This document shows positions 1-64,000 of a DNA stretch of 64,000 nucleotides, one piece after another. The notes under the pieces are model-generated. The model did no database searches. It was not told the DNA's origin and was given only the letters and a program-made list of their open reading frames with translations. Numbering within the stretch: position 1 is the first letter of the stretch; each line of letters opens with the position of its first letter. The position numbers were made by a program, and so were the translations under genes. The stretch comes from Streptococcus salivarius (GTDB lineage Bacteria; Bacillota; Bacilli; Lactobacillales; Streptococcaceae), in assembly GCF_002094975.1 (NCBI RefSeq), contig NZ_CP015283.1:1225501-1289500 (forward strand), given 5' to 3'.

Positions 1-1656
1 CTTGGTTACATTTCTGAAAAGGCCTTTATTACTCCAGAACACCCAGGTCAAGATACCAACGTGGTTTATGCTAAGGATGAGCAAAAAGCTATTATCCTTT
101 ACATGAATGAGCTTGATAAGTCAGAATTGACTCGTGATGTTGTTGTCGGAAGCTCAGGTGAGAAGATTGACTACTCTACTGATGAACAAATCGCAAACTT
201 GCTCAAACAAGGTTATGAACTTGTTAACGATGGTTATGCAGAAGCCTTTGACCACACTTACAATGGTGATTCTGACTTTGATCAAGTCTTCGAAGTAGTT
301 CTTCGTGAACGTTTGGTTCTTATCGACCCAGATATGCCAGCACCAGTTGCAGGTGAAGTCGTAGATCCAAATGATGTGAATAGCCCAGTTTGGCCAAATA
401 GCGTAGAAATGCTTGAAAACCGTGCCGATGTGACACGTACCATCCAGTATGTCTTCGAAGAAGGTGGCTTGGCTAGCGACGACTACGTTGAAGTTCTTGA
501 TTTCAAACGTTTGGCTAATGTTAACCTTGTGACAGGCGCTATCAATTATGAAGCATGGTCAAGTACTCAAGCTGGCTTCTCAGCTGTGCCTTCACCTGAG
601 GTTGTCGGATTTACACCAGACCGTATAGAAGTCGCTGAAATGACAGAGGTTTCTGTGGAAACACCTGAAATCATGGAAGTGGTTACTTACCTCAAGGATG
701 CTCAGAAAGCTACAGTCACTTATGTTGACGGTACAACTCGTAAGAAACTTGAAGTGGTCGACTTGCTTGGTAAATCAGGTGAAGTGATTGAATACTCAAC
801 AATCGAACGTATCAAGTACTATAGCGACCGTGGTTATACCCTTCTTGCTGATGGCTTCACAAACGGTGTGATCTTTGATGGCGATTCACATGTTGACCAA
901 AACTTCATGGTTACCCTTCGTCATGGTACCGTTCAAGTAGGTCCAGATAACATTCAAGAAGCTGGTACACCAATCAACCCAGCAAATCCTGATGGTGCTA
1001 AATGGCCAGAACGCGAAAGCTACATCAAAGACGTAACCTTCACAGTTCTCTACACATCTAGCGATGGACAAGCAGAACTTCCTGCCAATAACATCCAAAC
1101 TGCTCAATGGACACGTAGCTTGACTATTGATAAGGTTACAGGTGAAGAGCTTGGTTCAAGCTACTGGACTTCAAATAAAGGTCAGTTTGAAACAGTCATC
1201 ACTCCTGAAGTAGAAGGCTACAGCGCTGATAAGGACAAGGTTGAAGGCAAGACAGTAGGTCAACGTAACCTTGAGGAAACCGTTATTTATATCCCGCTTA
1301 CAGGCGATATTAACGGTAAACCTAAGGAAGACAAGGCAGACGATATCCTTGTTGAAGAAATCCAAGACCTAGAAGTTCTCGACCAAGTCGAAGAGCAAGT
1401 GGAAGCTCATGACGGACCAGTCACTTATGGACCAGGCGATGACTTTGAAGCACCTGTTTCAAGCCAAGCCGAGGGTAAAGGCTCTAAACACAAGATGCCA
1501 ATTAATCTCTCAAATGAGGAAGAAGCAAGCAAAGGTAAGATTGAAGAAACCATCAATATCGCAGGCTTCACCGTATCGGTAACAGGTCTAGGACTTGGCC
1601 GCAACGGACGTAAAAAGAAAAATAAAAAAGATCACAAAGATCAAAAGGACAAATAA
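1..1656 (+). CDS. C-terminal part of a MucBP-repeat surface protein (5' end outside window)
   Basis: The frame is open from base 1, so this is the end of a larger protein. The translated part alternates mucin-binding-type modules. The MucBP-like pattern ends in motifs such as PGQDTNVVYA, and its ~70-residue partner ends in FxVxLRHGTVQVGPD. These alternate with ~80-residue Mub-like modules (TRTIQYVFEEGG..., VTFTVLYTSSDGQA...). Such proteins sit on the cell surface and adhere to mucus or host glycans (family knowledge). The C-terminus is odd: there is no LPXTG sorting motif. It has an acidic linker, a short hydrophobic stretch (AGFTVSVTGLGLG) and then a very basic tail (RKKKNKKDHKDQKDK). That looks like a sorting tail without its sortase site, or a different anchoring mode. 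The codon usage is that of the core genome, and a terminator follows. Confidence 0.75.
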   Translation, partial: LGYISEKAFITPEHPGQDTNVVYAKDEQKAIILYMNELDKSELTRDVVVGSSGEKIDYSTDEQIANLLKQGYELVNDGYAEAFDHTYNGDSDFDQVFEVVLRERLVLIDPDMPAPVAGEVVDPNDVNSPVWPNSVEMLENRADVTRTIQYVFEEGGLASDDYVEVLDFKRLANVNLVTGAINYEAWSSTQAGFSAVPSPEVVGFTPDRIEVAEMTEVSVETPEIMEVVTYLKDAQKATVTYVDGTTRKKLEVVDLLGKSGEVIEYSTIERIKYYSDRGYTLLADGFTNGVIFDGDSHVDQNFMVTLRHGTVQVGPDNIQEAGTPINPANPDGAKWPERESYIKDVTFTVLYTSSDGQAELPANNIQTAQWTRSLTIDKVTGEELGSSYWTSNKGQFETVITPEVEGYSADKDKVEGKTVGQRNLEETVIYIPLTGDINGKPKEDKADDILVEEIQDLEVLDQVEEQVEAHDGPVTYGPGDDFEAPVSSQAEGKGSKHKMPINLSNEEEASKGKIEETINIAGFTVSVTGLGLGRNGRKKKNKKDHKDQKDK

Positions 1657-1700
1657 TATAAAGCCCTGAAAGACTCAGGCATGCCCAGACAGAAAGAAAA

Positions 1701-1733
1701 TCTCAAGTTGCGTTGTGCACTTGGGATTTTTTT
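1701..1733 (+). terminator. Rho-independent terminator of the MucBP gene
   Basis: TCTCAAGT and ACTTGGGA form an 8-bp stem with one G:U pair, followed by seven T. It lies 45 bases after the stop codon. Confidence 0.8.
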
Positions 1734-1857
1734 GTGGATTATTTCTTATCTAAAATCAGATGTTTAAAGACTATCTCAGAATATTTTTTAATTAAAAATA
1801 TGTAAAACTATTAACTCTGATTTTTTTCCGAATATATATTGATAAACTACAATTATA

Positions 1858-2031
1858 GTGAAAGGTACCTTCGCTATAACAAGACGTTCTCCAGATTGGG
1901 TTTCAGATTTTAAAACTTCCTCTTTTAATGCATATGCATGGGTGGAACTTGATGGTAAACCTATTGGTGAGAGCATTAGTTTGTCAAAATTTCAAAAGGT
2001 TCTATTCGTCAAAGGAAAGCAAAATGATTAA
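1858..2031 (+). pseudogene. Remnant of a lasso-peptide B2 / transglutaminase-like maturation protein
   Basis: A GTG-initiated frame of 57 codons ends with TAA at 2029-2031, overlapping the start of the next gene by 8 bases. It contains NAYAWVELDGKPIGE, which resembles the HAWVExDG signature near the C-terminus of lasso-peptide B2 (Transglut_core3) proteases. The catalytic His position is Tyr here. Full-length B2 proteins are about 140 residues, so the Cys-bearing N-terminal half is missing; an in-frame TAA lies at 1843. The overlap with the ABC gene suggests an ancestral, translationally coupled operon. The family assignment rests on one short motif. Confidence 0.5.
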
Positions 2032-2740
2032 TATTACTAATTTAAATAAAACATATGATGACAAAGTTGTATTATCAAATATAACTTTTCATGCTAATAA
2101 AGGTGAGATTACTGGTTTGATAGGACCTAATGGTTCTGGAAAATCAACCCTAATAAAAATACTATTAGGATTGGAGTCAGCTGATAGTGGAAAGGCAACT
2201 ATTTTGGGAACAACATATAGTGAGTTAGGAGCTGAGCCAATCTCTATAGTAGGAACTTTTTTAGATAGTTATCAACCTTATCCAAGTAGAACTGGTTATG
2301 AGCAATTAAGATGGATTGCACTTTCTTGTGGACTCAGTAAGCAACGTTGTATTGAATGTTTAGAAATTGTTGGATTAAAAGATGTTGGTAAGAAAAAAAT
2401 CAAAGATTATTCTTTAGGAATGAAGCAGAGATTAGGTTTAGCAACAGCAATACTTGCAGACCCAGATATTTTGATTTTAGACGAACCTATTAATGGTTTA
2501 GACCCAGAGGGAATCCGTTGGTTAAGAGAGTTTCTCAAAGACTTTGTGAAACAAGAAAAAACAGTATTATTAACTAGCCATTATATGAGCGAACTTGAAT
2601 TAACCGTAGATAGAGTTGTAGGTATTTCAAATGGTCACGTTGTTCTAAATGATAAACGTGAGCAAGTATTGAAGCAATATGATAGTTTTGAAAACGCCTA
2701 TTTTAGCTCTATACACGAAAGGAGTAGTGTAAAATGTTAA
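2024..2740 (+). CDS. ABC transporter ATP-binding protein, bacteriocin self-protection (LanF/BcrA) type
   Basis: A 239-residue ATPase starting at MINITNLNKTY. An upstream in-frame ATG at 1928 has no ribosome-binding site, while AAAGGAAAG lies just before 2024. Visible motifs are Walker A GPNGSGKST, signature LGMKQRLGLA, Walker B ILILDEPINGLDP and the H-loop TSH. Length and sequence type match LanF/BcrA ATPases, which with two small permeases expel lantibiotics or bacitracin-like peptides from the membrane. It overlaps the first permease gene by 7 bases. A two-component system follows, the usual control for such pumps. The region is visibly more AT-rich than its neighbours, which suggests acquisition. 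The substrate cannot be read from the sequence. Confidence 0.85.
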   Translation: MINITNLNKTYDDKVVLSNITFHANKGEITGLIGPNGSGKSTLIKILLGLESADSGKATILGTTYSELGAEPISIVGTFLDSYQPYPSRTGYEQLRWIALSCGLSKQRCIECLEIVGLKDVGKKKIKDYSLGMKQRLGLATAILADPDILILDEPINGLDPEGIRWLREFLKDFVKQEKTVLLTSHYMSELELTVDRVVGISNGHVVLNDKREQVLKQYDSFENAYFSSIHERSSVKC

Positions 2741-3543
2741 GTCAAGTTATAAAGGGGTATTTATATAAATATAGCCATCTAACTTTATTTAAAATGGGAT
2801 TATTTATCTTAGTTGTAGTTAGTTTGTTTTTTACTTATCAAAATATTCAAGTCATTAATGCACTACACACCGGTGCTGCAAACTCAGTAAATATTGATCC
2901 AAATGTAATTGAAACTCCCTATAGAACGGTGAGAGATGCTATATTATCATCTCCGTATCAAGCAACAGTATTATTTTTGCCTATATTGTCAGCATTAATT
3001 CTAGCAACTGATTATCAATTTGGTGAGGATGAGTTTTCATCACTAATTTGTGCTAACTGGAAAATAAGATTGTTTTCACAGATATTTAGTATAATTGCTA
3101 TTTCAATAACGACGACTTTTACGTTGTTTTTATTAAATGCATTACTTCTAAAATTCATGTTAGTTAGTAAGTTACAAAGTATTCTGTCTATAGGCTTAAT
3201 GCTTGATGTTTTTATTAGAATAGTAGCTTTTACAATTACACTAAATTTACTCTCTCTATTACTTGTAAAAATAACAAAAAGATCAATTCCTTCTTTGATT
3301 GTGATAGTTCTGTTGTTAGTTTTCTCTTTATCAGGCATACTTAGGGCAATTTCTCCTATTTTAGGTAATTTATTACCTTTAATTGGAGCTAAGTCTTTTG
3401 CTTTTAGTAGGATCGAAGCCGGTCAGACAACTCAAGTATATGGAGCGATTCTTTTACTATTTGAAACTTTCCTTACGACGATTTGTTTATTTTATTTAGA
3501 AAAAATAAAATGGGGGAAGAAGAATGAAAAGCCAATTGCATAG
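2734..3543 (+). CDS. ABC transporter permease, LanE/G-like
   Basis: A 269-residue integral membrane protein with about six hydrophobic segments. The first (LFILVVVSLFFTYQNI) is followed by a ~60-residue extracellular loop ending near SPYQATVLF. The layout fits ABC-2 type permeases of lantibiotic immunity systems, about 250 residues and encoded in pairs. It overlaps the ATPase gene by 7 bases and the next permease by 20, so the three genes are translationally coupled. It would form the membrane channel with the 3524-4195 product. Family assignment comes mainly from topology and context. Confidence 0.7.
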   Translation: MLSQVIKGYLYKYSHLTLFKMGLFILVVVSLFFTYQNIQVINALHTGAANSVNIDPNVIETPYRTVRDAILSSPYQATVLFLPILSALILATDYQFGEDEFSSLICANWKIRLFSQIFSIIAISITTTFTLFLLNALLLKFMLVSKLQSILSIGLMLDVFIRIVAFTITLNLLSLLLVKITKRSIPSLIVIVLLLVFSLSGILRAISPILGNLLPLIGAKSFAFSRIEAGQTTQVYGAILLLFETFLTTICLFYLEKIKWGKKNEKPIA

Positions 3544-4195
3544 CTTGTTTTATAAAAAATATAGTTTATTACCTGTACAGGTTTATTTATTATTTCAGTT
3601 AGTATTTGTTATTATAATAAGTTTATTAAGATACCTAAAATTCGAAGTTAATGGTGATTCTATCACTTTTAGCAGTTCTGTCTTATTAACTATAATATCG
3701 TTCTCTTTTTTAGGGAATGGAGTTTTAAATGCAAGTGTAGAATTGAAAACACAAAGTTATAAGCAAGTTTACCTGAACAACGGAAGTAGGGTGAAAGCTA
3801 CATTATATATATTATTAATAGACCTACTAGAATGTCTAACACAGTCATTATTAGCAGGTTTAATAGTAATGATATTTAGTCAGGGTACTCATAGTGAAGT
3901 AAATTTTTATTACTACTTGTTTGGTTCAGTTATATACTTTTTAGCGGGTTACTCTTTTTCCTTTTTATGTGGTAATTCAATGATCGCACTTGCAATTTTG
4001 CTATTATTTCCTATACTGGTGTTGCCTTTTATAGATAGGGTTATACCAATAGCTTCAAGTGTAATAATATATGATTTAGTTTTTCAGCTAATACATACAA
4101 ACTATTCTATAATGCGTTTTATTGTATTCATAATTTGGCTTGTTGGATTATTCTTTACGAGTTATTGCCTTATTAGGAAGGAATTTTTAAAGTAA
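3524..4195 (+). CDS. Second ABC transporter permease, LanE/G-like
   Basis: A 223-residue hydrophobic protein with about six membrane segments (for example LPVQVYLLFQLVFVIIISLL near the N-terminus and FIVFIIWLVGLFF near the C-terminus). It starts within the previous gene at ATG 3524, behind GGGGGAAGAAG. It is the likely heterodimer partner of the 2734-3543 permease. Similarity to named families is weak by eye, so the call rests on operon position, size and topology. Confidence 0.65.
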   Translation: MKSQLHSLFYKKYSLLPVQVYLLFQLVFVIIISLLRYLKFEVNGDSITFSSSVLLTIISFSFLGNGVLNASVELKTQSYKQVYLNNGSRVKATLYILLIDLLECLTQSLLAGLIVMIFSQGTHSEVNFYYYLFGSVIYFLAGYSFSFLCGNSMIALAILLLFPILVLPFIDRVIPIASSVIIYDLVFQLIHTNYSIMRFIVFIIWLVGLFFTSYCLIRKEFLK

Positions 4196-4197
4196 GT

Positions 4198-4311
4198 CAA
4201 ATAAAGATTGTTTTATTAGATGAGACAACATCAAATTTAGATAGATTGATTGAAAAAGAGATACAAGACTTTGGAACACATATTCTGTTACTTAAAAATA
4301 AGCACTATTGA
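4198..4311 (+). pseudogene. Remnant of a peptide ABC exporter (Walker B fragment)
   Basis: Directly after the permease stop, this frame reads IVLLDETTSNLDRLIEKEI and ends at TGA 4309-4311. LDExTSNLD is the Walker B/D-loop signature of ABC exporters that combine ATPase and membrane domains, such as LanT or lasso-peptide D proteins. Nothing upstream encodes the Walker A or membrane part, so only about 35 residues of a ~550-residue protein survive. It indicates that the locus once exported its own peptide. Confidence 0.7.
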
Positions 4312-4419
4312 GATTTGCTAGAAGCTCAATTTATTGAACTATAAATTATATGCTAATTTTGAAATGTATTTTCGATTTTTAATTATGTTACAATATATTC
4401 AAAACGTACGAGGAAAAAA

Positions 4420-5094
4420 ATGGTAAAGTCTAAAATTCTAGTTATTGACGATGATTTAAAAATTTTAAGATTGATTAAGAATATTCTGGAGAAAAACTCC
4501 TATGTAGTTGAAACTAGAAATTCTGTTGAAGATATTAACCTCTGTGACTTCATAGGATTTGATTTGATTTTACTGGATATAATGATGCCAGTGAGTGGTA
4601 TTGATATTTGTAGTAGTATCAGAAGTCAGATTCAAACACCTATAATTTTTATTACTGCTAAAAACCTTGAAGAAGATATTGTTGAAGCTATTGGAATAGG
4701 AGCAGATGATTTTATTACCAAACCATTCGGTATGAAGGAGTTGGTTGCAAGAGTCAAAATGCATATTCGACGAGATAGAAGGCTACTTTCTGTCGGAGAT
4801 ACTGAGACTAGTGGTTTACTTCAATTTGATAGGGTAGGAAAGGAATTAATAGTAGACGGTAATAGTATTTCTCTTTCGAGAAGGGAATTTAATTTATTAT
4901 ATTTGTTGTTTACCTATCAAACTAAAATCTTTAGTGTAGAGGAGCTTTATGAATATTTGTACCCTCAAAGTTCAGAAGTTCAGTACCGAAGTATCACAGA
5001 GTATATCTATCAGATTCGACAAAAATTAAAACCTTATGGTATTGATCCAATTAAAACTCTTTGGGGTGGGGGATATAAATGGCAAAATCAATAA
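4420..5094 (+). CDS. OmpR-type response regulator (LanR-like)
   Basis: A 224-residue regulator. The receiver domain (residues 4-117) has the acidic pocket IDDD, the phospho-acceptor Asp53 in LILLDIMMP, TA at 84-85 and the conserved Lys in FITKPF. The C-terminal winged helix (about 130-222) ends in the typical RSITEYIYQIRQKLKP...GGGYKW. The gene follows the bacteriocin-type ABC transporter and overlaps the kinase gene by 16 bases. Start at ATG 4420 behind ACGAGGAAAA; a candidate -10 TACAAT lies at 4389-4394. It most likely controls the upstream transporter in response to a peptide, by analogy with LanRK or BceRS systems. Confidence 0.85.
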   Translation: MVKSKILVIDDDLKILRLIKNILEKNSYVVETRNSVEDINLCDFIGFDLILLDIMMPVSGIDICSSIRSQIQTPIIFITAKNLEEDIVEAIGIGADDFITKPFGMKELVARVKMHIRRDRRLLSVGDTETSGLLQFDRVGKELIVDGNSISLSRREFNLLYLLFTYQTKIFSVEELYEYLYPQSSEVQYRSITEYIYQIRQKLKPYGIDPIKTLWGGGYKWQNQ

Positions 5095-6146
5095 CATTAA
5101 AGCAGTTGATAAGAGCAACTTATTTGAAAATTATTTTTCAATTTCTGATATGCATTTGTTTTTTTTATATCATTCCTGCCCTATTTACAGCAGTTGAAGG
5201 AATTAATGCTAACAATGTGAATAGCTTTACTATGTTTTTTAGTGTTAGTTCGTGGATTTATCTTTGTGTCATTTTAGTTGTTATAATTGTAAGAAATGTA
5301 CAAAAACTTCTATATGAAATTAAGATAGAGATGAAGACAGTATATGAACAAAGCTTATATTCAGACAATAACAAATACTCTAAGCCACTAAGGTTATTTG
5401 AATTTATTGAGACAAAAGAACATATTATGAAGATGCAGGATAAAATTCAGAAGATGCTTGAAAAAGAGAAGAAACAAAAGCAAGAGCTAATGTTCAGAGT
5501 GTCTTCCGCAGCACATGATTTAAAGACACCTCTAACAATAATTTCAGGTAATGCTGAGTATCTTCAGACATTTGATTTGTCTCCTGAGTTAACTCAATGC
5601 TTATTAGATATCGAATCTTCAAGTCAACAGCTAGATAATTATTTTAATCAATTTATTCAATATTCAAAAACATTTTATAAAGATAATATCAATAAAGAGC
5701 ATATTACTTCGGAGCAGCTTGCGTCATGTTTGATTAGAGAATTAACTCCTCTGACAACTGGGACCTGTGTCTTAAAAGTATTGAATGAAACCCCATCTGA
5801 TACTACTATTCATATTGACTTAGTATTATTCTTAAGAGCACTTACTAATCTTGTGAATAATGCAATGTCCTATAGTCAATCAATGATGCCAAGGATAGTT
5901 ATAAAATTATCATCTGAGCAAAATAAGATTGTTTTATCGGTTTGGAATGATGGCTCAAGGTTCTCGGCTAATATGATTGATAATGTAGGATCGCTCTTTT
6001 ACCAAGATAATCAATCAGGAAACGACTCTCAGAATCACCATTTTGGAATAGGGTTATCTTTTGTAAAAAGAGTCGTAGAACTTCATGATTGGGAACTGAA
6101 ACTTTCTAATGAAAATAATGGAGCTATGGTTACAATTTATATTTAG
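5079..6146 (+). CDS. Sensor histidine kinase (LanK-like)
   Basis: A 355-residue membrane kinase. Two transmembrane segments (about 15-35 and 57-75) flank a loop of only about 20 residues, typical of kinases that sense peptides within the membrane or through a partner transporter. The phospho-acceptor is His146 in AAHDLKTPLT. The ATPase domain carries the N-box NLVNNAMSYS, G1 VWNDGSRFS and G2 HFGIGLSFVK. It starts inside the response-regulator gene behind GGTGGGGG. Partner: the regulator at 4420-5094. No terminator was seen after the stop. Confidence 0.85.
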   Translation: MAKSITLKQLIRATYLKIIFQFLICICFFYIIPALFTAVEGINANNVNSFTMFFSVSSWIYLCVILVVIIVRNVQKLLYEIKIEMKTVYEQSLYSDNNKYSKPLRLFEFIETKEHIMKMQDKIQKMLEKEKKQKQELMFRVSSAAHDLKTPLTIISGNAEYLQTFDLSPELTQCLLDIESSSQQLDNYFNQFIQYSKTFYKDNINKEHITSEQLASCLIRELTPLTTGTCVLKVLNETPSDTTIHIDLVLFLRALTNLVNNAMSYSQSMMPRIVIKLSSEQNKIVLSVWNDGSRFSANMIDNVGSLFYQDNQSGNDSQNHHFGIGLSFVKRVVELHDWELKLSNENNGAMVTIYI

Positions 6147-6192
6147 TAATGGTTTTTTAGTTGAGATTATTAGCTAGTTTATATCCATTCGC

Positions 6193-6221
6193 TTGTGGTT
6201 ACATCACTTCTATACTACAAT
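6193..6221 (+). promoter_or_regulatory. SigA-type promoter for the acetyltransferase
   Basis: TTGTGG, a 17-base spacer and TACAAT, 30 bases before the start codon at 6252. Confidence 0.6.
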
Positions 6222-6251
6222 ATAGGAGAATAAGCAAAAAAGGAGTATGCC

Positions 6252-6815
6252 ATGCCAACTGAATATGAAAAGATGATTGCAGGTGACTTTTATAAACCTA
6301 GCGATCCTAAGTTACGTGCCCTAGCAGCCAGCTCAAGAGAAAAACAATGGGCCTTCAATGCTGAGCCTGACCGTCTCAAAAGGGCAGAGATTGTCAAATC
6401 TTGGTTTGGTTCGACTGGTGAAAATGTTGCCATGAATCCTCAGTTCGTTACGGATTACGGTGTTAATATCCATATCGGTGAAAATTTTTACTCTAACTGG
6501 AATTTGACCATGCTGGATATCTGTCCTATCACGATTGGTGACAATGCCATGATTGGCCCTAATTGTCAGTTTTTGACGCCCTTGCATCCGCTTGATCCAA
6601 CCGAGCGTAATTCAGGCATTGAATATGGTGCTCCAATTACGATCGGTGATAATTTCTGGGCCGGTGGAGGCGTGACTATCCTCCCAGGAGTGACCTTAGG
6701 GGATAATGTAGTTGCTGGAGCAGGAGCCGTTGTGACCAAGTCCTTCGGTGACAATGTTGTTCTAGGCGGGAATCCGGCGCGTGTGATTAAGGAAATTCCT
6801 GTAAAGAAAGACTAA
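6252..6815 (+). CDS. Maltose/galactoside O-acetyltransferase family, left-handed beta-helix
   Basis: A 187-residue acetyl-CoA-dependent sugar O-acetyltransferase of the Maa/LacA/NodL type. The N-terminal Mac domain (EYEKMIAGDFYKPSDPKL) is followed by hexapeptide repeats ([ILV]GxxxxI pattern, as in PITIGDNAMIGPN and APITIGDNFWAGGGV). It contains the conserved catalytic His in FLTPLHPLD. It would transfer acetyl to the 6-OH of maltose, glucose or a galactoside in the cytoplasm. The length is normal for the family. It forms a single-gene unit with its own promoter and terminator. The exact sugar cannot be told. Confidence 0.85.
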   Translation: MPTEYEKMIAGDFYKPSDPKLRALAASSREKQWAFNAEPDRLKRAEIVKSWFGSTGENVAMNPQFVTDYGVNIHIGENFYSNWNLTMLDICPITIGDNAMIGPNCQFLTPLHPLDPTERNSGIEYGAPITIGDNFWAGGGVTILPGVTLGDNVVAGAGAVVTKSFGDNVVLGGNPARVIKEIPVKKD

Positions 6816-6822
6816 ATATAGC

Positions 6823-6860
6823 AACTCAAGGATTCTAGGTCCTTGAGTTTTCTATTTTTT
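6823..6860 (+). terminator. Rho-independent terminator
   Basis: A perfect 10-bp stem (AACTCAAGGA / TCCTTGAGTT), 7-base loop and T-rich tail, just after the acetyltransferase gene. Confidence 0.85.
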
Positions 6861-6871
6861 GAAAGAATCTA

Positions 6872-6914
6872 TTGACTTGAGGTAATAATTCTTCTATACT
6901 GCTAGTTAGCTAAC
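6872..6914 (+). promoter_or_regulatory. Promoter and probable MarR operator
   Basis: TTGACT, 17 bases, TATACT (6895-6900), followed at once by the perfect 10-bp palindrome GTTAGCTAAC (6905-6914) near the transcription start. That placement suits autorepression by the MarR protein encoded downstream. Confidence 0.7.
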
Positions 6915-6937
6915 AATATAGTTAAGGAGTCATTTTT

Positions 6938-7348
6938 TTGTACCATTTTGGACGCTTGTTAAAACAAGCCAATAATAATATGATGCGTCATTTTGACCAG
7001 TTTGCTAGGCAGTATGACTTGACTGGAAATCAAATGGCTGTCATTGATTTTATAACCAATCATGCGGATCAAGAAGTCTTTCAACGGGACATTGAGCGCG
7101 AATTTGAAATTCAGCGTTCGACAACGACAGTGCTCTTACAGCGAATGGAGAAGAAAGGCCTGATTGAACGCCACACATCTTCAAAAGATGCAAGGCAAAA
7201 GGCGGTTGTTCTCACGGATAAAGCTCTCAGTATCGCTTCTGCCTGTCAATCTTATCTTCGAAAAGAGGAAGAAGAGTTTGCCCAGCAATTTTCAGCTAAA
7301 GAGAGAGAAGTCTTTCTCAAGATTTTACAACACTACCGTAATATTTAA
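6938..7348 (+). CDS. MarR-family transcriptional regulator
   Basis: A 136-residue winged-helix repressor. The start is TTG at 6938, chosen because AAGGAG lies 8 bases upstream and no ATG fits. MarR features are the helix FDRQ...DLTGNQMAVIDFI, the recognition segment IQRSTTTVLLQRMEKKGLIERH and the wing SSKDARQKAVVLTDK. MarR dimers bind palindromes and release them on ligand binding. It is followed 25 bases later by the MFS pump gene, the usual regulator-pump pair. The operator-like palindrome at 6905-6914 suggests that it represses itself and the pump. Confidence 0.85.
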   Translation: MYHFGRLLKQANNNMMRHFDQFARQYDLTGNQMAVIDFITNHADQEVFQRDIEREFEIQRSTTTVLLQRMEKKGLIERHTSSKDARQKAVVLTDKALSIASACQSYLRKEEEEFAQQFSAKEREVFLKILQHYRNI

Positions 7349-7373
7349 GTTTATTTAGGAGGAACAAATACTT

Positions 7374-8759
7374 ATGTCAGACGAAAAAATCTCCACCAAG
7401 GTCCTGTGTGCCATCTTTGCGACAGGAATCCTTTCATTTTGTGGAGTAGCTGGTGAAACAGCTATGAACATCACCTTTCCTGTATTGATGAAGGCATTCT
7501 CAGTCAATACGTCAACCGTACAGTGGGTTACAACCATTTATCTCCTAGTGGTCGCTTGAGTGGTTCCCTTATCTGCCTATCTCAAGCGCTCGTTTAAGAT
7601 GAAAACCATCTTTCTGGTCGCAAACCTTTTGTCTATTTTAGGTGTCCTCATCGACTTTATAGCGCCTAGTTTCGGCTTTGTTGTTTTGGGACGATTGGTT
7701 CAAGGGATGGGTGTTGGTTTTGCTCTACCTCTCATGTTTAACATCATTTTGGAGCAGGTACCAAGTCGTAAGATTGGTCTCATGATGGGAGTTGGGACAC
7801 TGATTACAGCCGTTGCTCCAGCCATTGGACCAACTGTTGGTGGTCTCTTGACAGCACACTTTGGTTGGCGTTCTATCTTCCTCGTCCAGTTTCCTATTCT
7901 CTTGGCTTCACTGATTGCAGGGATTCGTTCAATTGAGCAAAAGAGTGAGGTGCAACGTGAATCTTTAGATATCCTCAGTCTACTGGCTACCATCTTTCTT
8001 TTCTTGGGCTTGATTTTAGGCCTTCATGGGGTTGCTGATCATGCCTTCTTCAGTTTCTCAGTACTTGGTTGGCTTTTGATTGGTATCTTAGGACTTGTCC
8101 TTTTGATTTGGCGTTCAACAACATTGGACAACCCTATTATCAACCTCTCTATTTTAAAAAATCATAAACTGACAGGTCATATCATCGCTTTCTTCTCCTT
8201 CCAATTGGGATCCCTTGCGATGAGTTTCCTCTTGCCAAACTATGTGCAATTGGTTAACCACTCGAATACAACTTCTGCAGCCTTAATGTTGCTTCCAGGT
8301 GCTATTATCGGTGCAGGATTCGCTCCGTTCTCAGGTATCATTTTAGATAAGATGGGAGCACGTAAACCGATTCTGATTGGAGCAATCCTAATCGTAATCG
8401 CTCAGTTATTATTTAGCTTGTTTGGTCTCTCTCTTTCCAATACGTTGATCCTCGTCTTTTACATGATTTTCATGACGGGGCTTGGCGTTTCCTTTGGTAA
8501 TGTCATGACCAATGGACAGAAACAACTGTCGCTAGATCAACGTGCTGATGCCAATGCCATCTTTAACACGCTCCAACAATTTGCAGGAGCAGTGGGAACA
8601 ACGTTAGCATCTCTAATTGTTGCCATGAGTCAAGCTAATCACAAGATTGGCTTTGCGCAAGCAACAGCTCAAGGTAGTCGAAATGGCTTTATGGTCTTAT
8701 TTGCTCTAGCCATTTTCCAACTCCTTGTCTTAGTTAGCGTTGTCAAAAAGAACGATTAA
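7374..8759 (+). pseudogene. DHA2-type MFS multidrug efflux pump interrupted by an in-frame TGA
   Basis: Reads as one 462-codon gene of the 14-helix drug:H+ antiporter family. The N-terminal part STVQWVTTIYLLVVA is motif-perfect for the first helices, and the downstream part has GMGVGFALPLMFNIILE, TAVAPAIGPTVGG and FGWRSIFLVQFP. At 7557-7559 a TGA interrupts helix 2; coding sense continues in the same frame (VVPLSAYLKRSF). A GTG follows the stop directly, so reinitiation could yield a 400-residue product lacking helix 1. The start at 7374 has AGGAGG upstream. Either a nonsense mutation or a base error explains the stop. The drug substrate is unknown. Confidence 0.8.
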
Positions 8760-8771
8760 TAACATGTTTAA

Positions 8772-8806
8772 AGCAAAGGAAACATGCTTTCCCTTGCTTT
8801 TTCTTT
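8772..8806 (+). terminator. Rho-independent terminator after the MFS gene
   Basis: AGCAA-A-GGAAA pairs with TTTCC-C-TTGCT across one mismatch, with a 5-base loop and T-rich tail. Confidence 0.8.
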
Positions 8807-8848
8807 CCTTAAATGAAATACTAATCTTACTGCAAATTTTAGTGTTAC

Positions 8849-8879
8849 TTTAAGGTTTATGACTTATAATAACCTTAAA
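8849..8879 (+). promoter_or_regulatory. Promoter region with inverted repeat around the -10 box
   Basis: TTTAAGGTT and AACCTTAAA form perfect 9-bp arms 13 bases apart. The -10 box TATAAT (8865-8870) lies within the gap next to the right arm. A dimeric regulator would cover the polymerase site of the following CPBP gene. Confidence 0.5.
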
Positions 8880-8925
8880 AAATAAACCAGTCTTCGATGA
8901 AGATACTAGAAGGAAGGGAAGGCCC

Positions 8926-9684
8926 ATGTCTTTACTTAAGAAAATTCATCCTGAGCAGCCGCTCAAGGAACTGAGATGGTTTGATATCGCTATTGTTACG
9001 CTGATTATGTTTGGTCAGTTTATTGTTCGTTCGACACAAATGTATTTGGCCAGTTTGTCTCCAAACCTTTCCACGGCAGTTAGTGAGACAGCAACGAATA
9101 CAGCTAGTGAAGGAGCAGCTTACTCTAGCAATTTCACCTTGCAGATTATCCTCCTAGCCTTAGCGATTATTTATCTCTGGATACGCCATTTTGAGTTTAA
9201 ACAACTGCCAATCCGTCTAAAGTGGTCTGTTCTCTTTTGGGTACCCTTTATTTTCGCTATCATGGGCTTATTTGCTGATATGGTAAGTACTTTGTCAGGA
9301 CAATATAATTATTTTAGTCCTCAGGTTCTAGCCTTTATTAGCCCTATGGCTGTGATTGATAAGTTTATGGCTTTGTCACCTATGGCGATTGCTTATGGGT
9401 TGCTCAATGGTTTCTACGAGGAATTTTTCTTCCTAGGACTCTTGACCTCGGTTAAGGACAAGTATAAGTGGTTGGTCTTGCTCTTCTCAACCATTGTCCG
9501 TGTGTCCTTCCATACCTATCAGGGCATGCTATGGGCTCTGGTTATCGGTGTGGCCTTTGGTCTCCTCTATTATTTCCTTTATAAATACAAGGTTAAAAAC
9601 TTGCTTCCATTTTTCCTCGTTCATGCCTTAGCAGATATGTTTGGCTCGAGCTTAATATATCTCTTGGTAAACTGGAATTATTAG
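8926..9684 (+). CDS. CPBP-family intramembrane metalloprotease (CAAX/Abi type)
   Basis: A 252-residue protein with about seven hydrophobic segments. It carries the CPBP signature: motif 1 FYEEFFFLGLL (paired Glu), motif 2 FHTYQG and motif 3 HALADMFG. These Glu/His residues bind the metal in Rce1-like proteases. In streptococci and lactobacilli such proteins often sit near bacteriocin genes and can give self-immunity; none is adjacent here. The N-terminal tail before the first helix (residues 1-20) is cytoplasmic. RBS AGAAGGAAGGG. Single-gene unit with its own terminator. Its substrate is unknown. Confidence 0.8.
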   Translation: MSLLKKIHPEQPLKELRWFDIAIVTLIMFGQFIVRSTQMYLASLSPNLSTAVSETATNTASEGAAYSSNFTLQIILLALAIIYLWIRHFEFKQLPIRLKWSVLFWVPFIFAIMGLFADMVSTLSGQYNYFSPQVLAFISPMAVIDKFMALSPMAIAYGLLNGFYEEFFFLGLLTSVKDKYKWLVLLFSTIVRVSFHTYQGMLWALVIGVAFGLLYYFLYKYKVKNLLPFFLVHALADMFGSSLIYLLVNWNY

Positions 9685-9690
9685 TCAAAC

Positions 9691-9724
9691 AACTCCCTTC
9701 GTTTAAGTACGAGGGGAGTTTTTG
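9691..9724 (+). terminator. Rho-independent terminator
   Basis: A 12-bp stem AACTCCCTTCGT / ACGAGGGGAGTT with one wobble pair, 6-base loop and T-tail. Confidence 0.85.
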
Positions 9725-9792
9725 TAATCAATTAATCCAAGAAAAATTCTAAACGACTAGCTGATTGTAATGATTATTGATTAGGGAATGAT

Positions 9793-9820
9793 TTGATTTT
9801 TATTAAAAATATGAGATAAT
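9793..9820 (+). promoter_or_regulatory. SigA-type promoter
   Basis: TTGATT, a 16-base spacer and GATAAT, 42 bases upstream of the gene at 9863. Confidence 0.55.
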
Positions 9821-9862
9821 AGATTCGGACTAATTTTAAAACAGCAATTTTAGAGGGAGACA

Positions 9863-10879
9863 ATGATGTCAAAACGACTATTTTCGGATGAGCCGAATGC
9901 CCCCAAACCCCTTAAGGAGCTATTCTGGGAAAATGCAGAAAAAGCTCGTATGGGGGAATTTTGGAAAGACAAAAAGAGTTACAGAGAGCTCTCAGAAGCC
10001 ACGGGGATTCCGTCAGGAAGCCTTCGGATGCTCTTTATGAACAAGCCTAAGGGAAATATTCCAAAGATTGTGACCATTACTAACGGTCTGGCCAAGGTGA
10101 CTGGGAAAAACATTACACTTGGGAAGCTCTTAGCTCGAGACAATCAGCATGAGGTTTTTGAGTTTCCAAGAGATCCTGATCAGGTTACCCAAAACTTGTG
10201 GCACAACATTCGCAAGAAGCTGGAAATCACGGAAGATATGGATGAGGGGGAAGTCAGAGAACGCATGACAGTCTTTGTAGTCTCATCTGGTATGGCTCAA
10301 ACCAACTATAACCTGATCAATCAAAGAGGAACGGTTTCGCTTGATACTTTAGAAAAATTTTCAAAAAGACTTAGAGTTGAGCCTTATGAATTGTTGGCTA
10401 CCATCAGACGAAGGGAGATTATTGATAGGGATGACTTCCCTATTCCTAAGGAAAATGTTAGCGACTACCACATCGATATTGGTAAGCTTAATACTTTCAT
10501 TAAGCTACAACCCTACTCGCCCAACGGTCAAGAGGTAGCCTCTGCAGACTTAAGCCCACAGAATCTTTATCATTATTATTCAAAAGGAACTATCGGAGAT
10601 ATGCCCATAAAAACGGCCTATAAGTTTAAAAGACTTGTAGATATTTATGAAGCAGAATATGGTCCCCTTGAACCTTCAAGTCGAGTTTTAGATGTCAAGG
10701 AACTAGAAAGATTCCTTTATAGCGGTATGATTACTGGTTATGCCATTGCTAAGACAGGGTTGATGAATGCGACCAATGGAAATCTCTATATTAAGGGCAA
10801 ACGTCCTATCGAATCCATGCAACTGGATCGTGCCTTCGGTCTCTATAAACACCTAAAAAGACTGAAAAAGGACCAATAA
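9863..10879 (+). CDS. Unknown cytoplasmic protein with repeated HTH-like modules
   Basis: A 338-residue soluble protein whose function I do not recognise. It seems built from four diverged helix-turn-helix-like units. Unit 1 is at about residues 20-82 (SYRELSEATGIPSGSLRMLF). Unit 2 is at 112-182 (VFVVSSGMAQTNYNLINQRG). Unit 3 is at 205-262 (ASADLSPQNLYHYYSKGTIG). Unit 4 is at 280-335 (YAIAKTGLMNATNGNLYIKG). Each ends with a phrase on fixed spacing that precedes an amphipathic helix, as in Cro-like repressors. There is no signal or membrane segment. Start ATG 9863 (or 9866) behind GAGGGAG. It may be a DNA-binding regulator, but no target is evident. Confidence 0.6.
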   Translation: MMSKRLFSDEPNAPKPLKELFWENAEKARMGEFWKDKKSYRELSEATGIPSGSLRMLFMNKPKGNIPKIVTITNGLAKVTGKNITLGKLLARDNQHEVFEFPRDPDQVTQNLWHNIRKKLEITEDMDEGEVRERMTVFVVSSGMAQTNYNLINQRGTVSLDTLEKFSKRLRVEPYELLATIRRREIIDRDDFPIPKENVSDYHIDIGKLNTFIKLQPYSPNGQEVASADLSPQNLYHYYSKGTIGDMPIKTAYKFKRLVDIYEAEYGPLEPSSRVLDVKELERFLYSGMITGYAIAKTGLMNATNGNLYIKGKRPIESMQLDRAFGLYKHLKRLKKDQ

Positions 10880-10893
10880 ATTCTTTACCTAAC

Positions 10894-10929
10894 AAAAAGC
10901 CAAAATCAGAATGCTGATTTTGGCTTTTT
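10894..10929. terminator. Bidirectional terminator between convergent genes
   Basis: A 16-bp perfect stem (AAAAAGCCAAAATCAG and its complement) with 4-base loop and T-runs on both strands. It serves the 9863 gene and the minus-strand gene ending at 10989. Confidence 0.9.
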
Positions 10930-10988
10930 GTTTGTTTTTTTATCTGTAAGACTAGTAAGAATAATTTTAGTCAATTTTCGGACTTATT

Positions 10989-13868
10989 TTACAATTGTTT
11001 CGCACGTCCATTTTCATCAAAGTGATAAGTCACACCATTGATGGTACGTGTTTGGTTGGTGACGAGCTCACCAGAGTTTTCATCGTAATAACGAGTCCCC
11101 TTATAGTCTGTAACGAAATTGCCTTTAATTTGCTTACCTTGATAATCAAAGTAGAGGTGTTGACCATTGATGACTTGATCAAAGATAAGAGCCTTTCCAT
11201 CGTTACCGAAGTAGTACCAATTGCCCTTCCAATTGAAGAATTGATTGGTTACAGCAGCCCCAGTCTCAGCGTCGAAGTAGTAGACAGGATTGTCATAGGG
11301 TGAACGGTTATAGTTGAAGAAATTATAAGGTTTCACCAGCTCTCCTTTAACTTGTTCGCCCATTCGGTATTTTGTTGCGACGGGATTACTGAAATAGTAG
11401 AGATTACCATCTATTTTGGCAAGTCCTAATACTTTATTTCCTTCATCATCTAGGTAGTACCAGTTACGTCCAGATTTAACAAAACCTCTTTGTCGTACAG
11501 CAGCCCCAGTCTCACTATCATAGTATGGTTCGTAACCGTAAGGTCCGAATTCTCCTCTTAAAACTTCCCCATATCCTGTAATAAAATAATCCTTACCGTC
11601 AATTTTTTTATAACCAGAACTTATCTTATTATCATCGTCAAGATAGTATAATTTACCACCAGCCTTTATAAATTGCTTACGAGGGGCTTCGTGACGAGCA
11701 CCAGAGTCTTTATCGTAGTAGTAGCCTTCTGCGATTGCGTCTTTAGCTTGTACTCCATAAGAGTCAAAGTAAACGTGCACCCCATCAATGGTTTGTTCAC
11801 CTTTAAGGATATTCCCCTCCGCATTAGCGTAGTACCAGTTTCCATTGTGGTTAAAGTATTGACCTTTTACAAGAGCTCCAGAATTTTTATCATAGTACTT
11901 AACTGGGCTAGTATAGGAGTTTGCTTTAACCGCATGCCCATTACTATCGGTAAATTCTCCTTTAATTTGATTGCCATAATATGGATCAAAGTGAACCTGT
12001 ACCCCGTCGATGGTTTGATCGCCTTTAAGGATTTTTCCTTCTCCATTAAGATAGTACCAGTTATCGTTGATGTAAACGTAGCGATTGGTACCAAGGTCTA
12101 TTTTAGCACCAGAATCTTTGTCGTAGAAGTAGCCGTCATTACCAAAGACACCTTTGGCTTGTTTACCATCATAAGTGTCAAAGTATACAGGAACATTGTT
12201 AATGGTTTGAGAACCTTTAAGCCGTTTACCGTCATTGCCTACGTAGTACCAGTCTTTGTCGACTTGGACATAACTATTGATTACGAGAGCACCAGTAGTA
12301 CTGTTATAATATTTTTTGTTACTTGCGAAATTTCCCTTAACCTGAGCGCCAGTTTTTTCGTCAAAGAAGTATTCAATGTTGTCGATGACGGTCGCTCCTT
12401 TAATAGCTTTACTATCTGCTCCAATAAAGTAGTTTTTGTCTTTAACTGTTACGAAACGATTAGTAACTAAATTTCCAGAGTCTTTATCGTGAAATTGATT
12501 TTTATAGTCAAAATTTCCTTTAACCTGTTTACCTCCATATTCAAAATAAACGTGAGCTCCATCAATAATGTGTTCACCGGTTAAAATTTTTCCATCGTTA
12601 CCGACATAGTACCAATTGTCTCTGATTTGAACATAACGATTGGCACCAAGATCAACACGATTACCGTCCTGATCGTAAAAGTAACCATCATCACCAAAAT
12701 TGTCGAAAACTTGGCATCCCTCGTATTTATCAAAGTAGACTTGTTTACCATCAATTGTTTGAGGACCAGTTAACCGGATTCCTTGGTCGTTAACATAATA
12801 ACGTTCATTTCGATGTCTGTAGGGGTTGTAGGCGATGATATATTGGTTGGTAGCTAGAGCACCAGAATCTTTATCATAATAGCGTTCATTATTGTCAGTA
12901 CTATCTTTAACAAAATAGCCTTTAACTTGAACACCTCCTCGGTCGAAGTAAACCTTAACGCCATCGATGGTTTGTGGTCCCTTTAAAATAGCACCATCAT
13001 TTCCAGCATAGTACCATTCCCCGTTTAATTCGAAATAGCGGTTTGTCCCAAAATCAACTTGTTTTCCGTTTTCGTCGTAATAACGGTCATCAGAAGCAAA
13101 TCTACCCTTAACTTGTTCACCATACTGATCAAAATAATACCACGCTCCATTAACTTCTTTGGAACCAATTGTCTTATTACCATTTTCATCTAAGTAATAG
13201 GTTCTACCATAATTTTCAACGAATTTATTAGTAACAAGAGCACCAGAATCTTTGTCATAATAGTGACCGTCCCAGGTAAATTCTCCTTTAACCTGAACAC
13301 CACCTTGGTCGAAGTAAACCTTAATGCCATCAACAGTTTGTGGTCCAGTCAGGTCTTTACCGCTAGCATCTTTGTAATGCCAATAGCCGTATTCGTCTCT
13401 ATAGTATTGACCACCTGTGATATTAGTTTCACTGTTCGAAGTTTCGTTAACTGAAGCTGTCTCACTGGCAGCTCGGTCTGTAGATACAGCTTCGCGTGTT
13501 TGGCCAGAGGCTGATTCTGAAGGAGCTTGGCTTTCACTTACAGTTGTTGAAGCTGTTTCACTGGTAGTTTCAGAGCTTGCAACAGAAGTTGTGGCTTGTT
13601 CTGAGTCATTTGTAGTGCTTTCAGTGCTAGCAACTTTTTCAGTAGTAGCAGGAGCTTCAACAACCTTAGTTTCTACGAGGTCTGCTGTGGTTTCTACATT
13701 GGCAGTGGTAGCAGCAGTCACATCAAGGTTTGATGCGTTGTCAGCTTTAGCTTCTTCAGCGAAGGCAGGCTTTGCGATGAAGGCAAAACCTGCAAGAGCA
13801 GTTGCACATGAGAATGCAATCAGACGTTTTTTGGGCTTAGATCCAGTAAAAGTAGAATGTACTTTCAT
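10989..13868 (-). CDS. Secreted glucan-binding-repeat protein, 959 residues
   Basis: The signal peptide runs to about residue 38 (KKRLIAFSCATALAGFAF...AKPAFAEE). A Ser/Thr/Ala/Glu-rich linker follows to about 150. From ITGGQYYRDEYGYWHYKDA to the end there are some 35 aromatic repeats of the form WYYxDxxGxxxTGxQTIDGVxVYFDxxGxQVKG. These are CW_binding-type units of the glucan-binding (A/YG) subclass found at the C-termini of streptococcal glucosyltransferases. There is no catalytic domain and no LPXTG. Expected role: binding extracellular alpha-glucan or the cell wall. It has GGAGG 8 bases before ATG and shares promoter, CcpA-like site and signal peptide with the 14131-16371 paralogue. One Cys (KYEGCQVF) is unusual. 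Confidence 0.8.
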   Translation of the reverse strand: MKVHSTFTGSKPKKRLIAFSCATALAGFAFIAKPAFAEEAKADNASNLDVTAATTANVETTADLVETKVVEAPATTEKVASTESTTNDSEQATTSVASSETTSETASTTVSESQAPSESASGQTREAVSTDRAASETASVNETSNSETNITGGQYYRDEYGYWHYKDASGKDLTGPQTVDGIKVYFDQGGVQVKGEFTWDGHYYDKDSGALVTNKFVENYGRTYYLDENGNKTIGSKEVNGAWYYFDQYGEQVKGRFASDDRYYDENGKQVDFGTNRYFELNGEWYYAGNDGAILKGPQTIDGVKVYFDRGGVQVKGYFVKDSTDNNERYYDKDSGALATNQYIIAYNPYRHRNERYYVNDQGIRLTGPQTIDGKQVYFDKYEGCQVFDNFGDDGYFYDQDGNRVDLGANRYVQIRDNWYYVGNDGKILTGEHIIDGAHVYFEYGGKQVKGNFDYKNQFHDKDSGNLVTNRFVTVKDKNYFIGADSKAIKGATVIDNIEYFFDEKTGAQVKGNFASNKKYYNSTTGALVINSYVQVDKDWYYVGNDGKRLKGSQTINNVPVYFDTYDGKQAKGVFGNDGYFYDKDSGAKIDLGTNRYVYINDNWYYLNGEGKILKGDQTIDGVQVHFDPYYGNQIKGEFTDSNGHAVKANSYTSPVKYYDKNSGALVKGQYFNHNGNWYYANAEGNILKGEQTIDGVHVYFDSYGVQAKDAIAEGYYYDKDSGARHEAPRKQFIKAGGKLYYLDDDNKISSGYKKIDGKDYFITGYGEVLRGEFGPYGYEPYYDSETGAAVRQRGFVKSGRNWYYLDDEGNKVLGLAKIDGNLYYFSNPVATKYRMGEQVKGELVKPYNFFNYNRSPYDNPVYYFDAETGAAVTNQFFNWKGNWYYFGNDGKALIFDQVINGQHLYFDYQGKQIKGNFVTDYKGTRYYDENSGELVTNQTRTINGVTYHFDENGRAKQL

Positions 13869-13894
13869 AATTTTTCCTCCATTTCCTAAGTCCT

Positions 13895-13964
13895 ATTATA
13901 GTGCTATTTTAGAGACTTTCAAGAAAATATAAGAAATTTAGGCAAAAATAAGAAAACGATTACA
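13895..13964 (-). promoter_or_regulatory. Promoter plus upstream cre-like site for the 10989-13868 gene
   Basis: On the minus strand: TTGAAA (13922-13917), 16 bases, TATAAT (13900-13895). Twenty-eight bases further upstream is TGTAATCGTTTTCT (13964-13951), close to the CcpA cre consensus. A cre upstream of -35 can mean activation rather than repression. Confidence 0.6.
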
Positions 13965-14017
13965 TTCAAAAGTGACTAACAAGGTAAAATTCACAATTTT
14001 AGCAGTCATAAGAGTTT

Positions 14018-14079
14018 AAAAAAATCCAGGACTTGAGTCCTGGATTTTAGGAGATTATGAAAAAGAAAAGTTCTAGGAT
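14018..14079 (-). ncRNA. csRNA (CiaR-dependent small RNA), copy 1
   Basis: Short minus-strand RNA gene of about 62 bases. The start is estimated 7 bases after its -10 box. The end is at a strong terminator (AATCCAGGACT stem at 14023-14046, seven T). The body carries UUUCAUAAUCUCCU, complementary to a ribosome-binding site plus AUG, the hallmark of streptococcal csRNAs, which block translation of target mRNAs. Three further copies with the same layout lie at 16526, 20446 and 21917. Confidence 0.85.
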
Positions 14080-14085
14080 GATTAT

Positions 14086-14118
14086 AGTATATAGAGGAAA
14101 TCCTAAAGTTTTCTTAAA
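14086..14118 (-). promoter_or_regulatory. CiaR-controlled promoter of csRNA copy 1
   Basis: The direct repeat TTTAAG-AAAAC-TTTAGG (14118-14102) fits the CiaR site (TTTAAG-N5-TTTAAG) and lies exactly 10 bases before the -10 box TATACT (14091-14086), the standard spacing. Confidence 0.85.
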
Positions 14119-14130
14119 GTAAGGGATACC

Positions 14131-16371
14131 TTAAACTTTAGTCGCATTACCATTTTCATCAAAATGATAAGTTACACCTTTGATAGTACGTGTTTGGTTG
14201 GTGACTAGTTCACCAGAGTTTTCATCGTAGTAGTGACCATCTGGTGCAAAAGCGCCTTTAACTTGTCTACCATGATTTGTATCGAAGTAAAGTTTTTGCC
14301 CATTAATTTGAACGGCACCGGTAGCTGCTGTACCATCACCGTAGAAATAGTGCCAAGCTCCTTCCGTAAAGACAAAGCGATTTTTGGCAGCCTTACCAAA
14401 TTGATCGAAGTAGTAGATTTTACCATCGATGTAATTAATACTATCCTGCCACATGTCACCTAGTTGGGTGTATTTATAGGCACCTCCTTGACGGAAGTAA
14501 TATAAATCACCATTGATTTCATGAAGTCCAAGGACTTTTTCACCTTTCTCGTCAAGATAGTAAGTTAAGCCTCTGTTATCTTTAACAAACCCAGCTTTGG
14601 TTACTTTGCGACCATTATCTTTATCGTAGTAGTACTCAGGCATATATACGCCATCTCGACCAAAATCACCTTTGGCTTGTACCCCTCGATAGTTGAAGAA
14701 GACATCTTGTCCATCGATATTTCGAGGTCCCTTGACTGGTTTACCATCTTTACCTACATAAAACCAATTACCCATGTATTCAACATAACGATTGGTTACA
14801 AGGTTTCCTGAATTAACATCGTAGAATGCGTATAAATCACCGTAAGAATTACCATAAGCCCCTTTGACCTGTTGACCGTTGTCACGGAAGAACACTTTTT
14901 GTCCATTGATAATTTGAGCTCCAGTAAGGTTGTCTCCATTTGCGTTTTTATAATACCAGTTTCCGTTATCATCACTATAATAACCATTTGGGTTAGGAGC
15001 ATCCGTACCGACACCATTTTCATCAAATCGATAGGTCATACCATTAATTGTTAGAGTGGTGTTAGTGACGCGTGCTCCAGAATTAGGATCATAGTAGCGA
15101 AGAATACCATTGTCGAGAACAAGCTCTCCTTTAGCCTGACGACCATTGGCATAGAGGTAAACGATTTGACCATCTATATTGGCTTCACCATTCTGAGGAC
15201 GAATAGCATTTCCATCTTCACCATAGTAGTACCAGCCATCATTTTCTTGGACATAGCGGTTTTTAACGGCTTGACCAGTAACTGAGTCAAAATAATAGCG
15301 ACGTGTAATATTAATAGGAGTACCATAACCGTAAGAACGTGGTGAATTTTGACCTTCTTCTAGTAAAATACTGATTCCCTTTTGTAGGACGCCGGTATCA
15401 ACAGGAGAGGCAGCTTCACGTGCTTTGAAATAGTAGATGTTACCATCAATTTCACGTATTCCTGTAAATTTAGAACCATCGTTCTTGATGTAGAAAGTTT
15501 GGCCTTTTTTATTCTGAACTAGACCTTCTTTTCGGACCCTTGCACCAGAGTTAGGGTCGTAATAGAAGGTTTGATCTGGATAACTATAAGATTCTCCACT
15601 AAAGTCACCTTTGATTTGAATACCATCATTATTAAAATAAACTTCTTGACCATTGATAGTTTGTTCGCCTGTTAGTGGTCGTCCAGTAGCATCTAAATAA
15701 TACCAATTACCTTTGTATTCTAGGTAACGATCGGTTTGAAGTTGACCAGAATTATCATCGAAATAACGACGGAGATCACCAGACCAATAGAAATCTGGCC
15801 CTTTAATTTGTTTACCATCTTCGCGGAAAGAGACACGTACACCATCAATGGTTTGGTCTCCAGTAAGGTTTTTACCACTGGCATCTTTATAGTACCAGTT
15901 GCCTTGGTCATCACTATAGTACTGACCACCAGTGACGTTTGTTTCATTAGGTACTGAAGCAGTTTCACTGGCAGCTCGGTCTGTAGTTACAGCTTCTCGT
16001 GTTTGGCCTGTGGCCGATTTTGCAGGTGCTTGGCTTTCGCTTGCAGTTGTTAAAGCCATTTCACTTGCAGTTTCAGAGCTTGTAGCAGAAGTTGTAGCTT
16101 GTTCTGAAACATTTGTGGTACTTTCAGTGCTAGCTACATTTTCAGTAGTAGGAGGAGCTTCAACAACCTTTGTTTCTACGAGGTCTGCTGTGGTTTGCAC
16201 ATTTGCAGTGGTAGCAGTAGTCACATCAAGGTTTGATGAGCTTTCAGCTTTAGCTTCCTCAGCGAAGGCAGGTCTTGCGATGAGGGCAAAACCTGCAAGG
16301 GCAGTTGCACATGAGAATGCAATCAGACGTTTTTTGGACTTTTGTCCAGTAAAATTAGAATGTACTTTCAT
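14131..16371 (-). CDS. Secreted glucan-binding-repeat protein, 746 residues
   Basis: Paralogue of the 10989-13868 protein: the first ~130 residues (signal peptide ending AFAEE and Ser/Thr linker) are almost the same, but the repeat region differs. It opens with GGQYYSDDQGNWYYKDASG. It continues with about 25 aromatic repeats, including long atypical ones such as FYYDPNSGARVRKEGLVQNK and YYFDSVTGQAVKNRYVQEND. The ~450-residue repeat block recurs inside the 35623-38472 protein. No enzyme domain or anchor motif. It probably binds glucan outside the cell. ATG behind GGAGG; transcribed from its own promoter at 16398-16425. Confidence 0.8.
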   Translation of the reverse strand: MKVHSNFTGQKSKKRLIAFSCATALAGFALIARPAFAEEAKAESSSNLDVTTATTANVQTTADLVETKVVEAPPTTENVASTESTTNVSEQATTSATSSETASEMALTTASESQAPAKSATGQTREAVTTDRAASETASVPNETNVTGGQYYSDDQGNWYYKDASGKNLTGDQTIDGVRVSFREDGKQIKGPDFYWSGDLRRYFDDNSGQLQTDRYLEYKGNWYYLDATGRPLTGEQTINGQEVYFNNDGIQIKGDFSGESYSYPDQTFYYDPNSGARVRKEGLVQNKKGQTFYIKNDGSKFTGIREIDGNIYYFKAREAASPVDTGVLQKGISILLEEGQNSPRSYGYGTPINITRRYYFDSVTGQAVKNRYVQENDGWYYYGEDGNAIRPQNGEANIDGQIVYLYANGRQAKGELVLDNGILRYYDPNSGARVTNTTLTINGMTYRFDENGVGTDAPNPNGYYSDDNGNWYYKNANGDNLTGAQIINGQKVFFRDNGQQVKGAYGNSYGDLYAFYDVNSGNLVTNRYVEYMGNWFYVGKDGKPVKGPRNIDGQDVFFNYRGVQAKGDFGRDGVYMPEYYYDKDNGRKVTKAGFVKDNRGLTYYLDEKGEKVLGLHEINGDLYYFRQGGAYKYTQLGDMWQDSINYIDGKIYYFDQFGKAAKNRFVFTEGAWHYFYGDGTAATGAVQINGQKLYFDTNHGRQVKGAFAPDGHYYDENSGELVTNQTRTIKGVTYHFDENGNATKV

Positions 16372-16397
16372 ACTTTTTCCTCCATTTCCTAAGTTCT

Positions 16398-16467
16398 ATT
16401 ATAGCGCTATTTTAGAGAGTTTCAAGAAAAAATAAGAAATTTAGATAAAAATAAGAAAACGATTACA
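16398..16467 (-). promoter_or_regulatory. Promoter plus upstream cre-like site for the 14131-16371 gene
   Basis: TTGAAA (16425-16420), 16 bases, TATAAT (16403-16398). The same 14-mer TGTAATCGTTTTCT as in the neighbouring gene lies at 16467-16454, again 28 bases upstream of -35. Confidence 0.6.
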
Positions 16468-16525
16468 TAAAAAGAGAGTGAATGGCAAATGTCATAATTT
16501 TAGCAGTCACAAGAGTTTAAAAAAC

Positions 16526-16586
16526 AAAAAAATCCAGGGCATAGGCCCTGAATTTAGGAGATTATGAAAAAGAAAAGTTTTAGGAT
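16526..16586 (-). ncRNA. csRNA, copy 2
   Basis: Same layout as copy 1: body with UUUCAUAAUCUCCU, terminator stem AATTCAGGGC / GCCCTGGATT in the RNA with one mismatch, then seven T (16532-16526). About 61 bases. It lies between the promoter of the 14131 gene and the end of the 16653 gene. Confidence 0.85.
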
Positions 16587-16592
16587 GGTTAT

Positions 16593-16625
16593 AGTATATA
16601 AATTAAATCCTAAAGTTTTCTTAAA
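16593..16625 (-). promoter_or_regulatory. CiaR-controlled promoter of csRNA copy 2
   Basis: TTTAAG-AAAAC-TTTAGG (16625-16609), 10 bases, TATACT (16598-16593). Confidence 0.85.
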
Positions 16626-16652
16626 GTGGTAGAAATATTTTGTCTTTCCTTT

Positions 16653-18611
16653 TTAATTCACTTTCTCAGTAGCCACACCATTTTCATCGATGATATAAGT
16701 CTTGCCGTCTTTTTCGAGAGTGGTATTCGTCCACATAGCCCCACTATCTTTGTCAAAGTAGTAAGTTTTACCATCAATCTCTACTAGACTACCTTTGACT
16801 TGCTTACCATTTTTATCAAAGTAGAGTTGAACACCATCAATGGTTTGACGGCCTGTTAGGAGTTTGCCCTCTTTGTCGTAGTAGTACCAGTTCCAGAAAT
16901 CATCACGAACAAATTGGTTTTTAGCCGTAAATTCAGTCACAACTCCCTCATTATCAATTGTGTAGGTCTTATCATCGACTTTCAAAGTGTCGTTAGTAAG
17001 GATAATAGTGGTGTACATACCAGCATATCTTTCTGTTCGATATGATTTTGTTAGACGATAGCGCTTGCCATCGATTTCTTTCCATGTAGGCTTATCAACA
17101 CTTTTTACCTCAGGTTGGAAGTAGTGCAGTTGACCATCAGAGCCTCGTTGGATGCCCTCGAGGAGGACACCGTTTTTATCAGTTCCATAGATTCCAGAGA
17201 AACTAGGCCCGCCCCAAAATGTTTTTTTTGAAAAAAGGGCTCCAAAATAGTTTTTTTCTATTTTACTATCTGTGACTAGATAAAGTTTGCTGTCATAACC
17301 TATGATACCATCAACAACTTGACCCTTTGAAGCAAAGATATATTCTTTTCCATCGATAATTTGTTTACCAGTTAAGACTTCGCCGTTAGCATTGGTACGG
17401 TAGGTAGAAGTGTTTGCATGGAACATTGAAGGAGTTTCAACAATGCCATATTTGTTCTTGACCAATTGTCCTTGGTAATCAAAAAGATAAATCTTCCCAT
17501 CAATTGTGACAGTATCATTTTTAGCCAAAAGTCCATCAGGTTTGAAATAATAACGTTTACTGTCAATGGTATGCCATCCAATAAATGCAGCACCATCTTC
17601 GCCTAAGTAATTAGTATAAGTTGTATATTGAGGTTCTGTCCTATAGCCATTGAAAATTGAAGTGTGATGCCACTGATTCGTTAATAGAGAACCATCATTC
17701 TCATCGAATCGATAGTATTTTCCACCAATCTCTCGTTCTTGTCCTTTGACTTGTTTCCCATCTTTATCAAAATAAAGGATAACACCATCAACATTTTGCC
17801 AACCAGTCAATTTTTCACCGTTGGCAGTGTAGTAATACCAATCTTTTTGGTTGTCAGATTGGAAATGACCACCCGTCACGACCTGAGTAGGTAGTTGTGT
17901 TTTTTCGGTTAGGATGCCATCAGCATCTGCTAGATAGGTTTTACCGTCTACTTCAATGCTTGTATCAGTTACCTTACGCCCATTATCTTTATCGTAGTAG
18001 TAGTCCTTGCCATCAATAGTGACTTTTTCACCTTTTGCTTGGATGCCATTGTCATGGAAGTAGAGGTTGAAGCTGTCGATGGTTTGTGGGCCAGTTAGTT
18101 TGTGGCCCTCGTTGTCTAGGTAATACCAGTTACCCTGATCATCGGATGTGAACTTGCCACCTTGGGAGGGTGTTTCCTGTGAAGTAGTTACGTTGTCGCT
18201 TGTTTCAGATGAGACTTCAGCACCCCTACCAGCAATAGTTGTTTCACTAGATTGAGCGGTTTCAACCTTTTTATCAGTCTCGATAGTAGGCTGTGTAGCA
18301 GTTGTTTCTGTTGGCTGAGTAGCGACATTAGTAGGTGTAGTGTCAGTAGATACTGCTGCATTAGAAGTATTCTCGACAACTGTACTCGTTGGAGCTACTT
18401 CGGTTCTTGTTATAAGGCTAGCACTTGTCTCAAGATTGCTGTCAGAGACGACATTTTCAGGACTGTTAACAGCAGTCGTTTCTGGTTTGACTTCATCAGC
18501 TCCGACCTGTCCTAGTCCAATTAGTGAAGCTCCGATAGCCAAACTTGAGGCAGCGATTGTGATCCAATGTTTCTTAACTTTATGAAGTTTGAAACGAACT
18601 TTGTTTTCCAT
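16653..18611 (-). CDS. Secreted glucan-binding-repeat protein, 652 residues
   Basis: Start at ATG 18611 because AAGGGGG lies just upstream; an in-frame ATG 36 bases earlier has no such site. It has a KxYKxGKxW-type signal peptide (NKVRFKLHKVKKHWITIAAS...GADE), the type found on glucosyltransferases and accessory-Sec substrates. A Ser/Thr/Val linker extends to about residue 150, then roughly 20 aromatic repeats. The first module is GGKFTSDDQGNWYYLDNEG, and it ends with NTTLEKDGKTYIIDENGVA. Compared with the neighbours its middle repeats are degenerate (residues ~270-480). No catalytic domain or LPXTG. Role inferred as a glucan/cell-wall binder. Confidence 0.8.
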   Translation of the reverse strand: MENKVRFKLHKVKKHWITIAASSLAIGASLIGLGQVGADEVKPETTAVNSPENVVSDSNLETSASLITRTEVAPTSTVVENTSNAAVSTDTTPTNVATQPTETTATQPTIETDKKVETAQSSETTIAGRGAEVSSETSDNVTTSQETPSQGGKFTSDDQGNWYYLDNEGHKLTGPQTIDSFNLYFHDNGIQAKGEKVTIDGKDYYYDKDNGRKVTDTSIEVDGKTYLADADGILTEKTQLPTQVVTGGHFQSDNQKDWYYYTANGEKLTGWQNVDGVILYFDKDGKQVKGQEREIGGKYYRFDENDGSLLTNQWHHTSIFNGYRTEPQYTTYTNYLGEDGAAFIGWHTIDSKRYYFKPDGLLAKNDTVTIDGKIYLFDYQGQLVKNKYGIVETPSMFHANTSTYRTNANGEVLTGKQIIDGKEYIFASKGQVVDGIIGYDSKLYLVTDSKIEKNYFGALFSKKTFWGGPSFSGIYGTDKNGVLLEGIQRGSDGQLHYFQPEVKSVDKPTWKEIDGKRYRLTKSYRTERYAGMYTTIILTNDTLKVDDKTYTIDNEGVVTEFTAKNQFVRDDFWNWYYYDKEGKLLTGRQTIDGVQLYFDKNGKQVKGSLVEIDGKTYYFDKDSGAMWTNTTLEKDGKTYIIDENGVATEKVN

Positions 18612-18696
18612 AATTTTCCCCCTTATATGGTGACTTGGTAAATTCATGCTGTGACATTTAAAACAAGATGAATACCAAAAATTAATTTACGATTAT

Positions 18697-18740
18697 ATTT
18701 TAATCCTATTTTCTAATAATTTCAATAGAAAACGGATACA
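18697..18740 (-). promoter_or_regulatory. Promoter and cre-like site for the 16653-18611 gene
   Basis: TTGAAA (18725-18720), 17 bases, TAAAAT (18702-18697). TGTATCCGTTTTCT (18740-18727), one step from the cre consensus, ends one base upstream of -35. The remaining ~200 bases up to pdxS show no gene. Confidence 0.55.
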
Positions 18741-18941
18741 AAAACGTCATGATTTTATAAAAAGATTCTTATATTCGTGATAGTTGTAGCCTATAAAAGA
18801 GTCTTCCTAATTTATTTATTTTTTCGTCTATAGATATGCTTGAAAGAGTAATTGTCCCCATACAGTTTGAGAAATAGAGTCTTTTTTTCAAAAATCATCC
18901 TGTGTAAAATAGAGGGCATAAAAACATGAGAGGTGATTGCA

Positions 18942-19814
18942 ATGACAAATCGTTACGACTTAAATAAAAATTTGGCACAGATGCTTAAGGGGGGCGTCAT
19001 CATGGACGTTCAAAATCCTGAGCAGGCACGTATTGCTGAAGCGGCAGGAGCAGCTGCAGTCATGGCCTTGGAACGCATTCCGGCCGATATCCGTGCGGTG
19101 GGTGGTGTGTCACGTATGAGTGATCCTAAGATGATTAAGGAAATTCAGGACGCTGTTAGTATTCCAGTGATGGCTAAGGTGCGTATTGGTCATTTCGTGG
19201 AAGCACAGATTTTGCAGGCGATTGAGATTGATTATATCGACGAGAGTGAGGTTTTGACACCGGCTGATGATCTTATTCATGTGGACAAAACCAAATTTGA
19301 TGTGCCTTTCGTCTGTGGAGCAAAGGACCTTGGTGAGGCTCTTCGCCGTATTTCAGAAGGGGCATCTATGATTCGTACCAAGGGTGAACCTGGTACTGGT
19401 GATATTGTCCAGGCTGTTCACCACTTGCGACTCATGAATCAAGAAATTCGCCGTATTCAAAATCTCAGAGAAGATGAACTCTATATTACTGCTAAAGACT
19501 TGCAGGTGCCAATTGATTTGGTCCGTTATGTCCATGAACATGGCAAGTTGCCTGTTGTCAATTTTGCAGCAGGTGGTGTAGCGACGCCAGCAGATGCTGC
19601 TCTTATGATGCAGCTGGGTGCTGAAGGTGTCTTTGTTGGTTCAGGGATTTTCAAGTCAGGAGATCCGAAAAAACGTGCGGAAGCTATCGTCAAGGCAGTG
19701 ACTAACTATAATCGTCCAGATATTTTGGCGCAAGTGTCAGAAGATTTGGGTGAAGCCATGGTTGGTATCAACAAGGATGAAATTGACATCTTAATGGCAG
19801 AGCGAGGAAAATAG
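18942..19814 (+). CDS. pdxS: Pyridoxal 5'-phosphate synthase lyase subunit PdxS
   Basis: A 290-residue TIM-barrel subunit. The start is ATG 18942 ([15 protein letters not shown]) because AGAGGTG lies 7 bases upstream; a GTG at 18933 is part of that site. Conserved stretches are [32 protein letters not shown], the phosphate-loop Lys region [15 protein letters not shown] and [15 protein letters not shown], and the C-terminal [17 protein letters not shown]. It forms a dodecamer with PdxT and makes PLP from ribose-5-P, glyceraldehyde-3-P and glutamine-derived ammonia. pdxT begins at the base right after its stop codon. This housekeeping pair sits inside the glucan-binding array. Confidence 0.97.
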
Positions 19815-20408
19815 ATGACAAAAATCGGAATACTGGCTTTACAAGGAGCTTTTGCAGAACATGAGCAGGTCTTGAAAGCACTTGGGGTTGAAACGGTTCA
19901 AATCAGAAATCGACAGGATTGGGAAGCTCACGCTGATTTAGACGGGCTCATTCTACCAGGGGGAGAGTCGACAGTCATGGGAAAACTTTTGCATGATTTA
20001 GACTTGTTTACGCCGATTAAGACGAAAATTGATGCGGGACTACCTGTATTTGGAACCTGTGCAGGTCTGATTTTGTTAGCCAAAACCATAGTAGGGGACC
20101 AAACAAAACATTTGGCAAGCATGGACATCAATGTAGCCAGAAATGCCTATGGTCGCCAATTGGGCAGTTTTGTCACAGATGCTGAATTTAAAGGAATAGG
20201 GGAAATCCCAATGGTCTTTATTCGTGGGCCAATTATTGAAGCTGTTGGAGCAGAAGTGGAGATTTTAGCTCAAGTCAATGGGGCAATTGTGGCAGCTAGA
20301 GAAAAGCAGATGTTAGTGACCTCTTTTCATCCAGAATTAACGGGTGACGAAAGGGTACATGCTTATTTCCTAGATATGATTAATCAGGCAAAAGAAGAAA
20401 AGCTTTGA
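19815..20408 (+). CDS. pdxT: Pyridoxal 5'-phosphate synthase glutaminase subunit PdxT
   Basis: A 197-residue class I glutaminase. It shows [13 protein letters not shown], the nucleophile Cys in [13 protein letters not shown], and the His/Glu pair in [13 protein letters not shown]. It releases ammonia from glutamine and channels it into PdxS. Start ATG immediately after the pdxS stop, with GAGGAAAA as ribosome-binding site, so the two are translated together. Length is standard. Confidence 0.97.
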
Positions 20409-20445
20409 TTCAAATTTCATAAATTCATTTACTTCTCCTTCACGC

Positions 20446-20506
20446 AAAAAAATCCAGAACCTAGGCCCTGGATTTAGGAGATTATGAAAAAGAAAAGTTT
20501 TAGGAT
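20446..20506 (-). ncRNA. csRNA, copy 3
   Basis: About 61 bases, with UUUCAUAAUCUCCU in the body. The terminator stem is AATCCAGGGC / GTTCTGGATT with wobble pairs, then seven T (20452-20446). It lies between the pdxT stop and the convergent 20574 gene. Confidence 0.85.
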
Positions 20507-20512
20507 AGTTAT

Positions 20513-20545
20513 AGTATATAAATCAAAGCCTAAAGTTTTCTTAAA
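20513..20545 (-). promoter_or_regulatory. CiaR-controlled promoter of csRNA copy 3
   Basis: TTTAAG-AAAAC-TTTAGG (20545-20529), 10 bases, TATACT (20518-20513). Confidence 0.85.
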
Positions 20546-20573
20546 GTAGTAGGTGAGTATTTTTAAGAATTAA

Positions 20574-21773
20574 CTATTGACCGTCTGACCATCCTATGCC
20601 AGTGGAACTATCATTGGGTACAACGTAATCATTAAGATTCATACCTGTTTGACTGTTATAGCCATTTCTATCAAAGAAACTGTGGTACTCAGGACCATCT
20701 TCAGGATTTCCGGATTTTTTCTCAAAGATATTTTCTCCAGTAAGCTTGTTATAGCCATTTGCATCAATATTACTGAGGTATTCAGATTGTTTTTCGCTAG
20801 AAGCAGTATTTGTAGTATTTTCGGTGGTAGAACTAGAGACAGTACCTGAATTCTTTTGAGTAGATTGTGTTGTTACGTTAGTTTGAGTACTAGTTTCAGA
20901 GCTATTATTGGTTTCAGTTTTTTGACTAGTTTCGCTTGTATCTCCATCTTTAATCTCAATCAACTTTTGATAAATCTTTTGAGTTAGGTCATTTTGTTGT
21001 GTAGCAGTCAATCTTCCAGAAGTTCGGATGATAATCGTACCATAAACATAATGAGATCCAGGATTTAACATAGCTGGGAGTCCGTCGAAAGCACTCAAAT
21101 ACTCATTTCGTTTTTGTGCATCTTCAACTGTTTTGTAGACTTCGATATTGCCACCAGCATCAGTTCCTTTAGTTACAATATCCTTTCCTTCAATAGTGTC
21201 AGTAACTAAACTATCAGTAAAATACACGGATGCTGTGTAACTACCTTGTTTATTCAATCCCTTATTTGGAACATTATCTTCGGTTGCTGACTGAACTCCT
21301 GTAATGGTATCAATTTCTTTAAGTTTACTTTCGATAAAGCTACTAGAAGGGTTGGTTATTTGTTTTAGTTGTTTAACACTTGTTGAATACTTTTGATTTA
21401 GCTCATCGAGTTTCTTTATTTCAGTTGTATAATCTAACGGTTTTTTAAGTACTTCTACCTGTTTGTTAATGTCACTTGTTGACTTTTTGATCTTAGGAAT
21501 TTTTCGTTTTGCTTTCTCAGCAGAAGTGATTTCATTTTTTAATTCAGAGGAAAGATTTTCATCTAAAGGTTTGTCTTTATTACTTAGGAGTTGATTTGCT
21601 GTCTTTATTTTATCTTCTAAGAGATTATTCTTATTTTTTACCTTTTGAGCAATATTATTGAATGAGTCGACTGCCTTTTGATGGGGAGCAAAGGCTAGAA
21701 AATAATAAGCAGCAATAAGACAGAGAATTGGAATAAGTCCCCAGAGAGCATTTTTCTTGAGTTTATTTTTCAA
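20574..21773 (-). CDS. Membrane-anchored extracellular coiled-coil protein of unknown function
   Basis: A 399-residue protein. Start is TTG at 21773 with GGAGG 7 bases upstream. A single N-terminal membrane helix (ALWGLIPILCLIAAYYFLAF) is followed by about 120 charged, Lys/Glu/Leu-rich residues likely to form coiled coil. A globular domain follows (about 150-275; ESKLKEIDTITGVQSATEDN and YGTIIIRTSGRLTATQQNDL), then a Ser/Thr/Asn linker (280-330). Last come two related motifs, NIDANGYNKLTGEN and FDRNGYNSQTGMN. I do not recognise the family. It lacks the aromatic glucan-binding repeats of its neighbours. csRNA genes lie on both sides. Presumably a cell-surface protein facing the wall. Confidence 0.65.
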   Translation of the reverse strand: MKNKLKKNALWGLIPILCLIAAYYFLAFAPHQKAVDSFNNIAQKVKNKNNLLEDKIKTANQLLSNKDKPLDENLSSELKNEITSAEKAKRKIPKIKKSTSDINKQVEVLKKPLDYTTEIKKLDELNQKYSTSVKQLKQITNPSSSFIESKLKEIDTITGVQSATEDNVPNKGLNKQGSYTASVYFTDSLVTDTIEGKDIVTKGTDAGGNIEVYKTVEDAQKRNEYLSAFDGLPAMLNPGSHYVYGTIIIRTSGRLTATQQNDLTQKIYQKLIEIKDGDTSETSQKTETNNSSETSTQTNVTTQSTQKNSGTVSSSTTENTTNTASSEKQSEYLSNIDANGYNKLTGENIFEKKSGNPEDGPEYHSFFDRNGYNSQTGMNLNDYVVPNDSSTGIGWSDGQ

Positions 21774-21916
21774 TTAATTACCTCCAAATATATGTTTTAT
21801 AAATAAAAAAACAATTTTTTAATTATTCTAAATACTATACGATTTATTATACTTGAATTTTAGTATAATAGGAACCTTTTTTTGCTTTCCGAGTTAGTAC
21901 TTTTTAAGTTAAACAC

Positions 21917-21977
21917 AAAAAAATCCAGAACTTATGCCCTGGATTTAGGAGATTATGAAAAAGAAAAGTTTTAGGAT
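21917..21977 (-). ncRNA. csRNA, copy 4
   Basis: About 61 bases with UUUCAUAAUCUCCU in the body, an AATCCAGGGC / GTTCTGGATT terminator stem with wobble pairs and seven T (21923-21917). A separate terminator at 22043-22077 already ends the upstream gene, so this copy is an independent transcription unit. Confidence 0.85.
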
Positions 21978-21983
21978 GGTTAT

Positions 21984-22016
21984 AGTATATAAAGCAAAGC
22001 CTAAAGTTTTCTTAAA
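21984..22016 (-). promoter_or_regulatory. CiaR-controlled promoter of csRNA copy 4
   Basis: TTTAAG-AAAAC-TTTAGG (22016-22000), 10 bases, TATACT (21989-21984). Confidence 0.85.
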
Positions 22017-22042
22017 GTGGAAAAAAGTTTACTTGTGATATG

Positions 22043-22077
22043 AAAAAGGAAGTTGACAGTTGGTCGACTTCCTTTTT
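22043..22077 (-). terminator. Rho-independent terminator of the 24651/22137 unit
   Basis: A 15-bp stem (AAAAAGGAAGTCGAC with one wobble) and 5-base loop. The same hairpin type ends the other glucan-binding operon at 26818-26851. Confidence 0.85.
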
Positions 22078-22136
22078 AGCGATTCCTAAATCAAAGTAAT
22101 TATGAGATATCAATAGTTGTTATTTGAATTATTTTC

Positions 22137-24566
22137 TTATACTTCACCAGGTCCCATCAAATGTCCATTACCGTCAGCATCGAATTTGAAGGCACCAGTG
22201 TTTGTTCTAACAATGGTATTTTCAGCGCGTGCCCCATTCTTAGCATCGTAATAGTGGACAGTTCCGTCATCGTCAAATTTGAATTCACCTCTAAGTTGTC
22301 TACCGTTTTGGTCGAAGTAAACATGAATGCCGTTTAAGGTTTGAGGTCCTGTCAGTTTATCCCCTTTAGCATCAACATAGTAGTAGAAATCTTCACGATC
22401 TAAATCTTTACTTTCTCTTGGGTACTGTCCATCCTGATCTACGAGATCATTTCCAGGAATGGTAATAGTGAAGTGGAAGATGCGATCACCATCGAGATTT
22501 CGGTAATTCCAGTTGTAGACATGAACAAAGCTATCAGTGACGAGAGCACCAGAGTTTTTATCATAATAGTGTCCATCAGGGGCGAAGCGTCCCTTGACTT
22601 GTGCGCCATTAGGAAGGAAGTAAAAGCGACTATTTCCAAAGGTTTGAGGTCCTGTTAATGGCTTACCATCAGCATCGAGATAGTACCAGGCAGTAGTATA
22701 GACATTTTGATTGTTGATGTCATCACGACCAATATAAGTTAAGATTTCTTTAAAAGCATTGGTTACGAGAGCACCAGAATCTTTATCATAGTATTTACCA
22801 TTTGGTGCAAAATGTCCCTTGACTTGTATACCAGTGAAATCATCAAAGTAGACTTTAACACCATTGATAGTTTGTTCTCCCTTGAGTTTATCACCTTTAT
22901 CATTGACGTAAACCCAGTTGCCATCTTCAGTTTCAAGATAGCGTTTTGTTACAAGTGCACCAGAGTCTTTATCAAAATAGCGACCATCCTCTGCAAAACG
23001 TCCTTTGACTTGTTTGCCATCCTTGTCAAAGTAGACTGGAATGTTGTCAACGAAGTTGAGACCGATGAGGTTTTTACCGTTTGCATCCTTGTAGTACCAG
23101 TTGCCCTCGTTATCACTATAATAGTGACCACCAAAAACTCGTGGTGCCTTGTCTAGGGAGATTGTAGGAATGACGGGAGTGTCTGTTTCTTCACCAGGTT
23201 CCATCAAATGTCCATTACCATTTGCATCGAATTTGAAGGCACCAGTGTTGGTTCTGACAATGGTATTTTCAGCGCGTGCACCGTTTTTTGCATCGTAATA
23301 ATGAACGGTACCATCTTCGTCAAATTTGAACTCACTTCTAAGTTGTCTACCATTTTGGTCGAAGTAAACATGGATGCCGTTTAGGGTTTGAGGTCCTGTC
23401 AGTTTATCCCCTTTAGCATCAACATAGTAGTAGAAATCTTCACGATCTAAATCTTTGCTAGAAAGTGGGTAATGACTCATATCAATAAAGTGTGATTTAC
23501 CGTCAGATCCTATAGCAGAGTCGTTCGGAATAGTAAGCATAAATTTAAGAACACGATTTCCGTCTTGATTTTGGAAATTCCAGTTATAAATATGAACAAA
23601 TCTATTAGTTACAAGCGCACCAGAATCTTTGTCATAGTAATGTCCATCAGGAGCAAAACGTCCCTTAACTTGTGCTCCATTAGGGAAGAAGTACATGTTT
23701 GTACCACCAAGATTTTGAGGACCTTTAAGTGGCCGTCCGTCGGCATCAAGGTAGTACCAATCAGTAGTATAAATGTTTTGACCGTTGATATCATCACGAC
23801 CAATATAAGTTAAGAGTTCTTTAAAGGTCTTGGTTACAAGAGCACCAGAATCTTTGTCATAGTATCGGCCATCCTCTGCAAAACCACCTTTGATTTGAAT
23901 ACCGTCTTGGCTAAAGTAAACAGGAACATTATCCACATAGTTCAGCCCGACAAGATTTTTGCCATTTGCATCCTTGTAATACCAGTTACCATTATCATCA
24001 CTATAATAATGTCCACCAGAAATATGAGGTGCATTTTCAAGTGTTACAGAAGGTGTGACTGGCTTTTCATTTTCATCGATTGGGGCAGGTTGTACACTGT
24101 TTTTTGTAGGTGTTTTTGTTTCTTCGACAGGAACAGGTTCAGTGACTTTTTCTGCCGAAGTTTTTGTAGTAGAGGCTTCTGAAGTTGCCGTTTTAATAGG
24201 TATAGCTTTATTTGCCTGATTATCTTGATTGCTAATTTCTTGTTCAGAAGTGATTTCTACTGGTGATTCGCTTGCTAATTCAGATGATGCGACTTCACTG
24301 CTAGGAGCTTCACTAAGAACCGTACTTGTACTAGTAGGTAGCTCAGTATTAGTTGAAATAGGATTTGTAGTAGGTGCTTTGACCTCAACATTAGTTACTG
24401 CAGTTTCTTGTGCAGGTGCAAGAATCTCAGTTGGTTGACTAGAAGTTTCAGGTGTTTTCGCTTCATCCGCAAATGCAGGTCGTGCGAGTAAAGTAAAAGT
24501 AGCTAGAGCGGTTGCGCAAGAAAGTGCCACAAGGTGTTTCTTTGGGTTAGTCCTTTTCGTAATCAT
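22137..24566 (-). CDS. Secreted glucan-binding-repeat protein with internal duplication, 809 residues
   Basis: Signal peptide KKHLVALSCATALATFTLLARPAFADE, then a Thr/Glu/Pro-rich linker to about 185. The repeat region is two related halves. Each opens with GGHYYSD..GNWYYKDANGKNL and closes with GARAENTIVRTNTGAFKFDA.GNGHLM. They share the unusual units YIGRDDIN and KDLDREDFYYYVDAKGDKLTG. The halves are joined by a short PGEETDTPVIPTISLDKAP linker. The YIGRDD/KDLDRED module also occurs in the 35623 protein. No enzyme or anchor motif. Gap of 84 bases to the 24651 gene on the same strand, so probably co-transcribed with it; RBS GAAGGGG. Confidence 0.8.
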   Translation of the reverse strand: MITKRTNPKKHLVALSCATALATFTLLARPAFADEAKTPETSSQPTEILAPAQETAVTNVEVKAPTTNPISTNTELPTSTSTVLSEAPSSEVASSELASESPVEITSEQEISNQDNQANKAIPIKTATSEASTTKTSAEKVTEPVPVEETKTPTKNSVQPAPIDENEKPVTPSVTLENAPHISGGHYYSDDNGNWYYKDANGKNLVGLNYVDNVPVYFSQDGIQIKGGFAEDGRYYDKDSGALVTKTFKELLTYIGRDDINGQNIYTTDWYYLDADGRPLKGPQNLGGTNMYFFPNGAQVKGRFAPDGHYYDKDSGALVTNRFVHIYNWNFQNQDGNRVLKFMLTIPNDSAIGSDGKSHFIDMSHYPLSSKDLDREDFYYYVDAKGDKLTGPQTLNGIHVYFDQNGRQLRSEFKFDEDGTVHYYDAKNGARAENTIVRTNTGAFKFDANGNGHLMEPGEETDTPVIPTISLDKAPRVFGGHYYSDNEGNWYYKDANGKNLIGLNFVDNIPVYFDKDGKQVKGRFAEDGRYFDKDSGALVTKRYLETEDGNWVYVNDKGDKLKGEQTINGVKVYFDDFTGIQVKGHFAPNGKYYDKDSGALVTNAFKEILTYIGRDDINNQNVYTTAWYYLDADGKPLTGPQTFGNSRFYFLPNGAQVKGRFAPDGHYYDKNSGALVTDSFVHVYNWNYRNLDGDRIFHFTITIPGNDLVDQDGQYPRESKDLDREDFYYYVDAKGDKLTGPQTLNGIHVYFDQNGRQLRGEFKFDDDGTVHYYDAKNGARAENTIVRTNTGAFKFDADGNGHLMGPGEV

Positions 24567-24650
24567 GATAAATTCCCCTTCATCTTAAAATCTTTTCAGT
24601 CTAAAAACTGAAATAATGCAAAAATAACTTAATTACAATTGATTGATGAC

Positions 24651-26174
24651 TTAAATCTCTGTAAGGTAGCCGTTTTCATCAATATGATAATTTTTTCCAT
24701 CAATATTGGCATTACGATTACGCCACATTTGACCATTGTTTGGATCGAAGTAAAGCTTATGTCCCTTGTAGTCTACAATTTCTCCCTGAACTCTTATTGG
24801 GAGACCAGCTGCATCACGGAAGTAGTAGTATTCACCCCAAACTTGTTGAAGTCCAGTTACTGCAATACCGTCTTTATCGAAATAGAGCCATCCAGGAATA
24901 TAACCATGTGAATATTCAAAAAGCATATTCTTGTCGTTATAAATCATACGATTTTTGACAAGTTCACCAGTATAAGGTTCAAAGTAACGGATACCTTCTG
25001 GGAACCTAATAAATTGCCCCATAACATTGGTTTGGCTGTCATTGTTGTTGAATCCGATTCCTCGAGCTTGTCGTCCGTATTCAAAATAATAATATTCTTT
25101 TTCGCCTTTCTTTTGCCAGCCTGTAACGTATTGTCCGTCGTCGCCGAGGTAAAATGTTCCGAAATCCATGCTCTTATAGCCACCAGGAATTCCCCCTAGA
25201 GATCTGACATAGCGGTTTCGCCAAAGTTCACCATCATGTCCAAAGTAGTATGGCTTGCTATCAATGTAAACTTTATGGAAGTCATCCCAATCTCCTTGGT
25301 ACCAAGGAATGGAGACTCTATACGCAGTGTCAGGATAGAAATAGTAACGGTTTCCATTAATATCTTGCCAGCCTGTTACAGCCACACCATATTTACCAAA
25401 GTAACGGTATTCATCGTGAGGAAAATCAGCTACCTTGACAAACTGTTCAGTTATCCTATGCCCTAGATTCTGGTCGTAGAAATAATAATGGTTATTACGT
25501 TGGACAGACTCACCTTTGGCTTGTTTACCATCTTCATGGAAATACACGTGCTGATTGTCAACAACGTGTGCGCCTATAAGGTCTTTACCGTCTTTTTTGT
25601 AGTGCCAACTACCTTGTACGTCACTATACCATTGACCACCTGTAATATTTTCTTCAGGATCTTCGTCTTGAATTTCTGTGTTTTCATCGTTATTGAAGGA
25701 AGAAACATCAGTCTTAAGTCGATTTTCTGAGATGTCCTCATATCTAGCGTTTTCCATACTAGCAGTTTCACTTACTGTAGCTCCTGTTTTAGAAGTAGGT
25801 ATTTCTGATCTTGTTGAATTTGTTTCAGAGATAACTGTACTTGAAGCCTCTGAAGCGGGTTTAGCTGTTTCAGGAATAGCTGTAGTATCAGTGGTAACAC
25901 TTGTAGCTTCGCTATTGATAATGCTTGTGCCTGTTGGTGCATCTGTTGTAGTTGCTGTTGGATTTTCATCAAGTGTCTTAGTCTCAACAGTAGCCACTAC
26001 ATTTTCTATAGCAGGTGCGACAACTTCGGTCTTAGCATTCGTATCAGATGCTTTTACTTCTTCCGCAAATGCAGGGCGAGCAACTAGGGAAAAAGCAGCT
26101 AGTGCGGTTACACAAGAAAGTGCCACAAGGTGCTTCTTGTACACGTGCCATGGATAATTCATTTCAGTATTCAT
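24651..26174 (-). CDS. Secreted glucan-binding-repeat protein, 507 residues
   Basis: Signal peptide YKKHLVALSCVTALAAFSLVARPAFAEE, a Thr/Glu/Ser linker to about 185, and only about 14 aromatic repeats starting at GGQWYSDVQGSWHYKKDGK. The repeats are longer and less regular than those of the neighbours. It is the shortest member of the array. The ATG at 26174 has AAAGGAG upstream. A promoter with a CcpA-like site lies about 540 bases upstream, giving a long leader with an internal terminator. The likely function, as for the whole family, is binding of extracellular glucan; ligand untested. Confidence 0.78.
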   Translation of the reverse strand: MNTEMNYPWHVYKKHLVALSCVTALAAFSLVARPAFAEEVKASDTNAKTEVVAPAIENVVATVETKTLDENPTATTTDAPTGTSIINSEATSVTTDTTAIPETAKPASEASSTVISETNSTRSEIPTSKTGATVSETASMENARYEDISENRLKTDVSSFNNDENTEIQDEDPEENITGGQWYSDVQGSWHYKKDGKDLIGAHVVDNQHVYFHEDGKQAKGESVQRNNHYYFYDQNLGHRITEQFVKVADFPHDEYRYFGKYGVAVTGWQDINGNRYYFYPDTAYRVSIPWYQGDWDDFHKVYIDSKPYYFGHDGELWRNRYVRSLGGIPGGYKSMDFGTFYLGDDGQYVTGWQKKGEKEYYYFEYGRQARGIGFNNNDSQTNVMGQFIRFPEGIRYFEPYTGELVKNRMIYNDKNMLFEYSHGYIPGWLYFDKDGIAVTGLQQVWGEYYYFRDAAGLPIRVQGEIVDYKGHKLYFDPNNGQMWRNRNANIDGKNYHIDENGYLTEI

Positions 26175-26476
26175 GATAGACTCCTTTCATAAAATGAACA
26201 CCGATGTTTGGGTGGTTATAAAGGAGCTCGCCGTTAAAATAGTGTTAAAAGTAGGCAAATCTGTTAAAACGACTGAGTCCCATATCTAAATCTCTCATGT
26301 CATGACCATAAGAAGATTTTATAGGGGAGCACGTCAAACGTGTGGCAAGGAGAATATGCTTATGCTGTGTAATTCATATCTAGAAACAAGTGTCTTCACT
26401 TATTTATCCTAATACTTTTATTTCTCTCCTTTCGTTTTATTATTGAATCCAGCCTATGGCATATGTCTTTAAATAC

Positions 26477-26526
26477 AAAAAACTAGAACTTTTAGTTTGA
26501 AACATTCTCTCTAAAGCTCTAGTTTT
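26477..26526 (-). terminator. Intrinsic terminator inside the leader of the 24651 gene
   Basis: The RNA arm AAAACTAGAGCTTTAG pairs with CTAAAAGTTCTAGTTTT and is followed by a run of T. It lies about 180 bases downstream of the promoter at 26711-26738 and 300 bases before the start codon, so it could attenuate transcription or end a small RNA. Confidence 0.65.
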
Positions 26527-26681
26527 GTATTATAGACAGATGTGTGTATGAAAAGAGCCTTAGATTATCATGCCAAAGTGCCTAAGGACCAGTTTTCATG
26601 CATAAAAAATTATTTTGACGTTAGAATTCTAAAGCCAAGTTCCTAATCCTAATCCCTCTGTAGTACACTTTCAACGTTTTG

Positions 26682-26738
26682 GTAAAACGCTTACATGCTC
26701 ACCTATCTTTATTATAATACTTTTTTAATTACAAACAA
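26682..26738 (-). promoter_or_regulatory. Promoter with cre-like site in the initially transcribed region (24651 unit)
   Basis: Minus strand: TTGTTT (26738-26733), 16 bases, TATAAT (26716-26711). TGTAAGCGTTTTAC (26695-26682) falls at about +10 to +23, where CcpA binding would block transcription. The same arrangement recurs at 38943-38999. Confidence 0.65.
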
Positions 26739-26817
26739 GTTTTTTTACAAGATAATCGTAAATGTTAAAAAAATGTCATAATTGGGTTCTGTTTGAATGA
26801 CAGTGATTGATTATATG

Positions 26818-26851
26818 AAAAAGGAAGTTGACCAACTGTCGACTTCCTTTT
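26818..26851 (-). terminator. Rho-independent terminator of the four-gene glucan-binding operon
   Basis: A 14-bp stem AAAAGGAAGTCGAC (one wobble), 5-base loop and T-tract, 39 bases after the stop of the 26890 gene. Confidence 0.85.
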
Positions 26852-26889
26852 GTGTGAAATAATTGAAATTCATAGTCACTTGTAAATGA

Positions 26890-29418
26890 CTATCGAAGGA
26901 TATGGCCAACCCCGTCATTATCGAAGTAATAAGTAACGTGATTGATTGTCAAGGTTACATTATCAGCACGATTACCAGAGCCAGGAAGATAATAGTAAGT
27001 CTTACCACCTAAAATGATGAGTTTATCTTTAGCTTGTATACCCTTATATTGTCCATAATCATCATCGTAGAAGTAGACATGCTTGCCATCGATAACTCTT
27101 CTACCAGTCAGAATATTTCCCTTACTATTTGCATAATACCAGTTATTCTTATGTTCGAAGTATTTTCCGGTTACAAGGGCACCAGTCTCTTTGTCATAAT
27201 AATGATCACCACGGTATGGATAATTAAACTCACCTTTCACTTTTTCGCCGTAGCTAAAGTAGTACTGAATTCCGTCCAAGTATTTAGCACCGTGAAACTT
27301 CTTTCCTTTTTCATCAACATAAAACTCTTTGCCGCCATCCTCAACCAATCTATCTGTTACTAAAGCACCGTTATCTTTATCGTAATAGTGATTATCAGGA
27401 GCAAAATGGCCTTTGTATTGGACACCATTGGTGCCGAAATAAACGTTGACGTTATCAATGGTATGAGCACCAAGGAGGAGGTAACCCTTGTCATTGACAT
27501 AGTACCAGTTACCTTCGGAATCACTAATATAGCGGTTTCGTTCAGTTGATTGACTTTTAATGCTGAGGACACCAGATTGGTCTGCCACATAGGTCTTACC
27601 ATCGAAATCAAAAGTTGTATCTTTAACCTTTCGACCGTTATCTTTATCAAAATAGTAAACCTTGCCATCGATATCAACGAACTCTCCCTTAGCTTGGCGA
27701 TGAGTTCCTAAATGGAAATACATGTCATAGCCATCAATAGTTTCGGCACCAACACCAGGTTGTCCATACTCATCGTAGTAGTACCAGTAGCCCTCTTTAT
27801 CTTGAGAAAAATGAGCGCTCTTAGGTCGAAGGTCCTTAAAATCACTAGAAATGAATTTACCAACCCCATCATTATCAAATTCATAGATATTTGGAAATTC
27901 TCTCATAATATAGTGCGTAGGAATATTCAATCGTCTATTTCTAGCAATAGTTCCATCATTGTAGAAGTAATAGTTATTGAAAAATCTGTGCACGACCATG
28001 TTTCCATCATCTTGGAAAAAGTACCTATTACCATTGATGGTTTGCCATCCTGTGACTGGTAGGCCATCGGCACCAAAATAATACCTTTCGAGTTCAGGAT
28101 GTTCTTTGCTGTCATAATTGGAATAAGGAGCAAAGTCAAATCTTATTTCTTTAGCATAGTTTTCTTCAGGAATGAATCGTCCAGCTTTGAAGGTGACGAG
28201 TCGGTTCGTCACAAGGGCGCCGTTATCTGGGTCGTAAAAATAGGATTTACCATTGACCTTACGGCGTTCACCCTTGACCTGTCTACCATTCGAATCAAAG
28301 TAATAAGTCAAACCATCAATGGTTTGTAGTCCAGTAACTAGTTTTCCATCTTTATCCATATAGTACCAGTGACCACCATTATCTTGTAGAAAAGCTGGAT
28401 GGTTATTTGCCACCGTAACGATACCATTAGGATCAATATTCAGTTTGAAATCACCGTTGTTGAGATGTGTGTCTTTAACTAATTGTCCTGCATTTTCTTT
28501 GCCAGCATCTCCAAACAGATAGAGCTTGTCTCCGACCACGTTCAAGCCATAGCTAAGTTGACCGTTTCTATCAGGATTAAAGTAATAGGTTTGTCCTTTG
28601 ATATCTTGTAAGCCAGAAACTCGCACGCCATCGCTACCTAGATAGTAAGTTTGACCATTTTCTTCAACAAATTCATCATGGAGCATACGTGCACTATCTG
28701 TAAAGTAATAGAGTTTTCCATCAATAGTTTCGAAACCAGGATGTTCTCGCTCTTTTTTGAAATAATAGCGTTCACCATTAATATCTTGCCATCCCATAAG
28801 CTTATTACCGTTGTTATCGTAGTAATAAGTTACGTAATAAGGATGTCTTGTAGTGATAAGACTTCCTAGATAGTTTTCTGTTTCAATACGTTCTTCTTTT
28901 TCGGTAACAAATCCATTCCTTTTTTCAGTAAAGGCAGAACGGTCAGTTCCTCTTGTGGTATTTTCGTTTGGGATATCACCGACAGGTGACACATTCTCAG
29001 CTGTAACACTCTCACTAGTTGTTGCACTCACCTCAGAATGTGCAGTTTCAGAATTAGCTAGTTCCGAACTAGCTGTACTTGTGACTTCAGAGCTTGTTTT
29101 TTCAGAAATAGTTTCTGTTGAAGTAACTTCAGAGGTGACTACTGGTGTTTCTGATACTGTGGCGGCTTCGCTCGAAGCGGTAGCAACTGTGTTTTCTGCA
29201 GGTTTAGCTGTGGCTTCATTACTTGCTGGAGCATCGACGTCAATAGCGCCTTCTTTGATGATGGCTTCAACAGTTGCTTCATTAACAGGGGTAGGTTGTT
29301 CTTCAGCTGAAGCATAGTTAAGGCCAGCAAAACTCAATCCCAAAGCAAGTCCTGTCACTGCAATAGTTACCCAATGTTTTTTAACTTTGTGAAGTTTAAA
29401 ATGTACTTTCTTTTCCAT
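26890..29418 (-). CDS. Secreted glucan-binding-repeat protein, 842 residues (last gene of operon)
   Basis: KxYKxGKxW-type signal peptide (KVHFKLHKVKKHWVTIAVTG...NYASAEE). The Ser/Thr/Glu linker to about 150 is nearly identical to those of the next three upstream genes. The repeats start at HPYYVTYYYDNNGNKLMGW and run to the end (about 30 units, last NVTLTINHVTYYFDNDGVGH). Unlike its siblings it lacks the GGxWYSDxxGNW opening module. No catalytic or anchor motif. It lies 54 bases downstream of the 29473 gene with GAAAGGAGAATTATC before ATG, the same leader as in the siblings. Confidence 0.8.
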   Translation of the reverse strand: MEKKVHFKLHKVKKHWVTIAVTGLALGLSFAGLNYASAEEQPTPVNEATVEAIIKEGAIDVDAPASNEATAKPAENTVATASSEAATVSETPVVTSEVTSTETISEKTSSEVTSTASSELANSETAHSEVSATTSESVTAENVSPVGDIPNENTTRGTDRSAFTEKRNGFVTEKEERIETENYLGSLITTRHPYYVTYYYDNNGNKLMGWQDINGERYYFKKEREHPGFETIDGKLYYFTDSARMLHDEFVEENGQTYYLGSDGVRVSGLQDIKGQTYYFNPDRNGQLSYGLNVVGDKLYLFGDAGKENAGQLVKDTHLNNGDFKLNIDPNGIVTVANNHPAFLQDNGGHWYYMDKDGKLVTGLQTIDGLTYYFDSNGRQVKGERRKVNGKSYFYDPDNGALVTNRLVTFKAGRFIPEENYAKEIRFDFAPYSNYDSKEHPELERYYFGADGLPVTGWQTINGNRYFFQDDGNMVVHRFFNNYYFYNDGTIARNRRLNIPTHYIMREFPNIYEFDNDGVGKFISSDFKDLRPKSAHFSQDKEGYWYYYDEYGQPGVGAETIDGYDMYFHLGTHRQAKGEFVDIDGKVYYFDKDNGRKVKDTTFDFDGKTYVADQSGVLSIKSQSTERNRYISDSEGNWYYVNDKGYLLLGAHTIDNVNVYFGTNGVQYKGHFAPDNHYYDKDNGALVTDRLVEDGGKEFYVDEKGKKFHGAKYLDGIQYYFSYGEKVKGEFNYPYRGDHYYDKETGALVTGKYFEHKNNWYYANSKGNILTGRRVIDGKHVYFYDDDYGQYKGIQAKDKLIILGGKTYYYLPGSGNRADNVTLTINHVTYYFDNDGVGHILR

Positions 29419-29472
29419 GATAATTCTCCTTTCATTGAAAGATAAATTGGAATTATATGTGTGAAATAAATA

Positions 29473-32400
29473 TTATTCGTAAATATATTTAATAACTCTT
29501 CCATCACCGTTTTCATCGAAATGAACAACCTCAGCTTTCACCTTGTAACGAATTGAGTGATTAAAAGTAATGTCAACATTTTTAGCACGTTTTCCAGTTT
29601 TTGGGTAATAATAATGGTAGAAGTAGTCATTTCCCGCCCAAATTGTTCGCAATTCATCGTAGCCTAGTCTACCATCATCGTGAAAATAGTAGTAATCATC
29701 TCCAATCTTTTGTTCACCCTTATAACATTTACCATCACTACCAACATAGTAACGATAACCGTCAATGTCAACGAATTTGTCACGTCCTAAGTCAACAAGT
29801 TCACCAGTATTCTTGTCATAGTAATAACCATCATCAGCAACAATACCTTTAGCTTGTTTACCATCTTTATCAAAGTAAACCTTCACATTATCGATAGTTT
29901 TGTGTCCAGTTACCTTTTGACTATTTTCATCGACGTAGTACCAACTATTAGAATATTTTTTACCAAAATATCTAGTAATTGCACCAGTTGAGGTGTCTGC
30001 TAGACTAGGGTATCTATCGAATTGAAATACTTGAACATAATTATGGTCGATAGGCTCATTACCTAGGTCGGTGATAAAATGCCAAGGTTTTATTTGAACA
30101 TAACGTTTTGTGACTAAAGCTCCGGTGTCTTTATCGTGATATCTACCATCTGGTGCGAAATCCCCTTTTAATTGTGGTCCATCAGGGTAGAAGTAGTAGT
30201 CCTCACCGTTAATAGTCTGATAACCTGACACCTTGTAGCCACTATTATCTAGGTAGTAGCGGAATGTAGTTGAGATACCATTAGCACGCCATTCACGAGC
30301 GATTCTTACAGTACGCTCTCTGAAAGTATTTCTTGCTAAGTTACCTGTATGTTTATCGTAATATTTACCGTTTTTTGCGAAACCTCCTTTTACTTGCTCT
30401 CCATTTTCATCGAAGAATACTGTTTCACCATTAATAGTATGCTCCTCTTTTAAAGCGATTCCTTCGGAACCAAAATAGTAAAATGGTTTTGTATCATCGC
30501 TAAATCCATTGTGGTTAGAAGGAACGTATAAGTTCCTAGCTAGATGACCATTATCATTCATATAATGGATATTGTGGTAGTCATCATAGAACAGTCCATT
30601 TTTTTTGATATCATCTTTCTTTTCAGTAATGACACCTTCTTGATCTGAAATATAAAGTTTATCGTTCACTTCAAAAAGTGTTCCAATGACACGCTCACCA
30701 TTAATTTTATCGTAGTAGTATTTGTTTCCTCCTTGTTTAATAAACTCTCCTTTAGATTGCTTTCCGTTTTGGTCAACATAATACCATTTACCATTTATCA
30801 TAACTGATCGGTTGACACCTAAATTAACACGAGCACCGGTATCTTTATCATAATAGTAACCATCGTCTGCGAACTGGTCTTTGATTTGTTCACCATAGGC
30901 ATTAAAATAAACAGCAACACCATTTATTGTTTGGGGACCGTGAAGGAATTTTCCGTCATATCCTGCATAATAGGTGACTTTTCTAATTTTAGGGTTAAGA
31001 TAGTCATTCTCTAGGTGATAGATAGTAACGTATTGATTTTTAACCATCATTCCTTGGTAGTCATAATAATAGCTGTTTTCAAATTCGTCGGTAACAATTT
31101 GGTTGCGATAGTTTAAAGCATATGGTACCTCAGAGAGTTTACCTTCATTATCAGCTTTATAGGTCTTTCCATCGATTTGAATAAGAGAGTTGATAACCAT
31201 TTGTCCATTATGCAAATCATAGTAATGTTTTGGTAGACCTGAATTTGAGTAGCTAGCTTCACCTTTTAGTTGACGACCATTACCGTCAAAACAAACATGA
31301 TAACTATCAACAATTTGGTTTCCAATGAGTTTTTGACCATTTTCATCGACATAGTACCAGTTTCCATTGTCTTCTACATAAGCATTAGTAACAAGTTCAC
31401 CACTATCCTTGTCATAAAAGTGTCCATTCGGAGCGAAGTGTCCTTTAACTTGGACTCCACTGTCCTTAAAGTAAACTTTGACGTTATCAATGGTTTGTTC
31501 GCCAATGAGTTTATTGCCATCGGAGTTGTAGTAATACCAGTTGCCTTTATCATCGCTGACATATTGGTTATGGAATCTAGAATCACCTTGGATAGTAATG
31601 TTACCCTCTTTATCTGCGATATAATGGATACCGTTTAACTCAAAGGAAGTGTCCTTGACTTTACGGCCATTGTCTTTGTCAAAGTAGTAGATTTTATTAT
31701 CAATATTAATGAATTCGCCTTTAGCTTGATGTCCTTCTGGACGAGATGATTCATGGAAGTAGAGTTCAAAGCCATCAATAGTCTTAGGTCCAGTGACTGG
31801 AAATCCGTCTTTGTTGAAGTAATACCAACGACCTTCGTAGTCCATCATAAATTGATTTTTTGGATATTCTATATTATTTTCTGAAGGAAGAGTATAGTAA
31901 ATTGGGAACGGATAAGTCACAATGTTTAGTTGTTTATTGAGATAATCAGCCACCCCATTGTGGTCTGAATAAAATACATATGGCATAGACTTCCGAAGAC
32001 CCTTTTCGATGATAGGAAATTGTTTGTTTTTGGCTAAGGCCCCTTTGTCATCAAAGTAGTAGCGTTTGTGATCTAATTCCATTAGTCTATGAACAGCAAC
32101 TTGGCCATTGTCATAGATGTAATAGTCATCACCTAAAATTGTCTGACGACCTTTCTCAAGTGTGTTACCATTTTTATCGAAATAGTAACGTTCTAATCCA
32201 GGCATTACATAATAGTTTGGTTCGATATAAGCAGGTTCATTGAAGTAAACAACTTTACTATAGTTTTCTTCTGGAATATAGTGGCTGTCTTTGAATGTAA
32301 TAAAACGGTCTGTTACTAGCTTGCCATCGTTTTCATCGTAAAAGTGGAGTTTATCGTCAACTTTCCTAAGTTGCCCTTTTACCATAGTGCCGTCATTGTT

Positions 32401-33036
32401 AAAGTAATATTGGAAACCGTTGATTTCTTTTGGTCCAGTAACCAGCTGCCCTTTTGTATCTACATAATAGGTAACACCATTTGCATCTGAAACGAAACTC
32501 TCTCTTTTATCTGTCTTTTTTGTGATACCTTCCGCTTCAACAGTGATGGTGAAATCGCCATCTTTTTGTGAGGTATCTAAAGTTGTTTTATCAGGAGAAG
32601 TACTTATGATGAGGTTTTCGTTGTTTGTAGGTGTATTTGTTGCACTTACCTCAGAATGAACAGTTTCAGAATTAGATGCTTCCGAACTAGCTGTGCTTGT
32701 GACTTCAAAGCTTGGTTTTTCAGAAACAATTTCTGTTGAAGCCACTTCAGAGCTAGCTACTGGTGTTTCTGACACTGTGGCAGTTTCGCTCGAAGCGGTA
32801 GCAGCTGTATTTTCTGTAGGTTTAGTTGTGGCTTCATTACTTGCTGGAGCATCGACGTCAATAGCGCCTTCTTTGATGGTGGCTTCAACAGTTGCTTCAT
32901 TAACAGGGGTAGGTTGTTCTTCAGCTGAAGCATAGTTGAGACCTGCAAAACTCAATCCCAAAGCTAGTCCTGTCACTGCAATAGTTACCCAATGTTTTTT
33001 TACTTTGTGAAGTTTAAAATGTACTTTCTTTTCCAT
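29473..33036 (-). CDS. Secreted glucan-binding-repeat protein, 1187 residues
   Basis: The longest repeat-only protein here. Signal peptide and linker (1-135) as in its siblings, then a short non-repeat segment (LDTSQKDGDFTITVEAEGIT) and about 45 aromatic repeats. It contains two Cys (SYHVCFDG, GSDGKCYKG), unusual for secreted streptococcal proteins. The C-terminal unit departs from the family pattern (VDITFNHSIRYKVKAEVVHF). No enzyme domain. Third gene of the operon, 57 bases after the 33094 gene. Expected to bind alpha-glucan at the surface or in the matrix. Confidence 0.8.
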   Translation of the reverse strand: MEKKVHFKLHKVKKHWVTIAVTGLALGLSFAGLNYASAEEQPTPVNEATVEATIKEGAIDVDAPASNEATTKPTENTAATASSETATVSETPVASSEVASTEIVSEKPSFEVTSTASSEASNSETVHSEVSATNTPTNNENLIISTSPDKTTLDTSQKDGDFTITVEAEGITKKTDKRESFVSDANGVTYYVDTKGQLVTGPKEINGFQYYFNNDGTMVKGQLRKVDDKLHFYDENDGKLVTDRFITFKDSHYIPEENYSKVVYFNEPAYIEPNYYVMPGLERYYFDKNGNTLEKGRQTILGDDYYIYDNGQVAVHRLMELDHKRYYFDDKGALAKNKQFPIIEKGLRKSMPYVFYSDHNGVADYLNKQLNIVTYPFPIYYTLPSENNIEYPKNQFMMDYEGRWYYFNKDGFPVTGPKTIDGFELYFHESSRPEGHQAKGEFINIDNKIYYFDKDNGRKVKDTSFELNGIHYIADKEGNITIQGDSRFHNQYVSDDKGNWYYYNSDGNKLIGEQTIDNVKVYFKDSGVQVKGHFAPNGHFYDKDSGELVTNAYVEDNGNWYYVDENGQKLIGNQIVDSYHVCFDGNGRQLKGEASYSNSGLPKHYYDLHNGQMVINSLIQIDGKTYKADNEGKLSEVPYALNYRNQIVTDEFENSYYYDYQGMMVKNQYVTIYHLENDYLNPKIRKVTYYAGYDGKFLHGPQTINGVAVYFNAYGEQIKDQFADDGYYYDKDTGARVNLGVNRSVMINGKWYYVDQNGKQSKGEFIKQGGNKYYYDKINGERVIGTLFEVNDKLYISDQEGVITEKKDDIKKNGLFYDDYHNIHYMNDNGHLARNLYVPSNHNGFSDDTKPFYYFGSEGIALKEEHTINGETVFFDENGEQVKGGFAKNGKYYDKHTGNLARNTFRERTVRIAREWRANGISTTFRYYLDNSGYKVSGYQTINGEDYYFYPDGPQLKGDFAPDGRYHDKDTGALVTKRYVQIKPWHFITDLGNEPIDHNYVQVFQFDRYPSLADTSTGAITRYFGKKYSNSWYYVDENSQKVTGHKTIDNVKVYFDKDGKQAKGIVADDGYYYDKNTGELVDLGRDKFVDIDGYRYYVGSDGKCYKGEQKIGDDYYYFHDDGRLGYDELRTIWAGNDYFYHYYYPKTGKRAKNVDITFNHSIRYKVKAEVVHFDENGDGRVIKYIYE

Positions 33037-33093
33037 GATAATTCTCCTTTCATTTTAAACTGTCATTATTGAGAAGGAGTCTTTATAACTTCA

Positions 33094-35565
33094 TTAACTA
33101 ATGAGTGTTCCGTTTCCATCAGCATCAAAATGATAGGTTTCCCCTTTAATAGTAATGTCAATATTTGACAAACGGGCACCTGAGTTAGCATCGTAGTAGT
33201 GGATTTTACCATCGACGGTGACTAGTTCACCTTTGGCTTGTTTACCGTTACTGTGGAAGTAGACTGGAACATTGTCAATGGTTTGTTCACCGGTCAAGGC
33301 GTACCAGTTTGGACCAAAGTAATACCAACTACCTTCCCATTCATGGTATTGATTTTTAAGAGCAGCGCCTGTTGCTTCATCCAGATAGTAGATGTGGCTA
33401 CTGTTAGGGATAGTATCACTGTAATACGCATAGATGAGCTCACCTCTACTTTGCATTCCGTAGTAGTATTTACGAGTAGGAAGTCCAAAGTAGTAGAGTT
33501 CGCCATCGATAACTTGAACGGAGACTAATTTGTTTCCCTTACCGTCTAAATAATACCAGTGATTATCTTTGGTTTTAACGAAACCAGCTTTTGTGACTTT
33601 TTTACCATCAAATCCGATATAGTCTCCACTATCTCCGTGGCCTGTGAATTCTCCGAAGGCCTGATGACCATCTCCAACGATAAGATTCACTTCTTCACCA
33701 TGAACAATATGTGTTCCTGAGTAAACTTTTCTACCATCTTGACCAACATAATAGCGTTTGCCATCGACTTCGACGATTTGGTCTCGGACAGCAGCACCTG
33801 TGTCTTTGTCATAAAAATGATCAGCATTGGCAAAAATACCTTTGGCTTGGACACCGTCTTTATCAAAATAGACTTCTACACCACCTATAGTTTGAGCACC
33901 AATTAATTTATCGCCCTTATCATTGACATAGTACCATTTGCCATCTTTTTCGACATAACGGTTGGTAACGAGGGCTCCACTATCTTTATCATAATAATGG
34001 CCGTTTGGCGCAAAGTCCCCTTTAACTTGAGAATAGTCATCACGGAAGTAGACATTGACATAATCTATCACTTGTTCACCCTTTAAAGGATAACTAGATT
34101 TATCAACATAGTACCATTTACCTCCAGCAGTAACATAACTATTTTTGGCTGTAACTGGAGTCAATTTACCATTTTCATCTGCAATTGATGTTGGGTATCT
34201 ATCATCTACAGCAATAAAAGTGAAAGCATTGGTGAGGATAGCACCTCTTACGCCGTTAATGTATTTAGAAAACTGAGCATAGTACCAGTTTCCATCAACT
34301 TGGAACAGTGGGTTTGGGCTGCCAGGGACATCATCTCTTAGTGAACCAGATTCATCAAAATAGTAGAGTTGTCCATTAATACGCTTGAATCCATGAACAA
34401 CATGTCCATTTTCATCAGCATAAACGGAAGGTGTCCAGAGGTATCCTCTCAGGTACATGTATCTGATTTTACCCCAGCCATTATAGACTTTTTGTCCCTG
34501 TTCATTGTAATAACTTTCAGTACCATCAGGATTCTTGAATTTAGAATAATAGACCATGTCTGGTTGGAAGTAGTACTCTTTACCGTCGATGGTTTTAGGG
34601 CCAGTGTAAATATTACCGTCATTGTCATAGTAGTAATAAATGTCGTCGCTGGTTCCGTTAATGTAGCGAGTACTATGATAGAGGGCAATCTTATTATTCC
34701 AAAGTTCGCCATTTTCAGGATGGAAATAATATCCTTTACCCTCAATAACTACTCTTTGTCCTTTTGTTTGAAGCCCCTTGTCATTAAAGTGGTAAGTTTT
34801 GTCTCCAATTTCTTGAAGGCCAGTCACTTTTTCACCTGTCTTATCTACATAATACCAGTGGTTATCGCCAGTAGTAACAAAAGATTCAGTTGTTAGATGT
34901 CCAAGTTCACCATCATAATAATGTCCATCTTGGGCAAAGTTTCCTTTGACCTGTTTACCATCCTTGTCAAAATAGACATGCTGTCCATCAATTAGGTTTG
35001 GACCTGTCAGATCCTTGCCATCTTTTTTGTAATGCCAATTGCCTTGTTCATCACTATACCATTGACCACCCGTGATATTCTTTTCAGCAGAGGGAACTTG
35101 AGAATTAGGGGTATCAGTATCACTAGTTGTTGGTGACGAATTCTCAGCTGTAACACTTTCACTAGTCGTTGCACTTACCTCAGAATGTGTAGTTTCAGAA
35201 TTAGCTACTTCCGAACTAGCTGTACTTGTGACTTCAAAGCTTGGTTTTTCAGAAACAGTTTCTGTTGAAGCGACTTCAGAGCTAGGTGCTGGTGTTTCTG
35301 ACACTGTGGCAGCCTCGCTCGAAGCGGTAGCAGCTGTGTTTTCTGCAGGTTTAGCTATGGCTTCATTACTTGCTGGAGCATCGACGTCAATAGCGCCTTC
35401 TTTGATGATGGCTTCAACAGTTGCTTCATTAACAGGTGTAGGTTGTTCTTCAGCTGAAGCGTAGCTGAGTCCTGCAAAACTCAATCCCAGAGCAAGTCCT
35501 GTCACTGCAATAGTTACCCAATGTTTTTTAACTTTGTGAAGTTTAAAATGTACTTTCTTTTCCAT
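33094..35565 (-). CDS. Secreted glucan-binding-repeat protein, 823 residues
   Basis: Signal peptide and linker as in its siblings, up to NSQVPSAEKN at about 165. The opening module is GGQWYSDEQGNWHYKKDG, followed by about 28 aromatic repeats, including the typical GHYYDKDSGALVTNRYVEKDGKWYYV. Its last 55 residues (YFHSNGKQAKGELVTVDGKI ... NGTLIS) are the same as those of the 35623 protein apart from a few changes. No catalytic domain or LPXTG. Second gene of the operon, 57 bases from the first, with an identical ribosome-binding region. Confidence 0.8.
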   Translation of the reverse strand: MEKKVHFKLHKVKKHWVTIAVTGLALGLSFAGLSYASAEEQPTPVNEATVEAIIKEGAIDVDAPASNEAIAKPAENTAATASSEAATVSETPAPSSEVASTETVSEKPSFEVTSTASSEVANSETTHSEVSATTSESVTAENSSPTTSDTDTPNSQVPSAEKNITGGQWYSDEQGNWHYKKDGKDLTGPNLIDGQHVYFDKDGKQVKGNFAQDGHYYDGELGHLTTESFVTTGDNHWYYVDKTGEKVTGLQEIGDKTYHFNDKGLQTKGQRVVIEGKGYYFHPENGELWNNKIALYHSTRYINGTSDDIYYYYDNDGNIYTGPKTIDGKEYYFQPDMVYYSKFKNPDGTESYYNEQGQKVYNGWGKIRYMYLRGYLWTPSVYADENGHVVHGFKRINGQLYYFDESGSLRDDVPGSPNPLFQVDGNWYYAQFSKYINGVRGAILTNAFTFIAVDDRYPTSIADENGKLTPVTAKNSYVTAGGKWYYVDKSSYPLKGEQVIDYVNVYFRDDYSQVKGDFAPNGHYYDKDSGALVTNRYVEKDGKWYYVNDKGDKLIGAQTIGGVEVYFDKDGVQAKGIFANADHFYDKDTGAAVRDQIVEVDGKRYYVGQDGRKVYSGTHIVHGEEVNLIVGDGHQAFGEFTGHGDSGDYIGFDGKKVTKAGFVKTKDNHWYYLDGKGNKLVSVQVIDGELYYFGLPTRKYYYGMQSRGELIYAYYSDTIPNSSHIYYLDEATGAALKNQYHEWEGSWYYFGPNWYALTGEQTIDNVPVYFHSNGKQAKGELVTVDGKIHYYDANSGARLSNIDITIKGETYHFDADGNGTLIS

Positions 35566-35622
35566 GATAATTCTCCTTTCATTTTAAACTGTCGTTATTG
35601 AGAAGGAGTCTCTATAACTTCA

Positions 35623-38472
35623 TTAACTAATGAGTGTTCCGTTTCCATCCGCATCAAAGTGATAGGTTTGCCCTTTAATAGTAATGTCAATATTTGACAA
35701 ACGGGCACCTGAGTTGGCATCGTAGTAGTGGATTTTACCATCGACAGTGATTAGTTCCCCTTTAGCTTGTTTACCATCACTGTGGAAGTAGACAGGAACA
35801 TTGTCAATGGTTTGCTCACCGGTAACTTTATCACCATTGACATCAACGTAGTAGAAATAGTCCTCACAATCGAAGTCTTTGCTTGAAAGTGGGTAGTGAC
35901 TAATGTCTACTGGTATTGTGTTATCATTGGGATCAAGAATAAAATTATGTGGGTACTGGATAAAAAAGTTATCGACAGGATTACCGTATTTATCTTGAAA
36001 TTTCCAGTTATAGATATGGACGTAACGGTTTGTTACAAGTGCACCAGTATCCTTATCATAGTAGTGTCCATCAGGAGCAAAACGTCCCTTAACCTGTGCT
36101 CCATTAGGGAAGAAGTACATTTTGACATAATCAAGTGTTTGAGGTCCTTTTAGTGGTCGGCCTTCCCTATCAAGGTAATACCAGTCCTTTGCATATATAG
36201 TTTCGCCATATATGGTACTACCAACGGAAGTCAATCCTTCTCTAAAAGTATTGGTCACTAGTTCACCAGAATCTTTGTCATAGAATTTACCGTTTTCAGC
36301 AACCCTTCCTTTGGTCTGAAAACCCCAAGGATTATCAAAGTATAGTTTTTGACCATTAATTTCAACTTCTCCTGTTGCAGCTGTACCATCTTTTGTAAAA
36401 TAATACCAAAATCCATTACGTTCGAAAAAGCGATTTTTCAAGACTTTACCACTATGATCAACATAATAGACCTTATTATTTTCATAGATAAAACGATCTC
36501 GTAACATTTCTCCAATGTCATATTGTTTATACGTATTTTCTGGACGGAAGTAATAGAAATCGCCATTAATTTCCTGAAGTCCAAGAACTATTTGTCCTTT
36601 ATCATCAAGGTAGTAGGTTGAATCATTTTCATTAACAAAGCCTGCATGGGTTACTTTGCAACCATTGTCTTTATCATAGTAGTACTTAGGCATGTAATAA
36701 TATTTGGAGATAAACTTCGGATCTCTTACAAATCCTCCTTTAATCTGTTTACCATTATGGGGATCGAACATAACATCTTGTCCATCAATAATGTAGGCTC
36801 CTTTTAGTGGGCTACCGTATTTATTAACATAGTACCAATTACCATTAACTTCAACGTAACGATTGGTTACGAGATTTCCTGTATTGATATCGTAGTAACC
36901 TTTAAGGTCATTATATATATCTAAATAGGCCCCTTTGACTTGTTGTCCATTATCCCGGAAGAATACTCTTTGTCCCTTAATGATTTGGGAACCGATAAGG
37001 TTTTCTCCGCTTGCATTCTTATAATACCAGTTACCTTGTTCATCGCTATAGTAGCCGTTAGGGTTTGGAGCATCTTTACCAATCCCATTTTCATCAAAGT
37101 TATAAGTCATCCCATTGATCGTTAGGCTTGTATTTACAACACGAGCTCCAGAATCAGGATCATAGTAACGGAGGACCCCATTATCAAGAACAAGCTCTCC
37201 TTTAGCTTGACGGCCGTTTGAGTAGAGATAGACGATTTGTCCATTAATAAGGGTTTCCCCATCTTTAGGACGAATAGCATTTCCATCATCACCGTAGTAG
37301 TACCATTTATCATGTTCTTTAATTGTTTGTTTTTTGACTAACTGACCGGTTTCTGAGTCAAAATAGTAACGACGTGTAATGTTTGTGGGTGTTCCATATT
37401 TATTAGAAGTTGGAAGAGTCTTTCCATCTTCTAGCTCTATGCTGATTCCTTTTTGCATGACACCAGAGTCGATTTCGAAATAATAAAGATTACCATCAAT
37501 CATACGAGTTCCTGTATATTTAGAACCGTCATTATTGATAAAAAATGTTCTTCCTTCTTTATCTTGAACGAGACCTTCTTTTCTAACCCTAGCTCCGGTG
37601 TTAGGGTCATAATAGTGCATCTTATCAAGATTACCGGAATACTTTTCACTAAAGTCTCCTTTGACTTGAGTTCCGTCATAATCAAAATAAACTTCTTGCC
37701 TATCAATGGTTTGTTCCCCCTTGAGAGGAATACCATCCTTGTCAACATAGTACCAGTTTCCCTTATATTCTAGATAACGTTTGGTTTGTAGTTGACCAGT
37801 ATTATCATCAAAATAACGGTATAGTTTGTAATTTACGATTTGTGGTCCTTTAATTTGTTTTCCGTCCTCCCAGAAGGAGACTCTTACGTTATCAATCGTT
37901 TGATCTCCAGTAAGTTTTTTCCCATTAGCATCTTCATAGTACCAATTCCCCTGTTCATCACTGTAGTAGTGACCGCCAGTGATATTATTTTCAGCAGAGG
38001 GAACTTGAGAATTAGGGGTATCAGTATCACTAGTTGTTGGTGACGAATTCTCAGTTGTAACACTCTCACTAGTCGTTGCACTTACCTCAGAATGTGTAGT
38101 TTCAGAATTAGCTGCTTCCGAACTAGCTGTGCTTGTGACTTCAGAGCTTGGTTTTTCAGAAACAATTTCTGTTGAAGCCACTTCAGAGGTGACTACAGGT
38201 GTTTCTGACACTGTGGCAGCCTCGCTCGAAGCGGTAGTAGTCGTATTTTCTGTAGGTTTAGTTGTGGCTTCACTAGTTGCTGGAGCCTCGACGTCAATAG
38301 CACCTTCTTTGATGATGGCTTCAACAGTCGCTTCATTAACGGGGGTAGGCTGTTCTTCAGCTGAAGCGTAGTTAAGGCCTGCAAAACTCAATCCTAAAGT
38401 GAGTCCTGTCACTGCAATAGTTACCCAATGTTTTTTAACTTTGTGAAGTTTAAAATGTACTTTCTTTTCCAT
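35623..38472 (-). CDS. Secreted glucan-binding-repeat protein, 949 residues, mosaic (first gene of operon)
   Basis: The first gene after the promoter at 38972-38999. Residues 1-165 match the 33094 protein. Residues about 165-640 follow the repeat block of the 14131-16371 protein almost unit for unit (RYFDDNTGQLQTKRYLEYKG, RYYFDSETGQLVKKQTIKEH). Residues about 690-880 match the YIxNWKFQDKYGNPV / KDFDCEDYFYYVD module of the 22137 protein. The last ~55 residues match the 33094 protein again. No enzyme or anchor motif. This is a clear case of module shuffling between paralogues. Confidence 0.8.
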   Translation of the reverse strand: MEKKVHFKLHKVKKHWVTIAVTGLTLGLSFAGLNYASAEEQPTPVNEATVEAIIKEGAIDVEAPATSEATTKPTENTTTTASSEAATVSETPVVTSEVASTEIVSEKPSSEVTSTASSEAANSETTHSEVSATTSESVTTENSSPTTSDTDTPNSQVPSAENNITGGHYYSDEQGNWYYEDANGKKLTGDQTIDNVRVSFWEDGKQIKGPQIVNYKLYRYFDDNTGQLQTKRYLEYKGNWYYVDKDGIPLKGEQTIDRQEVYFDYDGTQVKGDFSEKYSGNLDKMHYYDPNTGARVRKEGLVQDKEGRTFFINNDGSKYTGTRMIDGNLYYFEIDSGVMQKGISIELEDGKTLPTSNKYGTPTNITRRYYFDSETGQLVKKQTIKEHDKWYYYGDDGNAIRPKDGETLINGQIVYLYSNGRQAKGELVLDNGVLRYYDPDSGARVVNTSLTINGMTYNFDENGIGKDAPNPNGYYSDEQGNWYYKNASGENLIGSQIIKGQRVFFRDNGQQVKGAYLDIYNDLKGYYDINTGNLVTNRYVEVNGNWYYVNKYGSPLKGAYIIDGQDVMFDPHNGKQIKGGFVRDPKFISKYYYMPKYYYDKDNGCKVTHAGFVNENDSTYYLDDKGQIVLGLQEINGDFYYFRPENTYKQYDIGEMLRDRFIYENNKVYYVDHSGKVLKNRFFERNGFWYYFTKDGTAATGEVEINGQKLYFDNPWGFQTKGRVAENGKFYDKDSGELVTNTFREGLTSVGSTIYGETIYAKDWYYLDREGRPLKGPQTLDYVKMYFFPNGAQVKGRFAPDGHYYDKDTGALVTNRYVHIYNWKFQDKYGNPVDNFFIQYPHNFILDPNDNTIPVDISHYPLSSKDFDCEDYFYYVDVNGDKVTGEQTIDNVPVYFHSDGKQAKGELITVDGKIHYYDANSGARLSNIDITIKGQTYHFDADGNGTLIS

Positions 38473-38750
38473 GATAATTCTCCTTTCATTTTAAACTTTT
38501 ACATATCACAAATAAGGACTGTCATGAGAGTTTATGAAAAGTGAGCATTGGGTAGAGTCCCTAACGATGTAAGTTAATCTTTTTATGGCAATCCTTATTT
38601 TCTCCCAATCTCCTCAATTTCAGTATTGTGAGACTGTTCAAGGCAAACATGAGTTATAGATAAATAATTTTTTGTAACACGAGAATGGTTTGAAATATGT
38701 TCTCCTTTCTATGCTTAGACTATCTCGTTTTTTTTAAGGCTATGAGACAC

Positions 38751-38799
38751 AAAAAACTAGAGCTTCCTAGTATGAGGTATCTCCTCTAGAGCTCTAGTT
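38751..38799 (-). terminator. Intrinsic terminator inside the leader of the four-gene operon
   Basis: AACTAGAGCT and AGCTCTAGTT form a perfect 10-bp outer stem followed by six T. It lies about 165 bases after the predicted start of transcription and 280 bases before the first gene, as in the 26477-26526 case. Confidence 0.65.
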
Positions 38800-38942
38800 A
38801 GAAACGATGTTTTTTTAGAAATGAGCCCTAGTTTTATGGTTGAGCAACTTAGGAATGATTACCCTACAATAAACCGTATTTAGGCATTAGGTAACTAATA
38901 TCAATCTTTTAGATAATCCCCCAAGTGTCCTTTAAAGCAAAA

Positions 38943-38999
38943 TTAAAACGCTTACATGTTCACCTAGCCTTATTATAATCCTTTTTTAAGAATAAACAA
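38943..38999 (-). promoter_or_regulatory. Promoter with cre-like site in the initially transcribed region (four-gene operon)
   Basis: TTGTTT (38999-38994), 16 bases, TATAAT (38977-38972). TGTAAGCGTTTTAA (38956-38943) sits at about +10 to +23. Spacing is identical to the promoter at 26682-26738. Confidence 0.65.
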
Positions 39000-39320
39000 C
39001 AGAAACTAACGGAATTATCAAAAATGTTAAAGAACTGACATAAAAGATTCTATATTTAGTTTCGTTAGTCAAATAAGAATTCACCTGTGTAAATCATTTA
39101 TATTTTTAATTTTTGTTCCTCATAGACAGGACCTGGTCTTAGTCAGATGAAAAACTAGAGTCTTTCTATCTAAAATTTTCTTTTCAGAATTGTCTTTTTA
39201 GGGTCTACCTCTCTCATAGTTTTGCTATCTCTTAAGGTTAATTGAAGCTTGCTTTAATCTTCAAAAGCCTTTGAAGATAAGCGTTTGAAGGAGTTTGAGA
39301 AGCAAAAAAACTCTATTTAG

Positions 39321-39351
39321 GACCTTACATATGGTGTAAGGTCTCATTTTT
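39321..39351 (+). terminator. Orphan terminator-like hairpin upstream of the glucosyltransferase
   Basis: GACCTTACA / TGTAAGGTC, a perfect 9-bp stem followed by CATTTTTA. No plus-strand gene precedes it. The stretch 39000-39320 holds no gene I can support. Confidence 0.45.
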
Positions 39352-39418
39352 ACTAATCAAAGTTAATATAACTGAGCTTGTGGCAGAGATTTATGAAAAG
39401 AAGATGATTTTTTCCTAT

Positions 39419-39447
39419 TTGTAATTTGTCTGAATATATCATAGAGT
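39419..39447 (+). promoter_or_regulatory. Weak promoter of the first glucosyltransferase gene
   Basis: TTGTAA, 17 bases, TAGAGT. The -10 is poor, as for the other two Gtf-type promoters in the window, which suggests a need for an activator. Confidence 0.35.
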
Positions 39448-39482
39448 AGAGATGACAACAGAAAAAAGGATGATTGATATAG

Positions 39483-42400
39483 ATGGAAAATAAGGTACGT
39501 TTTAAACTACACAAGGTTAAGAAAAACTGGGTAACTATTGGGGTGACCACTCTCTCAATGGTTGCCTTGGCAGGTGGAAGCCTCCTAGCTCAAGGAAAAG
39601 TAGAGGCCGATGAGACGAGCGCACCTAACGGTGACGGCTTGCAGCAACTGAGTGAGGATGGGACTGCCAGTCTAGTGACGACAACAACTGTTACTGAGCA
39701 AGCTAGTGCTCAAGCAAGTGTGTCAGCAGTAGCAACAGCCAGCGTAAGTCACGAAACAAGCTTCCAGGCGGCGACAAGTGCAGTCAGCCAGGAGGCAACT
39801 GCTCAAGCACAAACTAGTCCAGTTGCCAGTCAAGAAGTGGCAGTATCTTCGCAAACTCAATCCAGTGGCCAAGAGACACAGACTACTGAACAGGTGTCAC
39901 AAGGTCAGACATCAACTCAAGTAGCTGGGCAAACAAGTGCTCAGTCTACTCCAAGTGTGACAGAACAAGCAAGACCTAGAGTCTTGACCAATGCAGCGCC
40001 AGCAATTGCCACACGCGCTGCTGATAGCACTATTCGTATCAATGCCAACCGCAATACTAACATCACGATTACGGCCAGCGGTACGACACCAAATGTAACC
40101 ATTATCACAGGGCCAAACACGCCTAAACCAAACGTGACGGTGACAAGTCCAAATGGCACAAGACCAAATGTGACCATTGTAACGCAGCCAAATCAACCCA
40201 ACAAACCTGTTCAACCAAGTCAACCGTCTCAACCTAACAAGCCGGTCCAACCAAATCAGCCAAGTCTTGACTATAAACCAGTAGCCTCTAACTTGAAGAC
40301 TATCGATGGCAAGCAGTACTATGTTGAAAATGGCGTCGTGAAAAAGAACGCAGCCATTGAGCTTGATGGGCGTCTTTATTATTTCGATGAGACTGGAGCT
40401 ATGGTGGATCAAAGTAAACCTTTGTATCGTGCCGATGCCATTCCAAATAACTCTATCTATGCGGTTTATAACCAGGCCTATGATACGTCAAGTAAGAGTT
40501 TTGAACACTTGGATAATTTCTTGACGGCTGATAGCTGGTACCGTCCAAAACAGATTTTGAAGGATGGGAAGAATTGGACAGCTTCAACTGAGAAAGATTA
40601 TCGTCCACTTTTGATGACTTGGTGGCCAGACAAGGTGACACAGGTCAACTACCTCAACTATATGAGCCAACAAGGGTTTGGTAATAAGACCTATACGACA
40701 GATATGATGAGCTATGACTTGGCAGCTGCTGCCGAAACGGTTCAACGAGGCATCGAGGAACGTATTGGTCGTGAGGGCAATACCACTTGGCTTCGCCAGT
40801 TGATGTCAGACTTCATCAAAACACAGCCTGGCTGGAACTCTGAGAGTGAGGACAATCTCTTAGTTGGTAAAGACCACTTGCAAGGAGGCGCTCTGACCTT
40901 CCTAAATAATAGTGCGACAAGTCATGCCAATTCAGATTTCCGCCTCATGAACCGCACACCGACTAACCAAACGGGGACACGCAAATATCATATTGACCGT
41001 TCAAATGGTGGTTACGAGTTGCTCTTGGCTAACGATATCGACAACTCTAACCCAGCTGTTCAGGCAGAGCAACTAAACTGGCTCCACTACATCATGAACA
41101 TTGGTTCTATCCTTGGCAATGATCCAAGTGCCAACTTTGACGGTGTTCGTATCGATGCGGTGGACAATGTGGATGCGGATCTCTTGCAGATTGCTTCTGA
41201 TTACTTCAAGGAAAAATACCGTGTCGCAGATAATGAAGCAAATGCCATTGCTCATTTGTCAATCCTTGAAGCTTGGTCATACAACGACCACCAATACAAC
41301 AAGGATACCAAGGGTGCTCAGTTGTCTATCGACAATCCACTACGTGAAACGCTTTTGACGACTTTCTTGCGTAAGAGCAATTACCGTGGCAGCTTGGAGC
41401 GCGTGATTACTAACTCTCTTAACAATCGTTCAAGTGAGCAGAAACACACGCCACGTGATGCCAATTATATTTTCGTGCGAGCCCATGATAGTGAAGTGCA
41501 AGCTGTTTTGGCTAATATCATCAGCAAGCAGATTAATCCAAAAACAGATGGTTTCACCTTCACTATGGATGAGCTCAAACAGGCCTTCGAAATCTACAAT
41601 GCGGACATGCGCAAGGCTGATAAAAAGTACACCCAGTACAATATCCCAGCTGCCTATGCCACAATGTTGACCAACAAGGATAGTATCACTCGTGTTTACT
41701 ACGGGGACCTCTTTACCGACGATGGCCAATACATGGCTGAAAAATCACCGTACTATAATGCCATCGATGCCCTGCTCCGTGCTCGCATCAAATATGTAGC
41801 AGGTGGTCAAGACATGAAGGTTACTAAGCTTAATGGCTATGAAATCATGTCATCTGTGCGTTATGGTAAGGGGGCAGAAGAAGCCAACCAGCTTGGTACT
41901 GCTGAAACACGCAACCAAGGAATGCTGGTCCTTACAGCCAACCGTCCAGATATGAAGTTGGGAGCTAATGATCGTCTGGTAGTCAATATGGGAGCTGCCC
42001 ACAAAAATCAGGCTTACCGTCCATTGCTTCTCAGCAAATCGACAGGTCTTGCGACCTACCTCAAGGATTCTGATGTACCAGCTGGATTGGTTCGCTATAC
42101 GGACAATCAAGGGAACTTGACCTTCACGGCAGATGATATTGCTGGTCATTCAACCGTTGAAGTTTCAGGTTATTTGGCAGTTTGGGTGCCAGTGGGTGCC
42201 TCAGAAAACCAAGATGCCCGAACCAAGGCTTCGACGACCAAGAAGGGTGAGCAGGTCTTTGAATCATCAGCAGCTCTTGATTCACAAGTCATTTACGAAG
42301 GCTTCTCAAACTTCCAAGATTTCGTTAAGACACCAAGTCAGTACACCAACCGTGTTATTGCTCAAAATGCCAAACTCTTCAAAGAGTGGGGAATCACTTC

Positions 42401-44216
42401 CTTTGAATTTGCGCCACAGTATGTGTCTAGCCAAGACGGCACTTTCTTGGATTCTATCATTGAAAATGGCTACGCCTTCGAGGACCGCTACGATATTGCC
42501 ATGAGCAAGAACAACAAATACGGTTCACTCAAAGACCTCATGGATGCCCTTCGTGCCCTTCACGCAGAAGGTATCTCAGCCATTGCTGACTGGGTTCCAG
42601 ATCAAATTTACAATCTCCCTGGAAAAGAAGTGGTAACAGCTTCTCGTACCAATAGCTACGGTACACCACGTCCAAATGCTGAAATCTACAATAGCCTCTA
42701 CGCAGCTAAAACACGTACCTTTGGAAATGACTTCCAAGGCAAGTACGGTGGTGCCTTCCTTGATGAATTGAAGGCAAAATACCCAGCAATCTTTGAGCGC
42801 GTGCAGATTTCAAACGGCCGTAAATTGACTACCAATGAGAAAATCACGCAATGGTCAGCCAAGTATTTCAATGGAAGCAATATCCAAGGTACTGGAGCTC
42901 GCTATGTCCTACAAGATAACGCTACCAACCAATACTTCAGCGTCAAAGCAGGTCAAACCTTCCTTCCTAAACAAATGACTGAAATTACTGGAAGTGGTTT
43001 CCGTAGGGTTGGAGATGATGTCCAATACCTCTCAATTGGTGGCTACCTTGCTAAGAATACCTTTATTCAAGTCGGTGCCAACCAGTGGTATTACTTTGAT
43101 AAGAATGGCAACATGGTCACAGGTGAGCAGGTCATTGATGGCAAGAAATACTTCTTCCTAGACAATGGTCTCCAGCTACGTCATGTCCTTCGCCAAGGTA
43201 GTGATGGTCATGTGTATTATTACGATCCTAAAGGGGTTCAGGCCTTTAACGGATTTTATGATTTTGCGGGTCCTCGCCAAGACGTTCGCTACTTTGATGG
43301 CAACGGTCAAATGTATCGTGGCCTCCACGACATGTATGGCACAACCTTCTATTTTGATGAAAAGACTGGTATTCAAGCCAAAGACAAGTTCATCCGTTTT
43401 GCGGACGGACGCACGCGTTACTTCATCCCAGATACAGGAAATCTCGCAGTCAACCGATTTGCGCAAAATCCTGAGAACAAGGCTTGGTATTACCTCGATA
43501 GCAACGGTTATGCCGTGACAGGACTACAAACCATTAACGGTAAGCAGTATTACTTTGACAATGAAGGACGTCAGGTTAAGGGACACTTTGTCACTATCAA
43601 TAACCAACGTTACTTCCTTGATGGTGATAGTGGTGAAATTGCTCGCTCACGCTTTGTGACGGAAAACAACAAGTGGTACTATGTCGATGGCAATGGTAAA
43701 CTGGTTAAAGGTGCTCAGGTCATCAATGGTAATCACTACTATTTCAACAATGATTATAGCCAAGTCAAGGGTGCCTGGGCCAACGGCCGTTACTATGATG
43801 GTGACTCAGGTCAGGCCGTAAGCAACCGCTTTGTCCAAATCGGTGCCAACAAATGGGCTTATCTCAACCAAAATGGTCAAAAGGTAGTTGGTCTCCAGCA
43901 TATCAATGGTAAACTTTACTATTTTGAAGGCAACGGTGTCCAAGCTAAAGGGAAACTTCTGACATACAGAGGCAAGAAATACTACTTTGATGCCAATAGT
44001 GGTGAAGCCGTAACCAATCGCTTTATCCAAGTTTCTCGCGGTGTTTGGTATTACTTTAACGCCTCAGGACAAGCAGTAACGGGTGAGCAAGTCATCAACG
44101 GTCAACACCTCTACTTTGACGCTTCTGGCCGTCAGGTCAAAGGCCGTTACGTCTGGGTTAAAGGCCAACGTCGTTACTATGACGCCAATACTGGAGCTTG
44201 GGTCAGAAATCGATAA
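39483..44216 (+). CDS. Glucosyltransferase (glucansucrase), GH70, 1577 residues
   Basis: Secreted enzyme that splits sucrose and polymerises glucose into alpha-glucan. It has a KxYKxGKxW signal peptide (NKVRFKLHKVKKNWVTIGVT), a Gln/Ser/Thr-rich variable region with repeated PNVTI/PNVTV phrases (to about 265), and the GH70 catalytic domain (about 300-1140). Catalytic residues are the nucleophile Asp558 (NFDGVRIDAVDNVD), acid/base Glu596 (ILEAWSYND) and stabiliser Asp669 (RAHDSEVQ). The C-terminal glucan-binding domain has about 20 aromatic repeats. The length equals what I recall for GtfM of S. salivarius, but I cannot verify that. Linkage type cannot be fixed by eye. Followed by a strong terminator. 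Confidence 0.95.
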   Translation: MENKVRFKLHKVKKNWVTIGVTTLSMVALAGGSLLAQGKVEADETSAPNGDGLQQLSEDGTASLVTTTTVTEQASAQASVSAVATASVSHETSFQAATSAVSQEATAQAQTSPVASQEVAVSSQTQSSGQETQTTEQVSQGQTSTQVAGQTSAQSTPSVTEQARPRVLTNAAPAIATRAADSTIRINANRNTNITITASGTTPNVTIITGPNTPKPNVTVTSPNGTRPNVTIVTQPNQPNKPVQPSQPSQPNKPVQPNQPSLDYKPVASNLKTIDGKQYYVENGVVKKNAAIELDGRLYYFDETGAMVDQSKPLYRADAIPNNSIYAVYNQAYDTSSKSFEHLDNFLTADSWYRPKQILKDGKNWTASTEKDYRPLLMTWWPDKVTQVNYLNYMSQQGFGNKTYTTDMMSYDLAAAAETVQRGIEERIGREGNTTWLRQLMSDFIKTQPGWNSESEDNLLVGKDHLQGGALTFLNNSATSHANSDFRLMNRTPTNQTGTRKYHIDRSNGGYELLLANDIDNSNPAVQAEQLNWLHYIMNIGSILGNDPSANFDGVRIDAVDNVDADLLQIASDYFKEKYRVADNEANAIAHLSILEAWSYNDHQYNKDTKGAQLSIDNPLRETLLTTFLRKSNYRGSLERVITNSLNNRSSEQKHTPRDANYIFVRAHDSEVQAVLANIISKQINPKTDGFTFTMDELKQAFEIYNADMRKADKKYTQYNIPAAYATMLTNKDSITRVYYGDLFTDDGQYMAEKSPYYNAIDALLRARIKYVAGGQDMKVTKLNGYEIMSSVRYGKGAEEANQLGTAETRNQGMLVLTANRPDMKLGANDRLVVNMGAAHKNQAYRPLLLSKSTGLATYLKDSDVPAGLVRYTDNQGNLTFTADDIAGHSTVEVSGYLAVWVPVGASENQDARTKASTTKKGEQVFESSAALDSQVIYEGFSNFQDFVKTPSQYTNRVIAQNAKLFKEWGITSFEFAPQYVSSQDGTFLDSIIENGYAFEDRYDIAMSKNNKYGSLKDLMDALRALHAEGISAIADWVPDQIYNLPGKEVVTASRTNSYGTPRPNAEIYNSLYAAKTRTFGNDFQGKYGGAFLDELKAKYPAIFERVQISNGRKLTTNEKITQWSAKYFNGSNIQGTGARYVLQDNATNQYFSVKAGQTFLPKQMTEITGSGFRRVGDDVQYLSIGGYLAKNTFIQVGANQWYYFDKNGNMVTGEQVIDGKKYFFLDNGLQLRHVLRQGSDGHVYYYDPKGVQAFNGFYDFAGPRQDVRYFDGNGQMYRGLHDMYGTTFYFDEKTGIQAKDKFIRFADGRTRYFIPDTGNLAVNRFAQNPENKAWYYLDSNGYAVTGLQTINGKQYYFDNEGRQVKGHFVTINNQRYFLDGDSGEIARSRFVTENNKWYYVDGNGKLVKGAQVINGNHYYFNNDYSQVKGAWANGRYYDGDSGQAVSNRFVQIGANKWAYLNQNGQKVVGLQHINGKLYYFEGNGVQAKGKLLTYRGKKYYFDANSGEAVTNRFIQVSRGVWYYFNASGQAVTGEQVINGQHLYFDASGRQVKGRYVWVKGQRRYYDANTGAWVRNR

Positions 44217-44302
44217 GGGGCAGAAGAAAATGTGATTTTGGGACTATCCTAGATGCTTTTAGATTAAAATTCAGTAGGTACCTTCCCAGTCTCACCACTT
44301 TT

Positions 44303-44341
44303 AAGCACTTGAAACAAAATGTTTCAAGTGCTTTTCTTTTA
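44303..44341 (+). terminator. Rho-independent terminator of the glucosyltransferase gene
   Basis: A perfect 13-bp stem (AAGCACTTGAAAC and its complement), 5-base loop and T-rich tail. Confidence 0.9.
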
Positions 44342-44625
44342 TTACTATCTCTTGATATGTCAAGCAGATTGTAAGTAAACAATGAGTTTGATTAAGAGAA
44401 TCGTCAATAGACTGCTTACTTTAGCTTTAAATTATGCTCAGTCATTCTAATGAAGAAGGTGGTGAAAGTGCTAAAAGTCGGAATTTCTGTGTACTTTTTA
44501 AAAAATCTGAACGTTTTTTGGTAACGTTTTCTAACATATAAAAGCTATAGCTATATATCTTAGGCTTATTTTTTCAAATGGATTATGGGTAGAAGGTTAG
44601 TCTTATGAGAATAGGGTTATGCATC

Positions 44626-44659
44626 TGTAATTGTATTCGTTTCCAAAATCCCTTAACAT
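44626..44659 (+). promoter_or_regulatory. Promoter of the Gtf-like glucan-binding gene
   Basis: TTGTAT (44631-44636), 17 bases, TAACAT. The 13-mer TGTAATTGTATTC covering -35 also occurs at the second glucosyltransferase promoter (53007-53019). Confidence 0.5.
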
Positions 44660-44697
44660 AGAATAGAGAAATAAAGTTATATTGAAAGGTGTATGTT

Positions 44698-46683
44698 ATG
44701 GAAAAGAAAGTTGGATTTAAGTTACACAAGGTCAAGAAAAATTGGGTAACCATTGGAGTTAGTACGCTGTCGATGGTTGCACTTGCGGGTGGAGCCTTTT
44801 TGTCAGACCAATCGGCACAAGCAGATGAAGTGTCACTACCTAATGGTGACGGTTTTGAACAAACAGATGCAGGTATTGAATCAAGTGCCTCAATGATTAA
44901 TGAAAGCTATTCGCCAACCTTGACAGAAGATGCTGGCCATTTGTCAGCGGTGTCATCTAACTATGGCAGTCAAACAAGCTCAAGCTACGAGTCTTCATCA
45001 TCTGCCTCAACAGGAGGCTCATCACAGACTGTGGTAGGTGGTGGAGCTGGTCAAGTGAGCTCGTCACAATCTTCTCAAGTAGTAGGAACACAAAACTCTA
45101 ATTCATCACAAACGGGTTCTGCTTACCAATCAAGTAGCAGCTCAGCATCAGTAAGTGCTAGTGCGTCAAGTTCGTCAAGCTCATCAAGTTCAGCTTGGTA
45201 TTCTTACTCGTCGTCATCATCTTGGTCATCATCATCGTCAGCTAGCGGTTTTGCGACAATTACGACAAGTTCGTCTGACTCAAACGGCATTCATTGGAAT
45301 GGTGGTCGAAACACGACGATTACCATCACGGCTTCAGGAACAACTCCGAATGTGACTATCGTTTCGAACTCTAATAAACTGTTTCCAAATGTGACAGTAG
45401 GTCAATCAAACGGTTCAAATGCTAATGTCACTATCATTTCACAAGGAAATCAACAAAATAACTCAGGTTACCAAATCATCTCAGGCGAGACTAAGCCAAG
45501 TGTTGATTCGAACAATGCCAAGTCTTCATTTGTCCGTGTAGGCGAGAACCAATGGTATTATTACGACCAATATGGCCAAAAGGTCAAAGGTGAAAAGGTC
45601 ATCGATGGTAAGGCTTATTACTTCCTTGAAAATGGTCTTCAAGCTCGTGACTCACTTGTTAAAGGTAGCGATGGCTACACTTATTATTACGATAAAAATG
45701 GTGTGAAAGCTATCAACGGTTTCTACGATTTTGCAGGTTACCGTAAGGATGTCCGCTATTTTGACTGTTATGGTCACATGGCTACTGGTCTCCTTGAAAT
45801 GGGTGGCACAACCTTCTACTTTGATACACAAACAGGTATCCAAGCTAAAGACAAGTTTATTCGCTTCTCAGATGGCCGTATCCGTTACTTCATTCCTGAT
45901 ACTGGTAATATGGCTGTAAATACCTCTGTTCAAAATAAAGAAAACCAAGCTTGGTACTACCTAGATGAACATGGTTACGCTGTGACAGGAAAACGTATCA
46001 TCAATGGTAAAGAATATTGCTTTGACTCAGAAGGCCGTCAAATCAAAGGTCAGATGATGCAACAAGGCAACAAGCAATACTACATTTCTGCCCAAACTGG
46101 TGAAATGGCTGTTTCACGCTTTATCTTTGAAAATAACAACTGGTATTATGCGGATGCTTTTGGTTGCCTCGTTCAAGGTGCAAAAGTGATTGATGGTAAA
46201 CTCTATTACTTCAACAAAGACCACAGTCAGTTAAAAGGTGGCTGGGCTGAAGGACGTTACTATGATGCCGTCACTGGTCAAGCAGTAATCAACCAATTCA
46301 TTCAAATTGCGGCTAACCAATGGGCTTACCTTAACCAAGATGGTCACAAAGTAACAGGTCTTCAAAATATTAACAATAAAGTTTACTATTTTGGTAGCAA
46401 TGGTGCTCAAGTCAAAGGTAAATTGCTCACTGTCCAAGGTAAGAAATGTTACTTTGATGCCCACACAGGTGAGCAAGTGGTAAACCGCTTTGTCGAAGCT
46501 GCACGTGGCTGCTGGTATTACTTTAACTCAGCTGGCCAAGCAGTGACTGGACAACAGGTCATCAATGGTAAACAACTTTACTTCGACGGTTCAGGTCGTC
46601 AAGTTAAAGGACGTTATGTTTATGTTGGTGGTAAACGACTCTTCTGCGATGCCAAAACTGGTGAATTGAGACAGCGTCGCTAA
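44698..46683 (+). CDS. Glucan-binding protein derived from a glucosyltransferase, catalytic domain absent, 661 residues
   Basis: Start at ATG 44698 behind GAAAGGTG (a GTG at 44689 is part of that site). Signal peptide KVGFKLHKVKKNWVTIGVST as in the glucosyltransferases, then a Ser-rich region (about 90-190, including nine Ser in a row). Next come the NTTITITASGTTPNVTIV phrases shared with the 39483 enzyme, and directly the glucan-binding repeats (about 270-661), which align unit for unit with the C-terminus of that enzyme. The ~850-residue GH70 domain is absent, as in GbpA-type proteins. Six Cys occur, all in the repeats, at positions that are Gly, Tyr, Asn or Val in the enzyme. Role: glucan binding without synthesis. 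Confidence 0.88.
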   Translation: MEKKVGFKLHKVKKNWVTIGVSTLSMVALAGGAFLSDQSAQADEVSLPNGDGFEQTDAGIESSASMINESYSPTLTEDAGHLSAVSSNYGSQTSSSYESSSSASTGGSSQTVVGGGAGQVSSSQSSQVVGTQNSNSSQTGSAYQSSSSSASVSASASSSSSSSSSAWYSYSSSSSWSSSSSASGFATITTSSSDSNGIHWNGGRNTTITITASGTTPNVTIVSNSNKLFPNVTVGQSNGSNANVTIISQGNQQNNSGYQIISGETKPSVDSNNAKSSFVRVGENQWYYYDQYGQKVKGEKVIDGKAYYFLENGLQARDSLVKGSDGYTYYYDKNGVKAINGFYDFAGYRKDVRYFDCYGHMATGLLEMGGTTFYFDTQTGIQAKDKFIRFSDGRIRYFIPDTGNMAVNTSVQNKENQAWYYLDEHGYAVTGKRIINGKEYCFDSEGRQIKGQMMQQGNKQYYISAQTGEMAVSRFIFENNNWYYADAFGCLVQGAKVIDGKLYYFNKDHSQLKGGWAEGRYYDAVTGQAVINQFIQIAANQWAYLNQDGHKVTGLQNINNKVYYFGSNGAQVKGKLLTVQGKKCYFDAHTGEQVVNRFVEAARGCWYYFNSAGQAVTGQQVINGKQLYFDGSGRQVKGRYVYVGGKRLFCDAKTGELRQRR

Positions 46684-46846
46684 TTAATATGTACTTTAAA
46701 AATCTAGAGATTTTTTCCCTTTCCAATATCAATTATTAATTTTTCCCATCAAATCTCTAGGTGATTAAATAATTCAAGAGTCCGAGACAAAAATAGTTTT
46801 CAACCACAAAAAAGCTAGAGATTTCCAATTGTGGAACTCTAGCTTT

Positions 46847-48362
46847 TTAATTTTGAGTCGTTCTCTTATTGTATTTTAGGAGGTTATTGGCCATGAGAAC
46901 CAATCCCATGTCAATTTTAACCTGTCGTTTGCCTCTTAGATTACGTCTCTTGTAACCCAAACAAGCCTTTATCTGACCAAAGACAGGTTCCACATCAATC
47001 TTGCGTTGAGCGAAAATTTGTCTACCTTCGTCAGATAAAAGCGTTTGACTTTCTTTTACTTTTAAGTGCTGATAGCGTACGTTCATTTTGAGGAGCTGAT
47101 TCAGGTTGTTCTGCCTTATAAACCCTGATTTCCTGTTTAAAACCTGTCGTGGTATGGTTGTGTTTGACGTGGTCAAACTGGTATACCCACCCCTCTGGAT
47201 GGGTGTAGGAATCAGCCGTCCCATCGTAAGTCCAATTATCCAAATTCCTATCAGATTCTTTGTGTTTTTTCTTCTGTTCCTTATCAAAAAGACTATATTT
47301 AATCAAATGATCAACACCCATCCTATCCAAGGTGAGAAGATTCTCCTCGCTATCGTATCCCGCATCGGCGACAACTCTTTTTAACTCATGTGGATAGCTT
47401 TCTAAAAAAGGAAACAGCATGCTGGTGTCTGTTGGATTTGAGAAGACATCATAGTGAAGCTCAAATTGGTTTTCAGTAGCGATTTGAAGATTATAACCAG
47501 CCTTAAGTTGTCCATTTCTCATATGGTCTTCTTTCATCCGCCTAAAAGTGGCATCTGGATCGGTTTTAGAAAAGCTGTTGCGCCCTTCAAATGTCTCTTG
47601 ATAGTTCTCATCTTTTTCAGCACGTACTGAAAAATCATCCTTAACTTTACGCAGGACTTTCTTGAGCTTACGACGTTGAGTTTTACGTTCGTCCTTTCCT
47701 TTAACTGGTGTTTCCTCAATATCATGGCTTAGTTCAGCCAATTCTTCTTCAAGAAGCTGAGCGAACTCAGTCAACTGTTCTGAGGAGATAGGTTCTTGTG
47801 TATCCAGTTCAATAGCTTGATGGATAAGAGTTGTGATTTCTTCTTGGAAATAGACCTGCATCTGTTCTTGAAGTTTAGCGGATAATTTTTCTGTCGCTTT
47901 TTTCCAAACAAAGCTGTACTTATTGGCGTTAGCTTCAATCTTAGTTCCGTCAATAAACAAACAATCTAAGGTCACTAACTCTTCTATTTTTAAACGAAGA
48001 TTGAGGTCGATGAAAAGATTACGAATGAGGTCTTCCATCCCTTCAGCGACTCGAAAACGATTGATGGTACGGTAGCTGACAACCAACTGTCCTGTTAGGT
48101 ATTGAATAACGAGATTTTTAATCATCATTTTTTCAATTTTTCGACCAGAGAAAATTCCTTGTGAATAGGTAAATAGAAGAGTAGATACAAGCATTTTAGG
48201 GTGATAAGACGGACGACCGAAGGCATGATAGAAGGCCTGGAAGTAACTGTCATCTTGTGCATTGACAACCTTTTCGATGGTGAAAACGATGTGGTCTTGA
48301 GGTAAGATGCAAGCAAGTTCTAGTGGTAAAGTTGTTTGATTTGTGTTATAGCGAATGTGCAT
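46847..48362 (-). pseudogene. IS1182-family transposase, frameshifted
   Basis: Residues 1-430 (from ATG 48362) give a typical IS1182 N-terminus: PKMLVSTLLFTYSQGIFSGRKIE, LDCLFIDGTKIEANANKYSF and RMKEDHMRNGQLKAGYNLQIA. Around 47072-47085 the frame shifts: the first frame runs out shortly after QNERT, while the next continues correctly with RYQHLKVKESQTLLSDEGRQIF and ends VEPVFGQIKACLGYKRRNLR...LLKYNK. Both parts would make one ~500-residue DDE transposase. IS1182 elements are not known to need frameshifting, so the element is probably inactive on its own. Confidence 0.85.
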
Positions 48363-48425
48363 GGGATGGCCTTTCTAAATGGTTTTTTGGCCAATTCTAT
48401 TTCACCAAGACTATCACAATCATGC

Positions 48426-48456
48426 AAAAAGCAACGGCATAAAACCGTTGCTTTTT
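48426..48456. terminator. Bidirectional hairpin terminator at the IS end
   Basis: A 12-bp stem AAAAAGCAACGG / CCGTTGCTTTTT with 7-base loop. It would stop transcription from shp entering the IS, and the reverse. Confidence 0.8.
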
Positions 48457-48485
48457 GGAGCTAAAGGACTTTTGTCCCAGACTCT

Positions 48486-48557
48486 TTATCCCACGACGAT
48501 AACGATAATGCCTTCAAATACGACAAGAAGAAGTGTTAGTAAATTTTGCTTTTTCAT
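48486..48557 (-). CDS. shp: SHP quorum-sensing pheromone precursor (23 residues)
   Basis: Begins MKKQNLLTLLLVV and ends FEGIIVIVVG followed by TAA. The C-terminal EGIIVIVVG is the form of mature group-I SHP pheromones (Glu-initiated), which are exported, processed, re-imported by the oligopeptide permease and bound by Rgg. RBS GTGAGGA 8 bases upstream. Divergent from rgg, as in other shp-rgg pairs. The stop codon touches the end of the IS. The gene is too short for normal gene finding. Confidence 0.9.
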   Translation of the reverse strand: MKKQNLLTLLLVVFEGIIVIVVG

Positions 48558-48585
48558 GTGATAATCCTCACTTTTGTTTTTCTTT

Positions 48586-48627
48586 ATTGTATGATATGAT
48601 GAAAGCAAATGAAAATTATTCCCATAT
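48586..48627 (-). promoter_or_regulatory. shp promoter with Rgg box
   Basis: ATATGGGAATAATTT (48627-48613) with a -10 box TACAAT (48591-48586) starting 36 bases after the box begins. The wgkA promoter has the same box with one change and the same 36-base offset. Confidence 0.8.
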
Positions 48628-48647
48628 ATGCGTGATGGAGGTGTAGT

Positions 48648-49484
48648 ATGAAAAAATTTGGAGAAATTTTTAAAAAGTTTCGAGAATCGAGAGGATTACG
48701 ATTAAAAGACGTCGCAAAGGCTGGTATATCAACGTCTCAGCTCTCTCGATTTGAGAAAGGAGAAACAGATTTAACGATTTCAAAGTTCATGTTTATTTTA
48801 GATGAAATCAATATGCCAATAGATGAATTTATGTATGCGGTCCATGATTTTCATAGAGATGAGTTAAACGAACTGTTATCGAAAGTACGTCATTTTGTGT
48901 CAACACGTGACGTAGAAGGTATGAAAAAATTACTTTATTCTCAGATGGAACTGGAAGATAGGCGAGAAAAATTTCATCAAATCAATATTATTTTATTGAA
49001 AATTCGTCTACAGGATTTATCAGGAGAAACTTACTATACAAAGGATGATTTGACATATTTAACAGATTATCTCTTTAGTGTAGAATACTGGGGGTACTAT
49101 GAGTTATTGATTTTCTCGAATACTTTAGATGTATTAAATCATGATGTTTTCATGGTCTTAGCAAGAGAAATGTTTAGGCGTTCTGATTTTTACAAAGAAA
49201 TTCCAAATAACAGACGATTAATTTCAACGATGCTTTTAAATGGATATATTACATGTGTTGAAAGAGAAAAATTTATGGATGCTTTATATTTTGAAAAGCA
49301 GCTAAATCAATGCTTTTTTATTGAGACAGAAGTATATGAACGTTTAGTCTTTAAGTATGCACAAAATCTTTATCAATATAAAGAGGATGGAAATGTGAAA
49401 GCAATTATTGAAATGAAGAAGTGTGTTGGAGCGATGAAATTAGCAGGAAGTCATCACTTAGCAAAGACTTATGAAGGACATTAA
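48648..49484 (+). CDS. rgg: Rgg-family SHP-responsive transcriptional regulator
   Basis: A 278-residue regulator. The N-terminal Cro/CI-type HTH (residues 1-60, FKKFRESRGLRLKDVAKAGISTSQLSRFEKGETDL) is followed by an all-helical peptide-binding domain with repeat-like helices (residues 65-278). It has the usual Rgg length and lacks a membrane segment. Start ATG 48648 behind GATGGAGGTG. It is divergent from shp and lies just upstream of the radical-SAM RiPP operon. By analogy with Rgg/SHP systems, it would bind imported SHP and activate shp and wgkA through the shared box. Confidence 0.9.
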   Translation: MKKFGEIFKKFRESRGLRLKDVAKAGISTSQLSRFEKGETDLTISKFMFILDEINMPIDEFMYAVHDFHRDELNELLSKVRHFVSTRDVEGMKKLLYSQMELEDRREKFHQINIILLKIRLQDLSGETYYTKDDLTYLTDYLFSVEYWGYYELLIFSNTLDVLNHDVFMVLAREMFRRSDFYKEIPNNRRLISTMLLNGYITCVEREKFMDALYFEKQLNQCFFIETEVYERLVFKYAQNLYQYKEDGNVKAIIEMKKCVGAMKLAGSHHLAKTYEGH

Positions 49485-49517
49485 GAAAATATTTTAGCTA
49501 GTAGTTAGAAAATGCAA

Positions 49518-49559
49518 ATATGGGAATATTTTATTGTAAGTGTTGAAAAGGAATATAAT
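49518..49559 (+). promoter_or_regulatory. wgkA promoter with Rgg box
   Basis: ATATGGGAATATTTT (49518-49532), -10 box TATAAT (49554-49559), no good -35: the pattern of an activator-dependent promoter. It matches the shp promoter in box sequence and offset. Confidence 0.8.
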
Positions 49560-49590
49560 CACAGTATCATATTCGAAAGGAGTACCAAAT

Positions 49591-49683
49591 ATGTCTAAAG
49601 AGCTTGAAAAAGTCCTTGAGTCTAGTTCAATGGCAAAAGGTGACGGCTGGAAGGTGATGGCAAAAGGTGACGGCTGGAAGTGA
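49591..49683 (+). CDS. wgkA: Radical-SAM RiPP precursor peptide, WGK (tryglysin) type, with duplicated core
   Basis: A 30-residue peptide: leader MSKELEKVLESSS, then MAKGDGWKV, then MAKGDGWK and stop. KGDGWK matches what is known of the WGK subfamily of streptococcal radical-SAM peptides, in which the enzyme links Lys and Trp side chains; tryglysins of S. mutans, which inhibit other streptococci, belong here. RBS GAAAGGAG 9 bases upstream. The core is present twice, and the second copy ends after Lys without the following Val. It is followed by an attenuator hairpin and the radical-SAM gene. The family call is from memory; the motif, Rgg/SHP and enzyme context all agree. Confidence 0.88.
   Translation: MSKELEKVLESSSMAKGDGWKVMAKGDGWK
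49630..49680 (+). repeat. Tandem direct repeat of 24 bases within wgkA
   Basis: Two identical 24-base units (49630-49653 and 49657-49680, each encoding MAKGDGWK) separated by GTG. No base differs between the copies, which indicates a recent duplication. Confidence 0.97.
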
Positions 49684-49706
49684 TAAAGTAATTTATCCCA
49701 TAAGTT

Positions 49707-49737
49707 AAGCAGAGGCTATATTTTCCTCTGCTTTTTT
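49707..49737 (+). terminator. Partial terminator between wgkA and wgkB
   Basis: AAGCAGAGG / CCTCTGCTT, a perfect 9-bp stem followed by T-run. It probably lets precursor mRNA exceed that of the enzyme genes, as is common in RiPP operons. Confidence 0.75.
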
Positions 49738-49752
49738 AGAAAGGTATTCAAT

Positions 49753-51072
49753 ATGATGACAATTTCAGAAGATTTTTTATTTAGACTAGAAAAGTTTGGT
49801 GGAATTTTGATAAATAAAGTAACTTTTGACCGAATTGAGTTAGATGAGAGTGAAGCTTATTTTCTTTATTTGGTTCAAAATCATGGTTTTGAAATTGCTA
49901 CGTCCTTTTTTAAGAAAGAAATAAAAGCAGGAAAACTAGAGCGAGTACTCTTATTAAATATCTATTCTGATAATAATATTGAGGGATCATCGAAAAATCC
50001 TGACGAGACTCTTCAAAATGCGAGAAAGCATGTAGCAAAATTAAAAAAACATAACATATTGAGTTTTCCGCTTGAACTAGTAATATACCCCAGTATGTAC
50101 TGTGATTTAAAATGTGGTTTTTGTTTTTTAGCAAATCGTGAAGATAGAAATGCCAAACCTGCTAAAGATTGGGAAAGAATTTTGCGCCAAGCAAAAGATA
50201 ATGGAGTGTTAAGTGTTTCAATTTTAGGAGGGGAACCGACTAGATATTTTGATATTGATAATTTGTTGATAGCTTGTGAAGAACTGAAGATAAAGACTAC
50301 TATAACAACTAATGCCCAATTAATAAAGAAAAGTACAGTGGAAATTCTAGTTAAATCTAAATATATTACACCGGTTTTATCTTTGCAGACTTTAGATCCT
50401 AAATTAAATTTTGAATTAATGGGGGTGAGACCTGATAGACAAATTAAATTAGCGAAGTACTTTAAAGAGGTTGGAAAAAAATGTAGAATTAATGCAGTGT
50501 ATACAAAGCAAAGCTATGAGCAGATTATAGAATTGGTTGATTTTTGTATAGAGAATAAAATAGATAGATTTTCAGTAGCTAATTATTCTGAGGTAACAGG
50601 ATATACGAAAATAAAGAAAAAATACGATTTAGCTGATTTGAGAAGGTTGAATGAGTATGTTACAGATTATATAACTCAACGGGAAGCTAATTTAAATTTT
50701 GCTACTGAGGGATGTCATCTTTTCACCGCTTATCCGGAGTTGATAAATAATTCAATTGAATTTTCAGAGTTTGACGAAATGTATTATGGATGTCGTGCAA
50801 AATATACTAAGATGGAAATAATGTCTAATGGGGATATCTTGCCTTGCATTGCTTTTTTAGGAGTTAATCAAACTAAGCAGAATGCCTTTGAAAAAGATTT
50901 GTTAGATGTTTGGTATGATGATCCGTTGTATGGAGGGATTCGTTCTTTTAGAACGAAGAATTCTAAGTGTTTATCTTGTGGATTGTTAAAAATTTGCGAG
51001 GGTGGCTTCTATGTTAACTTGATTAAGGAGAAGAGTCCAAAATATTTTAGAGACCCAGTTTGTAACTTATGA
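49753..51072 (+). CDS. wgkB: Radical-SAM/SPASM peptide cyclase of the WGK RiPP cluster
   Basis: A 439-residue enzyme. The N-terminal ~90 residues have a PqqD/RRE-like look (SEDFLFRLEKFGGILINK) and would bind the leader peptide. The radical-SAM core has the [4Fe-4S] motif Cys117-x3-Cys121-x2-Cys124 (MYCDLKCGFCF) and SILGGEPT. The C-terminal SPASM domain has clustered Cys (YGCRAKY, ILPCIAF, KCLSCGLLKICEGG, DPVC), binding auxiliary clusters. It would install the Lys-Trp crosslink in the KGDGWK core. Start ATG 49753 (or 49756) behind AGAAAGG. It overlaps the transporter gene by 4 bases. AT-rich like the whole cluster. Confidence 0.88.
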   Translation: MMTISEDFLFRLEKFGGILINKVTFDRIELDESEAYFLYLVQNHGFEIATSFFKKEIKAGKLERVLLLNIYSDNNIEGSSKNPDETLQNARKHVAKLKKHNILSFPLELVIYPSMYCDLKCGFCFLANREDRNAKPAKDWERILRQAKDNGVLSVSILGGEPTRYFDIDNLLIACEELKIKTTITTNAQLIKKSTVEILVKSKYITPVLSLQTLDPKLNFELMGVRPDRQIKLAKYFKEVGKKCRINAVYTKQSYEQIIELVDFCIENKIDRFSVANYSEVTGYTKIKKKYDLADLRRLNEYVTDYITQREANLNFATEGCHLFTAYPELINNSIEFSEFDEMYYGCRAKYTKMEIMSNGDILPCIAFLGVNQTKQNAFEKDLLDVWYDDPLYGGIRSFRTKNSKCLSCGLLKICEGGFYVNLIKEKSPKYFRDPVCNL

Positions 51073-52160
51073 GTAAGAAGATTTTTAATTTATACGGAAT
51101 GAATATGTTTCTATCTGGATTACCGTACTACTTTGTAGGAATTTTACTATTAAAGCACTTAGGTTTTTCGTTCACAGAAATAGCTACTTTATCAGTTATT
51201 ACTGAGCTATGTGGTTCAGTTTTTGATATTCCTTTAAGTTATATTTCAAGTAAGATTGGTTACAAGAAAATTTTGGCTATTTCAAATTTATTATTAATTT
51301 TAGCATTATGGGGCCTATTGTTTGGAAAATCAAATATAATATATATTTCAGCGATATTTTTTGGATTGTCAGAATCATTATCTTCAGGAGTTCTTATTTC
51401 TTATAATTTTGAAATAATTGATGACGAAGTTGTATATAAATCATTTTTGAAAAATCTCAACACATTAAAATATATTTTTATTGCTATTATTACGATTATA
51501 TCTCCACCTTTATTGCATAGGAATTATATTTATCCTATTATTATATCCATTGTATTTGTAATTTTCAGTCTATTATATTTAATAGGATTACCCGAGATTA
51601 AAAAGGAACAAAATAATAAACAAAAATTTTTTAGTCTCGATAATATTCAAAATATTCCATGGTTATTAATAATATTAGGAGTAGCATTCTCAACTCTAAT
51701 TATGATTAGCAATTCTTATGCAGGGATATTCTTAAATGAACAGGGACTTTCACTAGATATGCTGGGAATTATACTATTTATGTTTAATATATCTATGGCT
51801 TTGGGGAGTTATCTAAAAATTAAGTTTGAAGTAAGCTTGATGTTACCAGTATTAGCTATACTCATGTTTTTTCAAACTAATCTAATCATCCAAATTATAA
51901 TCCTTTTATTAATGCGTGTTCTTAATTCCAACTACAATAATCATTTTTATTATAAATTTAATATGTCAATAGAAAAAAATAGAGCAGTATCATGGTCAGT
52001 ATATAATTTGTTTATTTCGATTAGTTTTATGTTAGCTGATTTCCTAGCTGGTATTTTTGCTGATAACTTTAGTATTAGGAGCAATTATTTAATATTTGGT
52101 ATAGTAGCTCTTTGTTGCTTAGTATCTTATTCATTTTCTAACAGAGAGAAAAGAACTTAA
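51069..52160 (+). CDS. MFS-type transporter of the RiPP cluster (probable peptide exporter)
   Basis: A 363-residue protein with about ten to twelve membrane segments. The cytoplasmic loop after helix 2 (SSKIGYKKILAISN) fits MFS motif A. It starts in ATGA overlap with the radical-SAM gene, so the two are translationally coupled. It is the only transporter in the cluster and so the likely exporter or self-resistance pump for the mature peptide. Shorter than most MFS proteins (about 400 residues). No protease gene is present, so leader removal must come from elsewhere. No terminator was seen after it. Confidence 0.8.
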   Translation: MSKKIFNLYGMNMFLSGLPYYFVGILLLKHLGFSFTEIATLSVITELCGSVFDIPLSYISSKIGYKKILAISNLLLILALWGLLFGKSNIIYISAIFFGLSESLSSGVLISYNFEIIDDEVVYKSFLKNLNTLKYIFIAIITIISPPLLHRNYIYPIIISIVFVIFSLLYLIGLPEIKKEQNNKQKFFSLDNIQNIPWLLIILGVAFSTLIMISNSYAGIFLNEQGLSLDMLGIILFMFNISMALGSYLKIKFEVSLMLPVLAILMFFQTNLIIQIIILLLMRVLNSNYNNHFYYKFNMSIEKNRAVSWSVYNLFISISFMLADFLAGIFADNFSIRSNYLIFGIVALCCLVSYSFSNREKRT

Positions 52161-52333
52161 AAGTTGTATTTCTAATTCATTTGCCAAATTATTGATAGCA
52201 CAATTGTTTGCAAATTTAGCAGATATTTTCTTTAGAGTATAAGATTGAATGATATGCTTGGTATTAAGTATATGTCAGTTATGGTTATTTGTCCTACTGG
52301 TAGGGCTAATGACGGTAGTATTTTAGCAGATAA

Positions 52334-52559
52334 AAAACAACTGCTTCAGCTTACGATCTTTACACTCTAGCGGATGAAGCCCTTCCGTCAAGTGTCTGCT
52401 GATCATGCCTATAAGGAAGGGGAAGGTGACAAATCCCTAGCCTATTGGCGTCAGGTTCATGAGGACTGTTTCGTCGAGTGGCTGAGAGAGGCAGGAATGA
52501 CTTTTACACCTAACAGCAAGGTTGTTTTAGAAGAATTTCGCAAGGTTTATCCATTATAG
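52334..52559 (+). pseudogene. Internally deleted ASCH-domain protein
   Basis: Two pieces of one gene in different frames. From 52334 the frame reads KTTASAYDLYTLADEALPS. The other frame then continues FRQVSADHAYKEGEGDKSLAYWRQVHEDCF to VLEEFRKVYPL, stop at 52557-52559. ASCH proteins carry about 45 more residues between these parts and an N-terminal segment. The fragment is joined at about 52383. It is a remnant of an RNA-binding-like domain protein. Confidence 0.75.
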
Positions 52560-52564
52560 AACAT

Positions 52565-52740
52565 GAGAGTGGGACAGAAATCGGTAATTCGTTAGAATTC
52601 GATTTCTGTCCCACCTCCGCACAATTGAGTAGGGCTGTAAAAGCTGATGAAATCAGCGTAGTAGAGCCCACTCAACCACTGCGTCTTGCTCGACAATCCA
52701 AAGACAATTGAGAGGCTAGGACTTTTGTCCCAGCCTCTTT
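52565..52740. repeat. Palindromic intergenic element with two hairpins
   Basis: GTGGGACAGAAATCG (52569-52583) pairs perfectly with CGATTTCTGTCCCAC (52600-52614). About 100 bases further on, GAGGCTAGGAC / GTCCCAGCCTC (52712-52737) forms a terminator-like hairpin with TTTT loop and T-tail. It looks like a dispersed streptococcal intergenic repeat; I cannot confirm its copy number from one window. It encodes no protein. Confidence 0.6.
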
Positions 52741-52814
52741 GATTTTAGAGGAAGATTTGCCTTGGCTTATGAAATGATAGCAGTAACTCCTTATAGCGGT
52801 GTAACAGTTTTTAG

Positions 52815-52847
52815 CACTTGGACCAGTCGTTCAGGTGCTTTTTTTAT
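52815..52847 (+). terminator. Rho-independent terminator
   Basis: AGCACTTGGAC / GTTCAGGTGCT with 5-base loop and seven T. It resembles the terminator that follows the first glucosyltransferase (44303-44341), although no glucosyltransferase precedes it here. Confidence 0.8.
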
Positions 52848-53006
52848 TTAAATTTACATTAATTTTGTAGGCTTGGGAGGAGTTATTGAAAAGTCCCTAG
52901 CCTAATGATTATCGTTAGTTATGCCATCTCTAGTTTAGGAGCAACCTCATTTAGACCAACTTTCTGATAAAAGAAAGGCGTCTACATTAAGCTGATATTG
53001 CAGTTT

Positions 53007-53040
53007 TGTAATTGTATTCCCTTGTCAAATAGCTTATGAT
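53007..53040 (+). promoter_or_regulatory. Promoter of the second glucosyltransferase gene
   Basis: TTGTAT (53012-53017), 17 bases, TATGAT (53035-53040). The -35 is part of TGTAATTGTATTC, also present at 44626-44638. Confidence 0.55.
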
Positions 53041-53071
53041 GGAAATAATATAAGGGAAAAAGGTAAATATT

Positions 53072-56000
53072 ATGGAACAAAAAGTACGCTTTAAAATGCA
53101 TAAAGTGAAGAAGAACTGGGTGACTATTGGGGTGACAGCACTCTCAATGGTTACCGTTGCTGGTGGAACTTTGTTGGCGGATCAACAGGTTCAGGCCGAC
53201 GAGCAAAATCCTGCAAATCAGTCGAGTGATAGCAGTCAGGATTTGCTTCAAGAAACACCTGCTACAACTAATGATGTAGCTACTACTGTAGCGCCAACTA
53301 TCTCAGCAGATGCTAATACTGCGAGCGTGGCCATTCCTGTCGCAGATGCGACTAGCACGACAACAAATGCTACAGATAGGGCAGCAGCATCTGCTTCAAA
53401 CGTAGCGACAGTGCAAACTAACTCAGGTCAAGCAGCACCAAGTACAAATGTGCAACCTGCTGCAACAGATACTAGCGCCACAGCTACAGATACAAATACT
53501 AACACTAACACTAACGCTTCAGTAACTGCAACGGATCGTGTAGCTACTACAGACCGTGCAGCAACAACTGATACGGCAAGTACAGAAGCTCGTACACGTA
53601 GTCGCCGTGACTTGGCAGAAACTCGAGAAGCCAACACCAACACAGCGACTGGTATCCAATGGATCAACGGCAAACAATACTATGTCAATAGTGACGGTAG
53701 TGTGCGTAAGAACTTCGTCTTTGAGCAAGACGGTAAGTCTTATTACTTTGATGCTGAAACAGGGGCTCTTGCGACTAAGTCACAGGATGAATTTTCAACA
53801 GAACCTATCAAGGCGACTGTGGATTTTTCATCTGGAAACCAGCTCTACAAAAACGATGACAAATCTTTGGACCAACTGGACACCTTCATCACAGCGGATG
53901 CTTGGTACCGTCCAAAGAGTATTCTCAAGGATGGTAAGACTTGGACGACTTCAACTGAGGCTGACAAACGTCCACTCTTGATGGTTTGGTGGCCTGACAA
54001 GTCAACTCAGGTTAACTACCTTAACTACATGCAAAATCAAGGTCTTGGTGCAGGGTCATTTTCAACCAACTCTAGCCAGGAAAGTCTAGACCAAGCTGCC
54101 AAGATGGTTCAGACTAAGATTGAAGAACGTATCGCTCGTGAGGGCAATACCAACTGGTTGCGTACAAGTATTGACCAGTTCATCAAGACTCAGCCAGGTT
54201 GGAATAGTAGCACTGAAAATAGTTCATATGACCACTTGCAAGGTGGACAGTTGCTCTTTAACAACAGTAAGGGTGATACTGGCAACCGTACGAGCCACGC
54301 CAACTCTGACTATCGTTTGCTTAACCGCACACCGACTAACCAGACGGGTACACGTAAGTACTTCAAGGACAATTCTATCGGTGGTCTTGAGTTCTTGCTT
54401 GCCAACGATATTGATAACTCAAACCCAGCTGTTCAGGCAGAGCAACTTAACTGGCTCCACTTTATGATGAATATCGGAAGTATCATGGCCAATGACCCAA
54501 CAGCCAACTTTGACGGTTTGCGTGTCGATGCCGTGGACGATGTGGATGCTGACCTTCTCCAGATCGCTTCAGATTACTTCAAAGCAGCCTATGGTGTTGA
54601 CAAGTCTGAAGCCAATGCGATCAAACACTTGTCATACTTGGAAGCGTGGTCTTACAACGACCCATATTACAACAAGGACACTAAGGGGGCACAACTACCG
54701 ATTGATAATGCCCTTCGTAATGCTCTTACCAACCTTTTGATGCGTGATAAAAATACACGTATGCAGCTTGGGGACATGACTGCTTTTATGAATAGTAGTT
54801 TGAATCCACGAGGTGCTAACGATAAGAACGGTGAACGTATGGCCAACTATATTTTCACCCGTGCCCACGATACTGAAGCTCAAACCATTATTCAACGTAT
54901 CATTCACGCTCGTATCAATCCAAATGTGTTTGGCTACAATTTCACTCGTGATGAAATCAAGAAAGCCTTCGAGATTTACAATGAGGATATTGATAAGGCT
55001 CATAAAACTTATGCGTCTTACAACTTGCCATCTGTCTATGCCCTCATGTTGACCAACAAGGACTCTGTAACACGTGTTTATTATGGAGACCTCTACCGTG
55101 AGGATGGTCACTATATGGCCAAGAAGACGCCTTACTTTGATGCCATCGACACCCTTTTACGTGCCCGTATCAAGTATGTAGCCGGTGGTCAAGATATGGA
55201 CTATAAGACAGTTGGAAATGGTAATCTCTTGACTTCTGTTCGTTATGGTAAGGGTGCTAATAACAGCACTGATTGGGGAACTGCTGAAACCCGTACACAA
55301 GGAATGGGTGTCATTTTGACCAATAAGGACGATTTCCGCTTGGGTAGAAATGAAACTGTAACGATGAACATGGGTAGAGCTCACCGTAATCAGCTTTACC
55401 GTCCGTTGCTTTTGACAACCAAAGATGGTATCAAGACCTATCTAAATGATTCTGATGTCCCTTCAAACCTTCTTAAGCGAACAGACCGAAACGGAAACTT
55501 GACCTTCAATGCCAATGATATTTTTGGTGTGGAAAACGTGCAAGTATCAGGTTACCTCGGTGTCTGGGTACCAGTCGGGGCTAAGGCTAACCAAGACGCA
55601 CGTACACAGCCAAGTAACCGTGCCAATAGTGACGGACAAGTTTATAAGTCTTCAGCAGCTCTTGATTCTCAAGTTATGTATGAAGCCTTCTCAAACTTCC
55701 AAGCTTTTGCGGACGATCAGCCAGAACTCTACATGAACCGTGTCTTGGCTAAGAACACTGACTTGCTCAAAGCTTGGGGTATTACGTCTGTTGGACTTCC
55801 ACCACAGTACGTTTCAAGTAAGGATGGTACCTTCCTTGATTCAACGATTGACAATGGTTATGCCTTTGATGACCGTTATGATATGGCCTTGAGTCAAAAT
55901 AACAAGTACGGCTCACTTGAGGATCTCCTTAACGTCCTTCGAGCTCTGCACAAAGACGGTATTCAAGCCATTGCTGACTGGGTGCCAGACCAAATCTATA

Positions 56001-57841
56001 ACCTTCCTGGTAAAGAAGTAGTTAACGCTACACGTGTAAATGGTTACGGTTATCATCAGGCGGGCTACCAAATTGTTGACCAAGCCTATGTGGCCAATAC
56101 CCGCACAGATGGTACAGACTATCAAGGCAAGTACGGAGGTGCCTTCCTTGATGAGTTAAAAGCTAAGTACCCATCTATTTTCAATCGTGTACAAATCTCA
56201 AATGGTAAGCAGTTACCTACGAACGAAAAGATTACCAAATGGTCTGCTAAGTACTTCAACGGAACCAACATCCTTGGACGAGGCATCAACTTTGTTCTTC
56301 GTGATGATAAGACCAACCAGTACTTCAATACTTCAGCCAACAGCCAACTATTGCCAACACCACTTCGTGACACAGGTGCCATCACAAGCACTCAAGTCTT
56401 CCAACGTCGTGGACAAGACGTTTACTTCCTTCGTGATAACCAAACCGTTAAGAATGAATTTGTTCAAGATGGTAGCGGTAACTGGTATTACTTCGGTGCT
56501 GATGGTAAGATGACCAAGGGTGCCCAAAACATCAATAACAAGGATTACTATTTCTTTGACAATGGTATCCAATTGCGTAACGCCCTTCGTCGTGCTAGCA
56601 ACGGCTATACCTACTATTACGGTCTAGACGGCGCAATGGTTAAGAATGCCTTCGTTGATTTTGATGACAAACATAAGCAGGTTCGTGCCTTTACGACTCA
56701 AGGAACAATGGTAGTGGGTAACCTTCATTGGAGTGGCCACCATTTCTACTTTGACCGTGAAACTGGTATCCAGGCTAAGGATCGCGTTGTTCGTACAGAT
56801 GATGGCAAATTGCATTACTATGTTGCTGAAACTGGTGACATGGGACGTAACGTCTTTGCGACAGACAGCAGCACAGGTAAACGTTATTACTTTGACGCTG
56901 ACGGTAATACTGTGACTGGTTCACGTGTCATTGATGGTAAGACTTATTACTTTAACCAAGATGGTAGTGTTGGTACGGCCTACAGCAATCGTGCAGATTC
57001 TATTATCTTTGAAAATGGTAAGGCTCGCTACATCACACCAGCAGGTGAAATCGGACGCAGCATCTTTGTCTACAACCCAGCAACTAAGGCATGGAACTAC
57101 TTTGATAAAGAAGGTAACCGTGTCACAGGACGTCAATACATTGATGGTCACCTCTATTACTTCAAGGAAGATGGTAGCCAAGCTAAGGGTGAAATTATCG
57201 AGGAAAACGGCATTAAGTATTACTATGAGCCAGAATCAGGTATTCTTGCTAGCGGACGCTACCTCCAAGTTGGTGATGACCAGTGGATGTACTTCAAACA
57301 AGACGGTTCACTGGCTATCGGCCAAGTTCGTGCTGATCATGGATACCTTAAGTACTTTGATAAAAATGGTATCCAAGTCAAAGGTAAAACCATTGTCGAA
57401 GATGGTAAGACTTATTACTATGATGCCAATAGTGGAGCCCTTGTCACAAGCAGCTTTGCCGAGATTGCACCAAATCAATGGGCTTACTTCAACACTGAAG
57501 GCCAAGCTCTTAAAGGCAAGTGGACCATCAATGGCAAGGAATACTACTTTGACGAAAATGGTATCCAATACAAAGGCAAGGCTGTTAAGGTCGGCAGTCG
57601 TTACAAGTACTATGACGAAAACGACGGTCAACCTGTAACTAACCGCTTTGCTCAAATCGAGCCTAACGTCTGGGCTTACTTTGGAGCAGATGGTTATGCC
57701 GTAACAGGCGAACAAGTCATCAATGGCCAACACCTTTACTTTGATCAATCAGGTCGTCAAGTTAAAGGTGCCTACGTCACAGTTAACGGTCAACGCCGTT
57801 ATTACGATGCTAACACTGGCGAATATGTCCCAGGAAGATAA
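53072..57841 (+). CDS. Glucosyltransferase (glucansucrase), GH70, 1589 residues
   Basis: Signal peptide of the same type (QKVRFKMHKVKKNWVTIGVT). Thr/Ala/Asn-rich variable region to about 195, a pair of repeats (QYYVNSDGSVRKNFVFEQDG), then the GH70 domain (about 230-1065). Catalytic residues are nucleophile Asp486 (NFDGLRVDAVDDVD), acid/base Glu524 (YLEAWSYND) and stabiliser Asp600 (RAHDTEAQ). The C-terminal glucan-binding domain has about 20 repeats. The residues after the stabiliser Asp (TEAQ) differ from the first enzyme (SEVQ); this position influences linkage type, so the two enzymes probably make different glucans. S. salivarius is known to carry several gtf genes (gtfJ-M); I do not assign which. 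Confidence 0.95.
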   Translation: MEQKVRFKMHKVKKNWVTIGVTALSMVTVAGGTLLADQQVQADEQNPANQSSDSSQDLLQETPATTNDVATTVAPTISADANTASVAIPVADATSTTTNATDRAAASASNVATVQTNSGQAAPSTNVQPAATDTSATATDTNTNTNTNASVTATDRVATTDRAATTDTASTEARTRSRRDLAETREANTNTATGIQWINGKQYYVNSDGSVRKNFVFEQDGKSYYFDAETGALATKSQDEFSTEPIKATVDFSSGNQLYKNDDKSLDQLDTFITADAWYRPKSILKDGKTWTTSTEADKRPLLMVWWPDKSTQVNYLNYMQNQGLGAGSFSTNSSQESLDQAAKMVQTKIEERIAREGNTNWLRTSIDQFIKTQPGWNSSTENSSYDHLQGGQLLFNNSKGDTGNRTSHANSDYRLLNRTPTNQTGTRKYFKDNSIGGLEFLLANDIDNSNPAVQAEQLNWLHFMMNIGSIMANDPTANFDGLRVDAVDDVDADLLQIASDYFKAAYGVDKSEANAIKHLSYLEAWSYNDPYYNKDTKGAQLPIDNALRNALTNLLMRDKNTRMQLGDMTAFMNSSLNPRGANDKNGERMANYIFTRAHDTEAQTIIQRIIHARINPNVFGYNFTRDEIKKAFEIYNEDIDKAHKTYASYNLPSVYALMLTNKDSVTRVYYGDLYREDGHYMAKKTPYFDAIDTLLRARIKYVAGGQDMDYKTVGNGNLLTSVRYGKGANNSTDWGTAETRTQGMGVILTNKDDFRLGRNETVTMNMGRAHRNQLYRPLLLTTKDGIKTYLNDSDVPSNLLKRTDRNGNLTFNANDIFGVENVQVSGYLGVWVPVGAKANQDARTQPSNRANSDGQVYKSSAALDSQVMYEAFSNFQAFADDQPELYMNRVLAKNTDLLKAWGITSVGLPPQYVSSKDGTFLDSTIDNGYAFDDRYDMALSQNNKYGSLEDLLNVLRALHKDGIQAIADWVPDQIYNLPGKEVVNATRVNGYGYHQAGYQIVDQAYVANTRTDGTDYQGKYGGAFLDELKAKYPSIFNRVQISNGKQLPTNEKITKWSAKYFNGTNILGRGINFVLRDDKTNQYFNTSANSQLLPTPLRDTGAITSTQVFQRRGQDVYFLRDNQTVKNEFVQDGSGNWYYFGADGKMTKGAQNINNKDYYFFDNGIQLRNALRRASNGYTYYYGLDGAMVKNAFVDFDDKHKQVRAFTTQGTMVVGNLHWSGHHFYFDRETGIQAKDRVVRTDDGKLHYYVAETGDMGRNVFATDSSTGKRYYFDADGNTVTGSRVIDGKTYYFNQDGSVGTAYSNRADSIIFENGKARYITPAGEIGRSIFVYNPATKAWNYFDKEGNRVTGRQYIDGHLYYFKEDGSQAKGEIIEENGIKYYYEPESGILASGRYLQVGDDQWMYFKQDGSLAIGQVRADHGYLKYFDKNGIQVKGKTIVEDGKTYYYDANSGALVTSSFAEIAPNQWAYFNTEGQALKGKWTINGKEYYFDENGIQYKGKAVKVGSRYKYYDENDGQPVTNRFAQIEPNVWAYFGADGYAVTGEQVINGQHLYFDQSGRQVKGAYVTVNGQRRYYDANTGEYVPGR

Positions 57842-57907
57842 GCAGTAGTAGCTCATGTGACTGACCAGAGAACACACAGCCGAGAATGAGGGAAAATTCT
57901 CAAGAAG

Positions 57908-57933
57908 AAAGATCGTGAAAACGGTCTTTTTTT
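57908..57933 (+). terminator. Rho-independent terminator of the second glucosyltransferase
   Basis: AAAGATCGT / ACGGTCTTT with GAAA loop and T-run. Confidence 0.8.
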
Positions 57934-57939
57934 GTATCA

Positions 57940-58018
57940 CTATTTCGATTTTTTTCGAAATAGCCTTGACAGTGCTTTCAGAAAAGCGTAGAATCTATTT
58001 CGAAAAGTATAGAAATAG
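57940..58018 (+). promoter_or_regulatory. SdpR-type promoter with four CTATTTC half-sites
   Basis: Strong promoter TTGACA (57966-57971), 17 bases, TAGAAT (57989-57994). It is flanked by two inverted repeats: CTATTTCGA-6-TCGAAATAG (57940-57963) upstream and CTATTTC-10-GAAATAG (57995-58018) directly downstream. The arms share the sequence CTATTTC, as expected for a dimeric ArsR-family repressor binding twice. Confidence 0.8.
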
Positions 58019-58071
58019 GTATTCTGACCTAAGTCGTATTGATGCTCCGTTTCAATGAAAGGATAAATCAA

Positions 58072-58809
58072 ATGGAAACATTCCTTTTTATGGCAATTCT
58101 TACCATGTTGGTTATCGCCGTCATTAGTTTTATCGTTCTGAAGAAAAGATGGCAATTTTCAATCAAGCTTTTTTTAGTCGGTCTGATTGGTTTTGCCTTA
58201 CCTGTCATGATGATTGAAGGACCTATCAATGCCCTAGTTCTTTCAAGCTTTGGTCACTCTTCTAAATGGTTCACCATTATTTATGGAGGGCTTATGGCTG
58301 GCCTTGTTGAAGAAACAACTCGCTATTTGGTTTTTAAGGTACTTGCAAAGAAAAGAAGTTTGATGACGTCTGGTATTGTAGCCTACGGTTTTGGACATGG
58401 TCTTAGTGAATTTATCTTCCTTGGAGTGATGGGCTTACTCACTAACATCATTGTTTTACAGGCCATCCATTCAGGGCAGGCCAGTGAGTTACCTTCAACT
58501 CTTGTGAGTCAGGTCAACCAATTAACGGGCTTTGCTGTGCTTATGTCTCTCTTTGAAAGACTAGTTGCCTTGGTGTTACAAGTCTTGCTTACAGCTTGGG
58601 ATTTTCTAGCAGTCACTAAGCATAAGCTTTCATTCTATTTCTGGGCGATTATACTCCATGCTGCCATTGATTTTTTGGCAGGTGCTTATCAGCTAGGGAT
58701 AGTCAGCAATCTCTTACTAATCGAACTTATTTTAGCTATTTATGTGTTAGGTATTGGACTTCTGACACGTCGGATTTGGAGAAAGGAGGGAACTCATGGG
58801 CTTATCTGA
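58072..58809 (+). CDS. YhfC-family intramembrane metalloprotease-like protein
   Basis: A 245-residue membrane protein with about seven hydrophobic segments. Start ATG 58072 because GAAAGGA lies 8 bases upstream; an earlier in-frame ATG at 58039 has none. It carries EETTRYLVFK, GFGHGLSEFIFLG and LHAAIDF, the Glu/His pattern of YhfC proteins, which are related to CPBP proteases. First gene of an operon with an ArsR-type regulator (14-base overlap) and an SdpI-like immunity protein. A role in resistance to a membrane-active toxin is inferred from that company. Confidence 0.8.
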   Translation: METFLFMAILTMLVIAVISFIVLKKRWQFSIKLFLVGLIGFALPVMMIEGPINALVLSSFGHSSKWFTIIYGGLMAGLVEETTRYLVFKVLAKKRSLMTSGIVAYGFGHGLSEFIFLGVMGLLTNIIVLQAIHSGQASELPSTLVSQVNQLTGFAVLMSLFERLVALVLQVLLTAWDFLAVTKHKLSFYFWAIILHAAIDFLAGAYQLGIVSNLLLIELILAIYVLGIGLLTRRIWRKEGTHGLI

Positions 58810-59071
58810 AACCTTAAAAGCCATCTCTGCCCCTGTGAGGAGAGAAATTTTAGACTATCTAAAGTCTGGACCAAAGTCCGCTGGTGAAATCAGCCAGCAG
58901 TTTGACTTAGCTCCCGCAACAGTTTCCCATCATCTGTCTACCCTGAGAAAAGCTGGGCTTATTGAAGAAGAAAAGCAGAAGAATTTTATCTACTATAGTT
59001 TGAACTTGACCGTTTTTGAAGAAATTTTAACTTGGATTCAATCACTTGGAGGAAAAGAAGATGAAAAATAA
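58796..59071 (+). CDS. sdpR: ArsR-family repressor, SdpR-like
   Basis: A 91-residue winged-helix protein: ISAPVRREILDYLKSGPKSAGEISQQFDLAPATVSHHLSTLRKAGLIEEE. No metal-binding Cys pair is present, as in SdpR/autorepressor subfamilies. It is translationally coupled on both sides (14-base overlap upstream, 11 downstream) with GGAGG before the start. In Bacillus, SdpR represses its own operon until SdpI senses the toxin SdpC. The paired half-sites at 57940-58018 are its likely operator. Confidence 0.85.
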   Translation: MGLSETLKAISAPVRREILDYLKSGPKSAGEISQQFDLAPATVSHHLSTLRKAGLIEEEKQKNFIYYSLNLTVFEEILTWIQSLGGKEDEK

Positions 59072-59648
59072 TATGCAAAGAGTCATTGGTAATATAGTGA
59101 TACTTACACCGGTTATTATCGGACTAGTCTTTTACAAACAACTACCAAATCAGATTGCAATCCACTTTAATGTAGAAGAGCAAGCCAATGGTTTTATGAA
59201 TCGCAATTTAGCAATTGTTGCACTTCCTTTTCTTGCGTTAATCATATATAATCTCTGTTTTTCATTCTTTAAACAAATAACGATTCCATTCTTAAAAGAG
59301 TTTATGCTATGGTTAGTCCCAATTTCTGCTGTGCTTATCCAAGGTCTTATATTGACTGTTGCCTTAGGAGGCCATGTTCAAGTTCGCTTGACTGTGATTT
59401 GGTTAGTAGCACTCATTTTTCTAGTGATTGGAAATTATCTTCCTAAAAGCATTGGCTTGGCTACAAAAAATCATAACCAGAGCAGTAAATCAGTAGTGAG
59501 AAAGTTGGGATACCTAATGATTGGAATAAGTCTTGCCTTGCTAATAAGTCTCTGCTTTAATCCCTATACTACAATTATGGTTTTAGGCATTTTTATAGTT
59601 CTTATCTTGAGTATCTTGTTACCCAATTTTCGCTGTTTAAGAAAATAA
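59061..59648 (+). CDS. sdpI: SdpI-like immunity membrane protein
   Basis: A 195-residue protein with six membrane segments. Start ATG 59061 behind GGAGG. The N-terminus has the DUF1648 pattern (YKQLPNQIAIHFNVEEQANGFMNR), typical of SdpI. SdpI protects from the SDP toxin and holds SdpR at the membrane when toxin is bound (known in B. subtilis). No sdpC toxin gene is visible here, so the unit may protect against toxin from other cells. Its 3' end is partly duplicated at 61653-61742. Confidence 0.85.
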   Translation: MKNNMQRVIGNIVILTPVIIGLVFYKQLPNQIAIHFNVEEQANGFMNRNLAIVALPFLALIIYNLCFSFFKQITIPFLKEFMLWLVPISAVLIQGLILTVALGGHVQVRLTVIWLVALIFLVIGNYLPKSIGLATKNHNQSSKSVVRKLGYLMIGISLALLISLCFNPYTTIMVLGIFIVLILSILLPNFRCLRK

Positions 59649-59651
59649 AGA

Positions 59652-59707
59652 GAAGTAATCATCTGATTACTTCAATCTGAGCTGAGAAATTCATCTCAGC
59701 TTTTTTT
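59652..59707 (+). terminator. Double hairpin terminator after sdpI
   Basis: GAAGTAATC-ATCT-GATTACTTC (59652-59673), then AGCTGAG / CTCAGCT with seven T (59680-59707). The second overlaps the stop of the convergent 59696 gene. Confidence 0.8.
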
Positions 59708-60733
59708 GTGATAGTCAAAGCGAATGACTTGCTCTGTTGCATCTACATACGCGTGAACTCCAAAGGGAACAATCGCTCTTGGTGTGGCATGTCCGACATT
59801 CAGATTATAGACAATCGGGATATTGCTATCAATGATGTCCATTAAAGCCTCCTTATAGTCGTCATAGAAGGTTTCATCCATAGGTTTCCCGACCAAGAGT
59901 CCACTGATGATCTCGAATATACCAGTTTCCTTTAAAGTCCACAACATCTTTTTGAAATCATCAGGTTCAGGCTTTTCTTCACTTGTTTCTAGCAATAGAA
60001 TCTTTCCTTCCCAGTCGGATAAGTCAGGGAAAAGTTTGTATTTTTGGCAGAGGTCTGTGCTATCTGCGTGTAGAGAGTTGTCAAAAATATCATAGAGAGA
60101 CTCAAGACAACCACCGAGGATTTCTCCCTCAAACTGAGCATTGCCTTGTAACAAGTCAAAACCTGTATTTGCATGGCTGACACGAGGTGTTCCCAAGGCT
60201 TTGGGACTAAAATCAGTCCGTTCCTCATACCAAACGTTACTAGGGCGAATTTCTGAGATTTTTCCAGTCTCAATCAATTCTTTAAAGTAGTGGCGGCTAT
60301 ATGGCAACATTTCTTTGTCTAACTCACAAATGTCTGCTAGAAATGATTGGCCGTAAAAAGTCTTGATTCCTAGTTTATGCAACATGAGATGGTTCATGGT
60401 TGAATCTGAGAAACCATGAAAAATCTTTTGTTTGATAACCTTTTGTAGTTGGTCATTTTCAAAAAGATGGGGCAATAAACGATAGGTATCATCTCCGCCG
60501 ATGGCGCATAAGATCATGTCGATGCTATCATTAGAAAATGCCTGAATCAAATCCTCTGCACGAGCTTCGGGATGTTCTTTGATAAAGTCTAAGCCTTTTA
60601 GTGAATGAGGTAAAAAAATAGGATTGAGTCCCAGGTCTTTGAGTCGTTGGACCCCCAAGTCCACTTCGTGCTTGACAAAGTCTTCTCCGATAATGCCACT
60701 AGACAAACTAACAATACCAATAGTAGAAGCCAT
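59696..60733 (-). CDS. S66-family LD-carboxypeptidase / MccF-like protein
   Basis: A 345-residue cytoplasmic serine peptidase. It contains the early GIVSLSSGIIG, MILCAIGGDDTYRLL, the nucleophile Ser in FHGFSDSTMNHL, EILGGCLESL and the C-terminal His in VGHATPRAIVPFGVHA. These place the S66 Ser-Glu-His triad in order. Members trim the tetrapeptide of recycled peptidoglycan (LdcA) or cleave microcin C-type antibiotics (MccF). The greater length (345 against ~300) and the SDST form lean toward the MccF-like branch. Transcribed alone, towards sdpI. RBS AGGAGGAT. Confidence 0.85.
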   Translation of the reverse strand: MASTIGIVSLSSGIIGEDFVKHEVDLGVQRLKDLGLNPIFLPHSLKGLDFIKEHPEARAEDLIQAFSNDSIDMILCAIGGDDTYRLLPHLFENDQLQKVIKQKIFHGFSDSTMNHLMLHKLGIKTFYGQSFLADICELDKEMLPYSRHYFKELIETGKISEIRPSNVWYEERTDFSPKALGTPRVSHANTGFDLLQGNAQFEGEILGGCLESLYDIFDNSLHADSTDLCQKYKLFPDLSDWEGKILLLETSEEKPEPDDFKKMLWTLKETGIFEIISGLLVGKPMDETFYDDYKEALMDIIDSNIPIVYNLNVGHATPRAIVPFGVHAYVDATEQVIRFDYHKKS

Positions 60734-61022
60734 ATATTATCCTCCTAGAAATAAATTGATGCTATTGTATCATAAAGAATGATAGAAAAATATAAGGAAT
60801 AGCGTTAGACATATGATTTTATGTCAATAAAGTAATAGAAAAATAACCGCTCGATGTGCTTACTTCAGAATATAGGCAAGCCCTTTTAAAAGTTAGTTAC
60901 CACGTCGTTAAATCTCTTAGGAATATTGCTGTAATGGAATTTATAAGAGTTTTTCACTTTATACTCTAAAAGAAACAGATTGAAGAAAGTTGCCTAAAAT
61001 GGACTTTTTCTTTAATCTGAAA

Positions 61023-61049
61023 GAAGTAATCGTCTGATTACTTCTTTTT
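61023..61049 (+). repeat. Terminator-type hairpin, repeated copy
   Basis: GAAGTAATCGTCTGATTACTTC followed by TTTTTGTCT. The same hairpin occurs at 61711-61737, and with one base changed at 59652. The rest of 60734-61100 contains no gene I can support. Confidence 0.75.
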
Positions 61050-61100
61050 GTCTGTTTGTGCTAAATTTGGACCATTTGTGGCAGAAGGATATTTTTAGTC

Positions 61101-61129
61101 TTGAATTTGATATGCTAGATGTGTATAAT
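61101..61129 (+). promoter_or_regulatory. Promoter of the bacteriocin-remnant/immunity unit
   Basis: TTGAAT, 17 bases, TATAAT, 37 bases before the ATG at 61166. Confidence 0.65.
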
Positions 61130-61165
61130 GATGTCACAGCGAACTATTAAAAGAGGTCGTTGCTC

Positions 61166-61237
61166 ATGACAACACAAACAATTAACCAATTTAATTCACT
61201 TGCTCGACCTAATCTTGCTACAGGTTATAGGAGGTAA
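61166..61237 (+). pseudogene. Bacteriocin precursor remnant (leader only)
   Basis: A 23-codon frame with RBS AGAGG reads MTTQTINQFNSL, like the start of class II bacteriocin leaders (MxTQTIxxFxxLDxExLxxVEGG), and then diverges to ARPNLATGYRR. No double-glycine motif or mature peptide follows. The stop overlaps the immunity gene's ribosome-binding region (AGGAGG). Most likely the precursor was lost by internal deletion while its immunity gene remained. Confidence 0.55.
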
Positions 61238-61242
61238 TCTAG

Positions 61243-61572
61243 ATGACAAAAAGTAACAACAACCAAATTACGGATATCTTAAACACTATCTATAATCTTA
61301 TTGTAAATCCAGAAACAACTGAAAATGAAAGAGAGTTGCTCGTAACGTATAAAAATGAAATAGAAGTTGGGAAGAAGGATAATAATGAACTTCTTGCAGA
61401 ATTATGTAGAGCTATTCAAGCTCTAGCAGTCAGCAATCTTTCTAAAGGGAAATCACTGAGTTCTGGAGTGAGTGACTTGAGTAAGACTCTCACAGAATTC
61501 CAAGAAAAATCAGAGCGTAACATTAATCTAGCAAGAGGATTAACATCACTCGGCAGTTTGTCTTTTAAATGA
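61243..61572 (+). CDS. EntA-type bacteriocin immunity protein
   Basis: A 109-residue soluble, helical protein. Its pattern (ILNTIYNLIVNPETTENERELLVTYKNEIEVGKKDNNELLAELCRAIQALA) fits the enterocin A immunity family: four-helix cytosolic proteins that protect the mannose PTS from pediocin-like bacteriocins. AGGAGG lies 8 bases before ATG. It lies 5 bases after the leader remnant, so the ancestral order was bacteriocin then immunity. A terminator follows. Confidence 0.75.
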   Translation: MTKSNNNQITDILNTIYNLIVNPETTENERELLVTYKNEIEVGKKDNNELLAELCRAIQALAVSNLSKGKSLSSGVSDLSKTLTEFQEKSERNINLARGLTSLGSLSFK

Positions 61573-61604
61573 TTTATCTGCTTGTGATGATTAGTAAATG
61601 ACCA

Positions 61605-61657
61605 AAAAGATCAACTGAATTCAACCTGCTAAGTTGGATTTAGTTGATCTTTTATTG
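61605..61657 (+). terminator. Terminator of the immunity gene
   Basis: AAAAGATCAACTGAAT / ATTTAGTTGATCTTTT long stem with one mismatch, inner CAAC/GTTG pairing, and T-rich tail. Confidence 0.8.
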
Positions 61658-61742
61658 TTCTTATCTTGAGTGTCATGATACCTAATTTTAGCTATTTAAG
61701 AAAATAAAGAGAAGTAATCGTCTGATTACTTCTTTTTGTCTC
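61653..61742 (+). repeat. Duplicated 3' end of sdpI with its hairpin
   Basis: About 80 bases (from TTCTTATCTTGAGTGTC through the TAAGAAAATAAAGAG junction and the GAAGTAATC hairpin at 61711-61732) repeat 59605-59675 with scattered changes. The coding sense is broken (ATGATAC for TTGTTAC and others), so this is a scrap and not a gene. Confidence 0.8.
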
Positions 61743-61753
61743 CCAAAAACAGC

Positions 61754-61783
61754 TTGCTAAAATTTGTGTTCTAATGATATAAT
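61754..61783 (+). promoter_or_regulatory. pepO promoter with extended -10
   Basis: TTGCTA, 18 bases, TGATATAAT (TG extension plus TATAAT 61778-61783). Confidence 0.65.
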
Positions 61784-61818
61784 ACAAGTATATTAATCTA
61801 ATTTTCTAAGGAGTATCT

Positions 61819-63834
61819 ATGAAAAAGCGTAAGAAAATTATTCTTGGTTCCATAACGGGAGCCTTGGCCTTGGCTCTTGCAGGAGGTGGTTTTTGGGCTT
61901 ATAAAACCTTTGTCCCACAAGAGACACCGATTGACAAGAATGCTACGGTAGCCTCAAATTTTTACCAAGCTGTTAACAAGGACTGGCTCCTGAAAACCAA
62001 AATTCCTGCTGATTCTCCAAGCATTGATAATTTTTATACTTTAGATGAAGATATCAAAGGAAAACTAAAGAAGGATATCAAAAATTTAGGGGAGGGCAAG
62101 GAAACGTCAGATATTACAGGGATGTCTGAGTTTATTACATTCTACAAGGCTGCTAGTGATTACAAGCAACGTGAGAAAGATGGCCTTGAACCTCTCAAAC
62201 CTTATCTAAAAGAAATTGAGGATATCAAAGATCTTAATGATTTGGCCAGTAAATCTGCTAGCTTGACTGATAAAGGGATTCCTCTTCCATTTGGTTATGA
62301 CGTAGGAACTAACGCAGAGAATACTAGCCAAAAACAAATCCAATTGAGTCCCCCAAGTATCTTATTGCCAGATGTGTCTATTTATAAAGACGAGGCCAGC
62401 AAGAAACAATATTTAACTCCAATTGAAACAGCCACGCAAAAAGCCTTGGAAATGCTTGGATATAGCGAAAAAAATAGTAAACGCATTGTCAAAGAAGCAC
62501 TGGAGTTCGACGAAATCATTGCTAAGTACAGTCTCAGTAACGAAGAGATGTCTGAAAGTAAGAATTTGGTTCACCCTAAAACAGCAGAAGAGATTAATGC
62601 CTACTCTGGTTCCTTCAAATTATATGATGTCATTAAAGGCATTATGGGACGTGATTTAGAAACCATCAATGTCCCTAATACCAAGTATTTTGAGAATTAT
62701 AGTAAGATCGTCAATCAGGACAATTTTTCTAAAATCAAATCATGGATCTTGGTGCAAGAAGCTATGGCAGCCTCAAATTCTCTGACAGAAGATTACCGCT
62801 TGAATTTTGCATCGATTAGCATGGCTATTATGGGTACACAGAAGCCAGTTTCTAAGGAAGATACGGTTTACGAGATGAGTGTCCATCTGTTTAGTGATGT
62901 CATGAGTGTCTATTATGGACGTAAATACTTTGGTGAGGAAGCAAAGACTGATGTGACAGGCATGATTGATAAAATCAAAAATGTCTATCGTGGCCGTCTC
63001 CAAAAGAATAATTGGTTGACGGAAAGCACACGCAACAAGGCTATCGAAAAGTTGGATAAAATGAAGGTTTTCGTAGGTTATCAGGAAGATGTCAATCCTG
63101 GTACTAAGGAACTACATCTTGACCCTAACAAGTCCTTCTTTGAACTGTCAGAAGATATTGCCCAGTTCGGAAAACGTTATACCATTGATCATTTTGATGA
63201 TCCTATTGATAAGAATAAATGGTCAGGTTCTGCTTTTGATATCAATGCTTATTACAACCCAGAAAGCAATAGCATCAACTTCCCAGCTGGCATTTTGCAA
63301 GCGCCGTTTTATGACAAAAATCAAAGTACTGAAAAGAACTATGGTGGTATCGGTGTCGTGATTGGACATGAAATTACCCATGCCTTTGATTCCAATGGTG
63401 CCGACTATGATGAGAACGGCGACATGCATAACTGGTGGACAAAAGCAGATACTAAAGCTTTCGATAAGAGGATCAAAGCCTTTGAAGACCAGTGGAATGG
63501 GTTGGAAATTTACGGGACTAAGGTAAATGGAAAACTCACAGTCACTGAGAATGTCGCAGATGCTGGTGGTCTCTCATCCACACTACAAGTTCTCAAAACA
63601 GATATGACAAAACCTAACCTCAAGGATTACTTTGAGAACTACGCAGATATCTGGAAACAAAAGGCCAGCCTACAGTACAATAAATATACCATGGTACAAG
63701 ACGTCCACGCACCAAATGAGTTACGTGTTAACCAACAACTTAAAAACCTTCCTGAGTTTTATGAGGCCTACCCTCAAATCAAAGAAGGAGACGACATGTA
63801 CTTAGCACCAAGCAAACGCATTAGTTTGTGGTAA
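61819..63834 (+). CDS. pepO: PepO endopeptidase (M13, neprilysin family), membrane-anchored
   Basis: A 671-residue zinc peptidase. The N-terminus has one hydrophobic helix (KIILGSITGALALALAGGGF), so the enzyme is a membrane-anchored or secreted form rather than the cytosolic ~630-residue type. Zinc ligands are His517 and His521 in VIGHEITHAFD (Glu518 catalytic) and Glu577 in ENVADAGG. The substrate-binding NAYYNPESNSINFPAGILQ precedes them. The usual C-terminal W ends the protein. M13 peptidases cut peptides up to ~30 residues and in streptococci can degrade pheromones such as SHP (known for GAS PepO). RBS AAGGAG. Confidence 0.93.
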   Translation: MKKRKKIILGSITGALALALAGGGFWAYKTFVPQETPIDKNATVASNFYQAVNKDWLLKTKIPADSPSIDNFYTLDEDIKGKLKKDIKNLGEGKETSDITGMSEFITFYKAASDYKQREKDGLEPLKPYLKEIEDIKDLNDLASKSASLTDKGIPLPFGYDVGTNAENTSQKQIQLSPPSILLPDVSIYKDEASKKQYLTPIETATQKALEMLGYSEKNSKRIVKEALEFDEIIAKYSLSNEEMSESKNLVHPKTAEEINAYSGSFKLYDVIKGIMGRDLETINVPNTKYFENYSKIVNQDNFSKIKSWILVQEAMAASNSLTEDYRLNFASISMAIMGTQKPVSKEDTVYEMSVHLFSDVMSVYYGRKYFGEEAKTDVTGMIDKIKNVYRGRLQKNNWLTESTRNKAIEKLDKMKVFVGYQEDVNPGTKELHLDPNKSFFELSEDIAQFGKRYTIDHFDDPIDKNKWSGSAFDINAYYNPESNSINFPAGILQAPFYDKNQSTEKNYGGIGVVIGHEITHAFDSNGADYDENGDMHNWWTKADTKAFDKRIKAFEDQWNGLEIYGTKVNGKLTVTENVADAGGLSSTLQVLKTDMTKPNLKDYFENYADIWKQKASLQYNKYTMVQDVHAPNELRVNQQLKNLPEFYEAYPQIKEGDDMYLAPSKRISLW

Positions 63835-63863
63835 AAAGTCTTGCTACTTTGCTAATCAAGAAT

Positions 63864-63902
63864 AAGAGAATTTGGAATGGAAACATCCCAGATTCTCTTT
63901 TT
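63864..63902 (+). terminator. Rho-independent terminator of pepO
   Basis: A 16-base arm pair AAGAGAATTTGGAATG / CATCCCAGATTCTCTT with two imperfect pairs, followed by five T. Confidence 0.8.
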
Positions 63903-63912
63903 ATGTTGTCGC

Positions 63913-63941
63913 TTTGGAGAATCATTTTCTAGTGTTATAAT
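63913..63941 (+). promoter_or_regulatory. Promoter of the gene entering at the right edge
   Basis: TTTGGA, 17 bases, TATAAT (63936-63941). Confidence 0.5.
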
Positions 63942-63967
63942 GGTGCTATTAAGGAAAGGATTCAAGA

Positions 63968-64000
63968 ATGATGCATAAAAGGAATCTGATAGAAGATAAT
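63968..64000 (+). CDS. Start of an unidentified gene, cut by the window end
   Basis: ATG (63968 or 63971) after AAGGAAAGGA opens a frame MMHKRNLIEDN that runs to the last base. Promoter and ribosome-binding site support a real start, but eleven residues do not identify the product. Confidence 0.45.
   Translation, partial: MMHKRNLIEDN

Follow-up and report, generated by a model that had tools for sequence, protein, structure and literature searches.

A streptide locus with a tandem core and an altered maturase in Streptococcus salivarius

The short gene strA of S. salivarius encodes a precursor peptide that ends in two copies of the same core unit, which raises the question of what the second copy is for. 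A preliminary description of this DNA had taken strA for a WGK precursor of the tryglysin type and had offered three answers: two peptides, a doubly crosslinked product or a frozen replication slip. Positions given below refer to the window, i.e., the whole 64-kb stretch of DNA that was analysed. Judged by its sequence, the locus is a chromosomal streptide locus with the gene order shp - rgg - strA - strB - strC. It appears to be an ordinary member of that family, of modest interest on account of variation in core number and signs of decay. The double core is not new, as a second KGDGW has already been described for the S. thermophilus precursor.

Organization of the locus

The following features were identified in the window.
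48486..48557, minus strand: shp, encoding the short hydrophobic signal peptide MKKQNLLTLLLVVFEGIIVIVVG, the last nine residues of which are EGIIVIVVG
48617..48627, minus strand: ATATGGGAATA motif, a candidate Rgg-responsive element, about 70 bases upstream of shp
48648..49484, plus strand: rgg, encoding a regulator of the SHP-responsive type of 278 residues (RGG_Cterm, Rgg_C)
49518..49528, plus strand: the same 11-mer, followed downstream by TATAAT, about 73 bases upstream of strA
49591..49683, plus strand: strA, encoding a KxxxW (streptide) precursor of 30 residues with a tandem core
49630..49653, plus strand: core unit 1, MAKGDGWK, in which Lys16 and Trp20 are the expected crosslink pair
49633..49659, plus strand: predicted mature streptide AKGDGWKVM, by analogy with the S. 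thermophilus form
49657..49680, plus strand: core unit 2, MAKGDGWK and then the stop codon, predicted to remain unmodified
49708..49737, plus strand: hairpin followed by a T run between strA and strB, a probable attenuator or terminator
49753..51072, plus strand: strB, encoding a KxxxW cyclic peptide radical SAM/SPASM maturase of 439 residues
51007..51009, plus strand: codon 419 of strB, TTC (Phe)
51069..52160, plus strand: strC, encoding an MFS-type transporter of 363 residues, the presumed exporter (PF07690, 66.1 bits)

The plus strand from 49591 to 49683 translates to MSKELEKVLESSSMAKGDGWKVMAKGDGWK and ends in a TGA stop codon; AAAGGAGT, which resembles a ribosome-binding site, is found upstream of the ATG. 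The two core units are identical at all 24 bases; GTG separates them, and TGA follows the second. A degenerate KGDGWK pattern, allowing up to one mismatch, occurs exactly twice in the window, while 100 shuffled sequences contained a mean of 0.02 and at most one occurrence, none of them having two. The precursor is matched only once across the whole genome (2.33 Mb). The duplicated core reported earlier is therefore confirmed, as two identical 24-base units in a 30-residue precursor, and the same description was right to place a RiPP precursor beside a radical SAM/SPASM enzyme, a transporter, which is of the MFS type, and an SHP/Rgg pair.

Family assignment

Tryglysins (WgkA/WgkB) resemble the product expected here in being Lys-Trp crosslinked RaS-RiPPs tied to SHP/Rgg, and the Lys-Trp motif, the radical SAM/SPASM enzyme and the SHP/Rgg neighbours of strA all match the description of WGK loci. 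Tryglysins differ, however, in enzyme family and in bond chemistry. Among the NCBIfam models, the precursor matches TIGR04079 (KxxxW-cyclized peptide pheromone) with 57.2 bits against a cut-off of 35, and the adjacent StrB matches TIGR04080 with 902.3 bits against a cut-off of 500, whereas the WgkB model NF050035 gives StrB 35.3 bits, far under its cut-off of 650. The nearest solved structures (PDB 5v1q, 5v1s and 5v1t) are those of the streptide-type enzyme SuiB, a full-length homologue of StrB (938.7 bits, residues 1-439). Moreover, rgg and an shp ending in EGIIVIVVG lie beside strA, as in streptide loci. Membership in the WGK/tryglysin family is ruled out by the NF050035 score, and a WGK-type precursor with a duplicated core retains practically no probability; the assignment made in the preliminary description was wrong. 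The locus is filed as streptide by descent, a label that makes no claim to a working enzyme.

Comparison with the S. thermophilus streptide system

The precursor of S. thermophilus (ME_30, gene ster_1357; StrA) is reported to resemble that of the window in having 30 residues, with KGDGW at residues 16-20 after the leader and a second KGDGW at the C-terminal end. The S. thermophilus peptide presumably ends in Glu, as the name ME_30 suggests, whereas the window precursor ends in Lys. The reported mass of the former, 3312.3, is closer to the value for a Lys ending (3312.6) than to that for a Glu ending (3313.6), but the masses given for two other peptides are 0.5 and 0.7 Da low, so the precursor mass cannot settle which residue is present.

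SHP/Rgg control in S. thermophilus involves an identical mature SHP. EGIIVIVVG is the published mature SHP1358, or SHPgp_sali_6, the SHP of the streptide system, as given in PMC7564271 and PMC12445099. According to the same papers, mature streptide in S. thermophilus cultures is AKGDGWKVM, a peptide of nine residues with one crosslink. This form corresponds to residues 15-23 of the window StrA, i.e., to one nine-residue (27-base) period. A 2026 review (PMC13361665) describes streptide as a peptide of uncharacterized function and unknown processing.

Variation in core number

Core number varies in nature, being one, two or three in the sequences compared. A precursor search of 284 Streptococcus genomes gave 11 matches. 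The genome of the window has two cores; each of the remaining 10 has a single core. A single core was also found in seven of the eight named loci (S. agalactiae, two S. suis, two S. mitis and two Streptococcus sp.), which derive largely from the same assemblies as the 284-genome set and are not independent cases. Neither a core nor any KGDGW was seen in the eighth locus, that of S. suis HCJ31. Among 335 genomes of the family, the sole StrB-bearing genome of another genus (G302) has one core; a Lactococcus lactis control genome that also matched in the genome searches stands outside the core-number counts. A sampled search of 395 genomes of the order returned five precursor matches, four of them from Streptococcus and one (G457) under the family cut-off. 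The single-core KxxxW precursors (S. agalactiae, S. suis, S. mitis and others) are near-identical to the window precursor in leader and first core, and their loci, where intact, have the same gene order; those of Streptococcus differ in having one core and in ending WK, WHV, WR or WKL.

Further units were found among database proteins. Sixteen protein clusters matched the 47-residue open frame, and 13 of these were judged by eye to be of the tandem type. Two clusters, P0039 (24 contigs) and P0040 (2 contigs), feature three units. In 6/13 tandem-type clusters (P0045 and P0047-P0051, of which P0048-P0051 were classed as tandem solely from a KV(M) remnant) the second unit is altered or has a frameshift, and in 2/13 (P0037 and P0044) the first unit is altered, a comparison that involves small numbers and some clusters that are single metagenome sequences and possible assembly errors.

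The window strA differs from that of S. mitis SK564, and likewise from that of S. agalactiae, by a 27-base insertion and one base. Whichever of offsets 39-63 is chosen for a 27-base deletion in strA, the remaining sequence is one base away from that of SK564 and one base from that of S. agalactiae. The array was probably derived from a single-core ancestor through a 27-base tandem insertion. The earlier proposal of a frozen replication slip is correct in part, given this insertion relative to the single-core strA of SK564 and S. agalactiae, but other core numbers are also found among database proteins.

Absence of the duplication from the 10 other precursor-bearing genomes might instead be attributed to an assembly error in the window. 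Such an error is highly improbable, since a second KGDGW has been reported independently in S. thermophilus (PMC5491770), several protein clusters from other contigs have two or three units, and the 51-base array fits inside one sequencing read.

A mobile element was also considered as the source. Megablast of positions 48400-52200 against 72,556 plasmid records gave no match, the StrB relatives found on plasmids (168 records) are all less than 60% identical, and a search of viral contigs with one exact degenerate double-core pattern gave no match. The mobile-element reading was rejected on these searches.

Role of the second unit

The explanation that we favour, with moderate confidence, is that the second unit of this streptide locus is a cleavage-context extension which is discarded, that it originated by the 27-base insertion, and that the pathway is weak or decaying. 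SHP signalling via Rgg, a control known from S. thermophilus, would turn on strA-strB-strC. StrB would then position the first KGDGW by means of the leader and join Lys16 to Trp20, the bond reported for the S. thermophilus peptide (PMC5491770). Rather than forming a second product, unit 2 would act as a C-terminal extension supplying a second M/AKGDGW cleavage context (the slash marks the cut). Cuts at M14/A15 and M23/A24 would free the 9-mer AKGDGWKVM, whose length is precisely that of one repeat unit, and an AKGDGWK tail without modification would be left over.

Both cuts would share the M/AKGDGW context because the repeat is nine residues long. Since mature streptide also spans nine residues, i.e., one 27-base repeat, the second copy is most likely an extension that repeats this context; on the simplest reading, which we infer, it would provide the second cleavage site and afterwards be discarded. 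Single-core Streptococcus precursors end just after the ring, and a second cut would therefore be unneeded in them. S. mitis SK564 has Ile in place of Met before AKGDGW. Met at this position is thus dispensable for membership and perhaps also for cleavage, which counts slightly against the proposed role.

Lys and Trp are both unchanged in unit 2, as would also be expected of a working second core. If both units were crosslinked, the precursor would give two crosslinked peptides, AKGDGWKVM and AKGDGWK, as might be expected from the match of the units over 8 residues and 24 bases and from the existence of three-unit precursors. In Benjdia et al. 2017 (PMC5491770), however, the second KGDGW at the C-terminal end of the S. 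thermophilus 30-mer is described as 'never modified' in vitro, even in variants carrying a substitution at the first Lys or Trp, and the StrB reaction is described as dependent on leader and position. In addition, the window StrB is devoid of a conserved cluster ligand. Crosslinking of both units is thus very unlikely, and the two peptides or doubly crosslinked product envisaged earlier are weakened as candidates, although the enzyme assayed was that of S. thermophilus.

Unit 2 might also be a neutral, functionless product of replication slippage, with C-terminal trimming proceeding independently of it. The range of unit number and the altered second unit in almost half of the tandem-type clusters (6/13) are consistent with neutrality, as is the report that a single-core 21-mer is turned over efficiently in vitro, and indeed faster (kcat 0.14 versus 0.09 per min; PMC5491770). 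In contrast, the end of the mature 9-mer coincides exactly with the repeat boundary, and VM/A is kept at the second junction in 12/13 tandem-type clusters, a retention that is partly expected, as frameshifts inside the unit would preserve VM/A anyway. A neutral second unit is rather unlikely, and we retain the discarded extension as the preferred reading.

The StrB maturase

StrB retains the radical SAM CX3CX2C cysteines (Cys117, Cys121 and Cys124) and six of the seven conserved SPASM cysteines (residues 347, 365, 406, 409, 415 and 437), but residue 419 is Phe. Across 42 aligned StrB sequences, the window is alone in having Phe at position 419; the other 41 have Cys. The set comprises the window, nine loci (including L006, a broken-gene piece) and P0001-P0032, some of which are near-duplicates; four of the 36 matches, the broken loci L009 and L034 and the later-found L037 were left out. 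Cys is found at the corresponding position in SuiB, according to the alignment, and at position 419 in S. thermophilus StrB, as reported.

PMC5491770 describes Cys419 as a predicted ligand of auxiliary cluster I, and the C419A enzyme as having very low activity, some being retained; the iron-sulfur content of single Cys mutants was comparable with that of the wild type. In SuiB, the auxiliary clusters are described as fully ligated (PMC6231123). The window enzyme is probably impaired. StrB dN/dS is 0.33 relative to S. mitis SK564 and 0.13-0.19 relative to five other sequences, values that argue against an old pseudogene, and we read the locus as a case of recent partial decay or a weakened system. 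With both an auxiliary-cluster cysteine of StrB and the last eight residues of Rgg lost, the pathway in the window strain would probably have reduced activity.

The 'intact' enzyme and exporter of the preliminary description therefore holds insofar as StrB and StrC are full-length open frames and fails insofar as StrB is without a conserved cluster cysteine. Its suggestion that an intact enzyme points to expression is weakened by Phe419 and by the shortened Rgg.

A broader, speculative scheme, which we consider unlikely, treats StrA as a core array of one, two or three nine-residue units in which repeat number sets the product ends. Each unit would bring its own M/AKGDGW cut site, so that added units would turn a precursor ending after the ring into one releasing a 9-mer, and three-unit alleles would free one crosslinked and one linear AKGDGWKVM. 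Given Phe419, the copies released by the window strain could for the most part lack the crosslink, and they might mimic or block the crosslinked peptide made by its neighbours.

What gives the locus lasting interest is its natural Phe419 enzyme, together with the series of core numbers. Alleles that naturally have one, two or three cores, like a natural StrB lacking one cysteine of an auxiliary cluster, offer ready material for testing at which site the protease cuts, what purpose the second motif serves and to what extent auxiliary cluster I is needed.

Relative to six relatives that agree with one another, only residues 419, 430 and 435 of StrB are private to the window (51007-51057). All three fall within the last 21 of the 439 residues, which may reflect a local event or relaxed constraint there.

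Broken enzyme genes were observed at other loci. strB is broken or partly deleted, and strA kept, in S. mitis SK642 (L009) and in genome G181 (L024/L034), which indicates that enzyme loss has occurred in other strains too. In S. suis HCJ31 (L006), approximately 1.7 kb of other DNA interrupts strB past about residue 31, and the gene contains an internal stop; the strB-strC DNA of this locus is 97.5% identical to that of the window. In P0033, the first 114 residues of a window-identical StrB are joined to a MATE-type transporter (PF01554), possibly as the result of a deletion fusion.

Regulatory elements, transporter and flanking genes

The shp gene is divergent from rgg and lies upstream of strA. 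Among 10 loci, the 11-mer is present upstream of both shp and strA in three (the window, L002 and L005), at one place in three (L003, L004 and L008) and, as an exact match, at neither in four. Its presence before both genes in the window favours the proposed control, whereas its occurrence at both places in just 3/10 loci counts against it. The hairpin with its T run is present in the window and in 5/5 relatives tested, and the fold of a 69-nt stretch has a z-score of -2.35.

The window Rgg is eight residues shorter at the C terminus than P0053 (286 residues), from which it differs at two other residues, and Rgg length is 286-289 in all eight relatives read. The window protein stops eight residues early (49460-49484); the ends of the relatives are otherwise similar, featuring HLEKIL or a close variant. 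The 363 residues of StrC are free of stops, as they are in the four relatives compared, a further point against decay.

Adjoining the str locus, a 61-residue frame at 52374-52559 is a probable gene remnant, since it aligns with positions 57-103 of an ASCH domain model that has 103 positions. Further frames occupy 46847-48362 on the minus strand and 44689-46683 and 53072-57841 on the plus strand; two transposase-like frames lie beside the locus, and genes resembling those for glucan-binding proteins or glucosyltransferases are found on either side of it, all of them named by eye from their translations.
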